Source: Polystyrenella longa
GTDB lineage: Bacteria > Planctomycetota > Planctomycetia > Planctomycetales > Planctomycetaceae
DNA length: 64,000 nt
Assembly: GCF_007750395.1 (NCBI RefSeq)
Contig: NZ_CP036281.1
Location: forward strand, 2,751,001-2,815,000
Direction of reading: 5' to 3'
Position 1 is the first letter of the stretch, and each line of letters starts with the position of its first letter. Below, piece after piece: positions 1-64,000 of the stretch. Made by a program: the position numbers and the translations under genes. Under the pieces are notes generated by a model. It searched no databases. It had not been told where the DNA came from and worked only from the letters and a program-made list of their open reading frames with translations.

Positions 1-164
1 TTCTGTTGAAAGCCCGAAAATGGGTCCCTTCTGCAGAGAACGACTGTCAAAGTGACAAATTCTGCCCATTTGGCAAATAGCCCAAACTACGCGAAGTTAC
101 GCATGGATCGCCGGATTTCCGTCATTTAAAGGCTCGCACTGATCTGCCCTGTTTACCTTGAACA

Positions 165-992
165 TCAGTGAAGTCCTTTGGTTTTCAGAAACTCGATTAA
201 CTCGTTCGGTCGATCCGACTGAATTCCAGTCGCCTTTAAAATGAGTCCCCGTTCCCAGCCCATTTTATTGTCAGAATCGCCAAGGCAATCGAACCAGAGT
301 TCGGCACCCAGTTCGCGAGCGAGTTCCGCTTGCTGATCCGTCCAGTCACTCAGGTTTCCATCGAGTGTTTCCGGTTTGACGTCCCGCATGATTTGTTTCA
401 GTTTCTCTTCCGTGTCTGGATGGCCCATCATGACTCGGATTTGCGGAGCATGTTGTTTGTACGCTTTCACTGTTTTTGCGGAGTAGCAATACACGATCGT
501 CTGCTCGATCATGTCGAATTCGTTAAGAAGCCTCACCACTTGACTGATATCGGCGTTCTTATGGTCGACATAGACGCCGATCTTTCCCTGGCAGGTTTCG
601 AGGCATTCTCGGAAAGTCGGGATTCGTGTTCCTTTCCACTCTTCTCCCCTTTTGATGCCTGCATCAAGTGACTGGACTTCCGTCAAAGTCAGTTCGGCTA
701 ATTTACCATGCCCGTTGGTGGTTCGGTCAACGGTGGAGTCGTGCAGGACAACCAGATGTCCGTCCGCAGTCGTCCGAACATCGAGTTCGACATAATCACA
801 GCCAATGTCGATGGCGGATGTGATCGCTGGAATCGTATTCTCAGGGAAATTAACATGATGTGCGCGATGGGCGACGACTTGGATTTGGGTGGGTTCGTCG
901 TCTGCGAAACTGCCTTGTGAGGACATCATTGAAATACAGGCCAAACTGAAAAGTTTCAGATAATTCGCACGGAAGGAGTGAAGGGACCGCAT
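165..992 (-). CDS. Secreted glycerophosphodiester phosphodiesterase (GDPD family)
   Basis: Predicted to hydrolyse glycerophosphodiesters to glycerol-3-phosphate and an alcohol. Residues 1-30 look like a Sec signal peptide ending near SFA|DD, so it probably acts outside the cytoplasm. Family motifs are visible: HR at 42-43 followed by PENT at 50-53, the ELDVR metal-binding strand (Glu69, Asp71) and VVLHD (His84). At 275 aa it is a normal length for a single-domain GDPD. The strand that usually carries a Glu-x-Lys reads YVDHK here, a small deviation. No Shine-Dalgarno is evident. The ATG lies only 16 nt beyond the hairpin that ends the gltBD transcript, so expression needs read-through or a promoter inside the gltD end. 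The family is firm; the substrate is unknown. Confidence 0.9.
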   Translation of the reverse strand: MRSLHSFRANYLKLFSLACISMMSSQGSFADDEPTQIQVVAHRAHHVNFPENTIPAITSAIDIGCDYVELDVRTTADGHLVVLHDSTVDRTTNGHGKLAELTLTEVQSLDAGIKRGEEWKGTRIPTFRECLETCQGKIGVYVDHKNADISQVVRLLNEFDMIEQTIVYCYSAKTVKAYKQHAPQIRVMMGHPDTEEKLKQIMRDVKPETLDGNLSDWTDQQAELARELGAELWFDCLGDSDNKMGWERGLILKATGIQSDRPNELIEFLKTKGLH

Positions 993-1007
993 TGATCATA
1001 GTCCATG

Positions 1008-1045
1008 AAAAAAAGCTGTAGAGAAGGTTGTCTTCTCTACAGCTT
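1008..1045 (-). terminator. Intrinsic terminator of gltBD
   Basis: A perfect 14-bp inverted repeat (1013-1026 with 1032-1045, loop of 5) is flanked at 1008-1014 by an A-run. That A-run is a U-run in a minus-strand transcript. It starts 45 nt beyond the gltD stop codon, as expected for the end of the operon. Confidence 0.85.
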
Positions 1046-1089
1046 CAGAAAATATTCGGAGCAGGTCAAGAGACCTGTTTAATACGTGA

Positions 1090-2577
1090 TTAACCTGGAA
1101 GTTGGGTTGATCCCATCAGGTAGCGGTCGCATTCGCGAGCGACGCCTCGGCCTTCGTTAATCGCCCAGACGATAAGTGATTGGCCGCGACGGCAGTCACC
1201 AGCGGCGAAAACGCCATCCACATTGGTCGCGTAATTACCGTATTCGGCTTCGTAATTGGAGCGGTTGTCACATGTGACGCCCAATTGCTCGGCAACTGGA
1301 GATTCAGGGCCCAGGAAACCAAGAGCAAGGAAAACGAGGTCGGCTTTGAGAACTCGCTCTGTACCTGGAATCGGACTGAAGGGGGCCCCACCCGGAATAG
1401 GTTTGGACCAGTCTACTTCGACTGTTTTCAGACCAGTCAAATTACCCTTGTCATCGCCGATAAACTCGACCGTGGAAACTTGAAACTGTCGTGGATCATC
1501 ACCGAAGACAGCCGCCGCTTCCTCGTGACCGTAATCGACGCGGAAGATCTTAGGCCATTGAGGCCAGGGATTGTCAGCAGCTCGTTCTGTAGGTGGTTCA
1601 GGAACGATCTCCAGGTTGACCAGTGATTTGCAGCCATGTCGCATGGAAGTTCCAAGGCAGTCGTTTCCGGTGTCTCCACCACCAATTACGATAACGTGTT
1701 TATCCTTCGCAGTGATGTAGTTGTCATCTTCCAAGTTACTGTCGAGCAGGCTTTTGGTGTTCTGATGGAGGAATTCCATAGCGAAGTGGACGCCTTTAAA
1801 CTCTCGTCCAGGCATATTGAGATCGCGAGGTTTAGTCGCTCCAGTGCAAAGCACGACGGAGTCAAAATCTTTCTTCAACTGTTCCGCCTGAATGTCTTTT
1901 CCGATTTCCATATTGGTAACGAACTTGATACCCTCTTCTTCAAGCAGTGTAACGCGTCGTTCGACCACGGGCTTTTCCAGTTTCATACTGGGAATACCGT
2001 ACATCAACAAACCACCGATGCGATCAGACCGTTCATAGACAGTGACTTCATGCCCTGCTTTGTTCAGCTCTGCTGCTGCGGCCAGGCCTGCGGGACCGGA
2101 GCCGACGACAGCCACTTTTTTGCCCGTACGCGATTCGGGAGGACAAGCAACGACCCATCCCTCTTCAAATCCACGGTCGATGATGGAAACTTCATTATGC
2201 TTGATCGTCACTGCAGGTTCGTTAATTCCCAGCACGCACGAACCTTCACAGGGGGCGGGACAAACTCGGCCGGTGAATTCCGGGAAGTTATTAGTCAGGT
2301 GAAGACGATCCAAGGCTTCGCGCCAGCGATTGCGGTAGATCAGATCGTTCCATTCGGGGATCAAGTTGTTAACCGGACAACCAGAAGCCATATTGGCGAT
2401 CAGATCGCCTGTATGGCAGAACGGAACGCCACAGTCCATGCAGCGTGCGCCCTGGCTGCGCATTTCATCTTCACTCATGTGATTATGAAATTCATTCCAG
2501 TCCAGAATACGCAGTTTGGCGTCGCGATCTGACGGTAATTGACGTTCAATTGATTTAAAGCCGGTAGGGTCACCCAT
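1090..2577 (-). CDS. gltD: Glutamate synthase (NADPH) small subunit
   Basis: This is the electron-input subunit of glutamate synthase. It oxidises NADPH through FAD and iron-sulfur clusters and passes electrons to GltB. The N-terminal cysteine-rich region has [12 protein letters not shown] and CPAPCEGSC. It is followed by an FAD dinucleotide-binding motif ([11 protein letters not shown]) and a second, NADPH-binding motif ([10 protein letters not shown]), with a C-terminal [12 protein letters not shown] motif that contacts FAD. The frame stays open to 2652, but the ATG at 2577 (MGDPTGF) matches the family N-terminus and gives about 495 aa, the usual length. It lies 142 nt downstream of gltB on the same strand, with a hairpin in the gap, so the two are probably one operon. 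Confidence 0.96.
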
Positions 2578-2634
2578 TGTGAATCTCGTTTTGTAATCTA
2601 AGCACAAATTAAATAGTAATCGCTGCAAGTGGTT

Positions 2635-2668
2635 GAGTTCGAAGGGGGGCAATCCGCCCCGCGAACTC
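2635..2668 (-). other. Intercistronic hairpin between gltB and gltD
   Basis: GAGTTCG (2635-2641) pairs with CGAACTC (2662-2668) and encloses a second GC-rich stem (GGGGC/GCCCC). No U-run follows on the minus strand, so it is not a classical terminator. It may protect or process the mRNA between the two glutamate synthase cistrons. That role is inferred. Confidence 0.5.
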
Positions 2669-2719
2669 CTTCTGAACCAGATGCATCTGACCGACTCATG
2701 TCGATGCCAGTTTCTGGCC

Positions 2720-7309
<4,590 letters not shown>

Positions 7310-7617
7310 ATTAGTCGCTCAGATAAAGGGAGGGTCAGGCAAGCGGAAGCCCGCCATCACCGATTGAAGTACTACTTTTACTGGTATACGAAAACGGAAC
7401 TTCCATGACGACCGGTCGCGTGGAAACGATGTCGGCATAAGAATTCAGTTTTATATTTCAAATTTGATTGTCGTTGTTCAATTGTCTTGTTTAGTTTTCA
7501 GACCGTTAATAATTAGCCTGCCATGGAGCAGTAGCTTTCACGGAGACTGTTTGTAATTAACCGAAAGAAACTGAAGACAAACATGAGAACCAAAAGACTG
7601 GAGAGAGAAACAGGTTC
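7310..7617. other. Intergenic region upstream of gltB
   Basis: A 308-bp gap between the LysR gene and gltB, both on the minus strand. It must hold the gltB promoter unless transcription runs through from the regulator gene. It contains AT-rich tracts around 7440-7515. I cannot assign -35/-10 boxes or a LysR binding site with confidence, and I see no gene in it. Confidence 0.4.
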
Positions 7618-8571
7618 TCATATATTTGAGTTCGCGGCCTCCTGCCGCACATGGGCACGGTAATGATCGTTCACCATGCTTACATCGTCCACAAAATCAT
7701 TCTGCAGCATTTCCACAAATCGTTGTGCGGCGATGCTTAATTGTTTATGTCGACGATGCACAATTCCGAGAGGACGAACCCATTCCACACCGACGAGGCG
7801 AATCGCCTTTAAGGTGCCGAGAACTTCCTCGCGAACGACTGTTGGATGAGGCAGCAGAGAGATACCTGCGCCGGCTTCAACAGCCCGTTTTACGTTTTCA
7901 ATGTCATCAAATGTATGGGTGATATCGACTTGAACGCCTTCTTCTTTCAACCAGCGGTTGATCTGCCTTCTGATTTTTAGTTCAGACGACAATGCAATAA
8001 ACGGTTCACCGTTGATTGCGGAAGGTGCGATTTCGGATCGTGCCGCTAATGGGTGATCAGCCGGGACTACCAGCACAATCTCCTGTTTCTGCCAGGGTAG
8101 GCAGCTGTTCTCTCCCCCTTCTCTGGGAAAGGAGAGCAAGCCGAAATCGACCCGATCCTGAAGGACCTGTTCGTAGACATCGTCGGGATGTGAATAACTG
8201 AGTTGAATATCAATACCGGGGTATTGCTGCTGGAACTTTTTGATAAATCGTTCCATGCTCAGCAGGCCAACGGAGTAAATCGCTGAAATACGTATGCGGC
8301 CGGTGACATCATCCTGAATCGTTTTGAGACTTTCTTCGACCTGCCTGAACCGATCGAGAATATCGCGACATCCTGTAAGAAACACCTGACCTGCCGCAGT
8401 CAATTCCAGAGGACGGGTGGAGCGATTGATTAACTGTACGCCCAACCGTTCTTCCAGCGACTGCACCGCCTGACTTGCTGAAGATTGTGAGATGTGAATA
8501 ACCTTCGCCGCTTTGGAAAAGCTGCGATTAGTTGCCACTTCACAGAAGATTTCAACATTCTTCAAGTGCAT
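7618..8571 (-). CDS. LysR-family transcriptional regulator
   Basis: A DNA-binding activator or repressor with an N-terminal winged helix-turn-helix (about residues 1-60: FSKAAKVIHISQSSASQAV, then LEERLGVQL) and a C-terminal periplasmic-binding-protein-like effector domain (about 90-300). At about 317 aa it is typical for the family. The frame opens six codons earlier at 8589, but the ATG at 8571 (MHLKNVEIF) matches the usual LysR N-terminus. It sits directly upstream of gltB in the same orientation. The best-known glutamate synthase regulator of this family, Bacillus GltC, is instead encoded divergently. Control of gltBD, autoregulation, or an unrelated target are all possible, and the effector cannot be told from the sequence. 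Confidence 0.92.
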   Translation of the reverse strand: MHLKNVEIFCEVATNRSFSKAAKVIHISQSSASQAVQSLEERLGVQLINRSTRPLELTAAGQVFLTGCRDILDRFRQVEESLKTIQDDVTGRIRISAIYSVGLLSMERFIKKFQQQYPGIDIQLSYSHPDDVYEQVLQDRVDFGLLSFPREGGENSCLPWQKQEIVLVVPADHPLAARSEIAPSAINGEPFIALSSELKIRRQINRWLKEEGVQVDITHTFDDIENVKRAVEAGAGISLLPHPTVVREEVLGTLKAIRLVGVEWVRPLGIVHRRHKQLSIAAQRFVEMLQNDFVDDVSMVNDHYRAHVRQEAANSNI

Positions 8572-8589
8572 TTCAGGCTCACATGTCAA

Positions 8590-9155
8590 AAAGACATACT
8601 ATCAGGAAAAGCGATACAATGTCCTGCTTCGATTCACAGGGACGGATATTTAAACCCGTAAACAGCCAATCGTCAAGTCTTCAGACTGTCAGGACGACTT
8701 TTCCTGATCATTTTTCAGCCATTCAGGGTGAATAGCTTAACTATTGTCTCTCCCTTTTCAAACAAGGTGCATGCTCTTAAAGTCAATGAAATAAACTAGT
8801 TAGGGAGAATAATCCATATCAACTGCAGTCATCGTCGCTCGATGGATGCGATTCTCATTTCGCTGCCGTTCTCTGTTCGTTTGTGGGCCTCTGTGAGGCG
8901 GACAGTTTCTCGATTTGGCCGCGATTTCCCTGATCGGGCAGTATCGACAGAATCGATATTAGCTCCTGTCCTGAATGCAGCGAAGTTGATATAGCGATTG
9001 TTCGAGCTGTTCGGGATATGGAAGCTTTTTCCATTCTCAGGACAGTATTCGGGCTGGTTTGGTTCGGAAATTGGCAATGTGCAGGTCGATGAAGAAGAGG
9101 TCTCTCCCCTACCCGACTCTCATATAAAGTGAGTCAGTTTACTGAGGAAAAATGA
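8590..9155. other. Intergenic region without a supported gene
   Basis: A 566-bp gap between divergently oriented genes. One minus-strand open frame (8829-9077, 82 codons) has low-complexity, non-family-like content, and I do not support it. The region presumably carries promoters for the LysR gene and the small protein at 9156. No boxes are assigned. Confidence 0.4.
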
Positions 9156-9485
9156 ATGCCCACCGAGAAAACAGACATCGTAAAGGAATTACGATTGCGC
9201 AGCTGGGCTCGACAAAACTATGTCGCTCCAGCAGATCGGTCAACGGATTGGCACCCCATCGTTTTAGATGAAATGAATCGACGCGACGTGGAAGCGGCCG
9301 CGATGCAGGAAGATATCGCTGCCTGGCAACAAACAAAAACCAGTCCTTCCTCCATCGTCCCCCTTATTCCGGGAAGCCTGCTCAAGCTGCACCCTCCCCA
9401 TAAGGAAGTTCCGGCTCCAAAATTCATGAGCCAGGTACAATCTGCAGCAATTCGCGAAGAACTCGCCCGTTCAGGTTGGTATTAG
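9156..9485 (+). CDS. Small hypothetical protein, conserved-looking
   Basis: A 109-aa cytoplasmic-looking protein with no signal peptide, membrane segment or known motif. It begins MPTEKTDIVKELRLRSWAR. It has a central HPIVLDEMNRRD helix and a Pro-rich middle (LIPGSLLKLHPPHK). The composition is that of a real soluble protein (mixed charged and aromatic residues), and a strong terminator follows the stop by about 55 nt. I cannot name a function. It may be a planctomycete-restricted family, which is inference. Confidence 0.65.
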   Translation: MPTEKTDIVKELRLRSWARQNYVAPADRSTDWHPIVLDEMNRRDVEAAAMQEDIAAWQQTKTSPSSIVPLIPGSLLKLHPPHKEVPAPKFMSQVQSAAIREELARSGWY

Positions 9486-9534
9486 GAGTTGAGCTAAGCA
9501 GTTCTCCCTGTATTGACCTCAGAATATCTAATCT

Positions 9535-9580
9535 AAAAAATAGACCGCCTCGATCATAACGAATCGAGGCGGTCTCATTT
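9535..9580 (+). terminator. Intrinsic terminator
   Basis: A perfect 13-bp stem (9542-9554 with 9563-9575, loop of 8) is preceded by an A-run at 9535-9540 and followed by CATTT. It ends the small gene at 9156-9485. The A-run means it could also act on the minus strand. Confidence 0.85.
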
Positions 9581-9705
9581 ATGCGGCGACTGTTCTCATT
9601 GCAGGATGTTAGACGGCTGTCCTAGAATGATTCTCTCATCTGTACCGGTCATCGCTTGTTAAAAAGTGCCTGGGCAGAAAAGCACGCGGATATAAGGGAG
9701 AGGTG

Positions 9706-11079
9706 ATGTTGCGGAACGGAATCCAGGCAAGCGATCGAATTCTTCATTGGAACTCTTTGGGGATGCGTTCGGTCGTTGCGACAGCGATAGCGAGTCTCTT
9801 GCTGGGGGTGAGTCTGTCGGGATGTTCTTCGAAAGAGGAAGTAGATTCTTCCCGAACGAACTCCGTAGACAATAAGGGAGTGGCCAAGCTCAAAGAGTCG
9901 CAGTCCATTGCTCCGGAAGAGGCTCTGCGTCATTTGGTCGAAAACTTTCAGACTGAACCGGAACTTGTCTGGAATGCGTTGCCTGCCAGCTTTCAGGAAT
10001 CTCTACAAAATCAACAGCAGATGTTGGCTAAGCGAATCGATCCTACAGCGTGGCAACAAATGAATCGACTGCTGGGGCAATTGTCTCAGTTGTTTGAAAA
10101 ACATCGCGATGACATCCTGGATGCTCAAGACGAACAGCCTCTGCCGATGCTGGGTCGAATGAATGCATCGCAGTTGGATTATTTGCAGGGCATATTGAAA
10201 TCGCTGTCGTCCGCACCCTTTGCGGACTTGGAGAAGCTTCAAAATCGAGAGTTCAGAGAACTCTGGATGGCGCTGGCCCCTCAACTGTTCAAGCCTGTTT
10301 CCTCTCCTATTTCCAGTGAAAATACTAAGAGTACAAGCGAAACGGAACCTGAACCGGAGACGTTGCCCATACTCACGGACTATTTCGCAAGGTTATCACG
10401 TATTGATGTCAGTCTAGTGGAGCGTCAGGGGGACAAAGCGATCCTCAAGCTGGTTGATCCTCAGGTCCCCGACGAACCCTCGGAAATCGAGTTCGTCCTC
10501 GTCGAAGGGAAATGGATTCCAGCCAGCTGGAATGAATCGTGGCCACTCTGGATGGGGCGAACCAAGCTGGTACTCGATCAATTCGCCAACTACCTGAATG
10601 GTTTTGCCCTTGCGCAGTCCAGGCAGATACAGGAACTGGAAGATAGGTTGATGCAATTGAATACCATCGACGACCACGATGAGTTTGTAGTCGCGTGGCA
10701 GGGATCGATGCAGGAACTGAACGCACGATTGCCTGTCGCCTCTCGATTTTCAGTACCAACTAAAATAGACGCGCAACCTGCTCGCCAACCTTTGGAGGAG
10801 ATTGATATTCAGTCTACGGCGGTCATCGTGATTTCGCGTCCGCTCTCCAAAGCGGAAATCAAAACGTATTCGGCATTGATTCTGGAACTTAGCCAGTATC
10901 CGGAAGTCGCCGTACTATTGCCGCCTGAAGTTGATCAGCAACAGACTCGATTTCGCCTGATGCCTGTTCCGGACGTGGAGGCGGTATCAAAGAATATAGG
11001 TTTTGGAACAGTCGAAAAAATCGATTCGGCAACAAACCAGATTCTGGTCGTTCTTCCCTCCGAAAACACCGGTCAATAA
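9706..11079 (+). CDS. Predicted lipoprotein of unknown function
   Basis: About 457 aa, unrecognised. A hydrophobic stretch (VVATAIASLLLGVSLSGC) ends in a lipobox LSGC, so the mature protein should start at a lipidated Cys near residue 40 and sit on a membrane. The ATG at 9706 is preceded by AAGGGAG with 5-nt spacing; a later ATG at 9763 would give a more standard signal-peptide length. The mature part is helix-rich and charged, with repeated Gln/Leu heptad-like stretches (LENQQQMLAKR-like, LEDRLMQL). The C-terminal third is more beta-like. Nothing suggests an enzyme. It is flanked by strong terminators, so it is probably monocistronic. Confidence 0.8.
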   Translation: MLRNGIQASDRILHWNSLGMRSVVATAIASLLLGVSLSGCSSKEEVDSSRTNSVDNKGVAKLKESQSIAPEEALRHLVENFQTEPELVWNALPASFQESLQNQQQMLAKRIDPTAWQQMNRLLGQLSQLFEKHRDDILDAQDEQPLPMLGRMNASQLDYLQGILKSLSSAPFADLEKLQNREFRELWMALAPQLFKPVSSPISSENTKSTSETEPEPETLPILTDYFARLSRIDVSLVERQGDKAILKLVDPQVPDEPSEIEFVLVEGKWIPASWNESWPLWMGRTKLVLDQFANYLNGFALAQSRQIQELEDRLMQLNTIDDHDEFVVAWQGSMQELNARLPVASRFSVPTKIDAQPARQPLEEIDIQSTAVIVISRPLSKAEIKTYSALILELSQYPEVAVLLPPEVDQQQTRFRLMPVPDVEAVSKNIGFGTVEKIDSATNQILVVLPSENTGQ

Positions 11080-11116
11080 GGACTGCTGTTTCATGGGTGA
11101 TTAAGAATCGGCGCAC

Positions 11117-11149
11117 AAAAAAACCTGTCCGCCATATCGGGGACAGGTT
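11117..11149. terminator. Bidirectional intrinsic terminator
   Basis: A 9-bp stem (11122-11130 with 11141-11149) has an A7 run at 11117-11123, which gives a U-run on the minus strand. It lies between the convergent lipoprotein gene and the small acidic protein gene and suits the latter best. Confidence 0.75.
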
Positions 11150-11222
11150 AGTCGTATATTTCATCAGTGACGCTCGAAACGCCATGAGATTTTAGATCCC
11201 TCAAGGCTCTCTGTCGCAGTTT

Positions 11223-11435
11223 TTAGGCAGCTTCGGCAATATCGTCTTCCAAGTCTTCTTCGTCGTAAACCAGGTAATAGATATTGTTGATGGCGTCTTC
11301 CAGGTAAGCACGAATGTTTTCGCTTTCGACGGTTTCTGCCAGTGTTTCCAGATTACTGACAACGCGGTCAACTTCGTCGCTGGAAATCTCTTCGAAGTTT
11401 TCTTCTTCTACGGGGTCAATTAGCTCAGACATCAT
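11223..11435 (-). CDS. Small acidic protein
   Basis: A 70-aa, strongly acidic, helix-predicting protein (MMSELIDPVEEENFEEIS at the start, EEDLEDDIAEAA at the end). It has no signal peptide and no cysteines. The start is supported by AAGGAA about 4 nt upstream of two tandem ATGs (11435 and 11432). A terminator stands beyond the stop. The function is unknown. The overall negative charge and helical pattern would suit a binding or anti-aggregation partner, but that is speculation. Confidence 0.7.
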   Translation of the reverse strand: MMSELIDPVEEENFEEISSDEVDRVVSNLETLAETVESENIRAYLEDAINNIYYLVYDEEDLEDDIAEAA

Positions 11436-11545
11436 CGTGTTCCTTCGCGATAAAAATGCCCTGGGGTGGGTATAATAGTGTTTCGCAGGTCAACAATCAG
11501 CAACAACGCTGATGTTGGGGGGCCGGGTTTCAGGGGGTGTCCTGA

Positions 11546-11785
11546 TTATTCGTATTCTGCCCTGTTCGATCGAGATTCGTCCGTGAATCGATTGAGAACA
11601 GACTTGCAGCGGCATTCCTGAGGTTGGGGCCACATGGCGGAATTATAGAAGATTTCCAAATTCTCCCAACCCCAGTCTTCGGGAGTGATATCGGTCGCAG
11701 GAGATCGGAGACTTGAGTCTGGAAAACAAGAAAAAAACGCGAAAAACGGATCACTTGGCAATCGTTCCCAAACATCTTTTTCCAA
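11546..11785 (-). CDS. Doubtful small protein
   Basis: A 79-codon frame with a TTG start, rich in Trp, Phe and Pro (for example DWGWENLEIFYNS). The composition is not obviously random, but there is no good ribosome-binding site, and a second frame overlaps it almost completely (11530-11775). It fills part of the 430-bp gap between the acidic protein and the sialidase gene. I list it as a possibility only. Confidence 0.25.
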   Translation of the reverse strand: MEKDVWERLPSDPFFAFFSCFPDSSLRSPATDITPEDWGWENLEIFYNSAMWPQPQECRCKSVLNRFTDESRSNRAEYE

Positions 11786-11868
11786 CGTCTAAATTCTAAA
11801 TTCGTCTCAGGTCTGACCTTAGGCTAAGAGCTGGTTATCAGGCAGACGAGCTCCCACCTAATGGGGAA

Positions 11869-13116
11869 TTACGGTTTCCGGACCCAGTCTTCATCAAATC
11901 GAGCAACGGTGAGCAGAAAACTGCCAATGGGAGCTGTTCCGTCGGTACTTCTCCGTTCGTAAAAACAGAGAATGGTACCGTCATCCAGGGCCGCGAGATC
12001 GCTGTATCCGCTATAGCCTTCCTCCAGCGTGCGGTTGGCCATCCAGGATTGTCCTTCGTCTTCGCTCAGTTTGATCGATACATTCATTCGATCTCGCCCT
12101 TTTCCGGGTGCTTCTTTGCCATCACGGCGCGAGAGATTGTCTGGATTGGAAAAGGCAATTAACCCCGGATGATCGTTTGAAGGGTGGCGAACTCGAACGA
12201 TGCCCGCCATGCAAATCGGTTCGAGTAGTTCATCGTCGAACGTGGGCTTAGTCCAACCAGTGGCACCATCGTCGCTAGTCGTAATGAGACGCCGGTTGTT
12301 TTTCGATTCACTTCGAGCGTTCAACATCACTTTGCCGTCGGCTAACTCCACGACGCTTGTTTCGTTAGGGTTGATATATTCGTCGTTGTCCGGGATAGCA
12401 ATCTCGCCCCGCTGCCAGGTCTTTCCGTGATCATCACTGAAGATCGTCGAGGTAACTGACGGTCGATGGGCGTGTCCACCCGTTCCGAGCGAGAGCCATA
12501 CGGGAATAACCAACCTGCCTTGCTTTGAGCCTTGACGAAGTTGGATGCCATGTCCGGGACCTGTAGCGATGACCTTCCAGTCGTAATCAGAACGAAACTT
12601 TTTGAACGTGTTCGTAATTTCAACAGGTTCTGACCAGGTGGCTCCTTCGTCATCACTTCGCATGTAAAAACAACGCATGTATTCCAGGCAGTAGAGAAAG
12701 TGAACTGTGCCTGTTTCGTGGTCGACAATCGCGACGGGGTTGTTCACGGTGTTCTCGCCCGGTGTGTCAAGATTCTGGGCCGCTGCGACTGGATTGATAG
12801 GAAGATCGCCCTCAACTTTGACGATTTTTTGTGCAGGCAGCCAAGTGGTACCACCATCCGTGCTGCGACGCATCATGACGTCGATTCGGCCCCAGTCTCC
12901 GCGGTCCCCTTTACGTGCTTCGCAGTAAGCAAGAATCGTTCCCTTTTCAGTAACGACGATCCCCGGAATTCGGAACAGTTTGTAACCATCCTCTCCGGCA
13001 TGAAAAAGATCTGTCCGCGATACTTCTCCAGCAAAAGTGAATTGTCCTGCACTCACCAGAAGAGTAAATGCAAACAGACATAACAAAACTCGGAATGAGT
13101 AGATGGACGATTTCAT
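11869..13116 (-). CDS. Exported sialidase (exo-alpha-sialidase, GH33-like BNR protein)
   Basis: Predicted to release terminal sialic acids from glycans. The N-terminus (MKSSIYSFRVLLCLFAFTLLVSAGQFTFAG) is a Sec signal peptide. The mature protein begins with the FRIPG motif (active-site Arg) and GDRGDWG (acid/base Asp region). It carries several Asp boxes of the S-x-D-x-G-x-T-W type (STDGGTTW, SDDEGATW, SDDHGKTW, SEDEGQSW). A late GYSDLA motif carries the likely nucleophile Tyr. About 415 aa fit a single six-bladed propeller. The ATG at 13116 has AGGTG upstream and is preferred over a GTG at 13125. No transporter or lyase for sialate is adjacent, so the true substrate could be another acidic sugar. 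Confidence 0.92.
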   Translation of the reverse strand: MKSSIYSFRVLLCLFAFTLLVSAGQFTFAGEVSRTDLFHAGEDGYKLFRIPGIVVTEKGTILAYCEARKGDRGDWGRIDVMMRRSTDGGTTWLPAQKIVKVEGDLPINPVAAAQNLDTPGENTVNNPVAIVDHETGTVHFLYCLEYMRCFYMRSDDEGATWSEPVEITNTFKKFRSDYDWKVIATGPGHGIQLRQGSKQGRLVIPVWLSLGTGGHAHRPSVTSTIFSDDHGKTWQRGEIAIPDNDEYINPNETSVVELADGKVMLNARSESKNNRRLITTSDDGATGWTKPTFDDELLEPICMAGIVRVRHPSNDHPGLIAFSNPDNLSRRDGKEAPGKGRDRMNVSIKLSEDEGQSWMANRTLEEGYSGYSDLAALDDGTILCFYERRSTDGTAPIGSFLLTVARFDEDWVRKP

Positions 13117-13220
13117 CGGTAGCACCTGGTAGAAAAGTGGTCGTTGAAGGGAATCAAAAGCGGAGAGTCAATAGGTAATAGGACCGGTTTTTTTATACCC
13201 ATTGGTGATAGGTGAAAGAA

Positions 13221-13505
13221 CTATTTCTTTTTCGATTTTGTCTTTTTAGTTTTGGCTTTGGAAATCGTTTTCTTCGAGGACTTTTTAACCGACTTCTTTG
13301 CGGTCGCTTGCTTGCCTACGGTTTTCTTTTTAGAGCTCTTTTTCGCAGCGGTCTTTTTTGCAGCTTTCTTTTTTGTAGCGGCTTTTTTCGGAGCAGACTT
13401 TTTCTTTGCTGATTTCTTAGGTTTAGATTTGGCGTCTTCGAAAATGTTGTCCCAGTTACTGGCGAATTTTTTGGATGTTCCTGTGTGAACGGTATAGCCC
13501 GTCAT
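13221..13505 (-). CDS. Lysine/alanine-rich histone H1-like small protein
   Basis: A 94-aa protein. The first about 25 residues are ordinary (MTGYTVHTGTSKKFASNWDN). The remainder is almost only Lys, Ala, Ser and Thr in KKAAKK/KKSAPKK-type repeats, like eukaryotic H1 tails and bacterial AlgP/Hc1-type proteins. It is likely to bind nucleic acid. A strong GAAGGAGAG precedes the ATG, which supports real and perhaps abundant translation. Antisense frames across this region are Phe/Leu-rich shadows. A role in nucleoid condensation is inferred. Confidence 0.8.
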   Translation of the reverse strand: MTGYTVHTGTSKKFASNWDNIFEDAKSKPKKSAKKKSAPKKAATKKKAAKKTAAKKSSKKKTVGKQATAKKSVKKSSKKTISKAKTKKTKSKKK

Positions 13506-13672
13506 GTCGATAGCTCTCCTTCAAGGGATAGTCGGCTGTAAGTAGGAATGCGAAATGAAAGTCAAACTGGAAATGAGCCCAGATTCAATTCGATTAACGA
13601 TGCGAGGTTGAATTCAGTCGTTCAGGATTCCCTGGCCCAACTTTTGTATATTGAAATAGGGCTCACGAAACT

Positions 13673-13711
13673 AAAATGCCGTAACCGTTACTGATGGGAA
13701 ACGGATACGGC
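13673..13711 (-). terminator. Probable terminator of nadC
   Basis: A 12-bp stem with one mismatch (13678-13689 with 13700-13711) is followed on the minus strand by ATTTTAG. It lies 57 nt past the nadC stop. Confidence 0.55.
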
Positions 13712-13768
13712 GATTCGCAAATAAGTGTGTTTATGTCGTGCAACGCTCCAGCATAACGATTTGAATCG

Positions 13769-14665
13769 TTAACGCAATCGGGCAGACCAGTCGAAGGCAA
13801 TGTCGAGCGCGACCGCCGAGTGAGTTAATGCTCCGATACTGATCCGATCAATCCCTGTTTCGGCGATTTCTCGAACCGTCTGTAAAGTGATTCCTCCCGA
13901 GGCTTCGAGCTTCGTCTTTTCGGACAAGTCGTTGCGTAGGCTAACGGCGTTTTTAAGTTGTTCGTTGGTCATATTGTCCAATAGCACAAACTCCGGTTTC
14001 GCCTCCAACGCATCCTGTAATTGATCAAGAGTGTCGACTTCCACTTCGATGGGAACGCGTAGAGGAGACTCTCGACGCGCTTGCTGAATGGCTGCCGCTA
14101 CGGGGCTGCCCGTTTCCGCTTTCCATCCGGCGAGGTGATTGTCTTTGATCAAAATTCCGTCATACAACCCGATGCGATGGTTGGTCCCCCCTCCAGCACG
14201 GACGGCATACTTTTGTAAAAGTCGGTAACCGGGGAAGGTCTTTCGTGTATCCAGAATCTGGACATCAAGACCGGCGACTTCTTCCACAAATCGGTTGGTT
14301 AAGGATGCGACTCCTGAGAGCAATGTCAGGAAATTCAGCGCTGTTCGCTCGCCCGTTAATAACGAACGCAAAGGGCCGGAGACGGTCGCGATAACGGAAC
14401 CTTCGATTAACGGGTCTCCATCATTCAATAATGATTTCCACTCGACCTCTGGGTCGTATTTGGAAAAAACATCTTTTGCTACGGGAAGCCCGGCCAGGAC
14501 ACCCGGTTGCCGAGCGACAATCTGAACTTCCGCATATTCCGTCTCAGGAATGATTGTTTGACTTGTTAAGTCACCGACACTGCTCAGGTCTTCCGTCAAA
14601 GCTAACTCGATTAAGGCCCGGGCAGCATCTCGTTCTGGTGGTCCGAAAAGCAATTTACTGTTCAT
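13769..14665 (-). CDS. nadC: Nicotinate-nucleotide pyrophosphorylase (quinolinate phosphoribosyltransferase)
   Basis: Converts quinolinate and PRPP to nicotinate mononucleotide, CO2 and PPi in de novo NAD synthesis. The 298 aa match the family. Recognisable features include DLTSQ near residue 32, the LDTRKTFPGYR active-site loop, GGGTNHRIGLYDGILIKDNH, EVEVDTL, and the C-terminal ASGGIT and ISIGALTHS phosphate-binding elements. No nadA or nadB is nearby. It is divergent from the alanine dehydrogenase gene across about 280 bp. Confidence 0.96.
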   Translation of the reverse strand: MNSKLLFGPPERDAARALIELALTEDLSSVGDLTSQTIIPETEYAEVQIVARQPGVLAGLPVAKDVFSKYDPEVEWKSLLNDGDPLIEGSVIATVSGPLRSLLTGERTALNFLTLLSGVASLTNRFVEEVAGLDVQILDTRKTFPGYRLLQKYAVRAGGGTNHRIGLYDGILIKDNHLAGWKAETGSPVAAAIQQARRESPLRVPIEVEVDTLDQLQDALEAKPEFVLLDNMTNEQLKNAVSLRNDLSEKTKLEASGGITLQTVREIAETGIDRISIGALTHSAVALDIAFDWSARLR

Positions 14666-14946
14666 GAATCTGATCTATTTAATGAGAGTCGGTGGTCTAA
14701 GGAAATGGGAGACGATTTATGGTGATCTCAAATTGAAAACTTGTTGATCCCTCAAGGGGGGCGTCGTCAGAGAATTATTGTAACAAGAGGAACTGGTTTT
14801 TTCTGACCCTTCTCTATTTCAGCTTCTTACTATTTGAGAGATGAGATTGCCGTTGAAGGTTCGAGTAGTGATAATGCATTTTTAACAAATGGGATTCAGT
14901 ATTGCTGCAAATCGCTCCTCTTGCCTGATAGAAATGGATTCTTGAA
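14666..14946. promoter_or_regulatory. Divergent promoter region nadC / ald
   Basis: A 281-bp space between two divergent genes must hold both promoters. It is AT-rich in its middle (14805-14900). I cannot assign specific boxes or an operator. Confidence 0.4.
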
Positions 14947-16047
14947 ATGATTGTTGGTGTTCCTCGCGAAGTGAAGTTGGACGAGTATCGGGTAGCGATG
15001 ATTCCCGCGGGCGTGGAAGAACTCACCCGTGCCGGGCATCACGTCTTAATTGAACAGGATGCTGGTCTGGGAAGCGGACTCTTCAATGAAGAGTACGCCG
15101 AAAACGGGGCCGAAATCGTGGCAACAGCCCGTGAAATCTATGAACGGGCAGAGCTGATCGTCAAAGTGAAGGAGCCACAACCCGCTGAGTGGGAATTATT
15201 GCAACCGGGGCAAATGCTGTTTACTTATTTCCACTTCGCGGCAAGCGAAGACTTGACAGCCGCGATGCAAAAAGCGGGCATCACGGCGATTGCCTACGAG
15301 ACATTAAAAGGAACCAAAGGCGATCTCCCACTTTTGACGCCGATGTCGGAAGTGGCGGGACGAATGAGTATTCAGCAGGGAGCCAAATATCTGGAACGCC
15401 CCCAGGATGGCCGGGGAATTCTACTGGGTGGCGTTCCCGGGGTCGCTCCTGCCCATATTGCAATTCTGGGAGGTGGTGTGGTTGGGAAAAACGCGGCGCA
15501 GATTGCCGCTGGGTTTCAGGCGGATGTTTGCATCCTCGATATTAATGTGGACCGGCTTCGGTATCTGGAAGATATCATGCCTCCCAACGTCAACACATTA
15601 TACAGCGACCGGCACAATATCCGCGAACAGTTACAACGGGCTGATCTTGTGATCGGTGCCGTACTGATTCCGGGAGCAAAAGCACCGAAACTTGTCCTGG
15701 AAGAAGACCTCAACATGATGAAACCCAGGGCGGTGATTATCGACGTCGCCATCGACCAGGGAGGTTGCTTCGAAACAAGCCGCCCCACGACACATTCACA
15801 GCCAACATTCATCATAAATGAAATCGTTCACTACTGCGTCGCCAACATGCCCGGAGCCGTCGGAAGAACCAGTACCTACGCCCTCAATAACGTTACCTTC
15901 CCCTACGTGCTTCAGATTGCCAACTTGGGGTTGGCTAAAGCAGCGACACGAATCCCCGGAATTGTTTCCGCCATCAACATTCACAAAGGGAAAATTACCA
16001 ATCAGGCTGTCGCCGAGACGTTCGGAATGGAGTTCGTCAGCTTTTAG
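14947..16047 (+). CDS. ald: Alanine dehydrogenase
   Basis: Catalyses reversible NAD-dependent oxidative deamination of L-alanine to pyruvate and ammonia. The 366 aa are the normal length. Family features run in order: the N-terminal VGVPREVK, the catalytic region around KVKEPQ (Lys) and YFHFAAS (His), the NAD-binding GGGVVGKNAAQIAAG, DVAIDQGGC, and the C-terminal NMPGAVGRTSTYALNN. No clear Shine-Dalgarno precedes the ATG. It converges with the transporter gene 42 bp downstream. It may allow alanine use as a carbon or nitrogen source, complementing the glutamate synthase genes. Confidence 0.97.
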   Translation: MIVGVPREVKLDEYRVAMIPAGVEELTRAGHHVLIEQDAGLGSGLFNEEYAENGAEIVATAREIYERAELIVKVKEPQPAEWELLQPGQMLFTYFHFAASEDLTAAMQKAGITAIAYETLKGTKGDLPLLTPMSEVAGRMSIQQGAKYLERPQDGRGILLGGVPGVAPAHIAILGGGVVGKNAAQIAAGFQADVCILDINVDRLRYLEDIMPPNVNTLYSDRHNIREQLQRADLVIGAVLIPGAKAPKLVLEEDLNMMKPRAVIIDVAIDQGGCFETSRPTTHSQPTFIINEIVHYCVANMPGAVGRTSTYALNNVTFPYVLQIANLGLAKAATRIPGIVSAINIHKGKITNQAVAETFGMEFVSF

Positions 16048-16089
16048 AAAACATTAGATGAATTAGACGAAATTAACCCTCTTGAAAAA

Positions 16090-17574
16090 TCAGAAAATCA
16101 TTCCCAGTAATGTAACCCACGCTGCGCATATGGGGGGAGCAATCAGACCGAGGATGAGCCCGAGCTTCAGGAAGTCGCGAGAGCCGCATTTCTCGGTGGC
16201 ATAGACCATCGCATTGGGGGGAGTTGCGACGGGTAGACACATCGCAGCAGAAGCGCACAGGGCGATGACAACTGCTGTTTCCAATTGCATATCCGGATTG
16301 AGAGAGACGCCCAGGGGAATGAGGATATTGGCTCCGGCTGTATTACTCATGAAATTGGAAAACAAGACCGTCGTATACCCCAGCAGCAGGATCAGCCAGA
16401 AACTGGAAATCGAATCTGTCGGTAAGTGTTCCACCATCCATCCCGATAGCCCTGTCATTGTGATTGTCTGGCCGAGCGCCAATCCCCCTGCAAGCAGAAA
16501 GAGGACGTCGTACTGTAGCGATCGAACATCGCGTGCTGTGAGAACGCCAGTAGTTGTGAAGACCACGATCGGAATAAAGGAAACGACGGCTGTCGGCAAA
16601 CCATGCCACTGCCCCGTCATCCATAACAGGATGGTGATCAGGCAGGTACCGCTCACAGTGAGACGCTGCCAGCGGGCGATATGATGAATTTCGTGATCGG
16701 TATCAGTTGACGTTCCTGTCATTCTTGGAACTGTCATCTGTTCCAGAATCTGGTTGATAGAAACATCGCCTGTGAGATACTGCTTTTTTAGATAAAACGT
16801 TAACAGAAAAATGAGTAACAAAGCGGGTGGCAGCCCATACATCATCCAGTGCAGGAACGAGATCGAAATCGCGGGCTCCAGTTCTTGCAGACTACCGACC
16901 GCAATTGCGTTGGGGGGCGTTCCAATCAAGCTGCCCATGCCACCCAGATTGGCTCCGAGAGAAACTACAAGTACCAGGCCTGTGACATAATTTCCCGTAT
17001 GCGATTTCGACCAGACGGGACGTAGCATCGCGAGAATCATCGCCGAGGTCGCCGTGTTGGAAATAAACATCGACAGCAGAAAGGTCGCTCCCAGCACAGA
17101 TAGCATGAGGGAAAGCGGCGTCGTGTTTTTTCGTAAGATGAGTTTGTTGGCCAGTAGATAGTCGAGAGATGTTTTCGACATTCCCGCGGCCAGGACGAAT
17201 CCTCCGAAGAATAGCCAGATCAGTGGGTGCCCCAAGACCTTAACGAATTCTTCCCAGTCGCGCGGAGTCTCCGCGTAGACATCGCCCGGTTGACCGAGGA
17301 GTGCGATTTGCAGGCCGATGATTAGGATGCCCACAGCGAAGGCTGGAATAGCGTCGCTGACCCACAGGCTACCGGCGAATAGCAGGATAAAGAGCGCCCG
17401 ACGGGCTGCCGGTTCCAAATCGGTCGAATCCGGGACTATGTAAGCGATAGTCGTAGAGAGAAGCAGGCAGAACAGAAAAATCCAAACTTTGTGAGGAGAT
17501 TTGATCTCCAGCATGCGAAAAATCGACCCGGCGACCTCGTGTCGTATCTGTGGGTCATTGGGCGAATAAGGCAT
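16090..17574 (-). CDS. DASS/SLC13-family sodium-coupled anion transporter
   Basis: A 494-aa inner-membrane protein with about 11-13 hydrophobic segments. The two signature repeats of divalent anion:sodium symporters are clear: SNTATSAM with GTPPNAIAVG in the first half, and SNTAGANILIPLG with ATPPNAMVYAT in the second. Likely substrates are dicarboxylates, citrate or sulfate. The sequence does not decide which. The initial about 25 residues are hydrophilic, and a later Met (MLEIKSPHK) is an alternative start. The gene is alone on its strand, convergent with ald. Confidence 0.93.
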   Translation of the reverse strand: MPYSPNDPQIRHEVAGSIFRMLEIKSPHKVWIFLFCLLLSTTIAYIVPDSTDLEPAARRALFILLFAGSLWVSDAIPAFAVGILIIGLQIALLGQPGDVYAETPRDWEEFVKVLGHPLIWLFFGGFVLAAGMSKTSLDYLLANKLILRKNTTPLSLMLSVLGATFLLSMFISNTATSAMILAMLRPVWSKSHTGNYVTGLVLVVSLGANLGGMGSLIGTPPNAIAVGSLQELEPAISISFLHWMMYGLPPALLLIFLLTFYLKKQYLTGDVSINQILEQMTVPRMTGTSTDTDHEIHHIARWQRLTVSGTCLITILLWMTGQWHGLPTAVVSFIPIVVFTTTGVLTARDVRSLQYDVLFLLAGGLALGQTITMTGLSGWMVEHLPTDSISSFWLILLLGYTTVLFSNFMSNTAGANILIPLGVSLNPDMQLETAVVIALCASAAMCLPVATPPNAMVYATEKCGSRDFLKLGLILGLIAPPICAAWVTLLGMIF

Positions 17575-18111
17575 AGAAACGGCACTTTTTCTGCAAATTG
17601 ATCAAATCCGGCGAGCTGAGATCACTCTAATTCATCGTTTAGAAAGTAGCATAGGCTAAACAGGATGTAAAACTCCATTATTTGTGATTCAGACGGCTGT
17701 CAGCTGATCGAGTGGGGTCTATGGGTGCAATAGGTTGTTGCGGGTGTTGGTCCGGTTTTGGCCCAGTGGTAAGGGGATTACAGAGAGGAGTCTCGGAGAA
17801 TCATCTTGCTCGACGTTCTGTTTATGTCTAATATAGTTAAGAAGATACACAATTATTTCGTGTCTCCTGACATGCTTAATTTGCCAAGGTTCGAGATGTT
17901 TTCGGCAAGTCGAAATCAGATTCGTTCGCACGGTAACTTATTTACGATTCTCAACCGGCCCTAAAAGTTTTTGAACGAAGTTACTAACGCCCGTCCCTTT
18001 GGTGCTAATAGGTGCGGCTTGTGATCACGTTTATCGATTTCGGAATGAGAAGAGACCCCTACGTTTTATGCGGGTCCACCATGTCAGAGACCCGTTGCTG
18101 GGAGGTTAGCT
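17575..18111. other. Intergenic region without a supported gene
   Basis: A 537-bp gap between divergent genes. The only frame (17719-17931, minus, 70 codons) shows no family-like features. Promoters for the transporter and the sigma factor must lie here. Confidence 0.4.
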
Positions 18112-18687
18112 GTGGCCTTAACTGAGATCGACAAAAACCTGCTGAAACGCTGTCTGGCCGAAGAACCGGGAGCGTGGAAAGACTTCGTTGATCGATTTCT
18201 AGGGCTCTTTATCCATGTGATTCGTCACACCGCTTCCGCTCGCTCTGCCCAACTGTCCGATCAAGACGTGGAAGATATCTGTTCCGAAATCTTTCTACAA
18301 TTACTGGCGAATGATCATCAGGTTTTGGCTCGTTTTCAGGGTGAATCGTCTTTGGCGACTTATCTGACAGTGATTTCTCGCCGAATTGTGGTGCGTGAAA
18401 TTTCCCAGCGCCGCAAGGCGGAAGCACTGGGGCATGTGACGGCGTCTCGCAGTTCTCTTGATCAGGCTTCTGCCAATCTGGAAGTCGAAAGGTGGGAAGA
18501 TCGGGAACAAGTTCGAACCTTGCTGAATGAACTTCCCGGAAACGAAGCCGAGATTGTGAAGCAATACCATCTCGAAGGTCGTTCCTACCGCGAAATATCT
18601 GCCGCTCTTGGGGTTCCCGAGAATACAATCGGCCCCACGCTCACGCGCGCTCGCACCCGCATGAAGGACAATCAGGTTCGCTCCTGA
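18112..18687 (+). CDS. ECF-type RNA polymerase sigma factor
   Basis: A 191-aa sigma-70 family protein made of only sigma-2 and sigma-4 regions. Region 2 (about residues 15-95) includes QDVEDICSEIFLQLL and FQGESSLATYLTVISRRIV. Region 4 (about 130-185) has the helix-turn-helix YREISAALGVPENTIGPTLTRAR. The GTG start is backed by GGGAGG with 6-nt spacing. No anti-sigma factor is encoded next to it, so its control is unknown. The next gene, a secreted hydrolase fusion, begins 510 bp downstream and could be a target; this is only positional inference. Confidence 0.93.
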   Translation: MALTEIDKNLLKRCLAEEPGAWKDFVDRFLGLFIHVIRHTASARSAQLSDQDVEDICSEIFLQLLANDHQVLARFQGESSLATYLTVISRRIVVREISQRRKAEALGHVTASRSSLDQASANLEVERWEDREQVRTLLNELPGNEAEIVKQYHLEGRSYREISAALGVPENTIGPTLTRARTRMKDNQVRS

Positions 18688-19197
18688 GGATGCTTTTCCC
18701 TTCACTACATTAGTCCGCCCTGTCGTTCAGGATCCGATATGCGTTCGCATACCGTGGAGCATTTTCGTCCGTTTTGTTGAATCGATTTTCATTAACTCTC
18801 GGACAAGTTCCCTCCGAGAGTACTGACGGTCGATTTTCCAAGCTATAATGAGAAATGAAGAGCTCTAGCGAGACTGGGAGGAAATATTTTCGAAGAAGCC
18901 CTGGGCAAATTCGCATAAAAGAGAGTAGCCTAGTATAAGCTGCGAGTTCGCCACCTCTCCTTCTGAAGTTCATCGACAGTCTGATATTCTTTGACTCTGT
19001 TCTGTATGTCTGCCTTATTGGACAGTCCCTACATGATGCGATCGGCGATGGCTTTACAACGATATCATTAAACAAAACCAGATAACATAACCCCTGATGT
19101 AACGTAATCCTTTGGGATTCGCACTGAGGAAATGATTCCAGCGTCCGGTATATCAACTGAGGCTGATACCGAGCGGAAGAATCGTTAAAAACCTCAC
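18688..19197. other. Intergenic region without a supported gene
   Basis: A 510-bp gap. A minus-strand frame of 148 codons (18710-19156) spans most of it, but its product is Arg/Cys/Ser-rich with no domain logic and no ribosome-binding site, so I reject it. The gap probably holds the promoter of the 19198 gene. Confidence 0.4.
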
Positions 19198-21930
19198 ATG
19201 GGAAGGAAAACGAACGTGTCGTGGTGCTCGAGAGTGATGGTTTGCCGCTGGAAGGTATGGTTATTAGTCCTACTTCTCTGCCTCGTACTGGTCCCCCTGC
19301 AGCAGGCGGTTGCAGAGCCTGGTTTTCCTCCTGATTCAGTCTTTAAATTGAAGACGTTTGAGGATCAACGAGGGGTTCACAAGTATTCGCTTTTTCTTCC
19401 GGAAGGATATACCGATTCGAAGAAGTGGCCCGTCGTTCTTTTTCTACATGGTGCGGGTGAACGTGGAACCGACGGCGCAAGTCCAACGCGCGTCGGGTTG
19501 GGCGCAGCCTTACAGGAGCGACCAGAGAATTACCCTTTTATCGCGGTCTTTCCCCAGGTCGAAGACACAACCGGACGTTACCTCGAAGGGTGGGTCGCCG
19601 AGAGTTCTGATGGCAAAAAGGCGATCCAAATTCTCGATGCCGTGATCAACGAGTATTCCGTCGATCGGGATCATCAGATTCTGACAGGCTGGTCGATGGG
19701 AGGGTACGGAGTCTGGAGTCTGGCAGCAGCGACTCCCGATCGTTGGTCCGCTATTATGCCATTAAGTGGTGGAGGAGATCCGGAGTGGGCAGCCAAGCTT
19801 TCCAACACGCCAATCTGGAACGTTCATGGAGAACATGATTTTGTCGTGTTACCTGAAGAGTCGCGAAAAATGGAGGCCGCGTTTAAGGCACTCAAAGAGA
19901 ATCATCAGACATACTTCTCTTACATAACAAACGGTGCCCATGACATCTGGAAAAACGTCTATGGTTACACGGGCGTCGTGAAATGGCTGCTGAATCCTGT
20001 TCCGGAGAATCGAGTCGATCTCACTTTGGCCGAAGCGTTGATCAAGACGCTTCCCGCCCCGTTCGTGCCGGCATTGGAACTCCATCGCGCAGCAAAAATT
20101 CGTGTTGGGAACGAAGCGTTGGAAATGTTCTCCTACGCCGTTCCATCCCGCATTCCCACTGACATGTTGTCTGGGCAACTTGAGAATATTCAAACAACCA
20201 CGGAAGTTGAAGGTTACGCTTTCAATGTTGTCTTCGGCGGTGTTTCTTATCAGGCCCAACTCAAACGGGTCTTGCTGCAAACCACTCCGGATAAACTGCT
20301 TTCAATTAAACTCGGCTTCGAGCGCATCGCACTGACATTAGGAAACACTGCTGTTCAGGGACGCCGACACTCGGCCAATGCTGGTCCAATTCAAGTCACC
20401 TTGGGCACCCGGGAACCTCTCTGGCTCGATATTCGTGTGGAACCCTACCTTGAATCGGGAAGAATCAAACTTCGCAATCGTGGCGCCAATCTGATTTTGG
20501 ATCATAACAACATGCAGGTCTCGCTGCCGGCGGGTATCACGGTGGAAGGTCTTGGGATGACTCGTGAGCGAGTTTCTCGAGGATTAGTAAATGGTTTGTA
20601 TAACAGTCGTGGGCGATTTCAGCAGGAGATTCAGCAACTTGCTCCTCGAATTGTACGTGAACTCGAAAAACGGCTCGACTTAAATGAAATCGTCAAAGAC
20701 AGTTCAAGCGTCTGGCCCCTGCCTGTATACGCTCCTCGAATTAAGATGCGTCCCAATTCCATCTCCGTCGACAGCAACGGCTTTTCACTGGGCCTCGACT
20801 TTCTAGTTGCTTCCTATGTAGACCACGAACCATCGGAATCGCCACGAATTGTGGAGAACGAGGATAATCTGGAAGTAGGTACTGGCCCCGCTCTGGAAAT
20901 CGTACTGGCGACGAACACAATGACCGAAGCGATGCGGTTAATGATTGAAGAAGGGATCTCTTTCGTCGATGTGGAAGACATCCCGGGAACCGCTTTTGAT
21001 CGATGGGCAGACCGGGCGTTCTGGAAGCAGATCCTGGCCGACGAGGGCAAGCCGTTCCCTGATGCGCATACGCGAGTAAGGATGTCAATCAATGCGCCAC
21101 TTGAATTCGGCCCCCATGTCGATGCGAGCATCGATCCGGCTCTGACTGTTGCGGAGAATGTCACTGCAGGAGAGGCGGAATTACTATCGGTCTCGCACAG
21201 TCGTCTGGCATTAACGGACGTTCGCCTCACGTTGATGACGAAAGATCCCAAACGATTTTCCCAGCGATGGAAGCCCTGCTGCACTCTTCAGTTTGATCTC
21301 TCTCAACAATTCGATTTCACTTTCGTCAAGCCGTCACACACGCAACGTGAAATTCGAGTTGGTTTATCTGATCCGATGCAAGTCACTGTGAAATTAGTTT
21401 CTGAGGATGGCAAACAGAGTCCTCTAGCCAGCGAGGAAAAAGCCATCCTGGAATTCCGCACTGCGATGCAGAACTGGTTAGGAAAAGCGACCAGACAATC
21501 AATGGCAGTTCCTGATCTTGATATGGAAAGTGCAGGACTGCGAGCATCCCGATTGGCGTTGCATAAGGATCAGTTGGTTGTCGATTTTGAAACGCCCGTT
21601 GTACGCGTTATTAATACATCTAAGGAGCAACAGCGTTATCAAACACGCGGGCCTTACTCCAGTTGGAGTGAAGACTGGGTTCTGGAGCCTGGGAAAACCC
21701 ATCTTTTTACGGTGCCCTATCCTATGCTTTATCGTCGAAATGCCGGGGAAGTTCAGGAGCTTTATACGCTTCCCCTGGGGGCAGATGCCGAATTTCGAGA
21801 TGTGGCGGGAGTAAACCCGGAAAGTCAGGTGGGACGCCTGTTTCTAAAACAGAGGCAGGTTGTTCAAGATCCGACTGACGATAAGGAACAAATGACAACT
21901 TCGGGACCTGATTTGGGGCAGGCGCAATAA
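19198..21930 (+). CDS. Large exported protein: alpha/beta-hydrolase domain plus unknown C-terminal region
   Basis: A 910-aa protein. Residues about 1-40 are a signal peptide (VWLLVLLLCLVLVPLQQAVA), possibly starting at the Met at residue 14. Residues about 45-275 form an alpha/beta-hydrolase of the secreted esterase/PHB-depolymerase type: FLHGAGERG oxyanion motif, GWSMGGYG nucleophile Ser, an Asp in HGEHDFVV, and a His in NGAHDIW. The remaining about 630 residues are unrecognised. They are rich in alternating beta strands with one long helix (RERVSRGLVNGLYNSRGR, then LAPRIVRELEKRL), compatible with a lipid- or glycan-binding fold. The substrate is unknown. It probably works in the periplasm or outside the cell. 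Confidence 0.85.
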   Translation: MGRKTNVSWCSRVMVCRWKVWLLVLLLCLVLVPLQQAVAEPGFPPDSVFKLKTFEDQRGVHKYSLFLPEGYTDSKKWPVVLFLHGAGERGTDGASPTRVGLGAALQERPENYPFIAVFPQVEDTTGRYLEGWVAESSDGKKAIQILDAVINEYSVDRDHQILTGWSMGGYGVWSLAAATPDRWSAIMPLSGGGDPEWAAKLSNTPIWNVHGEHDFVVLPEESRKMEAAFKALKENHQTYFSYITNGAHDIWKNVYGYTGVVKWLLNPVPENRVDLTLAEALIKTLPAPFVPALELHRAAKIRVGNEALEMFSYAVPSRIPTDMLSGQLENIQTTTEVEGYAFNVVFGGVSYQAQLKRVLLQTTPDKLLSIKLGFERIALTLGNTAVQGRRHSANAGPIQVTLGTREPLWLDIRVEPYLESGRIKLRNRGANLILDHNNMQVSLPAGITVEGLGMTRERVSRGLVNGLYNSRGRFQQEIQQLAPRIVRELEKRLDLNEIVKDSSSVWPLPVYAPRIKMRPNSISVDSNGFSLGLDFLVASYVDHEPSESPRIVENEDNLEVGTGPALEIVLATNTMTEAMRLMIEEGISFVDVEDIPGTAFDRWADRAFWKQILADEGKPFPDAHTRVRMSINAPLEFGPHVDASIDPALTVAENVTAGEAELLSVSHSRLALTDVRLTLMTKDPKRFSQRWKPCCTLQFDLSQQFDFTFVKPSHTQREIRVGLSDPMQVTVKLVSEDGKQSPLASEEKAILEFRTAMQNWLGKATRQSMAVPDLDMESAGLRASRLALHKDQLVVDFETPVVRVINTSKEQQRYQTRGPYSSWSEDWVLEPGKTHLFTVPYPMLYRRNAGEVQELYTLPLGADAEFRDVAGVNPESQVGRLFLKQRQVVQDPTDDKEQMTTSGPDLGQAQ

Positions 21931-22324
21931 ATTCCGGCCTGAGCCGATTAGGGGGAATGGCGCAAAGAAGTACGGGGGAAGGCGTTAGTTTCGATAAACG
22001 GGCGCTTGATTCCCCTTGCCAGTGCTGTCAGAATAAGCTGTTCAGATAAAATGGATCGGCGTTGGTTTCCTGTTCTGGAGGTCACCTTTCGACATGTCTC
22101 TCATTAAGACGGTCGTTCTCGTGACCATTTCTTATCCAATCGACCTGAATCGGACTCGCGAATTAGAGCCAGTCAATTTAGAACCAGACAAAAAGGAACG
22201 GTAACTGTTCCAAAGTTGGTTATAACTGATGGCGATGTTGATTGAGTTTTTCAATCAATCTAATGAGTCTCCTGATCTCAAACATTCGACCCCCCACCTC
22301 TGTTGCGGAAATGAAGAGTTAAGC
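21931..22324. other. Intergenic region upstream of the Hsp70 gene
   Basis: About 394 bp without a supported gene. The frame of the Hsp70 stays open upstream to 22229, but those 32 codons are unlike an Hsp70 N-terminus. No heat-shock element (for example a CIRCE inverted repeat) is visible. Confidence 0.4.
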
Positions 22325-23902
22325 ATGAAAATTCTGGAAGGTAACACTGTTGGTATCGACTTGGGAACCACCTATTCAGCGATTAGTAAGCTGGATGAGG
22401 AAGGAAATCCGACACTGATTCCAAACGCGGACGACAGAATAATCACCCCGTCCGTCGTGTTACTGGGTGACGATGGGCATGTGCTGGTTGGCCCCTCGTT
22501 CGAGCGGATCTCTATCGAAGACCCGACTCACATCGTCGAAGCGATCAAACGGCAGATGGGGAACCCGGAATTTTATGTTGTCTATCAAAACAAAAAACTG
22601 ACATCGGAATTCATCTCCGCGTTGATTCTGAAAAAACTGAAGCAGGACGCCGAAGCCAGAATCGGCCCTATCGGCAACGCCGTGATCACCGTCCCCTATT
22701 ACTTCAACGACGTTCGCCGTAAAGCAACTCAGGACGCGGGACGAATTGCCGGACTCAACGTGATTGACATTATCAACGAACCTACTGCAGCAACGCTTTC
22801 GTACGCTTGGAACAAAGGCGAACTGGGACGAGCCGATCTCGTTCAAAAAGAGAAATCAATCCTCGTCTACGACCTCGGTGGTGGAACGTTCGACGTGACG
22901 GTTGTGAGCTACACTCCGACTCACTTCCGCGTATTGGCAACCGATGGAGACGTTATGCTTGGTGGTCTCGACTGGTCACAGCGAATCGTCGACCATATTG
23001 CCGAACAGTTCCGTCGCAAATTTGGAGACGATCCTCGTGAAGATCCGGAAACACTCCGTATTTTCTCTCAGGAAGCGGAAGACGCCAAACGACAATTGAG
23101 TAAGAAAACTCAGGTTCCGATTAACGTTTACTATAAAGGTAAAACGCTTACCGTCAGTCTTTCGCGTGCTGACTTTGAACGGATGACGTCTGACCTGATG
23201 CAGCGAACCAAAGATACGACAGAACTCGTACTGCAACAGGCTGGTATCCGGCTCGAAGATCTGGACGACGTTATTCTGGTGGGTGGTTCAACCTACATGC
23301 CTGTGGTCGAACACATGTTACGAGAAGTTTGCAAACGCGAGCCATCCCGTGAGCTGCAACCAGAAGAAGCCGTTTCCCAGGGAGCCGCCATTCACGCTGC
23401 GATTCTGGAAGCGAAAGCGACCGGCGGACAGGGACAGATCGCTCAGGCCGTGATTAAACGTCTGCAGTCAGTACAGACCAGCGATGTGAATTCGCACTCA
23501 CTGGGAGTCAAACTGACCGATCCCAATGATCGTGGTCGGAAGATGAATCACATTATGATTCCTCGAAATACAGAAATCCCCTACTCAACCACGCAGCGAT
23601 TTGTGACCAACTCACCCAATCAGCAGCGGATTCATGTCCATATTCTGGAAGGGGAAACTTCCGATCCGGATGCTTGTTCACAAATCGGCGACTTCCGCGT
23701 TTACGATTTACCAGAGAACTTACCCAAGGGTTCACCGGTTGAATTGAGTTATCAGTACGATTCCAGCGGACGTATCAGTGCTGTCGCTAAAGAGTTGACC
23801 AGCAACAAGGCTGCTTCAACTGAGATCGTACGCGATTCCGGCTTGGACGATGAAGGCATTGATGTCTTTCAGCGTCTGGCTGATGAGTACAAAGTGGAGT
23901 AA
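22325..23902 (+). CDS. Hsp70-family chaperone lacking the C-terminal lid
   Basis: A DnaK-like ATPase of about 525 aa starting at the ATG 22325 (MKILEGNTVGIDLGTTYS). The nucleotide-binding domain (about 5-385) has all signature motifs: GIDLGTTYS, the VPYYFND/NEPTAATLSY segment, YDLGGGTFDVTVV and VGGSTYMPVV. Residues about 400-500 resemble the substrate-binding beta-sandwich (HSLGVKL, IPRNTEIP, IHVHILEGE). The helical lid and terminal tail of canonical DnaK (about 638 aa) are absent. It is therefore a divergent paralogue, not housekeeping DnaK, and no grpE or dnaJ is adjacent. The next gene downstream carries a degenerate J-like domain, suggesting a functional pair, although a terminator separates them. 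Confidence 0.93.
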   Translation: MKILEGNTVGIDLGTTYSAISKLDEEGNPTLIPNADDRIITPSVVLLGDDGHVLVGPSFERISIEDPTHIVEAIKRQMGNPEFYVVYQNKKLTSEFISALILKKLKQDAEARIGPIGNAVITVPYYFNDVRRKATQDAGRIAGLNVIDIINEPTAATLSYAWNKGELGRADLVQKEKSILVYDLGGGTFDVTVVSYTPTHFRVLATDGDVMLGGLDWSQRIVDHIAEQFRRKFGDDPREDPETLRIFSQEAEDAKRQLSKKTQVPINVYYKGKTLTVSLSRADFERMTSDLMQRTKDTTELVLQQAGIRLEDLDDVILVGGSTYMPVVEHMLREVCKREPSRELQPEEAVSQGAAIHAAILEAKATGGQGQIAQAVIKRLQSVQTSDVNSHSLGVKLTDPNDRGRKMNHIMIPRNTEIPYSTTQRFVTNSPNQQRIHVHILEGETSDPDACSQIGDFRVYDLPENLPKGSPVELSYQYDSSGRISAVAKELTSNKAASTEIVRDSGLDDEGIDVFQRLADEYKVE

Positions 23903-23938
23903 AGGGGAACCAGAAAAGCTTCCAATTTAATCCAGCTG

Positions 23939-23960
23939 GGCCCCAATGGGGCCTTTTTTT
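23939..23960 (+). terminator. Intrinsic terminator after the Hsp70 gene
   Basis: A GC-only 6-bp stem (23939-23944 with 23948-23953, 3-nt loop) is followed directly by seven Ts. It is 36 nt past the stop codon. Confidence 0.8.
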
Positions 23961-24241
23961 ATGGATTCAAGCGCTTATTCCAGATAGCCGTAGCGTGTTC
24001 TGGCGGCGTAGCCTACTGTTTTTAAGGGCTTTTCGGGACCGATAGCCGCCACACTTATCCTGGACAGGATTTAATCTCCGGGACGAACGGGTTTCGGAAA
24101 TAGTAACTGTGAATATCTCAGAGATATTTGAAACTTCGCGCCGATCATGCCGATGATGTAAATAGCACGGATGTTTGTTTAGTGTTATTCTTTTTGAACG
24201 AAAAACCACTTTCCAGCACTAGGAGAGAAGGAGCCTGAAGC
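23961..24241. promoter_or_regulatory. Leader of the J-like/MshEN gene
   Basis: A gap between the Hsp70 terminator and the next start. It holds the promoter for the downstream gene and ends with GAAGGAG ahead of the GTG start. No other signal is identified. Confidence 0.35.
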
Positions 24242-25288
24242 GTGGCCTTGGATGTCTATAAAGATTGGCTCGGCATTCCGGAAGGGGATCGCCCCCCGGA
24301 TCACTATCAGTTGTTGCGATTGCTGCAATTTGAAGATGACCCCGCCAAAATCGAAGCGCATTATAAAAAACTGAATGCGCATGTTCGCAAATACGCCACG
24401 GGAAAATTCCAGCAGGAGTCACAGGATCTCCTGAATGAACTCGCGCGAGCGATGTTATGCCTGACTGACCCTGAGCGAAAACAGGAATACGACGAGTCTT
24501 TAGGACGACACTTTGACGCCGACGTCGTCGAAGAAGGTCGCAAATCGATGGGCGGATGGCTAGTCGCCAATGGCCATCTCAGCAAAGCTCAGGTAAAAGA
24601 GGCGGAAACGTTCGCCGAGGCCCGCGGACTCGATCTGCGCGATGCGTTCGTCCAGATGCGACTGGTTGAACCAGAACTGGCGACTCGTGCTTATGCAGAG
24701 GAAAAGGGACGATCATACGTCGACCTCAACCTCACCCTGCCCGATGACTCCGTGCTCGATAAGACACCGCGGCGAACGGTGAAAAAATATTCGGTGATTC
24801 CCTTATTCATCGAAGACGACCGGGTGCTGGTCGCGTCCGTCTATGAACCGACACACGAATTGGAAGACGAATTCCGGCTTCGTTATGGCGTGCCAATGCA
24901 TGTCGTAATGGCCCCCCCATTACAGATTCAGCAGGCGATCTCAAAATACTACGCTCCTGGAATGCGTGAGGGAGCCAGCGATGACGATGTCGAGACGACT
25001 GCTTCAGGGAAATCGAAGTCCAAACCCAAAAAGGCTAAGGCGGCGAAGGCATCTTCCGGACCCGTCGTGCACTTCTCTCAGCTCGAACCCGAAGAGCAGA
25101 AAAAACGTCGACAGATCGGTGCGATTGCCATCAATCTATCATTCATACTCGGATATGTCCTCGATAAGTTTGTGCTCGAGCCCTACCTTCTTCCTGACGC
25201 ATTGATCTTTGGCTGGATTCCCACCCTGGGTACTTGGGGATTGCTGGGAGGCGTGCTTGTTTGGCTGTTCGGTTCTTACTGGAAATAA
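24242..25288 (+). CDS. Membrane protein with degenerate J-like domain and MshEN-like domain
   Basis: A 348-aa protein with a GTG start and GAAGGAG ribosome-binding site. Residues about 18-88 look like a J domain (DHYQLLRL start, helix II KIEAHYKKLNAHVRKY, and the LNELARAMLCLTDPERKQEYDESLG end), but the HPD tripeptide that stimulates Hsp70 is missing. Residues about 100-240 resemble the N-terminal domain of GspE/PilB/MshE ATPases: MGGWLVANGHLSKAQV, a second copy-like stretch after it, then PRRTVKKYSVIPLF and VLVASVYEPT. A Lys-rich linker (about 255-275) leads to two hydrophobic segments (about 291-308 and 322-344) that should anchor it in the membrane. The position right after a lidless Hsp70 suggests they cooperate. 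The function is unknown. Confidence 0.82.
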   Translation: MALDVYKDWLGIPEGDRPPDHYQLLRLLQFEDDPAKIEAHYKKLNAHVRKYATGKFQQESQDLLNELARAMLCLTDPERKQEYDESLGRHFDADVVEEGRKSMGGWLVANGHLSKAQVKEAETFAEARGLDLRDAFVQMRLVEPELATRAYAEEKGRSYVDLNLTLPDDSVLDKTPRRTVKKYSVIPLFIEDDRVLVASVYEPTHELEDEFRLRYGVPMHVVMAPPLQIQQAISKYYAPGMREGASDDDVETTASGKSKSKPKKAKAAKASSGPVVHFSQLEPEEQKKRRQIGAIAINLSFILGYVLDKFVLEPYLLPDALIFGWIPTLGTWGLLGGVLVWLFGSYWK

Positions 25289-25476
25289 CGTTGCTGGTGA
25301 AACTCTGCAGCTACGACGAAGCTTTGCTGATTGCAGCGAGGTAAGCCGAACGTGGTTGTAGGACTGGATGACGGCCAGATAGCTTGTTAGGCTTCAACGA
25401 ACTTCACTCATCCCGGGTTTGCGAAGGACTGAAACCTTTGCCCCCTCTTGCTCATTTGCTTAATTCAGGTATTGGA

Positions 25477-26703
25477 ATGTCTCAGTTTCCTCCCGTTGAA
25501 GAACAATTAGCGGTAATCCGCCGTGGTGTCGAAAAAATCGTTCCAGAAGAGGAACTCGCTAAAAAACTGGAGGCGAGTTACAAGTCGGGCAAACCTCTGC
25601 GCATCAAGTACGGCATTGACCCAACAGGGATCGATCTCCATTTGGGACACACAGTTCCAATGCGAAAAATGCGGCAGTTCCAGGAAATGGGGCATCAGGC
25701 GGTCATCATCATCGGCAACTATACTGCCCTTGTGGGGGATCCCAGTGGACGAGATGAAACTCGGGCCCGTTTGACCTCGGAACAGGTCGAGAAGAATGCA
25801 GTCGACTATTTGAACCAGGTCGGCAAAGTGATCGATCTTTCCCAAGCCGAAGTTGTTCGCAATGGGGACTGGTTCAGCAAGATGGATTTCGCTGAAATGC
25901 TGACGTTGTGCAGCAAGGTCACCATCGCCCAATTGCTAACACGCGACGATTTTTCCAATCGCTTTAAAGCAGAGTCTCCAATCTACCTGCATGAATGTCT
26001 TTACCCACTGATGCAGGCGTGGGACTCGGTTGAAATTAAAGCCGATGTGGAACTTGGTGGCACGGAACAGCTCTACAGCTTTATGCTCGCTCGCGATTTA
26101 CAGCGCGATCAAAAACTTTCTGAACAAGTCAGCGTGATGTCCCCCATTCTTGTTGGCTTGGATGGCGAACGACGCATGGGGAAAAGCCTGGGGAATTACA
26201 TCGGTATCAGCGAGCCTGCGTATGAAATGATGAAGAAGTTCATGCAGCTGCCCGACGGTGTAATGAAGATGTTCTACGAACTTCTGACAGAAATCCCACT
26301 CGAAGAAATCGATGAGATCCTGAAAGGACATCCGAAAGAAGCCAAGGTGAAACTGGCGAAAACAATCATTTCAGAGTACCACGACTCCAGTGCGGCTGAT
26401 GAAGCGGCGACTCGATGGGATCGGGAGATCTCTGGCGGGGAAATGCCGTCGGATATTCCCGTCGTTGAAGTGGCGACTTCTGAACTGGATGGCGGCAAAC
26501 TACCCGCTGCACGCCTGCTGACTTTGACGAAGTTATGTTCGTCTTCCAGTGAGGCGCGAAGAACGATCCAACAAGGTGGTGCCAAGTACGGTGAAGATAA
26601 AGTGAAGATCGAGTCACACGATCAACTAATTGACGTGACCAGTGGATTACTGCTGTGGGTTGGAAAAAAGCGGTTCTGTCAGGTAGAGTTGTCAAACAAA
26701 TGA
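25477..26703 (+). CDS. tyrS: Tyrosyl-tRNA synthetase
   Basis: Charges tRNA-Tyr with tyrosine. About 408 aa from the ATG at 25477 (MSQFPPVEEQ); the frame extends upstream to 25384, but that stretch is not family-like. It has class I features: the HLGH version of HIGH in DLHLGHTVP, the GNYTALVGDPSGR loop, and a RMGKSLGN version of the KMSKS loop. A C-terminal S4-like RNA-binding region (ARLLTLTKLCSSSSEARRTIQQGG) follows. The HLGH and GKS patterns place it with the TyrZ-like subgroup. It is followed closely by the oxidoreductase gene, but the 77-bp gap leaves an operon uncertain. Confidence 0.95.
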   Translation: MSQFPPVEEQLAVIRRGVEKIVPEEELAKKLEASYKSGKPLRIKYGIDPTGIDLHLGHTVPMRKMRQFQEMGHQAVIIIGNYTALVGDPSGRDETRARLTSEQVEKNAVDYLNQVGKVIDLSQAEVVRNGDWFSKMDFAEMLTLCSKVTIAQLLTRDDFSNRFKAESPIYLHECLYPLMQAWDSVEIKADVELGGTEQLYSFMLARDLQRDQKLSEQVSVMSPILVGLDGERRMGKSLGNYIGISEPAYEMMKKFMQLPDGVMKMFYELLTEIPLEEIDEILKGHPKEAKVKLAKTIISEYHDSSAADEAATRWDREISGGEMPSDIPVVEVATSELDGGKLPAARLLTLTKLCSSSSEARRTIQQGGAKYGEDKVKIESHDQLIDVTSGLLLWVGKKRFCQVELSNK

Positions 26704-26780
26704 CGTGTAACGTCCCGCTTGAAAGATGGCGTGGATATTGAACTGGAAGTTTTGCGGACCTGAATACAGAGAGACTTAGC

Positions 26781-27869
26781 ATGGCAACAGGATTCGGCCT
26801 CGTGGGATGTGGAATGATTTCCAACTTCCACGCACAGGCGATCGAAAAGATACGAGGAGCGAAACTGGTCGGTTGTTTCGACATGGTTCCCGCGTCCGCA
26901 GACCGGTTTGCAGAAAAACATGGCTGCACTCCGTATCACGATCTGGATGAGATGCTCGCGAACGATGACATTCATGTCATCAATATTTGTACTCCTTCCG
27001 GAGCCCACATGGAGCCGGGAGTCAAAGCAGCCAACGCCGGAAAACATGTTCTCGTCGAGAAACCGCTGGAAATTACTTTGAAGCGTTGCGATGCGATCAT
27101 CAATGCCTGTAAGAAAAACAAAGTGAAACTGGGAACGATCATGCCTTCCCGTTTCGGCGCGGTGAACATCGCTCTGAAAGAAGCGGTCGACAGCAAACGC
27201 TTCGGGAAACTGACCATCGGCGATTCCTACGTCAAATGGTGGCGCACGCAAGAGTACTATGACAGTGGCGGATGGCGTGGAACCTGGAAACTGGATGGCG
27301 GCGGCGCTTATATGAATCAGGCGATTCATAATGTCGACTTGCTGTACTGGTTCATGGGTGATGTCAAAGAAGTAGTGGCCCTCACCGATACGCTGGCTCA
27401 TAAACGAATCGAAGTCGAAGACGCTGGCGTCGCGGCCTTGCGGTTTGCCAATGGGGCTTTGGGCACGATCGAAGCGACGACCTGTGCTTATCCTGGTTTC
27501 CTCAAGAAGACAGAGATCCACGGCACTGAAGGTTCAGCCATCGTTGAACAAGACGACCTGCTGCACTGGGAATTCGAAAAGAAAGACCGTAAAGATAACG
27601 GGATTCGCAAGAAATTCTCACAGAAAGCGGGCGGTACTGGCGGTGCAAGTGATCCGTCTGCGATCAGTTTCGCCGGGCATCAGGCACAGTTCACCGATTT
27701 CATCAGTGTACTGAATACAAACAAGAAACCGCTGGTGGATGGCGAAGAAGGACGGAAGAGTGTCGAGATCATTCTCGCGATCTATCAGTCTTCCTGGACC
27801 GGTAAGAAAGTGACTCTCCCACTGAAACGGGATCCTAAAATTCCTGAAGCCCTTAAGCTCGGCAAATAA
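26781..27869 (+). CDS. Gfo/Idh/MocA-family oxidoreductase
   Basis: An NAD(P)-dependent sugar or cyclitol dehydrogenase of 362 aa. The N-terminal Rossmann motif reads GFGLVGCGMISNFHA. The family signature EKP (VLVEKPLEIT, about residue 94) and the preceding NICTPSGAHM are present. The active-site His region GGAYMNQAIHNVDLLYW follows. There is no signal peptide, so it is cytoplasmic, unlike the many Tat-exported relatives in planctomycetes. The substrate is not predictable. A strong terminator lies 43 nt downstream. Confidence 0.93.
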   Translation: MATGFGLVGCGMISNFHAQAIEKIRGAKLVGCFDMVPASADRFAEKHGCTPYHDLDEMLANDDIHVINICTPSGAHMEPGVKAANAGKHVLVEKPLEITLKRCDAIINACKKNKVKLGTIMPSRFGAVNIALKEAVDSKRFGKLTIGDSYVKWWRTQEYYDSGGWRGTWKLDGGGAYMNQAIHNVDLLYWFMGDVKEVVALTDTLAHKRIEVEDAGVAALRFANGALGTIEATTCAYPGFLKKTEIHGTEGSAIVEQDDLLHWEFEKKDRKDNGIRKKFSQKAGGTGGASDPSAISFAGHQAQFTDFISVLNTNKKPLVDGEEGRKSVEIILAIYQSSWTGKKVTLPLKRDPKIPEALKLGK

Positions 27870-27911
27870 GACGTTGAACCACTGATCTGACGGGTGAAAT
27901 CGAAGACGTAA

Positions 27912-27948
27912 AAAAAGAGCCTGCGAGAGATTCTCGCAGGCTCTTTTT
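27912..27948. terminator. Strong intrinsic terminator, probably bidirectional
   Basis: A 17-bp near-continuous stem (27912-27928 with 27932-27948) has an A-run on its left arm and a T-run on its right. It stands between the oxidoreductase (plus) and the coiled-coil protein (minus) and suits both convergent transcripts. Confidence 0.9.
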
Positions 27949-27993
27949 GATTCAGGCTGATAAAAGTATCAGCATAAGATTAGCGGTGTCGAA

Positions 27994-28746
27994 TTAATTA
28001 TCAGTCGCGGGAGCTTCTGGTTCAGCAGGTGCCTCTTCAGCAGGAGCTTCGCCATCGGCGGGAGCTGCTGGCTCAGCGGGAGCTGCTTCTTCTTCGACTG
28101 TGGATTCTTCAGGCTTGGTTGCAGCGTCCTTTTCCGCGGCAGCTTCAGCTTCCTTCTGTTTGTCTTCAGCCGATTTCAGTTTCGCCTGTAACTCTTCCAT
28201 GTCTTTGCGGAGAGTGGCGTTTTCTTCGGTAGCGGCTGTTACCTGTGCTTTGGTCGCTTCCAGTTCTTTGGCAGTGGCTGCCTGTGTTTCATTGGCAGCG
28301 ACGAGTTGTTTGTCGACGCCGGCTTTGGCAGCGTTGGCGGCTTCCAGTTTTTTGTTCAGGTCGGCAACCTGTGTTTCTGCTTTTACAGCACGCTCGGTTT
28401 GAGCTTTGGCTTCTGCACCATTTTTGGCGGCTTCGTCGGCATTGGCAGCGGCTTCAGTTTTAGAAACTTCCAATGCGGTGGTGGTCTCTTCCAGTAGGTC
28501 TAGAGTTTCTGCCAGTTGAGCCTGTAATTCTTCCATGGCTGCATTAAGGTTTGCTACCTCTGCTTCGGCCCGATTGGCATCTTCTGCACGCTGCAAGGCA
28601 ACATGGTATGGCAGTGGGAATTGGTAGCAGCCGCTGTTTGATTGGACAGCCGGGGTAGAACAGGTCTTGCAACTATCAGCAATACCGCTCGTCGCAGTCA
28701 GAGCCATAACGGTTGCTGTCATCGTCAACGCTGAAAACAGTTTCAT
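27994..28746 (-). CDS. Exported Ala/Glu-rich coiled-coil protein
   Basis: A 250-aa protein. Residues 1-23 are a signal peptide (MKLFSALTMTATVMALTATSG). A short segment with three Cys (SCKTCSTP, SGCYQF) follows. Residues about 50-200 form an uninterrupted heptad-like coiled coil (NLNAAMEELQAQLAETLDLL, KLEAANAAKA, ATLRKDMEELQAKLKSAEDK). The tail (about 205-250) is Pro/Glu/Ala repeats of the APAEPAAPAD kind. It is a likely structural or periplasmic spacer protein and no enzyme motif is seen. Several long antisense frames here are compositional shadows. Confidence 0.8.
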   Translation of the reverse strand: MKLFSALTMTATVMALTATSGIADSCKTCSTPAVQSNSGCYQFPLPYHVALQRAEDANRAEAEVANLNAAMEELQAQLAETLDLLEETTTALEVSKTEAAANADEAAKNGAEAKAQTERAVKAETQVADLNKKLEAANAAKAGVDKQLVAANETQAATAKELEATKAQVTAATEENATLRKDMEELQAKLKSAEDKQKEAEAAAEKDAATKPEESTVEEEAAPAEPAAPADGEAPAEEAPAEPEAPATDN

Positions 28747-29184
28747 GGTTTTCCTCTTGTGTTAATAAACAATTTCTAAGGTCGTGAGGTTTTTGGGGAG
28801 GGAAACGAGTTTGATGATAGAGAGCGGGCCTTATTGTTTTGAACTACCATCTCTTGCTGTTTGGCCATCTCTTGCTGTTTGGAGAGTCATCTTTGACAGT
28901 ATCACAGACATTATCTTGCGACGACTGATCTCGTTTTATCGAAGGGAGATTCGCCTGATTAAGGCGTGAATAGATCTCACCGGTAGGGTTTGCCCACATG
29001 CTCCATTTTGACTGCCTTAGGGGCAGGTGGCAAGTGTCAATTGATAATGACTCGCACAATAAAACAGAGTGAACTACCGAATAATCATCGATGCGGGTTA
29101 TACCGGATAGTCTCGAAATCGATAATCTGATTAGAGTTAGGCGCATTCCAGCCAAACCGGCGCGAAATCGCGGAGGCGTCACGA
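28747..29184. other. Intergenic region with a short tandem repeat
   Basis: A 438-bp gap between two minus-strand genes. The only structure I find is a perfect 18-bp tandem duplication at 28847-28882. Short frames here lack support. The promoter of the coiled-coil gene should be at the left end. Confidence 0.4.
28847..28882. repeat. Perfect 18-bp tandem repeat, two copies
   Basis: The unit CCATCTCTTGCTGTTTGG occurs at 28847-28864 and again at 28865-28882 without mismatch. It probably arose by slippage and is a possible length-variable site. Confidence 0.9.
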
Positions 29185-30138
29185 TCAGACGGCTGCTGGT
29201 TTCTTCTTCCGTTGCCGGGGTTCGCTCTTCCAGCGACGGTGGACCCAGAAGTACTGCTCTGGAGCCCTGCGAATCGAGTTTTCCAGGGCGAGAGTGAAGT
29301 CCTCGGTGATCCCCCGGATAGCATCCGTGTCGGCATAACGGCGAGGATCGATAATGTCCGCGCAGCCCATTTCAAAACCGGTCCAGCGACGATTCACAAA
29401 ATTATCGGGGAGCCGGTAGGTGTATCCGACCAGAATAGGAGCATCCATCTGGATCGACAGCAGAGCGATCGATTTGAAAGTCGATGCATCTTTACCGAAA
29501 AATGGGACGAACATACCCCGTTTGCCGGCATCCTGGTCTCCCAGCAACGCCACTACCCCCCCCTTCTCGATCAGGTCGGTCATCTCGCTACCGCCCCCTT
29601 TTTTGGAGATCAGACTGTGACCAGTGAACTGACGGAACTTTTCGAACCAGCGATGAATGTATGGGTTGTCCAAATCTCGCGCGACTACTCCGGCAGGGTA
29701 ACCGAACAGCCCGAAGGTGGTATTGGCGATTTCCCAGTTACCGAAATGGCCAGATAAGAGGATGAGTGGTCGTCCTGCACAGAGAGCTCGGGTTGAATAA
29801 TCCCGATAGCGAAATTGAAGCACATCGGCACAGTTATATAAGCGCATTTTTCGGGTATGCTGTGGAATCTCGATCACCAGCCGAAATAAGTGCACCCACA
29901 TCTTGTAGAAGATACGCTCAATTTCCTGTTCAGAGAGTGAGTCTCCGAAGGCGATTTTCAGGTTAGCCCGGGCGACTTTGTAGCGAGTCAACTTTCGAGG
30001 CAATCCATAGGTTATGAACCAACCAAGCATTTCCGCCAGGCGAATGCCGGTCTTCGTCGGCAGTGCCTCAACAAAACAAATCAGTGACCGGAAGACAATG
30101 TATTCCAGTCGATGTTGGAGCGCTCGCTTGTTTTTCAC
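29185..30138 (-). CDS. Lipid A acyltransferase family protein (LpxL/HtrB-like)
   Basis: Predicted to transfer a secondary acyl chain onto lipid A or a related lipid at the inner membrane. It has the HFGNWE catalytic motif (H-x4-D/E) after LILLSGHF, then ARDLDNPYIHRWFEKFR, LLGDQDAG with FVPFFGKDAS, and the C-terminal PEQYFWVHRRWK. An N-terminal hydrophobic stretch (EYIVFRSLICFVEALP) provides membrane association. The frame reaches 30201 with a TTG start. I prefer the GTG at 30138, which has AGGA 6 nt upstream and gives the usual N-terminus (KNKRALQHRLEY). It lies 104 nt past the permease stop, same strand. It supports a Gram-negative-type outer membrane with lipid A. Confidence 0.9.
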   Translation of the reverse strand: MKNKRALQHRLEYIVFRSLICFVEALPTKTGIRLAEMLGWFITYGLPRKLTRYKVARANLKIAFGDSLSEQEIERIFYKMWVHLFRLVIEIPQHTRKMRLYNCADVLQFRYRDYSTRALCAGRPLILLSGHFGNWEIANTTFGLFGYPAGVVARDLDNPYIHRWFEKFRQFTGHSLISKKGGGSEMTDLIEKGGVVALLGDQDAGKRGMFVPFFGKDASTFKSIALLSIQMDAPILVGYTYRLPDNFVNRRWTGFEMGCADIIDPRRYADTDAIRGITEDFTLALENSIRRAPEQYFWVHRRWKSEPRQRKKKPAAV

Positions 30139-30242
30139 AATCCATCCTGGGAAACAGCAATTTGGTTTTGAGAACGGGAAGAGAGCCCGGTAGAAACTCA
30201 ATAATAGATTCGGAATCAGTTTCGTTCATCCGAGTTCGTCCG

Positions 30243-31700
30243 TCAAGCGGTTTGATCAGAACTCAAGTTGGACGGAGTGTCATCAGCTTCCTCGACTATT
30301 TTTTTAGTGGGAAATCCGACGAGGAAAATCGTGGCGAGGACACCAACCGCCATACCAATCCAAGGGGAACTGAAGAATGCGAGACAGACGGCAGTTAATA
30401 TAGCGACGCCCCGTTCAATCTGTGTTTTAGGGATCCCCATGGCTACATACGCGCAAGCGAACCCCGTGAGAATTAACGTCAGGGCGAGAGCAATTCCCAG
30501 CAATGGTGAGAGCAGCATAATAACGGGCGTGACCAAGTACAGCATCGGAATCCCGAAGACATAATACGAGGCAATTCCGCTATAGAGCGATTCCATCGAT
30601 TGGGCCCCTTCCCGCCAACGCTGGACAATGATGACATGCACCCCGGTCCACAAGGCACCCTGCGTCGGAAACAAGGGAGCAAACAGTCCCATCAGAACGT
30701 TTCGGATAGCCAGTGAATAATGGCTGCGATTGAAGTCGACTTCAATTTTATCGTCAGGACGGTCTGGAATCGCATCCTTCAGAATTTCGTGTCCTGTAAT
30801 AAGGTCTCCAAAGACGATGACGTAACCAATTAAGGCGAGCGGAAACGTCGTCAAATACATTTCCATTGTCGGCCACCCAATAGAAAACGGAGACGCCTTC
30901 GCCAGCATGTCGGCGAAAGGCGGAATCTGGAAACCCCATTGGAAGTTAAAAACGAGTTCCGGAATCGCTTTTCCCGTTTCTGGATCGATGTTACCAGAGG
31001 GAACCATTGAACCCACGATCGCAGCCGCCACAAAACCGGGAAGAAGTCCCAGGCTGGCAATCAGCGCGAGCGGTTTGTATCGCCGTTTCCATCTCTGAAA
31101 GGGGATCGAGAAAGAAAGTATCAAGCAGCAGGAGACGGCCACGATCGTAGAAACCGGATGCGGGTCTAAAAATCGATCGGCGTCATCGACGAGAATTCGC
31201 TTGAGAGCTGCGATTGCCGCCCCCAGAATGATGCCCCCTTTAAGGGCATCGGGTAACCAGAGAATAAAGCGCTTTCCGAGTCCAGTAACACCGAGGAGGA
31301 ATAGGAGTATGGCGAAGTTGAGCGAGACCGCCGTCATCAGTTGGAATTTTTCCGAAGAGGAATAAAGTTCCGATTCTCCGTCCCCGGTAGTAGCAATCAA
31401 ATTCAGTACGAGAGGCAACGCGGGGGTAATCCAGCCGGGAGCAAAGGGTTCACCAAAAACAATGGTGGCGCTTCCAATCAACACCGACTGAATAAAGGCA
31501 CAGGCAACGGCTTCTTCGAAGGTCAGGCCGAAGTCCGCGACCAGGATATGAATCACCGCCAAGCCTGTCGCGCCGGCCACGAAAATTCCCTGCAGGAATT
31601 CCGGCCATTCGGGGCGAGTGTGGTAAAATGGGATGCGCAGCGTGAAGGGACCCCAGTTGATACCGGGTTGAACCTGTCCAGGCGTACGAGTGGGCCGCAT
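30243..31700 (-). CDS. Multi-pass permease, substrate unknown
   Basis: About 485 aa with 11-13 hydrophobic segments. The overall look resembles the SLC23/SLC26 or NCS2 type (ALKGGIILGAAIAALKR, WITPALPLVLNL, FPTQGALWTGVHVIIV, GIPMLYLVTPVIMLLSPLLG). I cannot assign uracil/xanthine, sulfate or another ligand. The frame opens at 31829, but the ATG at 31700 (MRPTRTPGQ) is the better start because the preceding 43 codons are not membrane- or family-like. It is upstream of the acyltransferase on the same strand. Confidence 0.75.
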   Translation of the reverse strand: MRPTRTPGQVQPGINWGPFTLRIPFYHTRPEWPEFLQGIFVAGATGLAVIHILVADFGLTFEEAVACAFIQSVLIGSATIVFGEPFAPGWITPALPLVLNLIATTGDGESELYSSSEKFQLMTAVSLNFAILLFLLGVTGLGKRFILWLPDALKGGIILGAAIAALKRILVDDADRFLDPHPVSTIVAVSCCLILSFSIPFQRWKRRYKPLALIASLGLLPGFVAAAIVGSMVPSGNIDPETGKAIPELVFNFQWGFQIPPFADMLAKASPFSIGWPTMEMYLTTFPLALIGYVIVFGDLITGHEILKDAIPDRPDDKIEVDFNRSHYSLAIRNVLMGLFAPLFPTQGALWTGVHVIIVQRWREGAQSMESLYSGIASYYVFGIPMLYLVTPVIMLLSPLLGIALALTLILTGFACAYVAMGIPKTQIERGVAILTAVCLAFFSSPWIGMAVGVLATIFLVGFPTKKIVEEADDTPSNLSSDQTA

Positions 31701-31897
31701 TATGTCAGTTGAACCTTGATAAACAGGAAAAACGGGTGTTTTTAAAAGTGGAACGATTAGAAGCAAGTCTACAGGTGATGTAAAGGATGACGGTAGCGGA
31801 GTTGCTGTAATCGGAGTTTGAAGTTGCACCTGAGGAATTCGCGGCTTATCATATCAGTGTTCACTCATCTGTCCTGCCTCCTTAATCCTGCCTTAAT
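31701..31897. promoter_or_regulatory. Divergent promoter region, permease / DUF1549 protein
   Basis: About 197 bp between divergent starts, which must carry both promoters. No clear boxes or Shine-Dalgarno for the plus-strand gene are seen. Confidence 0.35.
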
Positions 31898-34800
31898 ATG
31901 ACCTTAAATCTCTCAACTGTTTTGAAACTACATGCGCTCGTTCTAGCGATTCTTGCCTCGAATGTTTTATGGAATCAACAGGTCTGCGCGGATGAAGCGG
32001 TAGGCGGGGAAACTTCTCCTGCTAAAGCTAAGGCAGGCATCGAATTTTTCGAAGCCCGCATTCGTCCGATTCTGATTAAACATTGCTACGAATGTCATTC
32101 GAGTGAAACTGACGGATTGCAGGCAGGTCTTTATCTCGATTCCCGTGACGGGCTGTTAGAAGGTGGCGATACCGGCCCTGCCATCGTTCCGGGAAATCCA
32201 AAAGAGAGCTTGCTGCTGCAGACGTTGCACTACAGTGACGACACTTATCAAATGCCCCCCTCCGGTAAACTGCCTGCTAACATCATTGCTGACTTTCAAA
32301 AATGGATTGAGTTAGGTGCCCCAGACCCGCGTAAGCGAGAAGGTGAAAAACCGAAGAGTGGCGTTGATCTCGAATCAGCTAAAGGATTCTGGTCATTTCA
32401 GGCACCCCAGAAACATGAGCCTCCAACTGTTCAAAAAGAAGAATGGATTCAGCGTCCGATCGATTCCTTCGTTCTGGCTAAACTGGAAGAATCGAATCTG
32501 ACTCCAGCGAACGCGGCCGACCGACGCACTTTAATTCGTCGAACCTATCTCGATCTGATTGGCATGCCGCCGAGTCCTGCGCAGGTGGATGCGTTTCTCG
32601 CTGATGAATCTGACCGAGCGTTTGAGAAAGTCGTTGACGAACTTCTGTCATCGCCCCGATATGGCGAACGCTGGGGACGTCACTGGCTCGATGTCGTCCG
32701 TTATGCAGAAGACAATACCAACATGGGGCCGCACAATGGACCTTACGAACATGCCTGGCGTTACCGCGACTGGGTCATTCAAGCGTTGAACGAAGATGTT
32801 CCGTACGATCAATTTCTGATCAGGCAACTTGCCACCGATTTTCTTCCTGAGACAGGGCCTGAAGATCTCCCAGCACTCGGTCTGTTGGGCATTGGTCCTC
32901 AGAACCACAAAGAAGTCGCCCTTGCTCAGGTTGTTTTGGAAAATCGATTCGCCGATGATTGGGAGGACCGAGTTGATATTGTAGGACGGGGATTACAGGG
33001 ACTGACATTGGCATGTGCCCGCTGTCATGATCACAAATACGACCCGATCTCGGTTGAAGACTATTACGGTTTAGCGAGCGTGTTCGCCTCGGTTCGGCAG
33101 ACAACGCGTCCGATTATTTCTGAAGAGGAAATTGCGAAAACGCAACCCGCTCGCGATCAGGTCGCGGAGTTTGAAAAGCAAATCAAAACGGCTCAGGTAG
33201 AACTTAAAGAGATCGCCGAAAAACTGAAGATGGCGGACGATGCGACCAAAGCAACATTATCGACGCGCAAGGGCGAACTTGAAGCGACTGTGAAACAACA
33301 ACAGACTGAGATCAAAACAATCAAGGATTCAACACCCGGGTTTGTCATTCCTGTTGCGAACTCGTTGTCCGAAGAAACGATCCGGGTAGAGGAAATAACA
33401 CCCGAAAAAATGAAGCTGGAGTTTTATGATAAGCCTCGCGATCTGAACATCTTTGTTCGAGGCGATGCGGGCAACCTGGGTGAACCGGTTTCTCGACGTT
33501 ACCTGGAAGTGCTGGCGGAGGAAGAGCCAAAACCTTTTACCAAAGGTAGTGGACGTCTGGAACTTGCTCGGGCCATTGCTTCTCCCGAAAATCCGTTGAC
33601 TGCTCGAGTGATTGTGAATCGTGTTTGGAAACAGCATTTTGGAGAAGGCCTTGTCGATACGCCAAGTAACTTTGGCACGCTCGGTTCGCAGCCCTCGCAT
33701 CCCGAATTACTGGACGACCTAACGGTTCGGTTTATTGAAGCGGGCTGGTCTTTGAAATGGCTGCATAGGGAAATTCTCTTGTCAGCCACTTGGCAACAGT
33801 CGAGTGAATCAAATAACTCTCCAGAGCAACAGAACTCGGACCCGGCAAACAGACTCCTGTCGCACTTCAATCGCAGACGGCTGGAAGTCGAATCCTACCG
33901 TGACTCCATGCTGGCTGTTTCGGGGCTGTACGATGATTCAATGGGCGGGAAATCGGTCGATCCCACCGACCCAATGAATGGACGCCGGACGGTTTATTCT
34001 GAAATTTCTCGCCACAAACTGAACGGTTTGCTGGCGGCATTCGACTATCCCGATCCCGGACTTCACTGTGCGGCCCGCTCTCAGACAACAACACCATTAC
34101 AACAACTGTTTGTAATGAACTCACCTTTCATCCGCAAACAAGTAGATGCTCTTTATGCTCGACTGAAAACCGAAGCCAACAGAGACGATACCCGCGCGGG
34201 GATGAACTGGGCCTACCAGGTTCTCTATGGCCGGTCGCCGTCTGAAGAGGAACTGACGCTGGGACAACAATACGTCGAACAACTTATCGAACAGTTACGA
34301 AATCGTCCCAGTGAATTTAACGCGCCTCCCTCCTTCGCCGGAAACAGGGTAACTGCCGAGTTGGCCGATTTTGGGGATGTTTATTCTGTGGAGATGCTCG
34401 TTTGGAATGGTCTACCGAATGAAGCTCGACCTATAACTGCTTACTTCTTCTCCCGTGGAGAACAATTGAAGGCGGGTTGCCCTGGGGATCATCTTGGAAT
34501 CATTGGAAATCACCAAGGGGGAGCGAACAAAGGGAAGCTGATTTTCTTTAATGGCGATCAACATCGCGAGTCCTTATACGGCAAAACGATGCTCAAACCT
34601 GAGACATGGAATCATGTTGTGCTTGTACGCGAGGGAACACGGGTCTCTGTCTATTTAAACGGAAACCCCGAACCAGAGATTCAGGGCGAGCTGAAAACGA
34701 CAACTGCCACGGAAGAGACTAAATACTTCTTTGGAGGTCGCAGTGACGGATTTGCAAATCTGGAAGGAAAACTTTCGGACCTCTCAGTTTATCCGCATCC

Positions 34801-35086
34801 GCTGTCACCCTCAGACGTTATTTCGCATTATCAGTCTTCAGGCTGCCAGAATGGAATGTTTGAACCCGCTGTCGACTATGGGCAAGTGGTGCTTTCGTCG
34901 GCTCCCTCGGTCTATCTGCAACTGCGAACAGACTACCCCGACTCTGCAAGAGCCGAGGATCTATCGCCAGCGAAGCTACATGGCATATACGAAGGCCGCA
35001 CGGAAATTGTGGAAGAAGAAGGCATGGCGTGGAAGCGATATTTGCACGCTCTGCTGATTAGTAACGAAATGTTGTACTACGATTGA
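31898..35086 (+). CDS. Exported PSCyt1-DUF1549-DUF1553 protein with LamG-like insert
   Basis: A 1062-aa planctomycete-type cytochrome-like protein. Residues 1-31 form a signal peptide. PSCyt1 (about 45-150) carries a haem-binding CYECH (63-67). DUF1549 (about 185-395) contains a second CxxCH (CARCHDHKYDPI, about 374). A coiled-coil linker (about 415-475) precedes DUF1553 (from about 545: KGSGRLELARAIASPENPL, RVIVNRVWKQHFG, LDDLTVRFIEAGWSLKWLHR). A concanavalin/LamG-like beta-rich block (about 800-990; WNHVVLVREGTRVSVYLNG) precedes the final WKRYLHALLISNEMLYYD, which is the normal end of DUF1553. It is followed 52 nt later by a DUF1501 gene, the usual partner. The function is unknown; probable periplasmic redox or polysaccharide-related role. 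Confidence 0.93.
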   Translation: MTLNLSTVLKLHALVLAILASNVLWNQQVCADEAVGGETSPAKAKAGIEFFEARIRPILIKHCYECHSSETDGLQAGLYLDSRDGLLEGGDTGPAIVPGNPKESLLLQTLHYSDDTYQMPPSGKLPANIIADFQKWIELGAPDPRKREGEKPKSGVDLESAKGFWSFQAPQKHEPPTVQKEEWIQRPIDSFVLAKLEESNLTPANAADRRTLIRRTYLDLIGMPPSPAQVDAFLADESDRAFEKVVDELLSSPRYGERWGRHWLDVVRYAEDNTNMGPHNGPYEHAWRYRDWVIQALNEDVPYDQFLIRQLATDFLPETGPEDLPALGLLGIGPQNHKEVALAQVVLENRFADDWEDRVDIVGRGLQGLTLACARCHDHKYDPISVEDYYGLASVFASVRQTTRPIISEEEIAKTQPARDQVAEFEKQIKTAQVELKEIAEKLKMADDATKATLSTRKGELEATVKQQQTEIKTIKDSTPGFVIPVANSLSEETIRVEEITPEKMKLEFYDKPRDLNIFVRGDAGNLGEPVSRRYLEVLAEEEPKPFTKGSGRLELARAIASPENPLTARVIVNRVWKQHFGEGLVDTPSNFGTLGSQPSHPELLDDLTVRFIEAGWSLKWLHREILLSATWQQSSESNNSPEQQNSDPANRLLSHFNRRRLEVESYRDSMLAVSGLYDDSMGGKSVDPTDPMNGRRTVYSEISRHKLNGLLAAFDYPDPGLHCAARSQTTTPLQQLFVMNSPFIRKQVDALYARLKTEANRDDTRAGMNWAYQVLYGRSPSEEELTLGQQYVEQLIEQLRNRPSEFNAPPSFAGNRVTAELADFGDVYSVEMLVWNGLPNEARPITAYFFSRGEQLKAGCPGDHLGIIGNHQGGANKGKLIFFNGDQHRESLYGKTMLKPETWNHVVLVREGTRVSVYLNGNPEPEIQGELKTTTATEETKYFFGGRSDGFANLEGKLSDLSVYPHPLSPSDVISHYQSSGCQNGMFEPAVDYGQVVLSSAPSVYLQLRTDYPDSARAEDLSPAKLHGIYEGRTEIVEEEGMAWKRYLHALLISNEMLYYD

Positions 35087-35138
35087 TTGACGGTATGAGT
35101 TTTCATCCGCCTGTCAAACATAGAGAATCAATAAACGC

Positions 35139-36548
35139 ATGATTGAAATTCCATCATCAGAAATTAATCGCCGCGAACTTCTTTCCAAAGTGGGAAGCGG
35201 GTTCGGAATGCTTGGTGTCGCGGGAATGCTGGGAAACTCCGTACAAGGGGCGACCACTACTGCCCCAGCAGTTTCGGCTACCACGATGCAAGGACTTCCC
35301 CATTTTCTACCAAAGGCAAAGCGGGTGATTTTCCTCTTCATGAGTGGTGGTCCGTCTCAGATGGATACGTTCGATCCCAAACCGGCACTCGAAAAGTACG
35401 CGGGCCAGCGTCCCCCCTCTGCCGACGTACGAACGGCGTCGAAAACCACCGGTTTGATGCCTTCGACTCGCAAGTTCATCAATTCCGGGGAATCGGGCAT
35501 TCCGGTTGCGGACACCTTCGAAAAACTGCGTCACCATGTGGACGACATGGCGATTGTTCGCTCCATGCACACGGACTTTCCCAACCATGCCCCTGCTCTT
35601 TGCATGATGAACCTGGGAACGCTGACTCCGACCCGGCCTAGCCTAGGGTCGTGGATGTCTTATGGACTTGGGACAGAAAATCAGAATCTGCCTTCTTTTG
35701 TCGCACTTTGTCCAGGGAAACCTGTACTGGGTCCGAAATTATGGGGAAGCGCATTTCTGCCCGGCCAATATCAGGGAACGCATATTAATCACAAGGACCT
35801 CAATCCGGAGAAGATGATTCCTAACCTGCGAAACGAAGTGGTTAATGCAACTGATCAGCGAGAGCAAATTGACTTTCTGCAGGCATTGAATCAGCAACAT
35901 GCGGAATTGAGATCGAACGACAAACAGCTGGAAACACGCATCAAAAGCATGGAGTTGGCCTATCGAATGCAGTTTACTGCGATGGAAGCATTTGATATCC
36001 GTCAGGAATCGGAAAGAACTCAGGCAGCATACGGAAGTAGCTCCTTCTCTCAAGCCTGTTTGATGGCTCGGCGATTAAGTGAAAGCGGCGTCAGGTTTGT
36101 GCAGGTTTATTATGGCGACCGTCAGCCTTGGGATACCCATAGCAACCACAATAAATCGAATGAACGCTTGTGCCGTGACATTGATCAACCGATCGCTCAA
36201 TTGCTGACGGATCTTAAGCAGCGAGGACTTCTGGAAGAGACTCTGGTCGTCTGGGGTGGTGAATTTGGCCGTACCCCTACGACACAAGGGAATGACGGTC
36301 GCGATCACAACCCGTTTGGTTTTTGTATGTGGATGGCAGGGGGAGGAATCAAAGGGGGAACCGTTCACGGTTCGACCGATGAATTTGGCTTCAAGGCAAT
36401 CGAAAACAAAGTCCACGTCCATGATCTGCACGCGACGATCATGCATTTGATGGGGATCGACCACGAACGCCTGACCTATCGCTACGGTGGTCGCGATTTC
36501 CGTTTAACCGATGTGCATGGCCGCGTCGTGAATGAAATCATCGCTTAA
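35139..36548 (+). CDS. DUF1501 protein (sulfatase-like fold), Tat-exported
   Basis: A 469-aa protein of the DUF1501 family that accompanies DUF1549/DUF1553 proteins. The N-terminus has a twin-arginine-like signal (NRRELLSKVGSGFGMLGVAG). Then follow the family motif FLFMSGGPSQMDTFDPKP, a middle HTDFPNHAPA, and the alkaline-phosphatase/sulfatase-like end (VVWGGEFGRTP, GRDHNPFGF, HDLHATIMHLMGIDHERLTYRYGGRDFRLTDV). The start is ATG with no Shine-Dalgarno. It is probably co-transcribed with the preceding gene. The biochemical activity of the family is not established. Confidence 0.94.
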   Translation: MIEIPSSEINRRELLSKVGSGFGMLGVAGMLGNSVQGATTTAPAVSATTMQGLPHFLPKAKRVIFLFMSGGPSQMDTFDPKPALEKYAGQRPPSADVRTASKTTGLMPSTRKFINSGESGIPVADTFEKLRHHVDDMAIVRSMHTDFPNHAPALCMMNLGTLTPTRPSLGSWMSYGLGTENQNLPSFVALCPGKPVLGPKLWGSAFLPGQYQGTHINHKDLNPEKMIPNLRNEVVNATDQREQIDFLQALNQQHAELRSNDKQLETRIKSMELAYRMQFTAMEAFDIRQESERTQAAYGSSSFSQACLMARRLSESGVRFVQVYYGDRQPWDTHSNHNKSNERLCRDIDQPIAQLLTDLKQRGLLEETLVVWGGEFGRTPTTQGNDGRDHNPFGFCMWMAGGGIKGGTVHGSTDEFGFKAIENKVHVHDLHATIMHLMGIDHERLTYRYGGRDFRLTDVHGRVVNEIIA

Positions 36549-36849
36549 TTCTGTACAGCACAGATTTGCTTTTCGCTTTATTGCAGATGCATATGGCGCC
36601 GCGTTTGATTCGCTGCAATCGCTGCTGTAGTCTAGGTCTCATCTTTGAGCCTGTTGTCGTTTTTCTGTACATTCCACTAGGATTGGACAAAAGCGAAATT
36701 GAATCAAAGGAAGTTTGTTTAGGCACTCATCCATTTTCTGCAGTGGTTTCACACTGTGTTCGCCTCCCCACCGACACTTCTTCTCACTGTCGATTCTTCT
36801 CACTGTCATTTTCCTGGTGATGGTCATGCGACAGGGAAAGTCTGCACTT

Positions 36850-38841
36850 ATGTTTCTATTCGCCCAGCAAGAGAATCTTACAAAAACTGCTCAGGAGGTT
36901 GCCCAAAGCGGATGGCTTGGCTTGGGAGTCGCAGACTGGTGTGTGTTGGCCGTTTACTTCGTTGTCATTCTGGTGGTGGGACTCTGGTCGATGACCAAGG
37001 TTAGTGACATCTCCGACTTCTTCATGGGAGGACGGCGTTTCGGCAAAGTCTTTATGATGTTCTTCGCCTTTGGTTCGGGAACAAGTAGCGAGCAGGCGAT
37101 CAGTGTTGTCGCGGGAACGTGGCGTGCCGGATTGGCGGGGATCTGGTGGCAGTTCCTCTGGTTATGGGCCACGCCTTTCTACTGGCTGGTTGCCCCCGTC
37201 ATGCGGCGGATGCGGGCGTTAACTACGGCGGACTTCTTTGAACATCGGTTCAATACACCCACGGCTACTTTATATACGATCTACGGAATCATTATGGCGA
37301 TTGTTTTTATCGCCGCTGGACTGTTCAGTTCGGGAAAGATGGTGGATGCATTGACGGGCGGTGAACTGGAAGTGCTCGCGCAGCAGTTAGATGTGCAGGT
37401 TCCCACCGCCGAATATAGCGAAGACGACAGCTTCGTCGGTATGACGACCCGACCTCTGAAAGGATACGAATACGCAATTCTGGCGATGACGACTCTGTTT
37501 GTTATCTACGGTATGGCGGGTGGTCTGGGGGCGGCGATCATCACGGACTTCATTCAGGGCATCCTTACCATCATCTTCAGTTTTTTGCTGTTACCTTTTG
37601 TTTTCAATATGGTCGGTGGATTTGGAGCACTGCAGGCAGGTAGCCAGATCAAAAGCGGGATGCTAAACCTGGCGGCAGATCCAGCCGTGGCTGAATCTCT
37701 CGGTAAAGAACCGATAACCTATTTCTACGTCTGTATGCTGGCGATCACAGCGATGGCGGGCATTGTTGTGCAGCCTCATATCATGGGTGTTTGTGGAGCA
37801 GGCAAAACCGAATTTGAAGGTCGCTTCGGGTTTACGGTTGGGAACTTTTTGAAGCGCATCTGTACGATCGCCTGGACGTTCACTGGCCTTGCCTGCATTT
37901 TATGGTATCTCGGAGACAACAGCCCGCTGCAGCAGACTGATCCGGATCTCTATCGTGATGTTCAGGTTCGAAATAATCCAGAAGAATACAACAGCCTTCC
38001 CCCAGCAGAACAGGAACGGATTGATAAGGCAGACAAAGATTTTTCTGATTCTCTGTTTGGTCGAGCCGCATTTGAAATTCTACCGACGATTTCGCCTGGT
38101 CTGATCGGACTATTACTCGCTTCGCTGCTGGCCGCGGTGATGAGCACGAGCGACGCACAAATGGTAATTGGCAGTGGGCTGTTTACGGAAAATATCTACA
38201 AGAAATTCATCGCGAAGAACAGGTCGGATAAGCACTACCTCTGGGTGGGTCGCATAGCAGGTTTGTTGATCGTCATGCTGGCGCTGATCCTGCAGACCAG
38301 TTTTGAAGATGTGATTCATGCATTGCAAGTCATCATTAAAACGCCAGCGGCAATTGGAATCAGTTTCTGGTTCGGGATTGCCTGGCGACGGTGGAATGCT
38401 CTGGCTGTCTGGGCTTCGACTTTTGCTGCTGTGGGAACCTGGTGGTTTGTCAGTAACATGGGAGGTTCACTCTCATCTATTCTGCCCGAGTCTATGTTCA
38501 AAAATGATGGCAAGTCGATGTATGATGTGTATCAAATGCTGTTCTACATGGGAGTGGGTACTTCAGTGGGCATTGCAGTCAGTCTTTTAACTCCACGAAT
38601 GCCTCAAGAGAAACTCGACAAATTTTTCCGGCTGATCCATACACCGATCACCCCTGGAGAATATGTCGCCGAACCTTGTACCCTTCCGGCCAATCCAGCA
38701 CCGCAGGAACACACACTTTTCAAACATCCCGACATTGAATTACCCCGGTTAACACTCACGGATATCAGCGGATTCCTCCTGGCCTGGGCAGCGGTAGCGA
38801 CTTTGATTGGGGTCACAGTTTGGTTATCAAATCATGCTTAG
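36850..38841 (+). CDS. Sodium:solute symporter (SSS family)
   Basis: An integral membrane transporter of about 663-708 aa with about 13-14 transmembrane segments. The core begins ADWCVLAVYFVVILVVGLW and has FFMGGRR, GSGTSSEQAISVVAGTW, the GGLGAAIITDFIQG motif and LLASLLAAVMSTSDAQMVIGSGL. These mark the sodium/galactose-type symporter fold. A hydrophilic loop between TM segments (about 37930-38050) is rich in Asp/Glu. The frame is open from 36715. ATGs at 36820, 36826 and 36850 are all possible, and I report the last because it precedes the conserved region. Ligand unknown (sugar, sialate or organic anion). Confidence 0.9.
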   Translation: MFLFAQQENLTKTAQEVAQSGWLGLGVADWCVLAVYFVVILVVGLWSMTKVSDISDFFMGGRRFGKVFMMFFAFGSGTSSEQAISVVAGTWRAGLAGIWWQFLWLWATPFYWLVAPVMRRMRALTTADFFEHRFNTPTATLYTIYGIIMAIVFIAAGLFSSGKMVDALTGGELEVLAQQLDVQVPTAEYSEDDSFVGMTTRPLKGYEYAILAMTTLFVIYGMAGGLGAAIITDFIQGILTIIFSFLLLPFVFNMVGGFGALQAGSQIKSGMLNLAADPAVAESLGKEPITYFYVCMLAITAMAGIVVQPHIMGVCGAGKTEFEGRFGFTVGNFLKRICTIAWTFTGLACILWYLGDNSPLQQTDPDLYRDVQVRNNPEEYNSLPPAEQERIDKADKDFSDSLFGRAAFEILPTISPGLIGLLLASLLAAVMSTSDAQMVIGSGLFTENIYKKFIAKNRSDKHYLWVGRIAGLLIVMLALILQTSFEDVIHALQVIIKTPAAIGISFWFGIAWRRWNALAVWASTFAAVGTWWFVSNMGGSLSSILPESMFKNDGKSMYDVYQMLFYMGVGTSVGIAVSLLTPRMPQEKLDKFFRLIHTPITPGEYVAEPCTLPANPAPQEHTLFKHPDIELPRLTLTDISGFLLAWAAVATLIGVTVWLSNHA

Positions 38842-38900
38842 GTGAAATTCGCCGTGGGTTGGAATGTGTCGACGGATCTGTATCGTTACTGATTAAATAG

Positions 38901-38935
38901 AAAAACCCTCTCGCTGGTAAACCGGCGAGAGGGTT
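38901..38935. terminator. Terminator between convergent genes
   Basis: An 11-bp perfect stem (38904-38914 with 38925-38935) has an A5 run at 38901-38905, giving a U-run on the minus strand. It suits the outer-membrane protein gene (minus) and may also stop the symporter transcript. Confidence 0.75.
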
Positions 38936-39018
38936 ATCTATAGAGAACTGACTTTACAGGGAAACCCGATCCGTCAGGTTAAGTAGGTGATTTGCGTCAC
39001 TAAGACGCGTCACAAGGA

Positions 39019-40797
39019 TTAATGGTTAATTCCGAAGCCAAGAGTCAGGCCGTGTAGAGCCATGTCACCCTGGGTGCGAAGAGGTCCGCCTGCATCCCAC
39101 CAGAGTTGAGCTTCGTAACCGCCGCGAACAAACATTTCGGTGTTACAGCCGACCAGCATAGCGTACTGCATACCGAGACCCAGTTCGCCGATCGCCAGCG
39201 ATTCATCTCCGCGGTAAGTATCGTATCCGACGTTTGCTCCGCCGTTCTTGATTTCATGAACGTCCTGGTAAGCTTCGCCGAAGAGGATAGAACCCCGTGC
39301 CCGACTATAAACAGAGAGTCCGCCACAGCTGTCGAACGGACGATTCCAATCGATCGAAACGGTAGGACCAAAGCCTTCAAAGCCATGCTTGTGGTTAACT
39401 TGTTCGTCCAGCATTCCACCATTATCGTACGCAGTACCGATCATCTGCTGATCCATTTTACCATATCGCAGACCAGCACCAACAAGCACGTTGTGTTTGC
39501 AGAAATTGTGGCGACTTGTGAATTCAAAGTCAGCCGTCTGCAAATTCATTGAGTGTGACGTTTCCAGTGTTTCGCCTGGTCCGGCGAAGGCGTTACGTGT
39601 CAGTTGACCGTTCGCTTCAAAGACTTCGATCAATGCAAGCTGAGTTGGTTCAACATACAGCTGGCTGGAAGCGAGGTCGTGATCGAACTGCCAATAGGTG
39701 AATCGGAAGCCAAATCCGTCGCAGGTTTCCCAACCAGCCCACACGCGTGGTGCAAACTCGTAATCGTAATCGAAAGGAATCACGATGTTATCATTCGGTG
39801 GTGGGTCCAGTACGATACCAACGTTTTCCTGAAAGTTAGGTTGGAGCCACATGAACTCAAAACCAGCGTAGTAGGAAGAGCGGCAGCAATCTTCTGGTTC
39901 ATAGCAGCCGACCGTTCCGCAAGCGTCAGTTCCATATCCGCCTGTGGAGATACCACAGTAGGAATCAGCACTGTTGCAGGTTCCGCTCTGGCATGAAGGG
40001 CCAGCCTGTGGGCCACAGCTATCGCAGGAGATTGGTGAGTAGAAGCTAGCCGTTTGCAGCTGTTCGTTTGCAGCGACGCCATACTGAGTCTGGTACTGCT
40101 GAGTTGGTTGCGCAGCCTGTACTGGCTGAGGTGCTGCAGAAGCGGGGCTGAAGTTCTGGGAAGCGACAGATTGATCAAAGTACGTCTGTTGCTGCTGAAC
40201 TACCGGTTGTGAAAAAGGTTGAACCTGCTGGACCGGTTGAATCTGCTGAGCCGGTGCGCTGAACTGTTGCGTGCTAAACTGCTGCGCATTGTAGTTCTGG
40301 TTCTGGTATGGCTGTGCCGCGTAGGACTGAGTTGTCGCCTGAGCGGAGGGGGCAGATCCGTTCCAGGGTGACGTTCCCAGTGTTCTTGGCTGATTAGGTA
40401 CAGGCTGTTGTTGAGTGAATGCCTGCGGTGCGACTGCACCCGGTGTCTGGTATTGAACAGGTTGCAGATTCATGTTCTGCATCTGTTGCATCTGAGCTTG
40501 CGATGCGGGCAGTTGATACTGCTGAGTAAATGCCTGCTGAGGGTACTGGTTTTGTACTTCAGTGGGAGGCGTGTAATGAAAACTCTGCTGTTGCCCCACC
40601 TGTTGGATGGGAGCGTTCGCATAGTTTATCGGTTGAGCGGACTGATACGGCTGAGCGTATTGACCGTTAACCGGAGCCTGGTAGGGCTGTGCTTGTTGAT
40701 TCTGTCCCAGATAACCATTCTGGGCGAATAATGGTGCAGTCGTCCACGCGAAGCCGACTCCTGCAATCGTGAAGATTTCTTTCCAGCCGAGCTTCAT
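39019..40797 (-). CDS. Gln-rich exported protein with Lpg1974-type outer-membrane beta-barrel
   Basis: About 593 aa. The ATG at 40797 (MKLGWKEIFTIAGVGFAW) has AGGGGG about 8 nt upstream and starts a signal peptide ending near LFAQ; the frame is open to 40971. Residues about 27-270 are extremely Gln/Pro/Tyr-rich (QPYQAPVNGQYAQPYQS style). A Cys-rich knot follows (SCDSCGP, SCQSGTC, CYEPEDCC). The C-terminal about 270 residues look like the Lpg1974-family barrel: alternating aromatic strands such as YYAGFEFMWLQPNF, FGFRFTYWQFDHDL and LTLGFGINH at the end. It is probably an abundant outer-membrane or surface protein, with the Gln-rich part extending into the periplasm or outside. Confidence 0.87.
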   Translation of the reverse strand: MKLGWKEIFTIAGVGFAWTTAPLFAQNGYLGQNQQAQPYQAPVNGQYAQPYQSAQPINYANAPIQQVGQQQSFHYTPPTEVQNQYPQQAFTQQYQLPASQAQMQQMQNMNLQPVQYQTPGAVAPQAFTQQQPVPNQPRTLGTSPWNGSAPSAQATTQSYAAQPYQNQNYNAQQFSTQQFSAPAQQIQPVQQVQPFSQPVVQQQQTYFDQSVASQNFSPASAAPQPVQAAQPTQQYQTQYGVAANEQLQTASFYSPISCDSCGPQAGPSCQSGTCNSADSYCGISTGGYGTDACGTVGCYEPEDCCRSSYYAGFEFMWLQPNFQENVGIVLDPPPNDNIVIPFDYDYEFAPRVWAGWETCDGFGFRFTYWQFDHDLASSQLYVEPTQLALIEVFEANGQLTRNAFAGPGETLETSHSMNLQTADFEFTSRHNFCKHNVLVGAGLRYGKMDQQMIGTAYDNGGMLDEQVNHKHGFEGFGPTVSIDWNRPFDSCGGLSVYSRARGSILFGEAYQDVHEIKNGGANVGYDTYRGDESLAIGELGLGMQYAMLVGCNTEMFVRGGYEAQLWWDAGGPLRTQGDMALHGLTLGFGINH

Positions 40798-41667
40798 AGC
40801 AACAGCCCCCTGTCGTAATTGATCCATGGGCAGACGAACAAATGCAGTGTCGGTCGTGTCTCGTTTTCGAAAGCTTGACCTGCAATGGGTTCGTTTGTCG
40901 TCCCTGACGTTTAGTAAAGATAACGTGAAATCTGAGAAGTTCAGCCGAGCTAGAACGTCGCCATCGAGCACGTTTTAAACGAAACTTGATTGCGGAATTG
41001 CCAGTTTAGATTCTGGGATCGTTCAGAAGAGAACTCGTCAAAATGAGTTGCTCTTAACTCCACCGAACCGATGTCAGTCTGCTAATCCTCGCAGACAGTC
41101 TTTCCATCGGGATCCGGTTACATCAACTTTAGGTACTTGAAGGGCCTTATTATCAGTATTATTGGCACTTATGAGTTGCGTGGTGCTGTAAGTTGTTGCA
41201 GCGTAGTGGGATGCGTAACTGCATTCCGGTCGGGTGGGTCGAAATGGTCGTGCCGGTCTGGTAGTTTACACTGACTTTCCTGTTATCACGCGAACAACCG
41301 GGGCCATTAGAGGAATGGGTGCGTTACCCCAAAATTCAGTCAGATAAGGAGTTAAGCAGTTTTATCTTTGACTATTTCACCTGATGTGAGTTAGCATATC
41401 TTAACAGTATCTTTTGATGCGTTCTTATTCGTCGTTATGAAAACGGCTTCGCAAAGAGCATCAGTAATACTGCACACCAGTAGTTCTTCACCAACATGCC
41501 TGACTGTTACCTGTCGAGAACTACTTCACCCGCCTGACCGATAAACCTTCCTTAAACTGACAGTCTCTGAACCAACCAGAATGATCCCCCCTTCTCCTCG
41601 CCTGTTTAGCCCTCTACCTTAAATGGCGAACTTGATCTGGTTCACGAAGACTGGCTGACTCACTGTT
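40798..41667. other. Long divergent intergenic region
   Basis: 870 bp without a supported gene, between the outer-membrane protein (minus) and the PPC protein (plus). A small hairpin (41077-41082 with 41091-41096) is the only structure I note. Open frames are short. It probably holds long 5' leaders and promoters. Confidence 0.4.
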
Positions 41668-43977
41668 ATGAATCAAACTCTTTGCAATCGCATTTGCATG
41701 ACCGTCCTAACGGTCTGTTTCCTGATGACAGCGCCCACTTCAGCGGCGCCGCCTACGATCAGTCGATTGCAACCAATGTCGATACAACCAGGAAGCACAA
41801 CATCGGTAACTGTCACCGGTACGAATCTCGCTCAGTTAAGTGATGTCTGGAAAAACACTCCCGGCGATTGGAAGATCGCTGCTCAACCTGAAGGTAACGG
41901 AACGAAGGCGGACTCGGTCGTCGTCGATCTGACCACCTCACCGGAAGCAAAACCAGGAATATTTGGCTTTCGAGTGGCAACTCCGGAAGGAGTTTCCAAA
42001 CCCAATTTAATGATGATTGATAACCTGCCCGTCGTATCTGCAACCGGTCAGAATACGAACTTCGAAAACGCTCAGTCCGTTCCCTTTCCGACGGCAGTGG
42101 AAGGGCTCTGTCCGGCGGTCGCACGGCATTACTATAAAATTAATGTTACTGAAGCTCGCCGTATTGCAGTCGAAGTGTATGCTCGTCGGTTAGGCTCACT
42201 GCTTGATCCAATCATCTATCTGTATGACGCTTCCGGACGAACGTTGAGCTATGCCGATGACTCTCCCGGTTTGCAACGGGATTGCCAGCTGGAGTTCAAT
42301 CTGCCCGCAGCAGGCGACTATGTCGTTGAAATCCGCGACATCGCTTACAAAGGGGGGGCGACTTACCCCTACCATGTTCGCATTGGCGATTTCCCACTCG
42401 TGCATACAGCTTATCCTATACAATTAGCCGAGGGCAGTGAATCGACCGTCACGCTCCTTGGACAGATCCCTGATAATGACACCACTGTCACTGTTACTCC
42501 TGAAGCAGGGTCGGCGTTTTATTTAACCACTCCCGACTATGCCAACGGGACCTCTTTTTTGCCGGTAGCGACGACGACCTATCCAGTGCTGAATGAAACC
42601 GAACCCAATCAGGATGCGGAAACGGCCAATCCATTGGCGAGCGAGAGCGGTTATGTCTTTAACGGTCGACTGGATGAATTTCGCGATGTCGATCAGTTCA
42701 AGTTCAATGCTAAAGCGAATCAATGGTATCAGGTCCAAGCGGTTTCTGAGAAATATGGTTCTCCCGCCGACCTCGTCGTCAGCATGTACGAACCGAGTGG
42801 AAGTAAGTTGAAGGAAGTCGACGACACTGCCGGGCTGGAATCTCGATTCTTCCAGAAGACTGCAGACGCAGGTGAATATCGTATTGAAGTTCGCGACTTA
42901 AATCGCAAAGGAGGCGCGAACTACACTTATTCTGTTCTGGTCGAACCGGTTCAAACAGGTTTTACACTGACTGCGGAAGAGACTGTCCTTAATATTCCAC
43001 AAACAGGTACCGCGGCCATCACGGTGAAAGCGGAACGATATGGTTGGAATGAAGCCATTGAAATCGCTGCCGTTGATCTGCCAGCTGGGTACACCTCGCA
43101 TCGAACAATCATGGGACCGGGACGCAATGAAGTCGTGTTGACCATCTCTGGTTCGGGCGAAACAGAGACGGGGAAAATTATTCCGCTCAAGATTGTTGGA
43201 AAGGTGAAGTCGGGAGAAACAGAACTCGTCGAAACGGCGACAGTCAGCTCTGCCTGGAAACTCCATTTAAACAACATGACGACATTAACGGATCAGTTCA
43301 CTGAATCGTTGGTGCTGGGAGCCGAACCGGCACTTCCTTATCGCGTGAGATTCGAACCGGCCGAAATTGTCTTGGGTCCGAACTTGTCGGCGACGGTTAA
43401 AGTCATCGCCGAACGCAACGAAGGTTTCACTGAAGAAATTGCTCTCGCGCTCACTCCTGCCGCTGACAAAAACGGATTGCCGGCGAATGTCACTGCCGAT
43501 GTCAAGCCGATCGTCAAAGACCAGACTGAAGCAATCGTCACGATTACCGGTACTGAAAAAGCGGGTCTAGGCGAATTTACGATCGCGATCCAAAGCACCC
43601 TCAAAAAAGACAAACTTACTTTCACTCAACCGCTTCCCGGTTTGAATCTCATATTTGAATCTGCACTTACGGCGACAGCGATATTAGAGAAAACAGAAGC
43701 TCGCAAAACAGAAGTGGTCCCTGTTAAGTTGACTATCAAACGGAATCCGGCACTTACCGGAGAAGTTACCTACACTATGACCAACCTTCCGGAAGGGTAT
43801 ACCGTTCCTTCAGGAACTATTGCTGCGGACGCATCAGAAGCCGTGGTGGAACTGACCGTTCCAGAAACAGCCGTTCCTGTGGATTTAAGCAAGCTGACTT
43901 TTACCATTGAAGCCAAACAAGGTGAAAAGGTATTCAAAGCAGAAACGGCTCCCTTCACGCTCAAAGTGATCGAATAA
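41668..43977 (+). CDS. Exported protein with two PPC domains
   Basis: A 769-aa secreted protein of beta-sandwich modules. Signal peptide 1-26 (ending TSA|AP). An IPT/TIG-like start (ISRLQPMSIQPGSTTSVTVTGTNL) is followed by two bacterial pre-peptidase C-terminal (PPC) domains at about 125-245 and 305-430. Both show the pattern ...YKINVTEARRIAVEVYA/FKFNAKANQWYQVQAVS, then a DDSPGL or DDTAGL turn, then YVVEIRDIAYKGG or YRIEVRDLNRKGG. The C-terminal half has three or more Ig-like repeats. There is no catalytic domain. It lies 76 bp before a DUF1549/DUF1553 gene, so it probably works with that protein, perhaps in polymer binding. Confidence 0.88.
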   Translation: MNQTLCNRICMTVLTVCFLMTAPTSAAPPTISRLQPMSIQPGSTTSVTVTGTNLAQLSDVWKNTPGDWKIAAQPEGNGTKADSVVVDLTTSPEAKPGIFGFRVATPEGVSKPNLMMIDNLPVVSATGQNTNFENAQSVPFPTAVEGLCPAVARHYYKINVTEARRIAVEVYARRLGSLLDPIIYLYDASGRTLSYADDSPGLQRDCQLEFNLPAAGDYVVEIRDIAYKGGATYPYHVRIGDFPLVHTAYPIQLAEGSESTVTLLGQIPDNDTTVTVTPEAGSAFYLTTPDYANGTSFLPVATTTYPVLNETEPNQDAETANPLASESGYVFNGRLDEFRDVDQFKFNAKANQWYQVQAVSEKYGSPADLVVSMYEPSGSKLKEVDDTAGLESRFFQKTADAGEYRIEVRDLNRKGGANYTYSVLVEPVQTGFTLTAEETVLNIPQTGTAAITVKAERYGWNEAIEIAAVDLPAGYTSHRTIMGPGRNEVVLTISGSGETETGKIIPLKIVGKVKSGETELVETATVSSAWKLHLNNMTTLTDQFTESLVLGAEPALPYRVRFEPAEIVLGPNLSATVKVIAERNEGFTEEIALALTPAADKNGLPANVTADVKPIVKDQTEAIVTITGTEKAGLGEFTIAIQSTLKKDKLTFTQPLPGLNLIFESALTATAILEKTEARKTEVVPVKLTIKRNPALTGEVTYTMTNLPEGYTVPSGTIAADASEAVVELTVPETAVPVDLSKLTFTIEAKQGEKVFKAETAPFTLKVIE

Positions 43978-44053
43978 AATCAAAATGCATTCTCATAAAG
44001 ATTCTGCAACGGATTGCAAACAATATACAGAAGCAACAAGGAGCTTCGACTTA

Positions 44054-46588
44054 ATGAACCAGAACCTGAATTCAAGCCTGACATCTCTTCGGAACCGAAG
44101 AGCCTTTTTGTCTAGCCGGAAAATTGGCAATATCGCAATGACGCGATTTGTTTTCCTTTGTGGAGCAATCCTGTTCTGCCCACTGGCTCTCTTCGCGGAC
44201 TCAGAGCCAACCGGCGAAGTCGTCATCGAACAGCCGAGCCGAATCGAACTGGAACCGGGTGAAATCAACCTGGTTGGCGCACGCGCTGTACAGCAACTGG
44301 TGACGACAGGATTCTATTCGGGTGAAGAGACACGTGACCTGACAGGCGAAGTCGAATACGTCTCGGTTCATCCTGCTATCGCGAAAGTGGACGGGTCACG
44401 ATTGATTCCCGTTGGGAATGGTGAGACGACTGTGACCGCGAAAGTAGCGGGACAGGAGTCGGCAGTGAAAGTCACTGTCACTAACGTTGAAGTACTCACT
44501 CCCGTCAGCTTTAAGCATGATGTTCTTGCTTCACTGACTAAAGCGGACTGTAACTCCGGAGCATGTCACGGTTCTCCTTCGGGGAAAGGTGGCTTTCGGT
44601 TGTCACTACGCGGATACGATCCTCCTTTTGACATGGTGACTTTGCGAACAGAGTATTTCGGTCGACGTACTAATATTGTGGCCCCGGACGAATCTCTATT
44701 GATCAAAAAACCGCTAATGCAGGTCGCTCATGGTGGTGGTCGACGTCTACGCAAAGAGGATCCGATGCATCTCGCTCTCGTCAACTGGATTGGCGAAGGC
44801 ATGAAACTGGATAGCGAGGAAGCCCCCAGTCTCGTCAAAATTGATGTTTATCCCAAGAAACGAATCTTGTGGGAGAAATCGCCTCGGCAACAGCTTTATG
44901 TCATGGGCGAGTTCAGCGATGGTTCCATTAAAGATTTAACTGATCTGACCGTCTTCAGCTCCTCGAATGAGCGAGTCGCGTTTGCATCACCCGAGGGTCT
45001 TGTTGAAAAATCAAATCGGGGAGAAACCACCATTCTGGCTCGGTACCTCGATAAAATGTCGACCTGTGAAATTTCATTTCTGGAAGATGTCGACGGCTTT
45101 GCCTGGGCTAATCCACAAGAAAATAACTTCATCGATACACTCGCATTCGCCAAAATGCAGCAACTACAGATTCTTCCTTCCGAGTTATGCAGCGACGAGG
45201 AATTCCTGCGACGCGCGTACCTCGATGTTACGGGGCGACTGCCACGTGTCGAGGAGGCAACTGTTTTTCTGAATGATTCTTCTGCCGACAAGCGTGCTCA
45301 CTTAATCGATCAGCTTCTCGAAACCCCCGAATACGCCCAGTTCTGGTCTCTCAAGTGGAGTGACGTGCTCCGGGCGAGCAGTAAGAAGTTCAACGAAGTC
45401 GGGACTCACAAATTCCATGAGTGGATTAAGAACGTCGTTTATTCCGACGTACCGCTCAATCAGGTGGCGTATGAGTTATTAACTGCTTCGGGGAGTGCCT
45501 ACGAGAACCCGGCCGCCAACTACTGGCGAGCGAGTCGCGAGCCGGATGAAGCTACTGAAGTGACCGCTCAGCTCTTTTTGGGAATTCGTATTCAATGTGC
45601 GAAATGTCACAACCATCCGTTTGAGCGTTGGACGCAAGATAATTACTACGGTCTGGCGGCGACATTTGCCCGAATCGGTCGTAAACCGGTTTCGGACGCA
45701 AATGAAGAAGTCATCTTCATGAAAAATGATGGCGAGGTCACCCAGCCAAGAACAGGTGAGACGATGAAGGTTCATCTGCTTCTCAAAGGGGACGTTGAAG
45801 TTCCTGCAGATACTGACCGACGAGTTGTCTTTGCTGACTGGCTGACGGCGGCGGACAATCCGTTCTTCGCCAAAGCGACCGTCAATCGCATCTGGGGACA
45901 TCTGATGGGACGTGGTATTGTTGACCCGGTTGATGACTTCCGCGATTCGAACCCTCCTTCGAATGCACCACTGTTGGCCGAGTTAACCCAACAGTTCGTT
46001 AATAATGATTTCAGTATGAAGTGGGCGATTCGAACAATTATGAACAGTCGTTTGTATCAGCTCAGTTCAGAAAAGAATGACTTCAATTCCGAAGACGAAA
46101 TTTACCACTCTCATGCTTCGACCCGGTTAATGACAGCGGAGCAATTGCTCGATGCGATTTGCGACGTCACCGGCGTTCGTGAAAAGTTCGCCGGCGTTCC
46201 GATTGGAACTCGTACCGTGGAATTGGCCGAACCTCCCGCGGATCACTACTTCCTGAAAGTCTTCGGACAACCACAACGCGAGATGGCGTGCGAATGTGAA
46301 CGTTCGAGCGATTCTAACCTGTCACAGGCATTGCAGATGATCAACGGCCCTGTGATTCAGGATAAATTGAAGGTCGAAACAGGCCGTCTCCAGACTGCCA
46401 TCAAAGCGGGCAAGGACGACGTCACGATTATTAATGAAATCTACCTTGCCGCTGTTTCCCGTCAACCAGAAGAAGTCGAACTCAATGCGGCATTGGAACA
46501 CATTAAGTCTTCTGCCGAGCGAACTCAGGCTCTGGAAGATGTCGCCTGGGCGGTGCTGAACTCGAAGGAGTTCCTGTTCCAACACTAA
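44054..46588 (+). CDS. Exported Big2-DUF1549-DUF1553 protein
   Basis: About 844 aa. AAGGAG lies upstream of the ATG at 44054; the frame opens at 43985, and an ATG at 44138 would start directly at the signal peptide (MTRFVFLCGAILFCPLALFA). After the signal peptide comes a Big2-like domain (SRIELEPGEINLVGARAVQQ to VTVTNVEVL). A CNSGACHG motif (C-x4-CH, at about 44551) follows and stands where PSCyt1 carries CxxCH. Then comes DUF1549 with a standard CAKCHNHPFERW, and DUF1553 (VVFADWLTAADNPFF, ATVNRIWGHLMGRGIVDP, SRLYQLSSEKNDF). It lacks the LamG-like insert of the 31898 paralogue and has no DUF1501 partner here. A terminator follows. Confidence 0.92.
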   Translation: MNQNLNSSLTSLRNRRAFLSSRKIGNIAMTRFVFLCGAILFCPLALFADSEPTGEVVIEQPSRIELEPGEINLVGARAVQQLVTTGFYSGEETRDLTGEVEYVSVHPAIAKVDGSRLIPVGNGETTVTAKVAGQESAVKVTVTNVEVLTPVSFKHDVLASLTKADCNSGACHGSPSGKGGFRLSLRGYDPPFDMVTLRTEYFGRRTNIVAPDESLLIKKPLMQVAHGGGRRLRKEDPMHLALVNWIGEGMKLDSEEAPSLVKIDVYPKKRILWEKSPRQQLYVMGEFSDGSIKDLTDLTVFSSSNERVAFASPEGLVEKSNRGETTILARYLDKMSTCEISFLEDVDGFAWANPQENNFIDTLAFAKMQQLQILPSELCSDEEFLRRAYLDVTGRLPRVEEATVFLNDSSADKRAHLIDQLLETPEYAQFWSLKWSDVLRASSKKFNEVGTHKFHEWIKNVVYSDVPLNQVAYELLTASGSAYENPAANYWRASREPDEATEVTAQLFLGIRIQCAKCHNHPFERWTQDNYYGLAATFARIGRKPVSDANEEVIFMKNDGEVTQPRTGETMKVHLLLKGDVEVPADTDRRVVFADWLTAADNPFFAKATVNRIWGHLMGRGIVDPVDDFRDSNPPSNAPLLAELTQQFVNNDFSMKWAIRTIMNSRLYQLSSEKNDFNSEDEIYHSHASTRLMTAEQLLDAICDVTGVREKFAGVPIGTRTVELAEPPADHYFLKVFGQPQREMACECERSSDSNLSQALQMINGPVIQDKLKVETGRLQTAIKAGKDDVTIINEIYLAAVSRQPEEVELNAALEHIKSSAERTQALEDVAWAVLNSKEFLFQH

Positions 46589-46619
46589 ACTGACCAATCA
46601 GTTAAATTATGACAATCCA

Positions 46620-46658
46620 AACAGGCACAGTGAGACTTCTCATTGTGCCTGTTTTGCT
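46620..46658 (+). terminator. Intrinsic terminator after the DUF1549/1553 gene
   Basis: A 15-bp stem with one G-U pair (46620-46634 with 46639-46653, 4-nt loop) is followed by a T-rich tail (TTTTGCTTT overlapping the stem end). It is 31 nt past the stop. Confidence 0.85.
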
Positions 46659-46697
46659 TTATGTCGATTTGCCAATATTTATCCCAGAAATGTGGAA

Positions 46698-47169
46698 ATG
46701 ACAGGCAACAAAGTCGATTCTTAAAAATATTCCAGAAGAGAATACTCCTCTATTTAATAAAGCTGAACAAGCTGGCAATTCATTCGCAAAGGGACGATTT
46801 TCTGAGTCGTTTGAATTCGCCACTCATGGGTTACGGCAAGCAAGTCTTGAATGCAGGGAACGCATTGCCGCCCATCAGGGGAATCTGGTGCACCATCAAT
46901 GTATCCTCGCCGAACTCTCTAGTCGCATTCAAAAACTGTTTGTAATGCTGGTTACCAGCGGTTGGGCATCTAAACAGGAAGATGAATTAGTGCATCAGGC
47001 TGGACAGGTTCTTACGGAGGAACTGAAACGCGAAATAACAGGCTCGCGTACCACTACGAAAGAACAAAAGACCTTCACCGACTTGGGGCGATCTATTATC
47101 GAAGGGCTATACGTCCCGATCTCCAACGTGGAGCCGCAACCGATTCTTATGAATTACGAGAACAGGTGA
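46698..47169 (+). pseudogene. Frameshifted small gene, or gene with +1 frameshift
   Basis: An ATG at 46698 opens MTGNKVDS and then meets TAA at 46722. If one base (T46722) is skipped, reading continues as KNIPEENTPLFNKAEQ and stays open for about 148 codons to the stop at 47167-47169. The joined product is a helix-rich soluble protein of about 156 aa (GRFSESFEFATHGLRQAS; LTEELKREITGSR; TDLGRSIIEG). The downstream part alone has only a GTG at 46888. It is either a pseudogene by one-base insertion, a sequencing error, or a +1 recoding site at TCT TAA A. Its position before fadJ suggests a fatty-acid role, perhaps related to acyl-CoA dehydrogenase C-termini, but I do not recognise it firmly. Confidence 0.55.
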
Positions 47170-47267
47170 GCCGTTATGGTTGAATCCAGTTGCCACCTGC
47201 GATAACAACAGATCAACTTGGCAATCAAGCACAACACTCGCCATCGCTCGAGGGAGTTTTTATTTCA

Positions 47268-49439
47268 ATGACGAATGCGTTCAAGTTTGAAGAACGAGAC
47301 GGACAGATCGGTCTGATTACCTTCGATATCGAAGGCCAGAAAGTCAATACTTTCTCTCAACAGACGATCCAGGAACTTTCCGACCTGATTGATTCACTAC
47401 AAGATCGAACCGACCTGCGTGGTTTACTATTACAGAGTGGTAAGGATGGGCAGTTCGTCGCCGGAGCCGACTTAAATGAACTGGGCGCACTCGCATATGC
47501 ATCGCCGGCGGCTCGCCGAATGGGGATGCAAGTTGGCCATGATTTGTTTAATAAACTGAGTGCTCTCCCCTTCCCCACCGTTGCCCTGGTTGCGGGAAAC
47601 TGCATGGGTGGAGGGACCGAAATGATTTTGTCCATGGACTATCGCCTGGCGGGGCTGCATCCGGCGACACGCATCGCGCTACCGGAATCTAAAATCGGCA
47701 TCATCCCCGGTTGGGGCGGAACTCAGCGAATGCCTCGCGTGATCGGAATGCACCATGCCATCGAGATGATCTGTTCCGGTGAACCAGTCGACGGCCGACG
47801 TGCTGCCGAGCTGGGATTAGTTTTCGATGCAGTACCAGTCGATTCCCTGATCGACGAGGGTTGCCGATTAATTGAACAGGCACAGGCGACTGGTGAATGG
47901 AAAACCAACAGAGAACTCTTCCAGCAGCCACTTGGATTGAGCGACGATCAGCTCCGCTTCAATTTTCTTGCCGCGGAGAGTGTCGTGCAAGCTCAGACAA
48001 AGGGACAGTACCCTGCTCCCCTGGTGGCGCTTAAAGCGATGAAAGAAGGACTGAATCTTCCCTTAAAGGAGGGGTTGCAGGTGGAACTTGATTGCTCGAT
48101 GGAAGTTGCCGGCACGGAGCATTCCGCGAATATGATTTCCGTCTTTTTCGCCAACAACACAGTCAGTCGGGACAAAGGGACGACCGATCCGGCAATTCAA
48201 CCCCGGAATGTTCAATCGGTCGGTGTACTTGGGGCTGGTTTGATGGGGGCAGGAATTGCCACCGCGCATGCTCGGGGCGGATTCCCAACGACGATGGTTG
48301 ACGTGAATCAGGATGCCGTCGCTGCGGGTATGAAACGGGCTATCTCAGTAATCGACAAACGAATCAAAATCAAACGTGCGACGCCCGAGGACATGCAGCA
48401 ACTGTTGTCAAAGCTGAATACATCGACTTCGTTGTCGGCATTTCGGGATTCCGATGTCATCGTCGAGGCGGTTCCTGAGAACGAAGACTTAAAAACTCAG
48501 GTTTACGGTCAATTGGCCGAGGTCATGAAAGAGGATGCAATTCTGGCGTCGAATACGTCGACCATCTCGATTACGCGTATGGCGAAATCGGCTCCCAACC
48601 CGGAACGATTCGTCGGGATGCATTTCTTCCTGCCCGTCGATCGAATGAAACTGGTCGAAGTCATTCGGGGCGAAGAGACAAGCGACGAAACGGTTGCGAC
48701 GATCGTTAATCTGGCAAAGAAAATTAAAAAGGTCCCCATCGTCTGTAATGACTGCCCCGGCTTTCTGGTTAACCGAGTCATCTTTCCTTATATGAACGAA
48801 GCTATGTTGCTGCTGCAGGAAGGGGCGTCTATGGATAAGATCGACCAGGTCGCCACACAATTCGGAATGCCGCTGGGGCCAATTGCACTCAGCGACATGG
48901 TGGGTCTCGATACGATGTTAGGGTGCGTTAGTGTATTGAATCCCGCCTATAGTGATCGTTCCGTAGACGTGAAAGTTCTAAGTGATCTTGTCATCGCAGG
49001 TCGACTTGGCAAAAAGAACGGTTCCGGATTCAGGCAATACGTCGGTCCCAAGGGGAAACCGGCGGACGATCCCGCCTTTGAACCCATTCTTGAAAAATGC
49101 CGACTCGATCAGCGCGAGATCTCAGAAGAAGAAATCCGGGAGCGACTCTTCCTGGCGATGTTGCTGGAAGCAGTACGATTACTCGATGAAGGGATCGTTT
49201 CTACGCCATCGCATGTTGATATGGGGATGATTCTAGGAACAGGCTTCCCGGCGTTCCGTGGCGGATTACTTCGATGGTGCGATAATGAAGGCGCTGGCAA
49301 CATTGTTGATCGGGCGGACAGGCTTGCCTCACTTGGGAAACGGTTTGAGGCACCAGACTCGCTGCGACAGATGGCTCGCTCGGGAGAGAAGTTCTATCCA
49401 GTGCCGAAGGATATCGTCAACAACCTGAAGGAAAGCTAA
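47268..49439 (+). CDS. fadJ: Bifunctional enoyl-CoA hydratase / 3-hydroxyacyl-CoA dehydrogenase (FadJ/FadB-like)
   Basis: Carries out hydration of enoyl-CoA and NAD-dependent oxidation of 3-hydroxyacyl-CoA in beta-oxidation. About 723 aa from the ATG at 47268, which has GAGGGAG 11 nt upstream; the frame opens at 47190. The N-terminal crotonase domain has FVAGADLNEL and GNCMGGGTEM (oxyanion hole) and LPESKIGIIPGWGGTQR (catalytic Glu). The central Rossmann fold reads GVLGAGLMGAGIA, followed by SNTSTISI, GMHFFLPVDRM and the dehydrogenase C-terminal domains (DCPGFLVNRVIFPYMNEA). It forms an operon-like pair with the thiolase 86 nt downstream. FadJ versus FadB naming is by overall similarity only. 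Confidence 0.95.
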   Translation: MTNAFKFEERDGQIGLITFDIEGQKVNTFSQQTIQELSDLIDSLQDRTDLRGLLLQSGKDGQFVAGADLNELGALAYASPAARRMGMQVGHDLFNKLSALPFPTVALVAGNCMGGGTEMILSMDYRLAGLHPATRIALPESKIGIIPGWGGTQRMPRVIGMHHAIEMICSGEPVDGRRAAELGLVFDAVPVDSLIDEGCRLIEQAQATGEWKTNRELFQQPLGLSDDQLRFNFLAAESVVQAQTKGQYPAPLVALKAMKEGLNLPLKEGLQVELDCSMEVAGTEHSANMISVFFANNTVSRDKGTTDPAIQPRNVQSVGVLGAGLMGAGIATAHARGGFPTTMVDVNQDAVAAGMKRAISVIDKRIKIKRATPEDMQQLLSKLNTSTSLSAFRDSDVIVEAVPENEDLKTQVYGQLAEVMKEDAILASNTSTISITRMAKSAPNPERFVGMHFFLPVDRMKLVEVIRGEETSDETVATIVNLAKKIKKVPIVCNDCPGFLVNRVIFPYMNEAMLLLQEGASMDKIDQVATQFGMPLGPIALSDMVGLDTMLGCVSVLNPAYSDRSVDVKVLSDLVIAGRLGKKNGSGFRQYVGPKGKPADDPAFEPILEKCRLDQREISEEEIRERLFLAMLLEAVRLLDEGIVSTPSHVDMGMILGTGFPAFRGGLLRWCDNEGAGNIVDRADRLASLGKRFEAPDSLRQMARSGEKFYPVPKDIVNNLKES

Positions 49440-49524
49440 TCCGCTTCCAGATCCTCAGATAAACCAATCCAATTCAGCGCTCAACTGGCGGCAATGTCGC
49501 CAGAAATATTTTTCGGAGATCATC

Positions 49525-50682
49525 ATGCAAGAAGCGGTCATCGTCGATGCCGTACGAACCCCGGTTGCCAAAGCCTCTCCCGACGCCGGCAACTTTCGAG
49601 ACGTGCGGGCGGAAGATTTGTCCGGTCATATCATCAAGTCGCTCGTGGAACGAACAGGCATTGATCCGCATCTGATTGAAGATGTGAAATGGGGCTGCGT
49701 GCAGCAGCAGGGCGAACAGGGAATCAACCTCGGAAGGATCGTGAGCTTGGTAGCAGGCTTGCCAGTGGAAGTTGCGGGAATGACCGTTAACCGGAACTGC
49801 GGTTCCAGCCTGACGGCCATTCACGACGCTACGATGTATATCCGAGGAGGGAACGACAATATTCAGATCGTGGGTGGCGTCGAACACATGCACCACGTTC
49901 CGATGAATAAAGGGTATTCCGTTGCACCTTCGCTGCTATATAAATACAGCGAATCGATGATGAATATGGGGATGACGGCAGAATACCTGGCAACCAAGTA
50001 CGAGATCGGGCGCGAAGAGCAGGACGAATTCGCCGCTCGTAGCCATCAACTGGCGGCGGCGGCGACTCAAAAAGGGAGTTTCCAAACAGAGATCATTCCC
50101 ACTTGGGGACGCGACGATGACGGTCGCAAAAATCTGATCGATCAAGACCAGGGAATTCGCTACGACTGCAGTCAGGAAGGACTCGCCCGCTTACGTCCGG
50201 CCTTCAAACCGGCGGACGGTTCTGTAACGGCAGGCAACTCCTCTCAACTGAGCGTTGGGGCTACGGCCATGTTGATGATGTCCGCCGATACCGCCAGGGA
50301 GTTGGGTTATCATCCTATGGCAAAGGTGATATCGCTGTCGGTCACGGGAGTCGATCCGTGCGAAATGGGAATCGGCCCTGTTCCCGCCGTGCTGAAGGCA
50401 CTCGACAGGGCTGGCTTATCCTTGAAAGACATTGGTGCAATTGAATTGAACGAAGCCTTCGCTGTTCAAGCCCTTTCGGTGATGAAATGTTTGGGACTTA
50501 GCGCGGATGTCGTCAATCTACGCGGAGGAGCAATCGCATTGGGCCACCCTCTCGGTGCCAGCGGTGCCCGCATTGCGACGACCTTGTTACACCGGATGCG
50601 AGATGAAAACGTAAAATACGGACTCGCCACGATGTGCATCGGTCAAGGTCAGGGGATCGCGACTATCTTTGAAGCGACTTAG
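49525..50682 (+). CDS. fadA: Acetyl-CoA acyltransferase (3-ketoacyl-CoA thiolase)
   Basis: The last step of beta-oxidation: thiolytic cleavage of 3-ketoacyl-CoA. The 385 aa are typical. The nucleophile Cys sits in NRNCGSSLTAI (about residue 93). The thiolase signatures GGVEHM, NEAFAVQAL, GGAIALGHPLGASGAR (catalytic His) and MCIGQGQG (second Cys) are intact. It directly follows the fadJ-like gene and should form a trifunctional-type complex with it. A degradative, rather than biosynthetic, thiolase is inferred from this neighbour. Confidence 0.96.
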   Translation: MQEAVIVDAVRTPVAKASPDAGNFRDVRAEDLSGHIIKSLVERTGIDPHLIEDVKWGCVQQQGEQGINLGRIVSLVAGLPVEVAGMTVNRNCGSSLTAIHDATMYIRGGNDNIQIVGGVEHMHHVPMNKGYSVAPSLLYKYSESMMNMGMTAEYLATKYEIGREEQDEFAARSHQLAAAATQKGSFQTEIIPTWGRDDDGRKNLIDQDQGIRYDCSQEGLARLRPAFKPADGSVTAGNSSQLSVGATAMLMMSADTARELGYHPMAKVISLSVTGVDPCEMGIGPVPAVLKALDRAGLSLKDIGAIELNEAFAVQALSVMKCLGLSADVVNLRGGAIALGHPLGASGARIATTLLHRMRDENVKYGLATMCIGQGQGIATIFEAT

Positions 50683-50722
50683 CACTATTTAATCAAGTTA
50701 GGGCGTCTTTGACAGCCTACTT

Positions 50723-51583
50723 TTAGATTAGTTCCTGCCCCAGTTCATACAAGGTTTCTGTTTCGAGAACCTGAGAATTCGATTTGAAAAGTTGGCGGAC
50801 GCCCGCTTTGTGAATTTTCATTTTCAGGCCTCCCACACCGATGGCACCATAGGTGATGATGTTGCCCTGCTCTTTGGCTTTCGACATCACGTCGATTCCA
50901 CCGAGTCCTACAGGGGGGACAGCGTTCAGGTCGATGGCGACTTTAAGATTAGTCAGTGATATTAACTGCTCTTCGGATAGGAACTGCACTCCCGCAGCAC
51001 CTGAAGCGAGCAGGAACTGAGAGTCATTAGCGATCGCGATGATTTCTTCTTCGTTTGAACAAGCAGCGGGTGTCACCTTCCCGTCGTAACCCATGTCGTT
51101 GATTTTCTTCGCTGCCATGGCCGCTTTCTCTTCTGAACGGGAAACGAGCGTCGCCTGGCCTCCGGATCGCGCTAATAACTGACAAGCACGATAACCAACG
51201 GGTCCGGTTCCTCCGAGCACTACCGATTTGGATTGAGAAAGATCCAGATGCTTACCCGCCGAAAGGACAGCCGCTGCTGCTGTTGTGACTGAGCCGTTTG
51301 GATCGAACATTAATGAGATCCGCATCGGTCCGAAAAATGTCTGTTGGACTTGAGAGAGTACTGCTTCTGCTGCGTCGCTGTTGCTCCCACCAAGGAAAAT
51401 AGCTGTATTTTTCAGATCCTGTGGTCCCCGAGTGAAGATCGCTCCATGGACCAACGGAACGACGTTTTCGGGGGTGATGCCTCCATAGGAAAAAAGTTCA
51501 TCAACATCGGCGTCCACGGCAACGACGCGATCAAAAGTACTGGCGAGGGAGTCCGTATCGAGTTGGATGAGGATTTTTTTCAT
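50723..51583 (-). CDS. mtdB: NAD(P)-dependent methylene-tetrahydromethanopterin dehydrogenase
   Basis: Predicted to oxidise methylene-H4MPT to methenyl-H4MPT in the tetrahydromethanopterin C1 pathway. About 286 aa from the ATG 51583 (MKKILIQLDTDS); a TTG at 51598 is less likely. The N-terminus DVDELFSYGGITPENVVPLVHGAIFTRG and the Rossmann motif VLGGTGPVGYRACQLLA, with VSRSEEKA after it, fit MtdB/MtdA. The C-terminal AIDLNAVPPVGLGGID and YGAIGVGGLKMKIHKAG are typical of the family. No other H4MPT genes (fae, mch, ftr) are in the window. Convergent with fadA at 40 bp. The symbol is given by family resemblance. Confidence 0.9.
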   Translation of the reverse strand: MKKILIQLDTDSLASTFDRVVAVDADVDELFSYGGITPENVVPLVHGAIFTRGPQDLKNTAIFLGGSNSDAAEAVLSQVQQTFFGPMRISLMFDPNGSVTTAAAAVLSAGKHLDLSQSKSVVLGGTGPVGYRACQLLARSGGQATLVSRSEEKAAMAAKKINDMGYDGKVTPAACSNEEEIIAIANDSQFLLASGAAGVQFLSEEQLISLTNLKVAIDLNAVPPVGLGGIDVMSKAKEQGNIITYGAIGVGGLKMKIHKAGVRQLFKSNSQVLETETLYELGQELI

Positions 51584-51686
51584 AGGTTGATGAAGCAATT
51601 TAGCTATAGTCAGGTTGCGACGAGAGTCTGTGCAGAGTGCTTAAAGTATAATTAGAGTGAGAGAGGGTAAGGATTTGTTTTACCAC

Positions 51687-51714
51687 TAAGACACTAAGGT
51701 TAAGACACTAAGGT
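51687..51714. repeat. Perfect 14-bp tandem repeat, two copies
   Basis: TAAGACACTAAGGT at 51687-51700 is followed directly by the same unit at 51701-51714, with part-copies on either side (CACTAAG before, CACAAAG after). It resembles the CACTAAG-type short repeats scattered in some bacterial genomes. Confidence 0.85.
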
Positions 51715-51735
51715 CACAAAGAGTTAGATTGAAGA

Positions 51736-51870
51736 ATGGCGATCATTTTAAGGAACCCCAATAGACGAACCGTTATTGGACTCACCGGGCAGCATACAAG
51801 TAACTGGGCGCATCGCTACGAAATCGCCAAACAATTCCCTGGATCCGAAGTGGAAGTCGGAGTGTTTTAG
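51736..51870 (+). CDS. Doubtful 44-codon frame, possible gene remnant
   Basis: ATG to TAG, with product beginning MAIILRNPNRRTVIGLTGQH and ending EVEVGVF. It is protein-like in composition, but has a poor ribosome-binding site and no recognised family. It follows the CACTAAG repeat. It may be a fragment of a lost gene. Confidence 0.25.
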   Translation: MAIILRNPNRRTVIGLTGQHTSNWAHRYEIAKQFPGSEVEVGVF

Positions 51871-51926
51871 TATTCGATTATGAAATCTGCGGAAGATAAT
51901 AGAGAGGTTCTGAAATAAACAGACGC

Positions 51927-51963
51927 AAAAAAACGGAGCAGACAGGCTGTGTCTACTCCGTTT
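51927..51963 (-). terminator. Terminator of tRNA-Val
   Basis: A 14-bp stem with one mismatch (51931-51944 with 51950-51963, loop of 5) is followed on the minus strand by a U-run (A7 at 51927-51933 on plus). It lies 55 nt beyond the tRNA 3' end. Confidence 0.8.
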
Positions 51964-52017
51964 GAAAGATCTAAGGATAAGTCACTTCAGCGAAAAAAAC
52001 TGATAAACTGAAGTGAA

Positions 52018-52091
52018 TGGGCGATACAAGATTCGAACTTGTGACCTCCACGATGTCAACGTGGCGCTCTAACCAACTGAGCTAATCGCCC
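52018..52091 (-). tRNA. tRNA-Val (anticodon GAC)
   Basis: A 74-nt cloverleaf on the minus strand. Acceptor stem GGGCGAT (52085-52091) pairs with ATCGCCC (52019-52025). The D-arm has AGCTCAGTTGGTTAGAGC. The anticodon stem CCACG/CGTGG encloses the loop TTGACAT, so the anticodon is GAC (valine). The T-arm contains GTTCGAAT. The discriminator is A, and the CCA end is not encoded. Confidence 0.95.
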
Positions 52092-52534
52092 CTCGGGTCG
52101 CAAATTCAAGGAATATTCCCCTGAACCTGTACCGGGTGTTTTGAATCAACATGGCAACTGGGAACGAGTTAACGAAACAAAGTTGCCAAGACAGAAACTT
52201 ATTCGGTGAGAACTCTATCGTCAAGTCAAAACGGGATATTTCGTCTGGAAGTTGCTTGAACCCGAAGATCGGACAGATTGAGTTCAGGCTAAACAGGTTC
52301 TACCGATCAAGCCGTGGTTGACGGCTTCTCGGGGCGTCCGATATAAATCCATATCTAATAATGTGTTACAGGAGCTTCCGCCCTCAGGACAGGAGGTAGA
52401 CGGAAATTCTCAGACTGGCGTCTCGCGGTCATCAATACATCGACCCAGAACTTCGGCTGATTCAGACTACTGTACACAATTACGTTTGCCTCTCGTATGG
52501 GTGAACTTACGCTAACATCGCAATAGGATGAGCC
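52092..52534. other. Intergenic region upstream of thrS
   Basis: 443 bp between the divergent tRNA-Val and thrS genes. It carries both promoters. No T-box-like anti-terminator or intrinsic terminator is visible ahead of thrS. Short frames are unsupported. Confidence 0.4.
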
Positions 52535-54721
52535 ATGATTCAAGTCAAACTGCCAGATGGTACCGTCAAGGAGTATTCAGAAGAGAGTTCCGCCATGGAC
52601 GTCGCCGAGTCGATCGGTTCTCGACTCGCACAGGCGGTCGCGGCTGCGGAGGTCGACGGGGATATCGTCGATGCGACTCGCCCTCTCAAAGAAGTCAGCA
52701 AGAATAGCAATGAAGTCAATCTGCGCCTGCTGACAAGCCGCGATGCGGAAGCACTCGCTGTGATGCGACATTCCTGTGCACACATCATGGCCCGGGCAGT
52801 CATGCGAGTTTATCCAAACGTGGGGCTCGCCTTTGGCCCTACTCTGGCGAATGGCTTTTACTACGATTTCGATATGGAAGAGACCATCAGCGAAGATGAT
52901 TTCCCCCGTATTGAAGCCGAGATGAAAAAAATCATCAAAGAGTCGGAATCATTTGAGCGGTTTAATCTGAACCGAGATGAAGCGGTCGAGCTTTGTAAGG
53001 AACTGAATCAAGACCTCAAAGTCGAACACATCGAAACTGGATTAGGCGAACACGATACTGTCAGCTTTTATCGCCAGGGAGAATTTGTCGACCTCTGTCG
53101 TGGTCCTCATATTCCCAATGCAGGTCTGATTAAAGCTTTCAAATTACTGTCGGTTGCTGGTTCCTACTGGAAAGGCGACGCCGCAAATAAATCGCTGCAA
53201 CGTTTGTATGGAACTGCCTGGTTCAGCAAACAGGATCTTAAAAGCTATCTGGAGCAGGTCGAGGAAGCCAAACGCCGTGACCACCGCGTTCTAGGACGAA
53301 AACTAGGGCTGTTCCAGATCAATCCGGATGTAGGACAAGGGCTCTGTCTCTGGTTGCCTAAGGGAGCAACGATCCGCTCTGTTCTGGAAGATTTCATCAA
53401 GAAAGAACTCGTCGAACGAGGATATCAACCTGTTTACTCTCCGCATATCGGTCGGGTGGAGTTGTACGAAACCTCGGGGCATTTCCCCTATTACCGCGAC
53501 TCCCAGTTCAATCCTATTTTCGGACATGACGCCGGCCAGATGGTCGACGCCTGGATCCGAAAACTGCAGGAAGAAGAACTCTCCGGTAAGGAAGAAACCA
53601 AACTCCTCGAAGCTTCGCAGGTTCTGGGTTGCCGATTGAATGAATACAACCCTAAAGGCTCCGTCGAAGAAAAAGTGGCTGTGCTCCGATCCTGGGAGAA
53701 ACAACAGGAACGCTACCTGTTGAAGCCGATGAACTGCCCGCATCACGTGCAAATGTATAAAGCTCAACCGCGTAGCTACAAAGAGTTGCCGGTTCGACTT
53801 GCGGAATTCGGTACTGTTTATCGTCACGAACAGTCAGGAGAGCTGAACGGAATGCTGCGTGTTCGGGGTTTAACTCAGGATGACGCGCATCTTTTCTGTA
53901 TGCCTGAGCAGGTTGAAGGGGAATTTCGTGAGACCATCGAACTGGTACGGTTCGTATTAGACAGCGTCGGTCTCGACGATTACCGGGTTCAACTTTCCCT
54001 ACGAGATCCTAACAGCGACAAATACGTCGGTAGTGAAGAAAACTGGCAGCAGGCCGAAACCGCACTTCGAAGAGTGTTAACGGAATCCGGCCTCGAATTC
54101 TCTGCTGAAGAAGGGGAAGCCGCATTTTACGGTCCGAAAGCCGACTTTATGGTGCGGGATTGCCTCGGTCGTGAGTGGCAGTTGGGGACCGTTCAACTGG
54201 ACTACAACCTGCCCGAGCGATTCCAACTGGAGTACATCGGTTCCGATAACAAACGTCATCGTCCTGTGATGATTCACCGGGCGCCGTTCGGCTCGATGGA
54301 GCGATTCATCGGGATGTTGATCGAGCATTTCGCCGGTGCATTTCCGTTGTGGTTGGCTCCCGAGCAGATTCGAGTGCTGCCACTTAGTGAGAAAACCGAA
54401 GAATACGCGATAGATATTGCTAAAAAGCTCCAACGCGAGGGTTTTCGGGTGTCTACCGATTTGAACAGTGCGAAGGTGCAGGCTAAAATCCGTGATGCGC
54501 AGCTGGATCTGATTCCGTACATGATTATTGTCGGACCGAAAGAAGCGGAAGAAAACGGAGTCTCTCTGCGAGACCGTCTTGAAGGTGATCTGGGTACCAT
54601 GCCCTTTGAGGAAGCTCTTGCCCGCCTGAAACAGGAAGTGGCCGAAAAAACGATTCGGCAGGTCGTCAAATCCTCCTTCGCTGGCCTTGAAAGCAACGAA
54701 GGTGTCGAGAACGAATACTAG
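52535..54721 (+). CDS. thrS: Threonyl-tRNA synthetase with an insertion in the catalytic domain
   Basis: Charges tRNA-Thr. 728 aa, against about 640 in E. coli. TGS domain at 1-60; editing domain with [10 protein letters not shown] (HxxxH) and LCRGPHIPN. The class II core has zinc ligands visible as Cys in KPMNCPHH, His in [10 protein letters not shown] and His in [15 protein letters not shown]. The C-terminal anticodon domain contains IRVLPLSEK and [19 protein letters not shown]. An extra segment of about 55-65 residues (about 328-393, [20 protein letters not shown] onward) lies between motif 1 and the MNCP motif. The ATG is backed by AGGATGAG with 5-7 nt spacing. Confidence 0.96.
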
Positions 54722-54912
54722 AACTGATTCGCAGTTAACCATGGCTATTTAAGGACGCGGACCGTTCTTGATTAGGTGTCTCCAGATAGAACGGTGATGC
54801 TGCCAATACTCGCTATAGTTATTAGTGATGCGAGTCGAGCTTGTACTGGAACCCTCCGATGGGGCCTTCGCCCTTAATTTCACAGACTTTAGAACAGCCA
54901 CTACCAGGTTTT

Positions 54913-54954
54913 AGTATGAGGATGTAGTCCTCATACTGAGTCTGTTTTGTTTTT
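54913..54954 (+). terminator. Probable terminator of thrS
   Basis: A 10-bp perfect stem (54913-54922 with 54928-54937, 5-nt loop) is followed after 7 nt by TTTTGTTTTT. The T-run is slightly distant, so efficiency is uncertain. Confidence 0.55.
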
Positions 54955-55010
54955 CGCATAACGTGGTCACGTTCACACTTTATTTTCTTCTACATCAGAA
55001 CTGATTACTC

Positions 55011-56078
55011 ATGTCTTCCCCCGATGGCGAAAAAAAAATTCGATTACAGAAGTTTCTCGCCGCAGCCGGAGTCGGTTCCAGAAGGCGTTGTGAGGAACTC
55101 ATTCTGAAGGGGCTCGTGTGCGTTGATGGCGAAGTTATCAATCACGCTGGAGCGATGGTCGATCCAGACCATCAGAAGATCGAAGTTGAAGGCGATTACC
55201 TCAAGAAGGAGCCAAAACGGTATTATCTGTTGCATAAACCGGCCGGCTATCTTTGCACCAGCAAGGACCCTGCGGGACGTCCATTGGCCATTGATTTAAT
55301 CGACCGAGAGCACTATCGCCTTTTCACGGTAGGACGACTCGATGAAAACAGCGCGGGGCTTCTTCTCGTGACTAACGATGGTGAGCTGGCCAATCGCCTG
55401 GCACATCCCCGTTACGAAATTGCTCGCACCTACGAGGTTCAAGTCGCCGGTCGCCCAACTCCGGAGACGTTGGGATCCATCCGAAATGGATTGTGGTTCT
55501 CGGATGGGTTCTTCAAAGTCGCTCGTGTAAAACAGTTGAATCGTAGAGGTAACAGCACGTTTCTCCAGGTCGAGTTGCATGAGGGCAAGAACCGGGAAGT
55601 TCGTCGCTTGTTCGCCCGTGTTGGCCATAAAGTGATGCATCTGCAGCGAGTTCGATTTGGCCCTCTGAATCTTGGGCGATTAGGCCTAGGCAAATACCGG
55701 TCTCTCACGAAGACCGAGTTTGACGCTCTGATGGCTCTGCTGGAAAAACCAGTCGAAGGCCCCGAGAAGAAAACGGCTAGCGGAGCCCACCGTTCGGCTG
55801 CAAAGCGAAAAGGTCGTAAAACGGCGAAGAAGAGAAGCTCAACTTCCCGAACTCCTCGGCAGTCGACTCGCGGTGCAAGCCGGTCGGAAGAAGCGCCCCG
55901 AGGTACGAAAAAGAAACGGGGCTCTGTGAAATCGGGTGGAAAAAGAGGAGCCGTCAAAGCGGGGCGTAAAAAAGCGGCATTCAAATCGAAGCCGGTTAAT
56001 AGGAAGGTCAAGTCAAAAGGGAAACCTCCTAAAGGGAAACCGGCCGCTGGAAAACCAAAACGAAACAAACGAAACTAG
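55011..56078 (+). CDS. RluB/RsuA-family rRNA pseudouridine synthase with basic tail
   Basis: Predicted to make a pseudouridine in rRNA. 355 aa. An N-terminal S4 domain (IRLQKFLAAAGVGSRRRCEEL) is followed by the catalytic domain with GRLDENSAGLLLVTNDGELANRL (catalytic Asp), YEVQVAGRP, and the EGKNREVRRLF motif. Residues about 245-355 are an added Lys/Arg/Gly/Ser-rich tail (KRKGRKTAKKRSS, KAGRKKAAFKSK), which should bind RNA non-specifically and is likely disordered. Closest to RluB by the motif pattern; the target base is not proven. Confidence 0.92.
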   Translation: MSSPDGEKKIRLQKFLAAAGVGSRRRCEELILKGLVCVDGEVINHAGAMVDPDHQKIEVEGDYLKKEPKRYYLLHKPAGYLCTSKDPAGRPLAIDLIDREHYRLFTVGRLDENSAGLLLVTNDGELANRLAHPRYEIARTYEVQVAGRPTPETLGSIRNGLWFSDGFFKVARVKQLNRRGNSTFLQVELHEGKNREVRRLFARVGHKVMHLQRVRFGPLNLGRLGLGKYRSLTKTEFDALMALLEKPVEGPEKKTASGAHRSAAKRKGRKTAKKRSSTSRTPRQSTRGASRSEEAPRGTKKKRGSVKSGGKRGAVKAGRKKAAFKSKPVNRKVKSKGKPPKGKPAAGKPKRNKRN

Positions 56079-56226
56079 TTAATCAGGTACCTTCTACTTC
56101 CTGGAACTCATCCTGAAACACAGTTGTGGCTGAATAATCGCTTACAAAACGAGGACGAATTTGGCCCGCCAGAGGGGTTTCAGGATCGTTTCCAATTGAG
56201 CCCTCAACCGAAATCACGGACTTCTG

Positions 56227-57093
56227 ATGGCAGATAACAATCTTGCAGGCCTTGTCACGACTTCCTGTCAGCAACGCGTGACAGTAGTCGAACAGGAACA
56301 ACTGGCCCGGTCGACCTACCGAATTTGTTTACGATGCCCTGACATTGCTAAACAGATTGTTCCCGGTCAGTTCTTTATGATTCGAGTACCGGACAGCGCC
56401 GATCCGCTGCTGGGGCGGCCATTCGCGCTCTTCGATGTGTACGAAGAAAATGGAGAAGTGGTCGGGCTCGATTTTGGCTATGTCGTCGTCGGGAAAATCA
56501 CAAATATCATGGCCGACTGGCAACCTGGCCAGGAAGTCGAAATCTGGGGACCTCTGGGGAATGGTTTCCCTGAACCTTCGGGTGGTTCCCTGATGATGAT
56601 TGCCGGGGGAATTGGACAGACCCCCTTCCTCGCCACCGCGCGGGAAGCACTCGGACTGCATCAGTATCCCAATCGCAAGACGGATTCGCGACCAACAGAT
56701 GTGACCCTCTGCTACGGTGCTCGCTCCAAAGAGTATCTGGCTGGACTTGAGCTGTTCGATCTGCCAGGTTTGAACTTGGAAATCACAACGGATGATGGTT
56801 CAGCAGGTCATCATGGCTTGGTGACTCAACTGTTGAAGAAGTCGATCGTTGAGGGCAACGCTCCCGATCGCGTCTACACCTGTGGCCCGGTGCCGATGAT
56901 GAAAGCGGTACGCGATATCTGTCTGGAAGCCAATATTCCCAGTTGGCTTTCACTCGAGACGCCGATGGCCTGTGGTTTCGGCGCCTGTTTCAGCTGTGTG
57001 ACGCGCGTTCGCATGCCTGATGGCGAATGGGATTACCACCGCACCTGCGTGGAAGGCCCCGTATTTCCGGGAGCCGCGCTGGAACTCGATTGA
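56227..57093 (+). CDS. pyrK: PyrK-like dihydroorotate dehydrogenase electron-transfer subunit
   Basis: A ferredoxin-reductase-type flavoprotein of 288 aa that would carry electrons from dihydroorotate dehydrogenase to NAD. FAD-binding beta-barrel at about 15-105 (GQFFMIRVP, LLGRPFALFD). NAD domain has MIAGGIGQTPFLA, CYGARSKEYL and YTCGPVPMMKAV. The C-terminal 2Fe-2S cysteines are in CGFGACFSC with a later Cys in YHRTCVEGPVF. No pyrD partner is in the window, so a related reductase role is possible. No Shine-Dalgarno is seen. It lies 148 bp after the pseudouridine synthase, same strand. Confidence 0.88.
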   Translation: MADNNLAGLVTTSCQQRVTVVEQEQLARSTYRICLRCPDIAKQIVPGQFFMIRVPDSADPLLGRPFALFDVYEENGEVVGLDFGYVVVGKITNIMADWQPGQEVEIWGPLGNGFPEPSGGSLMMIAGGIGQTPFLATAREALGLHQYPNRKTDSRPTDVTLCYGARSKEYLAGLELFDLPGLNLEITTDDGSAGHHGLVTQLLKKSIVEGNAPDRVYTCGPVPMMKAVRDICLEANIPSWLSLETPMACGFGACFSCVTRVRMPDGEWDYHRTCVEGPVFPGAALELD

Positions 57094-57324
57094 TCCTACT
57101 CTCGATCCCGGGTAGCGACTACTATCAGCACGTGTTTATAATTTCGATAGAAAATCGTCGGAAGTGATCCGATATTCTTGAGAAATGTATTCACATTGGC
57201 TAGCTTTGATATGCGATAATAAGAATTCGTTTTCCCGATGTATTTGCACATCTGGAAAAGAACTCCATAGACAAACTCCTCTATCTGCTGCAATTTGCTT
57301 GCGACGCACTGAAAGGCGAAGTGC

Positions 57325-60300
57325 ATGATTTCCCGTTGGACAACAGCGTACCGGTGGACGATACCCTTAATCTGTCTCTTTGTGATTAGCCAATTCTGTA
57401 TACAGAGTTTGCTGGCTCAGAAAGTGCTTGAGGGCGAAAATCTCGAACGGGACATGAAACGCCTGCCTGCCGTCGAGCTGAGCGATGTGATGGAATCAAT
57501 TGAAGTCCAGAAGGGGTTTTCACTCGAAATCGTCGCCGCTGAACCACTCGTTGCTGACCCGGTCGATGCCTGTTTTGACGCAGACGGTCAACTGTACGTC
57601 GCCGAGATGCGCGGATATCCGTTCTCACAATATCCAGTCAGCTATGATGAGTCTGGCCCCGGACGCCCTGATGTGGGTGTCGTCCGCCTGCTGCAGGACA
57701 CGACTGGCGATGGCCTGATGGATAAAAGCCATATCTTCGCCAAGGATATCAGCTGGCCGACATCGGTCTGTGCGTTCGATGGTGGTGTGTTTGTAATCGC
57801 GCCTCCGAACTTGCACTACTTTAAAGATACCGATGGCGACTTCAAAGCGGATCATCATGAACTGATTGCAACAGGTTTCGACCGTAACAATGTTCAGGGA
57901 TTGGCAAACAACTTGAAGTGGGGCCTCGACGGAAAAATCTACGGCGCTTCGGGTTCCAACGGCGGAACATTAACCCGCAACGGCAAAGAACTGTTTTCAT
58001 TGCGTGGTCAGGATTTCCGTTTTGATCCCTGGACACTCGAATTCGAGCCCGTCAGCGGAGGTCGTCAATTTGGTCATTCGATGGATGACTGGGGAAACCG
58101 TTTTGAAGCGACCAACAGTAACCACATCATTCAAGTGGTTTATCCGTTGGAGTACCTGGAACGGAATCCGTATCTCGCCGTCTCTGGCACGATGAAATCC
58201 ATCGCCAAAGAAGGTGCAGCCGCTACGGTCTATCGGATCAGCCCTCCCGAGCCCTGGCGTATCATTCGCACTAAACGACGTGCGTCCGATCCCAGCTTTG
58301 CGAAGCGTTTATCCGCGAACGAACTGGTTCCTATTGGGTTCTTTACTTCCGCGACTGGAGTCACGATCTATCGTGGAACAGCCTACCCGGAAGAATATCA
58401 AGGCAATGCATTCATCGGCGACGTCGGTGGAAACCTGATCCATCGCAAAACCTTGACCTTGGACGGAGCCGCTTTTCTTGCGGAACGAGCCGATCAAGAT
58501 ACGGAATTCATTCGCTCGCGTGATACCTGGTTCCGACCAGTTAACTTTGTGAATGCCCCCGATGGAACGTTGATGGTCCTCGATATGTATCGAGAAACGA
58601 TTGAACACCCCTACTCGATTCCGGAAGATATTAAAAAGTATCTCTATCTGGAAAGTGGGCATGACCGCGGTCGTGTTTACCGCATCGTCTCACCGATGAT
58701 GAAGCAGATTCAATTTCCACAACTTAAAGATGCGACGAGCGAACAACTGGTTGCGGAGCTTGAATCGCTCAACAGTTGGAACCGGGAAACGGCTCAGCGG
58801 CTGTTACTGGAACGAAAAGACTTATCCGTCGTACCCGCACTGGAGCAACTCTTTGAAACAACGAACGAACCCCTTGGTCGCCTCCATGCTTTATGGACTT
58901 TACGCGACCTCGGAGCTCTGAAACCGGAATTAATCGTCGCTGCCCTGTCCGATTCGGAGCCTTGGGTACGAGTCCATGCGTTGAAACTGGCTGATGCGGT
59001 TATCGACGAAAATAACGATGTGGCCTCAGCCGCGTTGAAACTCGTTGACGATCCCGCGTTCATCGTGCAATGGCAGTTAGCCTTCACGCTGGGGGAACTC
59101 AATTCCGACGAATCGGTTAAAGCGTTGATTAGCCTGGCCGCTAAATATCCCAAAGATGGCGATATGCGAGTGGCGATCCTGTCTTCGGTAAATCCGATTG
59201 CCGAACAAATGGCGATCTCGGTGACCAAGGATTATATCGAGAACAACCAGACGTCTCTCTCCGGTTATGTCGTCGAGTTAGCCCGAATTGTGGGTGCAAG
59301 AAATCAAGACGCAGAAGTTGATCACTTGCTCGACGTAGTTCTGAGTTATCAGGATAACCTGGCAGCTCAACGGCTCGTCATGTCTTCCCTGAATGAAGGA
59401 CTTACCCGAAGCGGTGCCGGTTTGACAGCGTACCTGGTCTCGAATCGACCTGCCTCAGCAATCAAGCAGAAGGCTGAAAAACAGTTCGAACAGGCGGCAG
59501 AGATCGCCATGGACGAAGATGCCTCTGAGACGGAGCGAAGTAATGCCGTCGAGATGTTATCCTTCGCTGAATTTGAATTGGCGGCGGAAACATTGCCTGA
59601 CTTGCTGGAAGCTCAAGTTCCTCGCAAACTGCAATTGGCCGCCATCGACGCATTGGCTGAACAAAACCAGAGTTCAGTCGGAGATATTCTGCTGGAGAAT
59701 TGGAAAGGGTATTCGCCCGACGTACGTAATACCGTGATCGAAAAAATGCTGGCCCGGGCGGATCGAGTGCAAACATTACTTTCTGCTGTCGAATCTGGAT
59801 CGGTAAAGCCGGCGGAGATTACTCAGGAACGGAAACAGCTTCTACAGAACCATCCCGATAAGAATATCAAAGCGAAATCGCTTAAGCTCTTCCAAGTGGC
59901 CAGTAGCGAAGAACTGGTTAAAGTCATTGCAGAGTATACGGCCGCATTGAGTGGGAAAACGGATCGTGAACGAGGACATCAAGTCTTCGTTAAAAATTGT
60001 GCCGTCTGTCACCAGGTCGGGTCAGAAGGTCATAAAGTCGGACCGGAACTGGCTTCCGTTAAGAACAAATCTGAGGAAGACTTACTCATTGCCATTCTGG
60101 ATCCGAACCGGGAAACGCAGGCCAACTTCGTTTCATACACCGCCGTTTCCAACGACGGCAAGTTGTACAACGGCATTATCACCGCCGAATCGGCCGACAG
60201 CATCACTTTGCGACAATCGGAAGGGAAGGAAATTACGATTCTGCGGTCTAACATCGATGAACTTGTATCCAGCGGACTTTCCCTGATGCCACTCGGTATG

Positions 60301-60369
60301 GAGAAAAACATTACACCAGCCCAAATGGCAGACGTGGTTACCTTCATCAAGAAGATTGGTGAAAAATAA
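57325..60369 (+). CDS. PVC-type haem-binding beta-propeller / HEAT-repeat protein
   Basis: A 1014-aa exported protein of the family found in Planctomycetes and Verrucomicrobia (putative membrane-bound dehydrogenase type). Signal peptide 1-32. A PQQ/NHL-like beta-propeller (about 60-450) shows GFSLEIVAAEPLVADPVDAC, LYVAEMRGYP, DTTGDGLMD, KWGLDGKIYG and FGHSMDDWGN. HEAT-type helical repeats occupy about 470-840. The C-terminal cytochrome c-like domain has the haem motif CAVCH (about 892-896), GPELASVKNKSEEDLL, ILDPNRETQANF and MPLGMEKNITPAQMADVVTFIK. Likely oxidises a sugar or alcohol in the periplasm; the substrate is unknown. DUF1080 and sugar isomerase genes follow. Confidence 0.93.
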   Translation: MISRWTTAYRWTIPLICLFVISQFCIQSLLAQKVLEGENLERDMKRLPAVELSDVMESIEVQKGFSLEIVAAEPLVADPVDACFDADGQLYVAEMRGYPFSQYPVSYDESGPGRPDVGVVRLLQDTTGDGLMDKSHIFAKDISWPTSVCAFDGGVFVIAPPNLHYFKDTDGDFKADHHELIATGFDRNNVQGLANNLKWGLDGKIYGASGSNGGTLTRNGKELFSLRGQDFRFDPWTLEFEPVSGGRQFGHSMDDWGNRFEATNSNHIIQVVYPLEYLERNPYLAVSGTMKSIAKEGAAATVYRISPPEPWRIIRTKRRASDPSFAKRLSANELVPIGFFTSATGVTIYRGTAYPEEYQGNAFIGDVGGNLIHRKTLTLDGAAFLAERADQDTEFIRSRDTWFRPVNFVNAPDGTLMVLDMYRETIEHPYSIPEDIKKYLYLESGHDRGRVYRIVSPMMKQIQFPQLKDATSEQLVAELESLNSWNRETAQRLLLERKDLSVVPALEQLFETTNEPLGRLHALWTLRDLGALKPELIVAALSDSEPWVRVHALKLADAVIDENNDVASAALKLVDDPAFIVQWQLAFTLGELNSDESVKALISLAAKYPKDGDMRVAILSSVNPIAEQMAISVTKDYIENNQTSLSGYVVELARIVGARNQDAEVDHLLDVVLSYQDNLAAQRLVMSSLNEGLTRSGAGLTAYLVSNRPASAIKQKAEKQFEQAAEIAMDEDASETERSNAVEMLSFAEFELAAETLPDLLEAQVPRKLQLAAIDALAEQNQSSVGDILLENWKGYSPDVRNTVIEKMLARADRVQTLLSAVESGSVKPAEITQERKQLLQNHPDKNIKAKSLKLFQVASSEELVKVIAEYTAALSGKTDRERGHQVFVKNCAVCHQVGSEGHKVGPELASVKNKSEEDLLIAILDPNRETQANFVSYTAVSNDGKLYNGIITAESADSITLRQSEGKEITILRSNIDELVSSGLSLMPLGMEKNITPAQMADVVTFIKKIGEK

Positions 60370-60600
60370 TCATCGGTCAGGTTGCCTGGGTCTCCTTGTT
60401 TAGCTGCTTGCTCTTACTCGGCGGGTGGAGTACATTGGAACTTGCCCGCTGGTTCTAGTCCTGCCCGGTCTCCGTTGAGGAAGCTGGTTATCTGACTCGA
60501 ACACAGCCTGTTTGACATTGATTTGGCCCGCCCTGTTTATTTGATAGTCCTGTCAGCCGCGGGCCTGTTCTTGAAATTAAAAACAACTGAGGAAATCCTG

Positions 60601-61230
60601 ATGAAGCATTTGTTCTTGTCTTTGACTCTGGTACTCGCTGCAGTAGCAGGTGGTGTTGCAGAAGAGAAAGAAGAAGGTTGGATCAGCCTGTTTAATGGCA
60701 AAGATTTGAGTGGCTGGAAAGTCAGCGAAAACGGAACCTGGACAGTTGCAGACGGCATGATCAAAGCCCATGGTGACCGGACTCATCTGTTCACCGATCA
60801 GGAATTCAAAAACTTCGAATTCAAAGCCGAAGTGATGACGACCCCTGGTTCCAACAGCGGAATCTACTTCCATACCAAATACTGTGAAACCTGGCCGACC
60901 GAAGGTTACGAAACCCAAGTTAACGTCACTCACGGCGACCCCGTCAAAACGGGTAGTCTGTACAACGTCATCAAACTGTTTGATACCCCCGCCGAAGACA
61001 ACAAATGGTGGACTCAGACCATCATCGTCAATGGGGACACCGTCACCGTCAAAGTCGATGACAAAGTTCTTTACACCTATGTCGAGCCAGCAGGTACTAC
61101 TGGTGAATACAAAGCGGGAGACGTGATCGGCCATCGTAAAATCAGCCAGGGGAGCTTTGCCCTGCAGCAACACGACCCCAAAAGCGTGACCTACTTCCGC
61201 AATATTCGTGTTAAACCACTGGCAGACTAA
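60601..61230 (+). CDS. Exported DUF1080 (3-keto-disaccharide hydrolase-type) protein
   Basis: A 209-aa secreted beta-jelly-roll protein. The ATG at 60601 has GAGGAAA 6-7 nt upstream and begins a signal peptide (MKHLFLSLTLVLAAVAGGVA); the frame is open to 60523. Family motifs: GWISLFNGKDLSGWKV at the start, GSNSGIYFHTKY in the middle, GYETQVN, and the C-terminal FRNIRVKPL. DUF1080 members are described as glycoside-type hydrolases or glycan-binding proteins. It follows the PVC haem protein by 231 bp on the same strand and is ended by a terminator. Confidence 0.92.
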   Translation: MKHLFLSLTLVLAAVAGGVAEEKEEGWISLFNGKDLSGWKVSENGTWTVADGMIKAHGDRTHLFTDQEFKNFEFKAEVMTTPGSNSGIYFHTKYCETWPTEGYETQVNVTHGDPVKTGSLYNVIKLFDTPAEDNKWWTQTIIVNGDTVTVKVDDKVLYTYVEPAGTTGEYKAGDVIGHRKISQGSFALQQHDPKSVTYFRNIRVKPLAD

Positions 61231-61270
61231 TTCTCCTTCAGTGAATGCGGATCGGTGCACTCGCACAACG

Positions 61271-61310
61271 AAACAGACCCGGCTCATAGAGAGTTCGGGT
61301 CTGTTTTTTT
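61271..61310 (+). terminator. Intrinsic terminator after DUF1080 gene
   Basis: An 11-bp perfect stem (61271-61281 with 61296-61306) is followed by a T-run to 61310. It is 40 nt past the stop. Confidence 0.9.
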
Positions 61311-61361
61311 ATAGTACGTTTGGATTCTTCCTGTTTCTCTCCTCGGTGGAAATCGATTCTC

Positions 61362-62225
61362 ATGTATCTAGGTTACAACACGAACGGCCTCGCGTTTCAT
61401 CATTGGCCTGACGCATCGATAGATTTGCTGGCTGAAGCGGGATACAAAGCGGTCGGTATCACGCTCGATCATCACTGCCTGAACCCATTCCAGGACGAGC
61501 GATCTCTCGCGGCGGAAATCGATGAAGTTCGTGAAAAACTGAGTGCTTGTGGAATGAAATCGGTGATTGAAACGGGAGCTCGATTTCTTTTAGATCCACG
61601 CAGTAAACACGAACCGACATTAATCACTCCCTCTGAGACGGGGCGCCAGCAGCGGATTGAGTTTCTCAAACGAGCTATCGATATTTCGGCTGAACTTGAG
61701 GCCGATGCGGTTTCGTTCTGGGCAGGCGTTCCTCGTGGGGAGGAAACCGATTTCGAACAGCGCTGGAAATGGCTTGTCGAAGGGTGCCGTAAGGTGACGG
61801 AGTATGCGGAGTCCAAAGCGGTCAAAATCGCGTTTGAGCCCGAGCCTGGGATGTTAGTCGAGAGCTTTGAACAGTTCCAGCAACTCAAAGATGCCGTTGA
61901 TTCCCCTCTCTTCGGATTGACGGTGGATATTGGACACGTGCAATGCGTAGAACCAAGACCGATACCTGACTACCTGCGGGAATGGGGGCCACACGTCTTC
62001 AATATCCATATTGAGGACATGGTCCGCGGTGTGCACGATCACCTGAGGTTTGGTGAAGGTGAAATCGACTTTGTCTCTGTCTTGCAAGCGTTAGCCGAAG
62101 TCGACTACGCCGGCGGTCTCTATGTGGAACTCAGTCGCCACAGTCATATGGCTCCCGATGTCCTCGCGGAGTCGATTGATTTTCTGCAAGCCAAAGCAGA
62201 GAGTGCCGGCGTAGAACTCTCATAG
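61362..62225 (+). CDS. Sugar phosphate isomerase/epimerase (xylose isomerase-like TIM barrel)
   Basis: About 287 aa from the ATG 61362 (MYLGYNTNGLAFHHW); the frame opens at 61320. It is a cytoplasmic AP-endonuclease-2/xylose isomerase-like barrel. Metal-ligand candidates are Glu in KIAFEPEPG, Asp and His in LTVDIGHVQC, His in FNIHIEDM and Glu in LYVELSRHSH. The substrate is unknown. Placed after the PVC haem and DUF1080 genes but behind a terminator, so it has its own promoter or depends on read-through. Confidence 0.88.
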   Translation: MYLGYNTNGLAFHHWPDASIDLLAEAGYKAVGITLDHHCLNPFQDERSLAAEIDEVREKLSACGMKSVIETGARFLLDPRSKHEPTLITPSETGRQQRIEFLKRAIDISAELEADAVSFWAGVPRGEETDFEQRWKWLVEGCRKVTEYAESKAVKIAFEPEPGMLVESFEQFQQLKDAVDSPLFGLTVDIGHVQCVEPRPIPDYLREWGPHVFNIHIEDMVRGVHDHLRFGEGEIDFVSVLQALAEVDYAGGLYVELSRHSHMAPDVLAESIDFLQAKAESAGVELS

Positions 62226-62255
62226 GCTTGCTAACAGCGAGTATCTATCCTCAGC

Positions 62256-63302
62256 TTAATGAATTCCTCCGGGCAGGAAGATCATTGTCAGGGCATATAA
62301 AGCCAGTAGGATCACACCAAAACCGCGGGACAGTCTTTCGGGCGAGAAAAAGATACCCACGCGGAAGACGACCAGAATCAGCATCATGGCCGGAAATAGC
62401 AGAGTGTAGAACTTGGGACCGGCTGTCAGTCCCTGTTGAGTAACCGCAGCAGCGGCACCAGTCACGAATAAGACGTTGAGAATATCGGCACCGACAATAT
62501 TTCCTACTGCCAGTTCTCCATGCCCCCTGCGGGCGGCAGTGACGGCGGTGACGAGTTCCGGCAGCGATGTTCCGAAGGCGACCAGTGAGGCACTGATGAC
62601 GGCTTGAGGCACACCGATTCGCTCAGCGGCAACCTGTACCAGCGGGATCAAAAACTTGGACGTGGCGACGACAACGAAGATTCCGACGCACAGTTTCAGG
62701 ATAACCTTCCAGAGTGGGGCAGAGGCGTCTTGTTCGAATTCTTCGAGCGTTGTGGTGCCGTCCCGTTCTTTCCGTGCCCAATAGGCAGACATCCATAAGT
62801 AAAGTGCCAGCAGACCGAGGAAAACGAAACCTACCCACTGTTTCATATTCCCCTGTGCATTACCGGCCATGATGTCGCCCCAACTGGAGCCCCAGGGCCA
62901 GCAGACCAATACCAACAGAAGCCCCGCCAGAAGTTGCAGCCAACCCTGACGATTGACAATCCGTTTAGGAAGCGGCAAGGGCGTAATGAGGCACGCGATT
63001 CCAAGGATCAGGCCAGTATCACAAATAATAGAACCGACGGCATTGCCCAGCGCCATATCAGGGTTACCCTCAATGGCCGCCAGAACTGAAACCGCCGTTT
63101 CGGGCATGGTCGTTCCGAGGCTGACCACAGTCGCCCCAATGACGATTTTCGGGATTTGAGCACGTTCTGACAGAACCACCGCCTCGTTTACAAGCGTATC
63201 GGCAGCCAGGCCCAACAGGAGCAGCAACCCCAGGATTGAAGGTACGAGGTAGTACCAGGGCCACGGGTTAATCAATTCGTAAAACAGGTGGTCGATGTCC
63301 AT
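62256..63302 (-). CDS. Calcium/sodium antiporter (CaCA family, YrbG-like)
   Basis: A 348-aa membrane protein with about 10 hydrophobic segments in two inverted halves. The alpha repeats are clear: GATVVSLGTTMPETAVS followed by GNAVGS, and SASLVAFGTSLPELVTAV followed by GNIVGADILNVL. These Glu/Asn residues bind the ions. A charged loop (YWARKERDGTTTLEEFEQD) joins the halves. It is convergent with the isomerase gene at 30 bp. A cation antiporter is secure; calcium specificity is inferred. Confidence 0.93.
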   Translation of the reverse strand: MDIDHLFYELINPWPWYYLVPSILGLLLLLGLAADTLVNEAVVLSERAQIPKIVIGATVVSLGTTMPETAVSVLAAIEGNPDMALGNAVGSIICDTGLILGIACLITPLPLPKRIVNRQGWLQLLAGLLLVLVCWPWGSSWGDIMAGNAQGNMKQWVGFVFLGLLALYLWMSAYWARKERDGTTTLEEFEQDASAPLWKVILKLCVGIFVVVATSKFLIPLVQVAAERIGVPQAVISASLVAFGTSLPELVTAVTAARRGHGELAVGNIVGADILNVLFVTGAAAAVTQQGLTAGPKFYTLLFPAMMLILVVFRVGIFFSPERLSRGFGVILLALYALTMIFLPGGIH

Positions 63303-63702
63303 CAGAGGTCCGACTTTCGGGTGAATTTCAGGCGAAGTTTTTTATCGGAAAAGTATGAATTCAAACAACGGAGTATCGGCAGCAGAGTTCCACCGTCGAG
63401 GATTTAAAAAAGCGGATCCAGATGCGGAAATCAAGAAGTATTCGGTGGGATCTCACCCTCAGGTTAAAAAGGTGTATTACTTTCCCTCACTTCTTCTTTT
63501 CGTTCCGTAAAATTGCAGTGTAACGAATGTTTCAGAACAGAACGATCCAGCCTGCATGGGGGATCAATCGGTTCCTGCAGATTCCTGAATTTTCTGAAGA
63601 AAGTTCTGGTACAAATGTAGAGGAGACGTTCCATTGGGATGGTGGCCACCCACTTTATTTTGGCTCGTTATACATCACTCTGTTTTCCCTCGAAAGGTAA
63701 TC
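63303..63702. other. Divergent intergenic region
   Basis: 400 bp between the antiporter (minus) and the last gene (plus). A 61-codon minus frame (63464-63649) is unsupported. It contains promoters for both neighbours and AAAGG just before the ATG at 63703. Confidence 0.4.
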
Positions 63703-64000
63703 ATGCCTCACAATCAGGAAACGTCAGCGAATTCAGAAGACCCTGCGCCCCAGTTTTGGGAGAAGGTGACATTAGAGGGGCATATTATTGACAGTCTGTT
63801 GCTTCCGAAGGTTCTTGATCTGATTCTATCTATGAGAGGGTCGTTTGAATTTGAAGAAGTCGAGATCGGAAAGAAGCAACAGGACGACAGTTATGCCGTG
63901 ATTAATGTGGGTGCTGACGATGCGTCGACGTTAAACGATATACTTCAGCAGATTGCTCAGCATGGGGCGCGGTTAGTCGATCAGGTCGATTGCAAACTGG
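63703..64000 (+). CDS. LOR/SDH-type protein (ornithine cyclodeaminase-related), 5' part only
   Basis: Truncated by the window end after about 99 codons. The ATG has AAAGG 5 nt upstream. The visible part reads EGHIIDSLLLPKVLDLIL, then FEFEEVEIGKKQQDDSYAV, then LNDILQQIAQHGA. This matches the N-terminal domain of the TIGR00300/LOR-SDH family, which occurs in archaeal-type ornithine cyclodeaminases and in AgrE/ArgZ-like enzymes. The catalytic Rossmann domain would lie beyond the window. Role in arginine/ornithine breakdown is inferred. Confidence 0.75.
   Translation, partial: MPHNQETSANSEDPAPQFWEKVTLEGHIIDSLLLPKVLDLILSMRGSFEFEEVEIGKKQQDDSYAVINVGADDASTLNDILQQIAQHGARLVDQVDCKL

What the first reader, a model, noticed from the sequence alone, without database searches (positions are those of the whole stretch)
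22325..25288. Lidless Hsp70 next to a membrane J-like protein without HPD
The Hsp70 keeps every ATPase motif and a short substrate-binding beta part but ends where the lid should begin. The next gene has a J-domain-shaped N-terminus in which the HPD tripeptide is absent, and it ends in two membrane segments. An Hsp70 without a lid paired with a membrane-anchored, non-canonical J protein could be a planctomycete-specific chaperone or signalling module. Caveat: a terminator at 23939-23960 separates the two genes, and the pairing rests on adjacency.
Basis: partly seen in the sequence, partly recalled or inferred. Interest (0 to 1): 0.62.

Follow-up and report, generated by a model that had tools for sequence, protein, structure and literature searches.

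The report
Planctomycete lidless Hsp70 with J-like partner
Next to each other in many planctomycete bacteria sit genes for a shortened Hsp70 chaperone and a membrane protein with a J-shaped domain; both have lost the contact points that normally join such partners, yet they stay together, which suggests a chaperone pair with a rewired connection.

Summary
The Hsp70 (22325-23902) keeps the ATPase residues and the substrate-binding beta part and stops one helix later; in 26 of 26 relatives read it ends at the same residue. The pairing is more than local: of 59 related genomes 35 carry both genes, adjacent in 30, and no other gene nearby recurs in more than 5 of 23 loci. Hsp70 residues that contact HPD in DnaK are rewritten: R167 is D and Q378 is H in 48 of 48 orthologs, and the interdomain linker is polar. 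The Hsp70 belongs to a larger planctomycete group with such changes; related J-like domains lie beside other members of it, in other genera of the family and in three further families. Many members, however, have no J-like neighbour. Best reading: a dedicated Hsp70/J-like module with an HPD-independent contact, held at the membrane here. Binding, ATPase effect and function are inferred. The c-di-GMP motif of MshEN is degenerate. The terminator between the genes is real, but something similar was found in 3 of 26 relatives. New variant of a known kind.

The parts
22325..23902 (+). Lidless Hsp70 gene, 525 aa, stop included (open frame continues up to an ATG at 22229)
   Evidence: Pfam HSP70 E 1.6e-118; ortholog starts and ends
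22346..23413 (+). ATPase (nucleotide-binding) domain, residues 8-363
   Evidence: catalytic residues intact in 48 of 48 orthologs
22766..22768 (+). D148, equivalent to DnaK R167, the residue that contacts the Asp of HPD
   Evidence: D in 48 of 48 orthologs; R167-D35 contact from PMC8215388 and PMC5519331 passages
23393..23395 (+). H357, equivalent to DnaK Q378, second contact of HPD
   Evidence: H in 48 of 48 orthologs
23414..23485 (+). Interdomain linker, lengthened; polar residues where DnaK has LLL
   Evidence: alignment to E. coli DnaK
23486..23824 (+). Substrate-binding beta subdomain, residues 388-500
   Evidence: aligned to DnaK SBD-beta
23825..23899 (+). Short C-terminal stretch ending YKVE; no lid
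   Evidence: 26 of 26 relatives end at the same residue
23939..23960 (+). Terminator-like hairpin (6-bp stem, 3-base loop, T7)
   Evidence: sequence; terminator-like in 3 of 26 relatives
24242..25288 (+). J-like/MshEN membrane protein gene, 348 aa, GTG start, stop included
   Evidence: 36 of 59 related genomes, own included; alignment A1
24242..24508 (+). J-like domain, residues 1-89, with leading motif YKDWLGIP and no HPD
   Evidence: Foldseek to J domains; profile comparison with 30 J domains (E. coli DnaJ and 29 planctomycete), probability 93.5, E 2.2e-7
24386..24394 (+). R49-K50-Y51 at the end of helix II, the HPD place if helix II is aligned without gaps
   Evidence: R49 and Y51 in 31 of 31; register uncertain by 3 residues
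24551..24961 (+). MshEN domain, residues 104-240, degenerate c-di-GMP motif
   Evidence: Pfam MshEN 51 bits; Foldseek E 3.7e-7 to a PilB N-terminal domain; motif counts
24962..25087 (+). Variable Lys-rich linker, residues 241-282, low confidence in the model
   Evidence: mean pairwise identity 22%; pLDDT under 50 for most of 249-273
25121..25177 (+). Membrane segment 1 (residues 294-312)
   Evidence: hydropathy 1.73
25205..25261 (+). Membrane segment 2 (residues 322-340)
   Evidence: hydropathy 1.51

Best explanation
The two genes encode a dedicated Hsp70/J-like module. Shown by sequence and comparison: a lidless Hsp70 with intact ATPase residues; a protein with two membrane segments whose N-terminus has the J fold in prediction but no HPD; co-conservation and linkage of the genes; changes on both sides of the canonical interface. 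Inferred: the J-like domain recruits this Hsp70 to the cytoplasmic face of the inner membrane through a rewired contact that does not use HPD and R167; ATP binding and hydrolysis switch the Hsp70 between docked and released states; without a lid it binds clients briefly and acts more as an ATP-driven switch or assembly factor for a membrane or envelope complex than as a folding chaperone. The MshEN domain probably serves as a protein-binding part, since its c-di-GMP residues are gone. Related J-like proteins beside sister Hsp70s would recruit them to other targets through WD40, FGE-sulfatase or other parts.
For: Both genes in 35 of 59 related genomes (own included), J alone in 1 (draft, 78% complete), neither in 23; adjacent on the same strand in 30 of the 35. 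Both in 27 of 27 genomes of the window's family within a phylum sample of 392. Antisense ORFs of the pair aside, no other gene recurs in more than 5 of 23 neighbourhood loci. J part 75% mean pairwise identity, MshEN 53.5%, linker 22%, membrane part 26%. DnaK R167 to D 48/48, Q378 to H 48/48, polar linker, E206 and E217 mostly basic. J-like genes within 1.2 kb of an Hsp70 in 10 of 60 regions, one of them the orthologous pair of G045, and beside the Hsp70 in 2 of 3 new lineages found by a codon pattern for the D. J fold in prediction. Membrane segments lie at the C-terminus.
Against: No direct evidence of binding. Helix II of the J-like domain is more basic (mean +5.8) than in canonical J domains (+3.8), and the facing Hsp70 patch has also become neutral to basic, so canonical electrostatic docking is not kept. 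The altered contact residues are not tied to adjacency: of 60 Hsp70s without R-N-Q read in 58 regions, 12 have a J-like gene within 2 kb and 48 do not; the 12 regions around closest paralogs (L106-L117), the 6 of family f3 (L119-L124) and 16 of 17 long-tailed members have none, though several contigs end close by. 5 of 35 genomes have the genes apart; a same-genus draft has J without the Hsp70 upstream and no ortholog found. Two J-like proteins in G200 carry an HPD string in the loop. The window itself has a terminator between the genes.
Confidence: 0.56

Rival explanations
1. The J-like domain is a pseudo-J domain of the Pam16 kind: it binds a canonical HPD-bearing J protein or competes with it and so regulates the Hsp70 from a distance, without contacting it as a J domain.
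For: HPD absent in 31 of 31; pseudo-J domains with that role are described in PMC13254874 (passages); own genome has two J proteins over the Pfam cut-off.
Against: A search with the J part of E. coli DnaJ found no canonical J gene in the 23 neighbourhood loci. The Hsp70 itself has lost R167 and Q378, which contact HPD in DnaK.
Confidence: 0.15
2. The two genes are in one pathway or regulon, but the proteins do not touch: the J-shaped domain binds something else, for example acidic lipid or nucleic acid through its very basic helix II.
For: Helix II mean charge +5.8; MshEN and membrane segments suggest a membrane receptor; J-like domains also occur without an Hsp70 neighbour, e.g. 2 of 3 in the own genome, and most sister Hsp70s lack a J-like neighbour.
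Against: J-like domains lie beside Hsp70s of the same group in five families with different arrangements and fusions, which points to the J-like domain as the shared element.
Confidence: 0.19
3. Inherited gene order without functional link.
For: All pairs come from one phylum, most from one family; the terminator separates the genes in the window.
Against: J proteins about 50% identical between genera, with no other gene recurring in more than 5 of 23 neighbourhood loci; 14 of 18 pattern sites in single-contig genomes lie within 5 kb of a J-like domain against 0.05 expected from uniform placement, relatedness not corrected; new lineages show the link; both genes are kept where they lie apart (G009, G034).
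Confidence: 0.05

Closest known systems
Escherichia coli HscC with DjlB/DjlC
   Same: A divergent, shorter Hsp70 (556 aa) with djlC next door and djlB close by; both J proteins end in a hydrophobic stretch as read from the sequence; PMC13254874 says DjlB and DjlC carry HPE and interact with HscC (passage)
   Different: HscC keeps R, N and Q at DnaK 167, 170, 378; DjlB and DjlC keep an HPE tripeptide; the HscC C-terminus was not compared in detail
DnaK (canonical bacterial Hsp70)
   Same: ATPase and substrate-binding beta part; 39% identity to E. coli DnaK in alignment A4
   Different: No lid; R167D, Q378H, polar linker, basic J-docking patch; 408 bits against the NCBIfam DnaK cut-off of 648
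Pam16 and other HPD-less (type IV) J proteins
   Same: J domain with HPD replaced
   Different: Pam16 is eukaryotic and pairs with the canonical J protein Pam18 (PMC13254874 passages); here the neighbour is an Hsp70 with altered contact residues
MshEN / PilB-N (GSPII) domains
   Same: Pfam match and predicted fold
   Different: Not fused to an ATPase; Arg, Gly and Gln of the c-di-GMP motif are mostly replaced
HSP70/DnaJ-containing GAP1-N2 GTPase systems (PMC7159879, passages)
   Same: Bacterial systems that couple Hsp70s, including one without its peptide-binding domain, to J domains fused to other parts
   Different: No GTPase or GrpE cluster was recognised among the genes that recur beside this pair (judged from the sequences); those Hsp70s were not compared here
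PilZ-DnaK chaperones of Myxococcus xanthus (PMC10313047, title and start of abstract in the search listing only)
   Same: A domain known for c-di-GMP binding associated with a DnaK-like protein
   Different: By its name the domain is joined to the DnaK; here a degenerate MshEN sits in the partner

Membership tests
Hsp70 superfamily | ATPase domain with catalytic residues | tested here: met
   48 of 48 orthologs; Pfam HSP70 397 bits over cut-off 20.6
Hsp70 superfamily | Substrate-binding beta subdomain | tested here: met
   Pfam profile to 518/599, alignment to DnaK
Canonical DnaK | Alpha-helical lid | tested here: not met
   19 residues after DnaK 507, against 132 in DnaK
Canonical DnaK | J-contact residues R167 and Q378, hydrophobic linker | tested here: not met
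   D, H and polar linker
Canonical DnaK | NCBIfam DnaK equivalog score | tested here: not met
   408 bits against 648
J-domain protein | J fold | tested here: met
   predicted model only; 6rzy_A target TM 0.84, 2och 0.85; Foldseek E weak, 0.06 at best
J-domain protein | HPD motif | tested here: not met
   absent in 31 of 31 orthologs
J-domain protein | Pfam DnaJ score over cut-off | tested here: not met
   15.7 bits against 27.8
J-domain protein | Stimulates an Hsp70 ATPase | not testable with these tools
   needs biochemistry
MshEN c-di-GMP receptor | MshEN domain | tested here: met
   51 bits over 23.1; Foldseek
MshEN c-di-GMP receptor | Two 24-residue RLG...Q motifs (PMC5013675, passages) | tested here: not met
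   motif I Arg place P, T or S in 29 of 31, Gln place Ala in 28 of 31; motif II Gly place Arg in 29 of 31, Gln place Glu in 26 of 31 (register set by eye); NF053729 16.5 bits against 38
HscC/DjlC system | HPE/HPD J partner and R167 in the Hsp70 | tested here: not met
Pam16-type pseudo-J | Heterodimer with a canonical J protein | not testable with these tools
   no canonical J gene found in 23 neighbourhood loci

The most novel reading that the evidence does not exclude
Planctomycetes run a second Hsp70/J network in parallel to DnaK/DnaJ, in which a group of Hsp70s, many of them lidless (R167 to D, Q378 to H/Y/F, VNSH-type linker), works with a separate family of J-like domains that mostly have no HPD. 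The two sides rewrote their contact together, so HPD loss is adaptive and not decay. The window's pair is the membrane-anchored, near-universal member in its family; other members are coupled to kinase, WD40 and FGE-sulfatase parts.
Probability: 0.38. Interest if true: 0.86.

Novelty: new variant of a known kind. Interest (0 to 1): 0.69.

Why it matters
HPD is treated as the key of J proteins. A 2026 review (PMC13254874, passages) says that replacements in the motif lead to loss of ATPase stimulation, with HPE as the tolerated one, and that whether deviations are accidents or positively selected remains enigmatic. Here an HPD-less J-like protein is strongly conserved and encoded beside an Hsp70 that has changed the very residue that reads HPD, and related J-like domains recur beside related Hsp70s. 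That makes the question testable in one simple pair: does an Hsp70 with D at 167 respond to a J-like domain without HPD, and what does a lidless Hsp70 do at a membrane?

Tried and rejected
c-di-GMP-sensing chaperone: attractive because of MshEN, rejected as main reading because the motif residues are missing. Defence or phage origin: no PADLOC match for either protein; PHROGs matches only the Hsp70. A pseudogene or truncated DnaK: rejected, since 26 of 26 relatives end at the same residue and dN and dS of the J part against the same-genus draft are 0.057 and 1.66 (over the whole gene dS is saturated). A simple reciprocal charge swap (R49 against D167) is kept only as a possibility, because the register of HPD is uncertain: ungapped helix II gives HPD=RKY, profile comparison gives HPD=ATG, and R49 is not universal in other J-like domains. 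The Hsp70 AlphaFold model came from two sequences, has mean pLDDT 45.5 and was not used. Three of the six codon-pattern regions fetched (G067, G241, G287) hold no Hsp70 of this group, the first two only remote relatives. The genome-contig scan found 2 loci, both planctomycete MAGs. Dropped before counts: Hsp70 matches not covering residues 12-500 of the query and identical sequences; one remote Hsp70 of L176 before the tree. Literature: ten searches listed no paper on this pair, on an HPD-less planctomycete J family or on R167D Hsp70s; subscription papers are mostly not held. Odds of the best and the novel reading went down slightly, and those of the second rival up, because 48 of 60 sister Hsp70s have no J-like neighbour.
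Full report
WHAT IS THERE. The Hsp70 gene (22325-23902) encodes 525 residues. Pfam's best stretch reaches position 518 of 599 of the HSP70 profile. Against E. coli DnaK the catalytic residues are present, and the chain ends 19 residues after DnaK 507, where DnaK has 132 more. In the 26 relatives whose Hsp70 end lay in the fetched locus, 26 stop at the same residue, so the lidless form is inherited. The next gene (24242-25288) starts with a J-like domain (1-89) and continues with a MshEN domain (about 104-240), a variable linker and two hydrophobic segments. The AlphaFold model (mean pLDDT 85) matches PilB, PilF and MshE N-domains (best E 3.7e-7) and, much more weakly, J domains (best E 0.064; probability up to 1.00, target TM up to 0.85). 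Profile comparison of 32 J-like with 30 J domains (E. coli DnaJ and 29 planctomycete) gives probability 93.5 and E 2.2e-7 for that single comparison. HPD is absent in 31 of 31 aligned orthologs.

IS THE PAIRING REAL. In 59 related genomes (own included) the J protein is found in 36 and the Hsp70 ortholog (best match E 5.6e-191 or lower) in 35. Both occur in 35; J alone in one same-genus draft (G001, 78% complete); neither in 23, among them G002 (65% complete) and G013 (91%) of the same family. Of the 35, 30 have the Hsp70 directly upstream on the same strand (positions). Not adjacent: G007, G009, G025, G030, G034; G009 and G034 are single-contig genomes, so the separation is real there, yet both genes are kept. 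In a sample of 392 genomes of the phylum both genes are found in 27 of 27 members of the window's family and in G045 of another family; J alone, weakly (E 6e-34), in G409. In 23 loci compared over roughly 10-20 kb the J family is in 20 and the Hsp70 in 18; apart from ORFs antisense to the pair no other cluster is in more than 5. Six of these loci were fetched around genes known to lie apart (three genomes). A search with the J part of E. coli DnaJ found no canonical J gene in the 23 loci. The gap is 3-497 bases, median 119, in 26 relatives; a terminator-like hairpin was found in 3 of 26 by a simple scan. So the terminator in the window looks local. Mean pairwise identity is 75% for the J part, 53.5% for MshEN, 22% for the linker and 26% for the membrane part (31 sequences); the Hsp70 ATPase domain has 75% (25 sequences).

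THE INTERFACE IS CHANGED ON BOTH SIDES. In DnaK, D35 of HPD binds R167 and Q378, H33 binds the linker at L391 and P34 touches P419 (PMC8215388, passages); R167H suppresses D35N (PMC5519331, passages). In 48 distinct Hsp70 orthologs R167 is D in 48, Q378 is H in 48, P419 stays P in 48; L390-392 are polar or small in most; E206 is R in 40 and K in 4, E217 is R in 38 and K in 7. These 48 include close relatives and are not independent. On the J side R49 and Y51 are invariant in 31 of 31 and K50 in 90% or more. Which residues stand where HPD should be is uncertain: R49-K50-Y51 without gaps, A52-T53-G54 by profile comparison. Against a simple picture: J-like helix II here is more basic (mean +5.8, n 31) than in canonical J domains (+3.8, n 30), while the facing Hsp70 segment went from -5 in E. 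coli DnaK to +1 or +2. Canonical docking is therefore unlikely as such.

A WIDER GROUP. The Hsp70 has many relatives with the same marks. A tree of 77 ATPase domains, with the columns of 167, 206, 217 and 378 removed and rooted on HscA, puts the 70 without R-N-Q (at 167, 170, 378) together, apart from two DnaKs, HscC and three other planctomycete Hsp70s, but the support is low (0.41). I fetched 60 regions around such Hsp70s and a few others. 58 hold 60 Hsp70s without R-N-Q; residue 167 is D in 54, E in 3, A in 2, N in 1; 27 end 19 residues after DnaK 507, 16 have 20-100 residues there and 17 more than 100. A J-like gene was present in 10 of 60 regions: L118, L125, L176, L177, L179, L180, L181, L183, L184, L195, each within 1.2 kb of an Hsp70. 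L118 is the orthologous pair of G045, so nine are further cases. L176, L177 and L178 had been picked because hinted at a J hit; L178 proved to be an R-N-Q Hsp70 without one. Counted by Hsp70, 12 of 60 have a J-like gene within 2 kb and 48 do not; among those without are the 12 regions of closest paralogs (L106-L117), the 6 of family f3 (L119-L124) and 16 of 17 long-tailed ones; several of these contigs end close by. In L125 (G094, outside the window's class) the order is kinase-Hsp70 fusion, J-like protein, lidless Hsp70, nearly without gaps. As a forward test I searched 392 genomes for a codon pattern for D-x-x-NEPTA and fetched the six regions outside the known places: three hold full Hsp70s of the group, with D at 167, H or Y at 378 and VNSHS/VNAHS linkers, and two of these three (G200, G398) have J-like neighbours, G399 has none. 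Over all 41 pattern sites, 27 have a J-like domain within 5 kb; in single-contig genomes 14 of 18, with 0.05 expected under uniform placement. That count leans on profile A6, which contains some of the same J-like domains, on a search that scored at most 13 candidates per genome, and on many orthologs of the window's pair; the independent part is five families with at least one linked pair (f1, f7, f42, f82, f70). Of ten J-like proteins scanned with Pfam, two beside Hsp70s carry FGE-sulfatase (L184, L239) and one WD40 (L181) over the cut-off, two have zinc-ribbon matches below it (L125, L176), and the J-like part reaches no cut-off in any. Two J-like proteins of G200 have an HPD string in the loop, a few residues past the R column; this may be an older state or chance.

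HOW IT MOST LIKELY WORKS. Inference: the J-like domain is a docking part for this Hsp70 group through a rewritten contact, and the rest of each J-like protein picks the place. In the window that place is the membrane. The lid of DnaK slows peptide dissociation (PMC8215388, passages), so a lidless Hsp70 should bind clients briefly; an ATP-driven switch or assembly factor fits better than a foldase. MshEN here probably binds protein and not c-di-GMP, as the Arg, Gly and Gln of the motif (PMC5013675, passages) are replaced in most sequences. Shown: parts, conservation, linkage, residue changes. Not shown: binding, ATPase effect, clients, location. That sister Hsp70s mostly lack a J-like neighbour means either that they find J-like proteins encoded elsewhere (own genome: two more) or that the J-like link is special to some members.

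NOVELTY. The kind, Hsp70 with J protein, is known; the variant with no lid, no HPD and no R167 in a conserved pair was not listed in ten literature searches of an open-access library. HscC with DjlB/DjlC is the nearest system found, but HscC keeps R-N-Q.

Noticed in passing
L125 2084-4603 (G094): Protein kinase fused in one ORF to a lidless Hsp70 with D at DnaK position 167, followed by a J-like protein and a second lidless Hsp70.
   Followed up: partly
L196 6649-8643 (own genome, 2529 kb region): Second non-canonical Hsp70 of the own genome, 665 aa, D at 167 and F at 378, with 157 residues after DnaK 507 that were not identified; no J-like gene in the region.
   Followed up: partly
L239 2-955 and 2845-5043 (G200): Two J-like genes flank a lidless Hsp70; both carry an HPD string in the loop, unlike the other J-like domains aligned; one is fused to FGE-sulfatase.
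   Followed up: partly
L176 1805-7663 (G017): Two lidless Hsp70 frames in tandem with an 884-aa J-like frame, stop-to-stop frames separated by 3 bases.
   Followed up: no
L215, L247, L248: Tandem pairs of Hsp70 genes in class relatives: one with A at 167 and a 19-residue tail, the other with R or G at 167 and a long tail.
   Followed up: no
L245 6560-6925 (G003): A short J protein reading PPD where HPD is expected, near an Hsp70 that keeps R-N-Q.
   Followed up: no
window 19198-21930 and 18112-18687: A 910-aa esterase-like protein and a sigma-factor-like gene (judged from sequence alone) upstream of the pair recur in 5 and 4 of 23 loci.
   Followed up: no
L003, L004 (own genome, 4642-4648 kb): Two further proteins with MshEN-like parts, 598 and 572 aa.
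   Followed up: no
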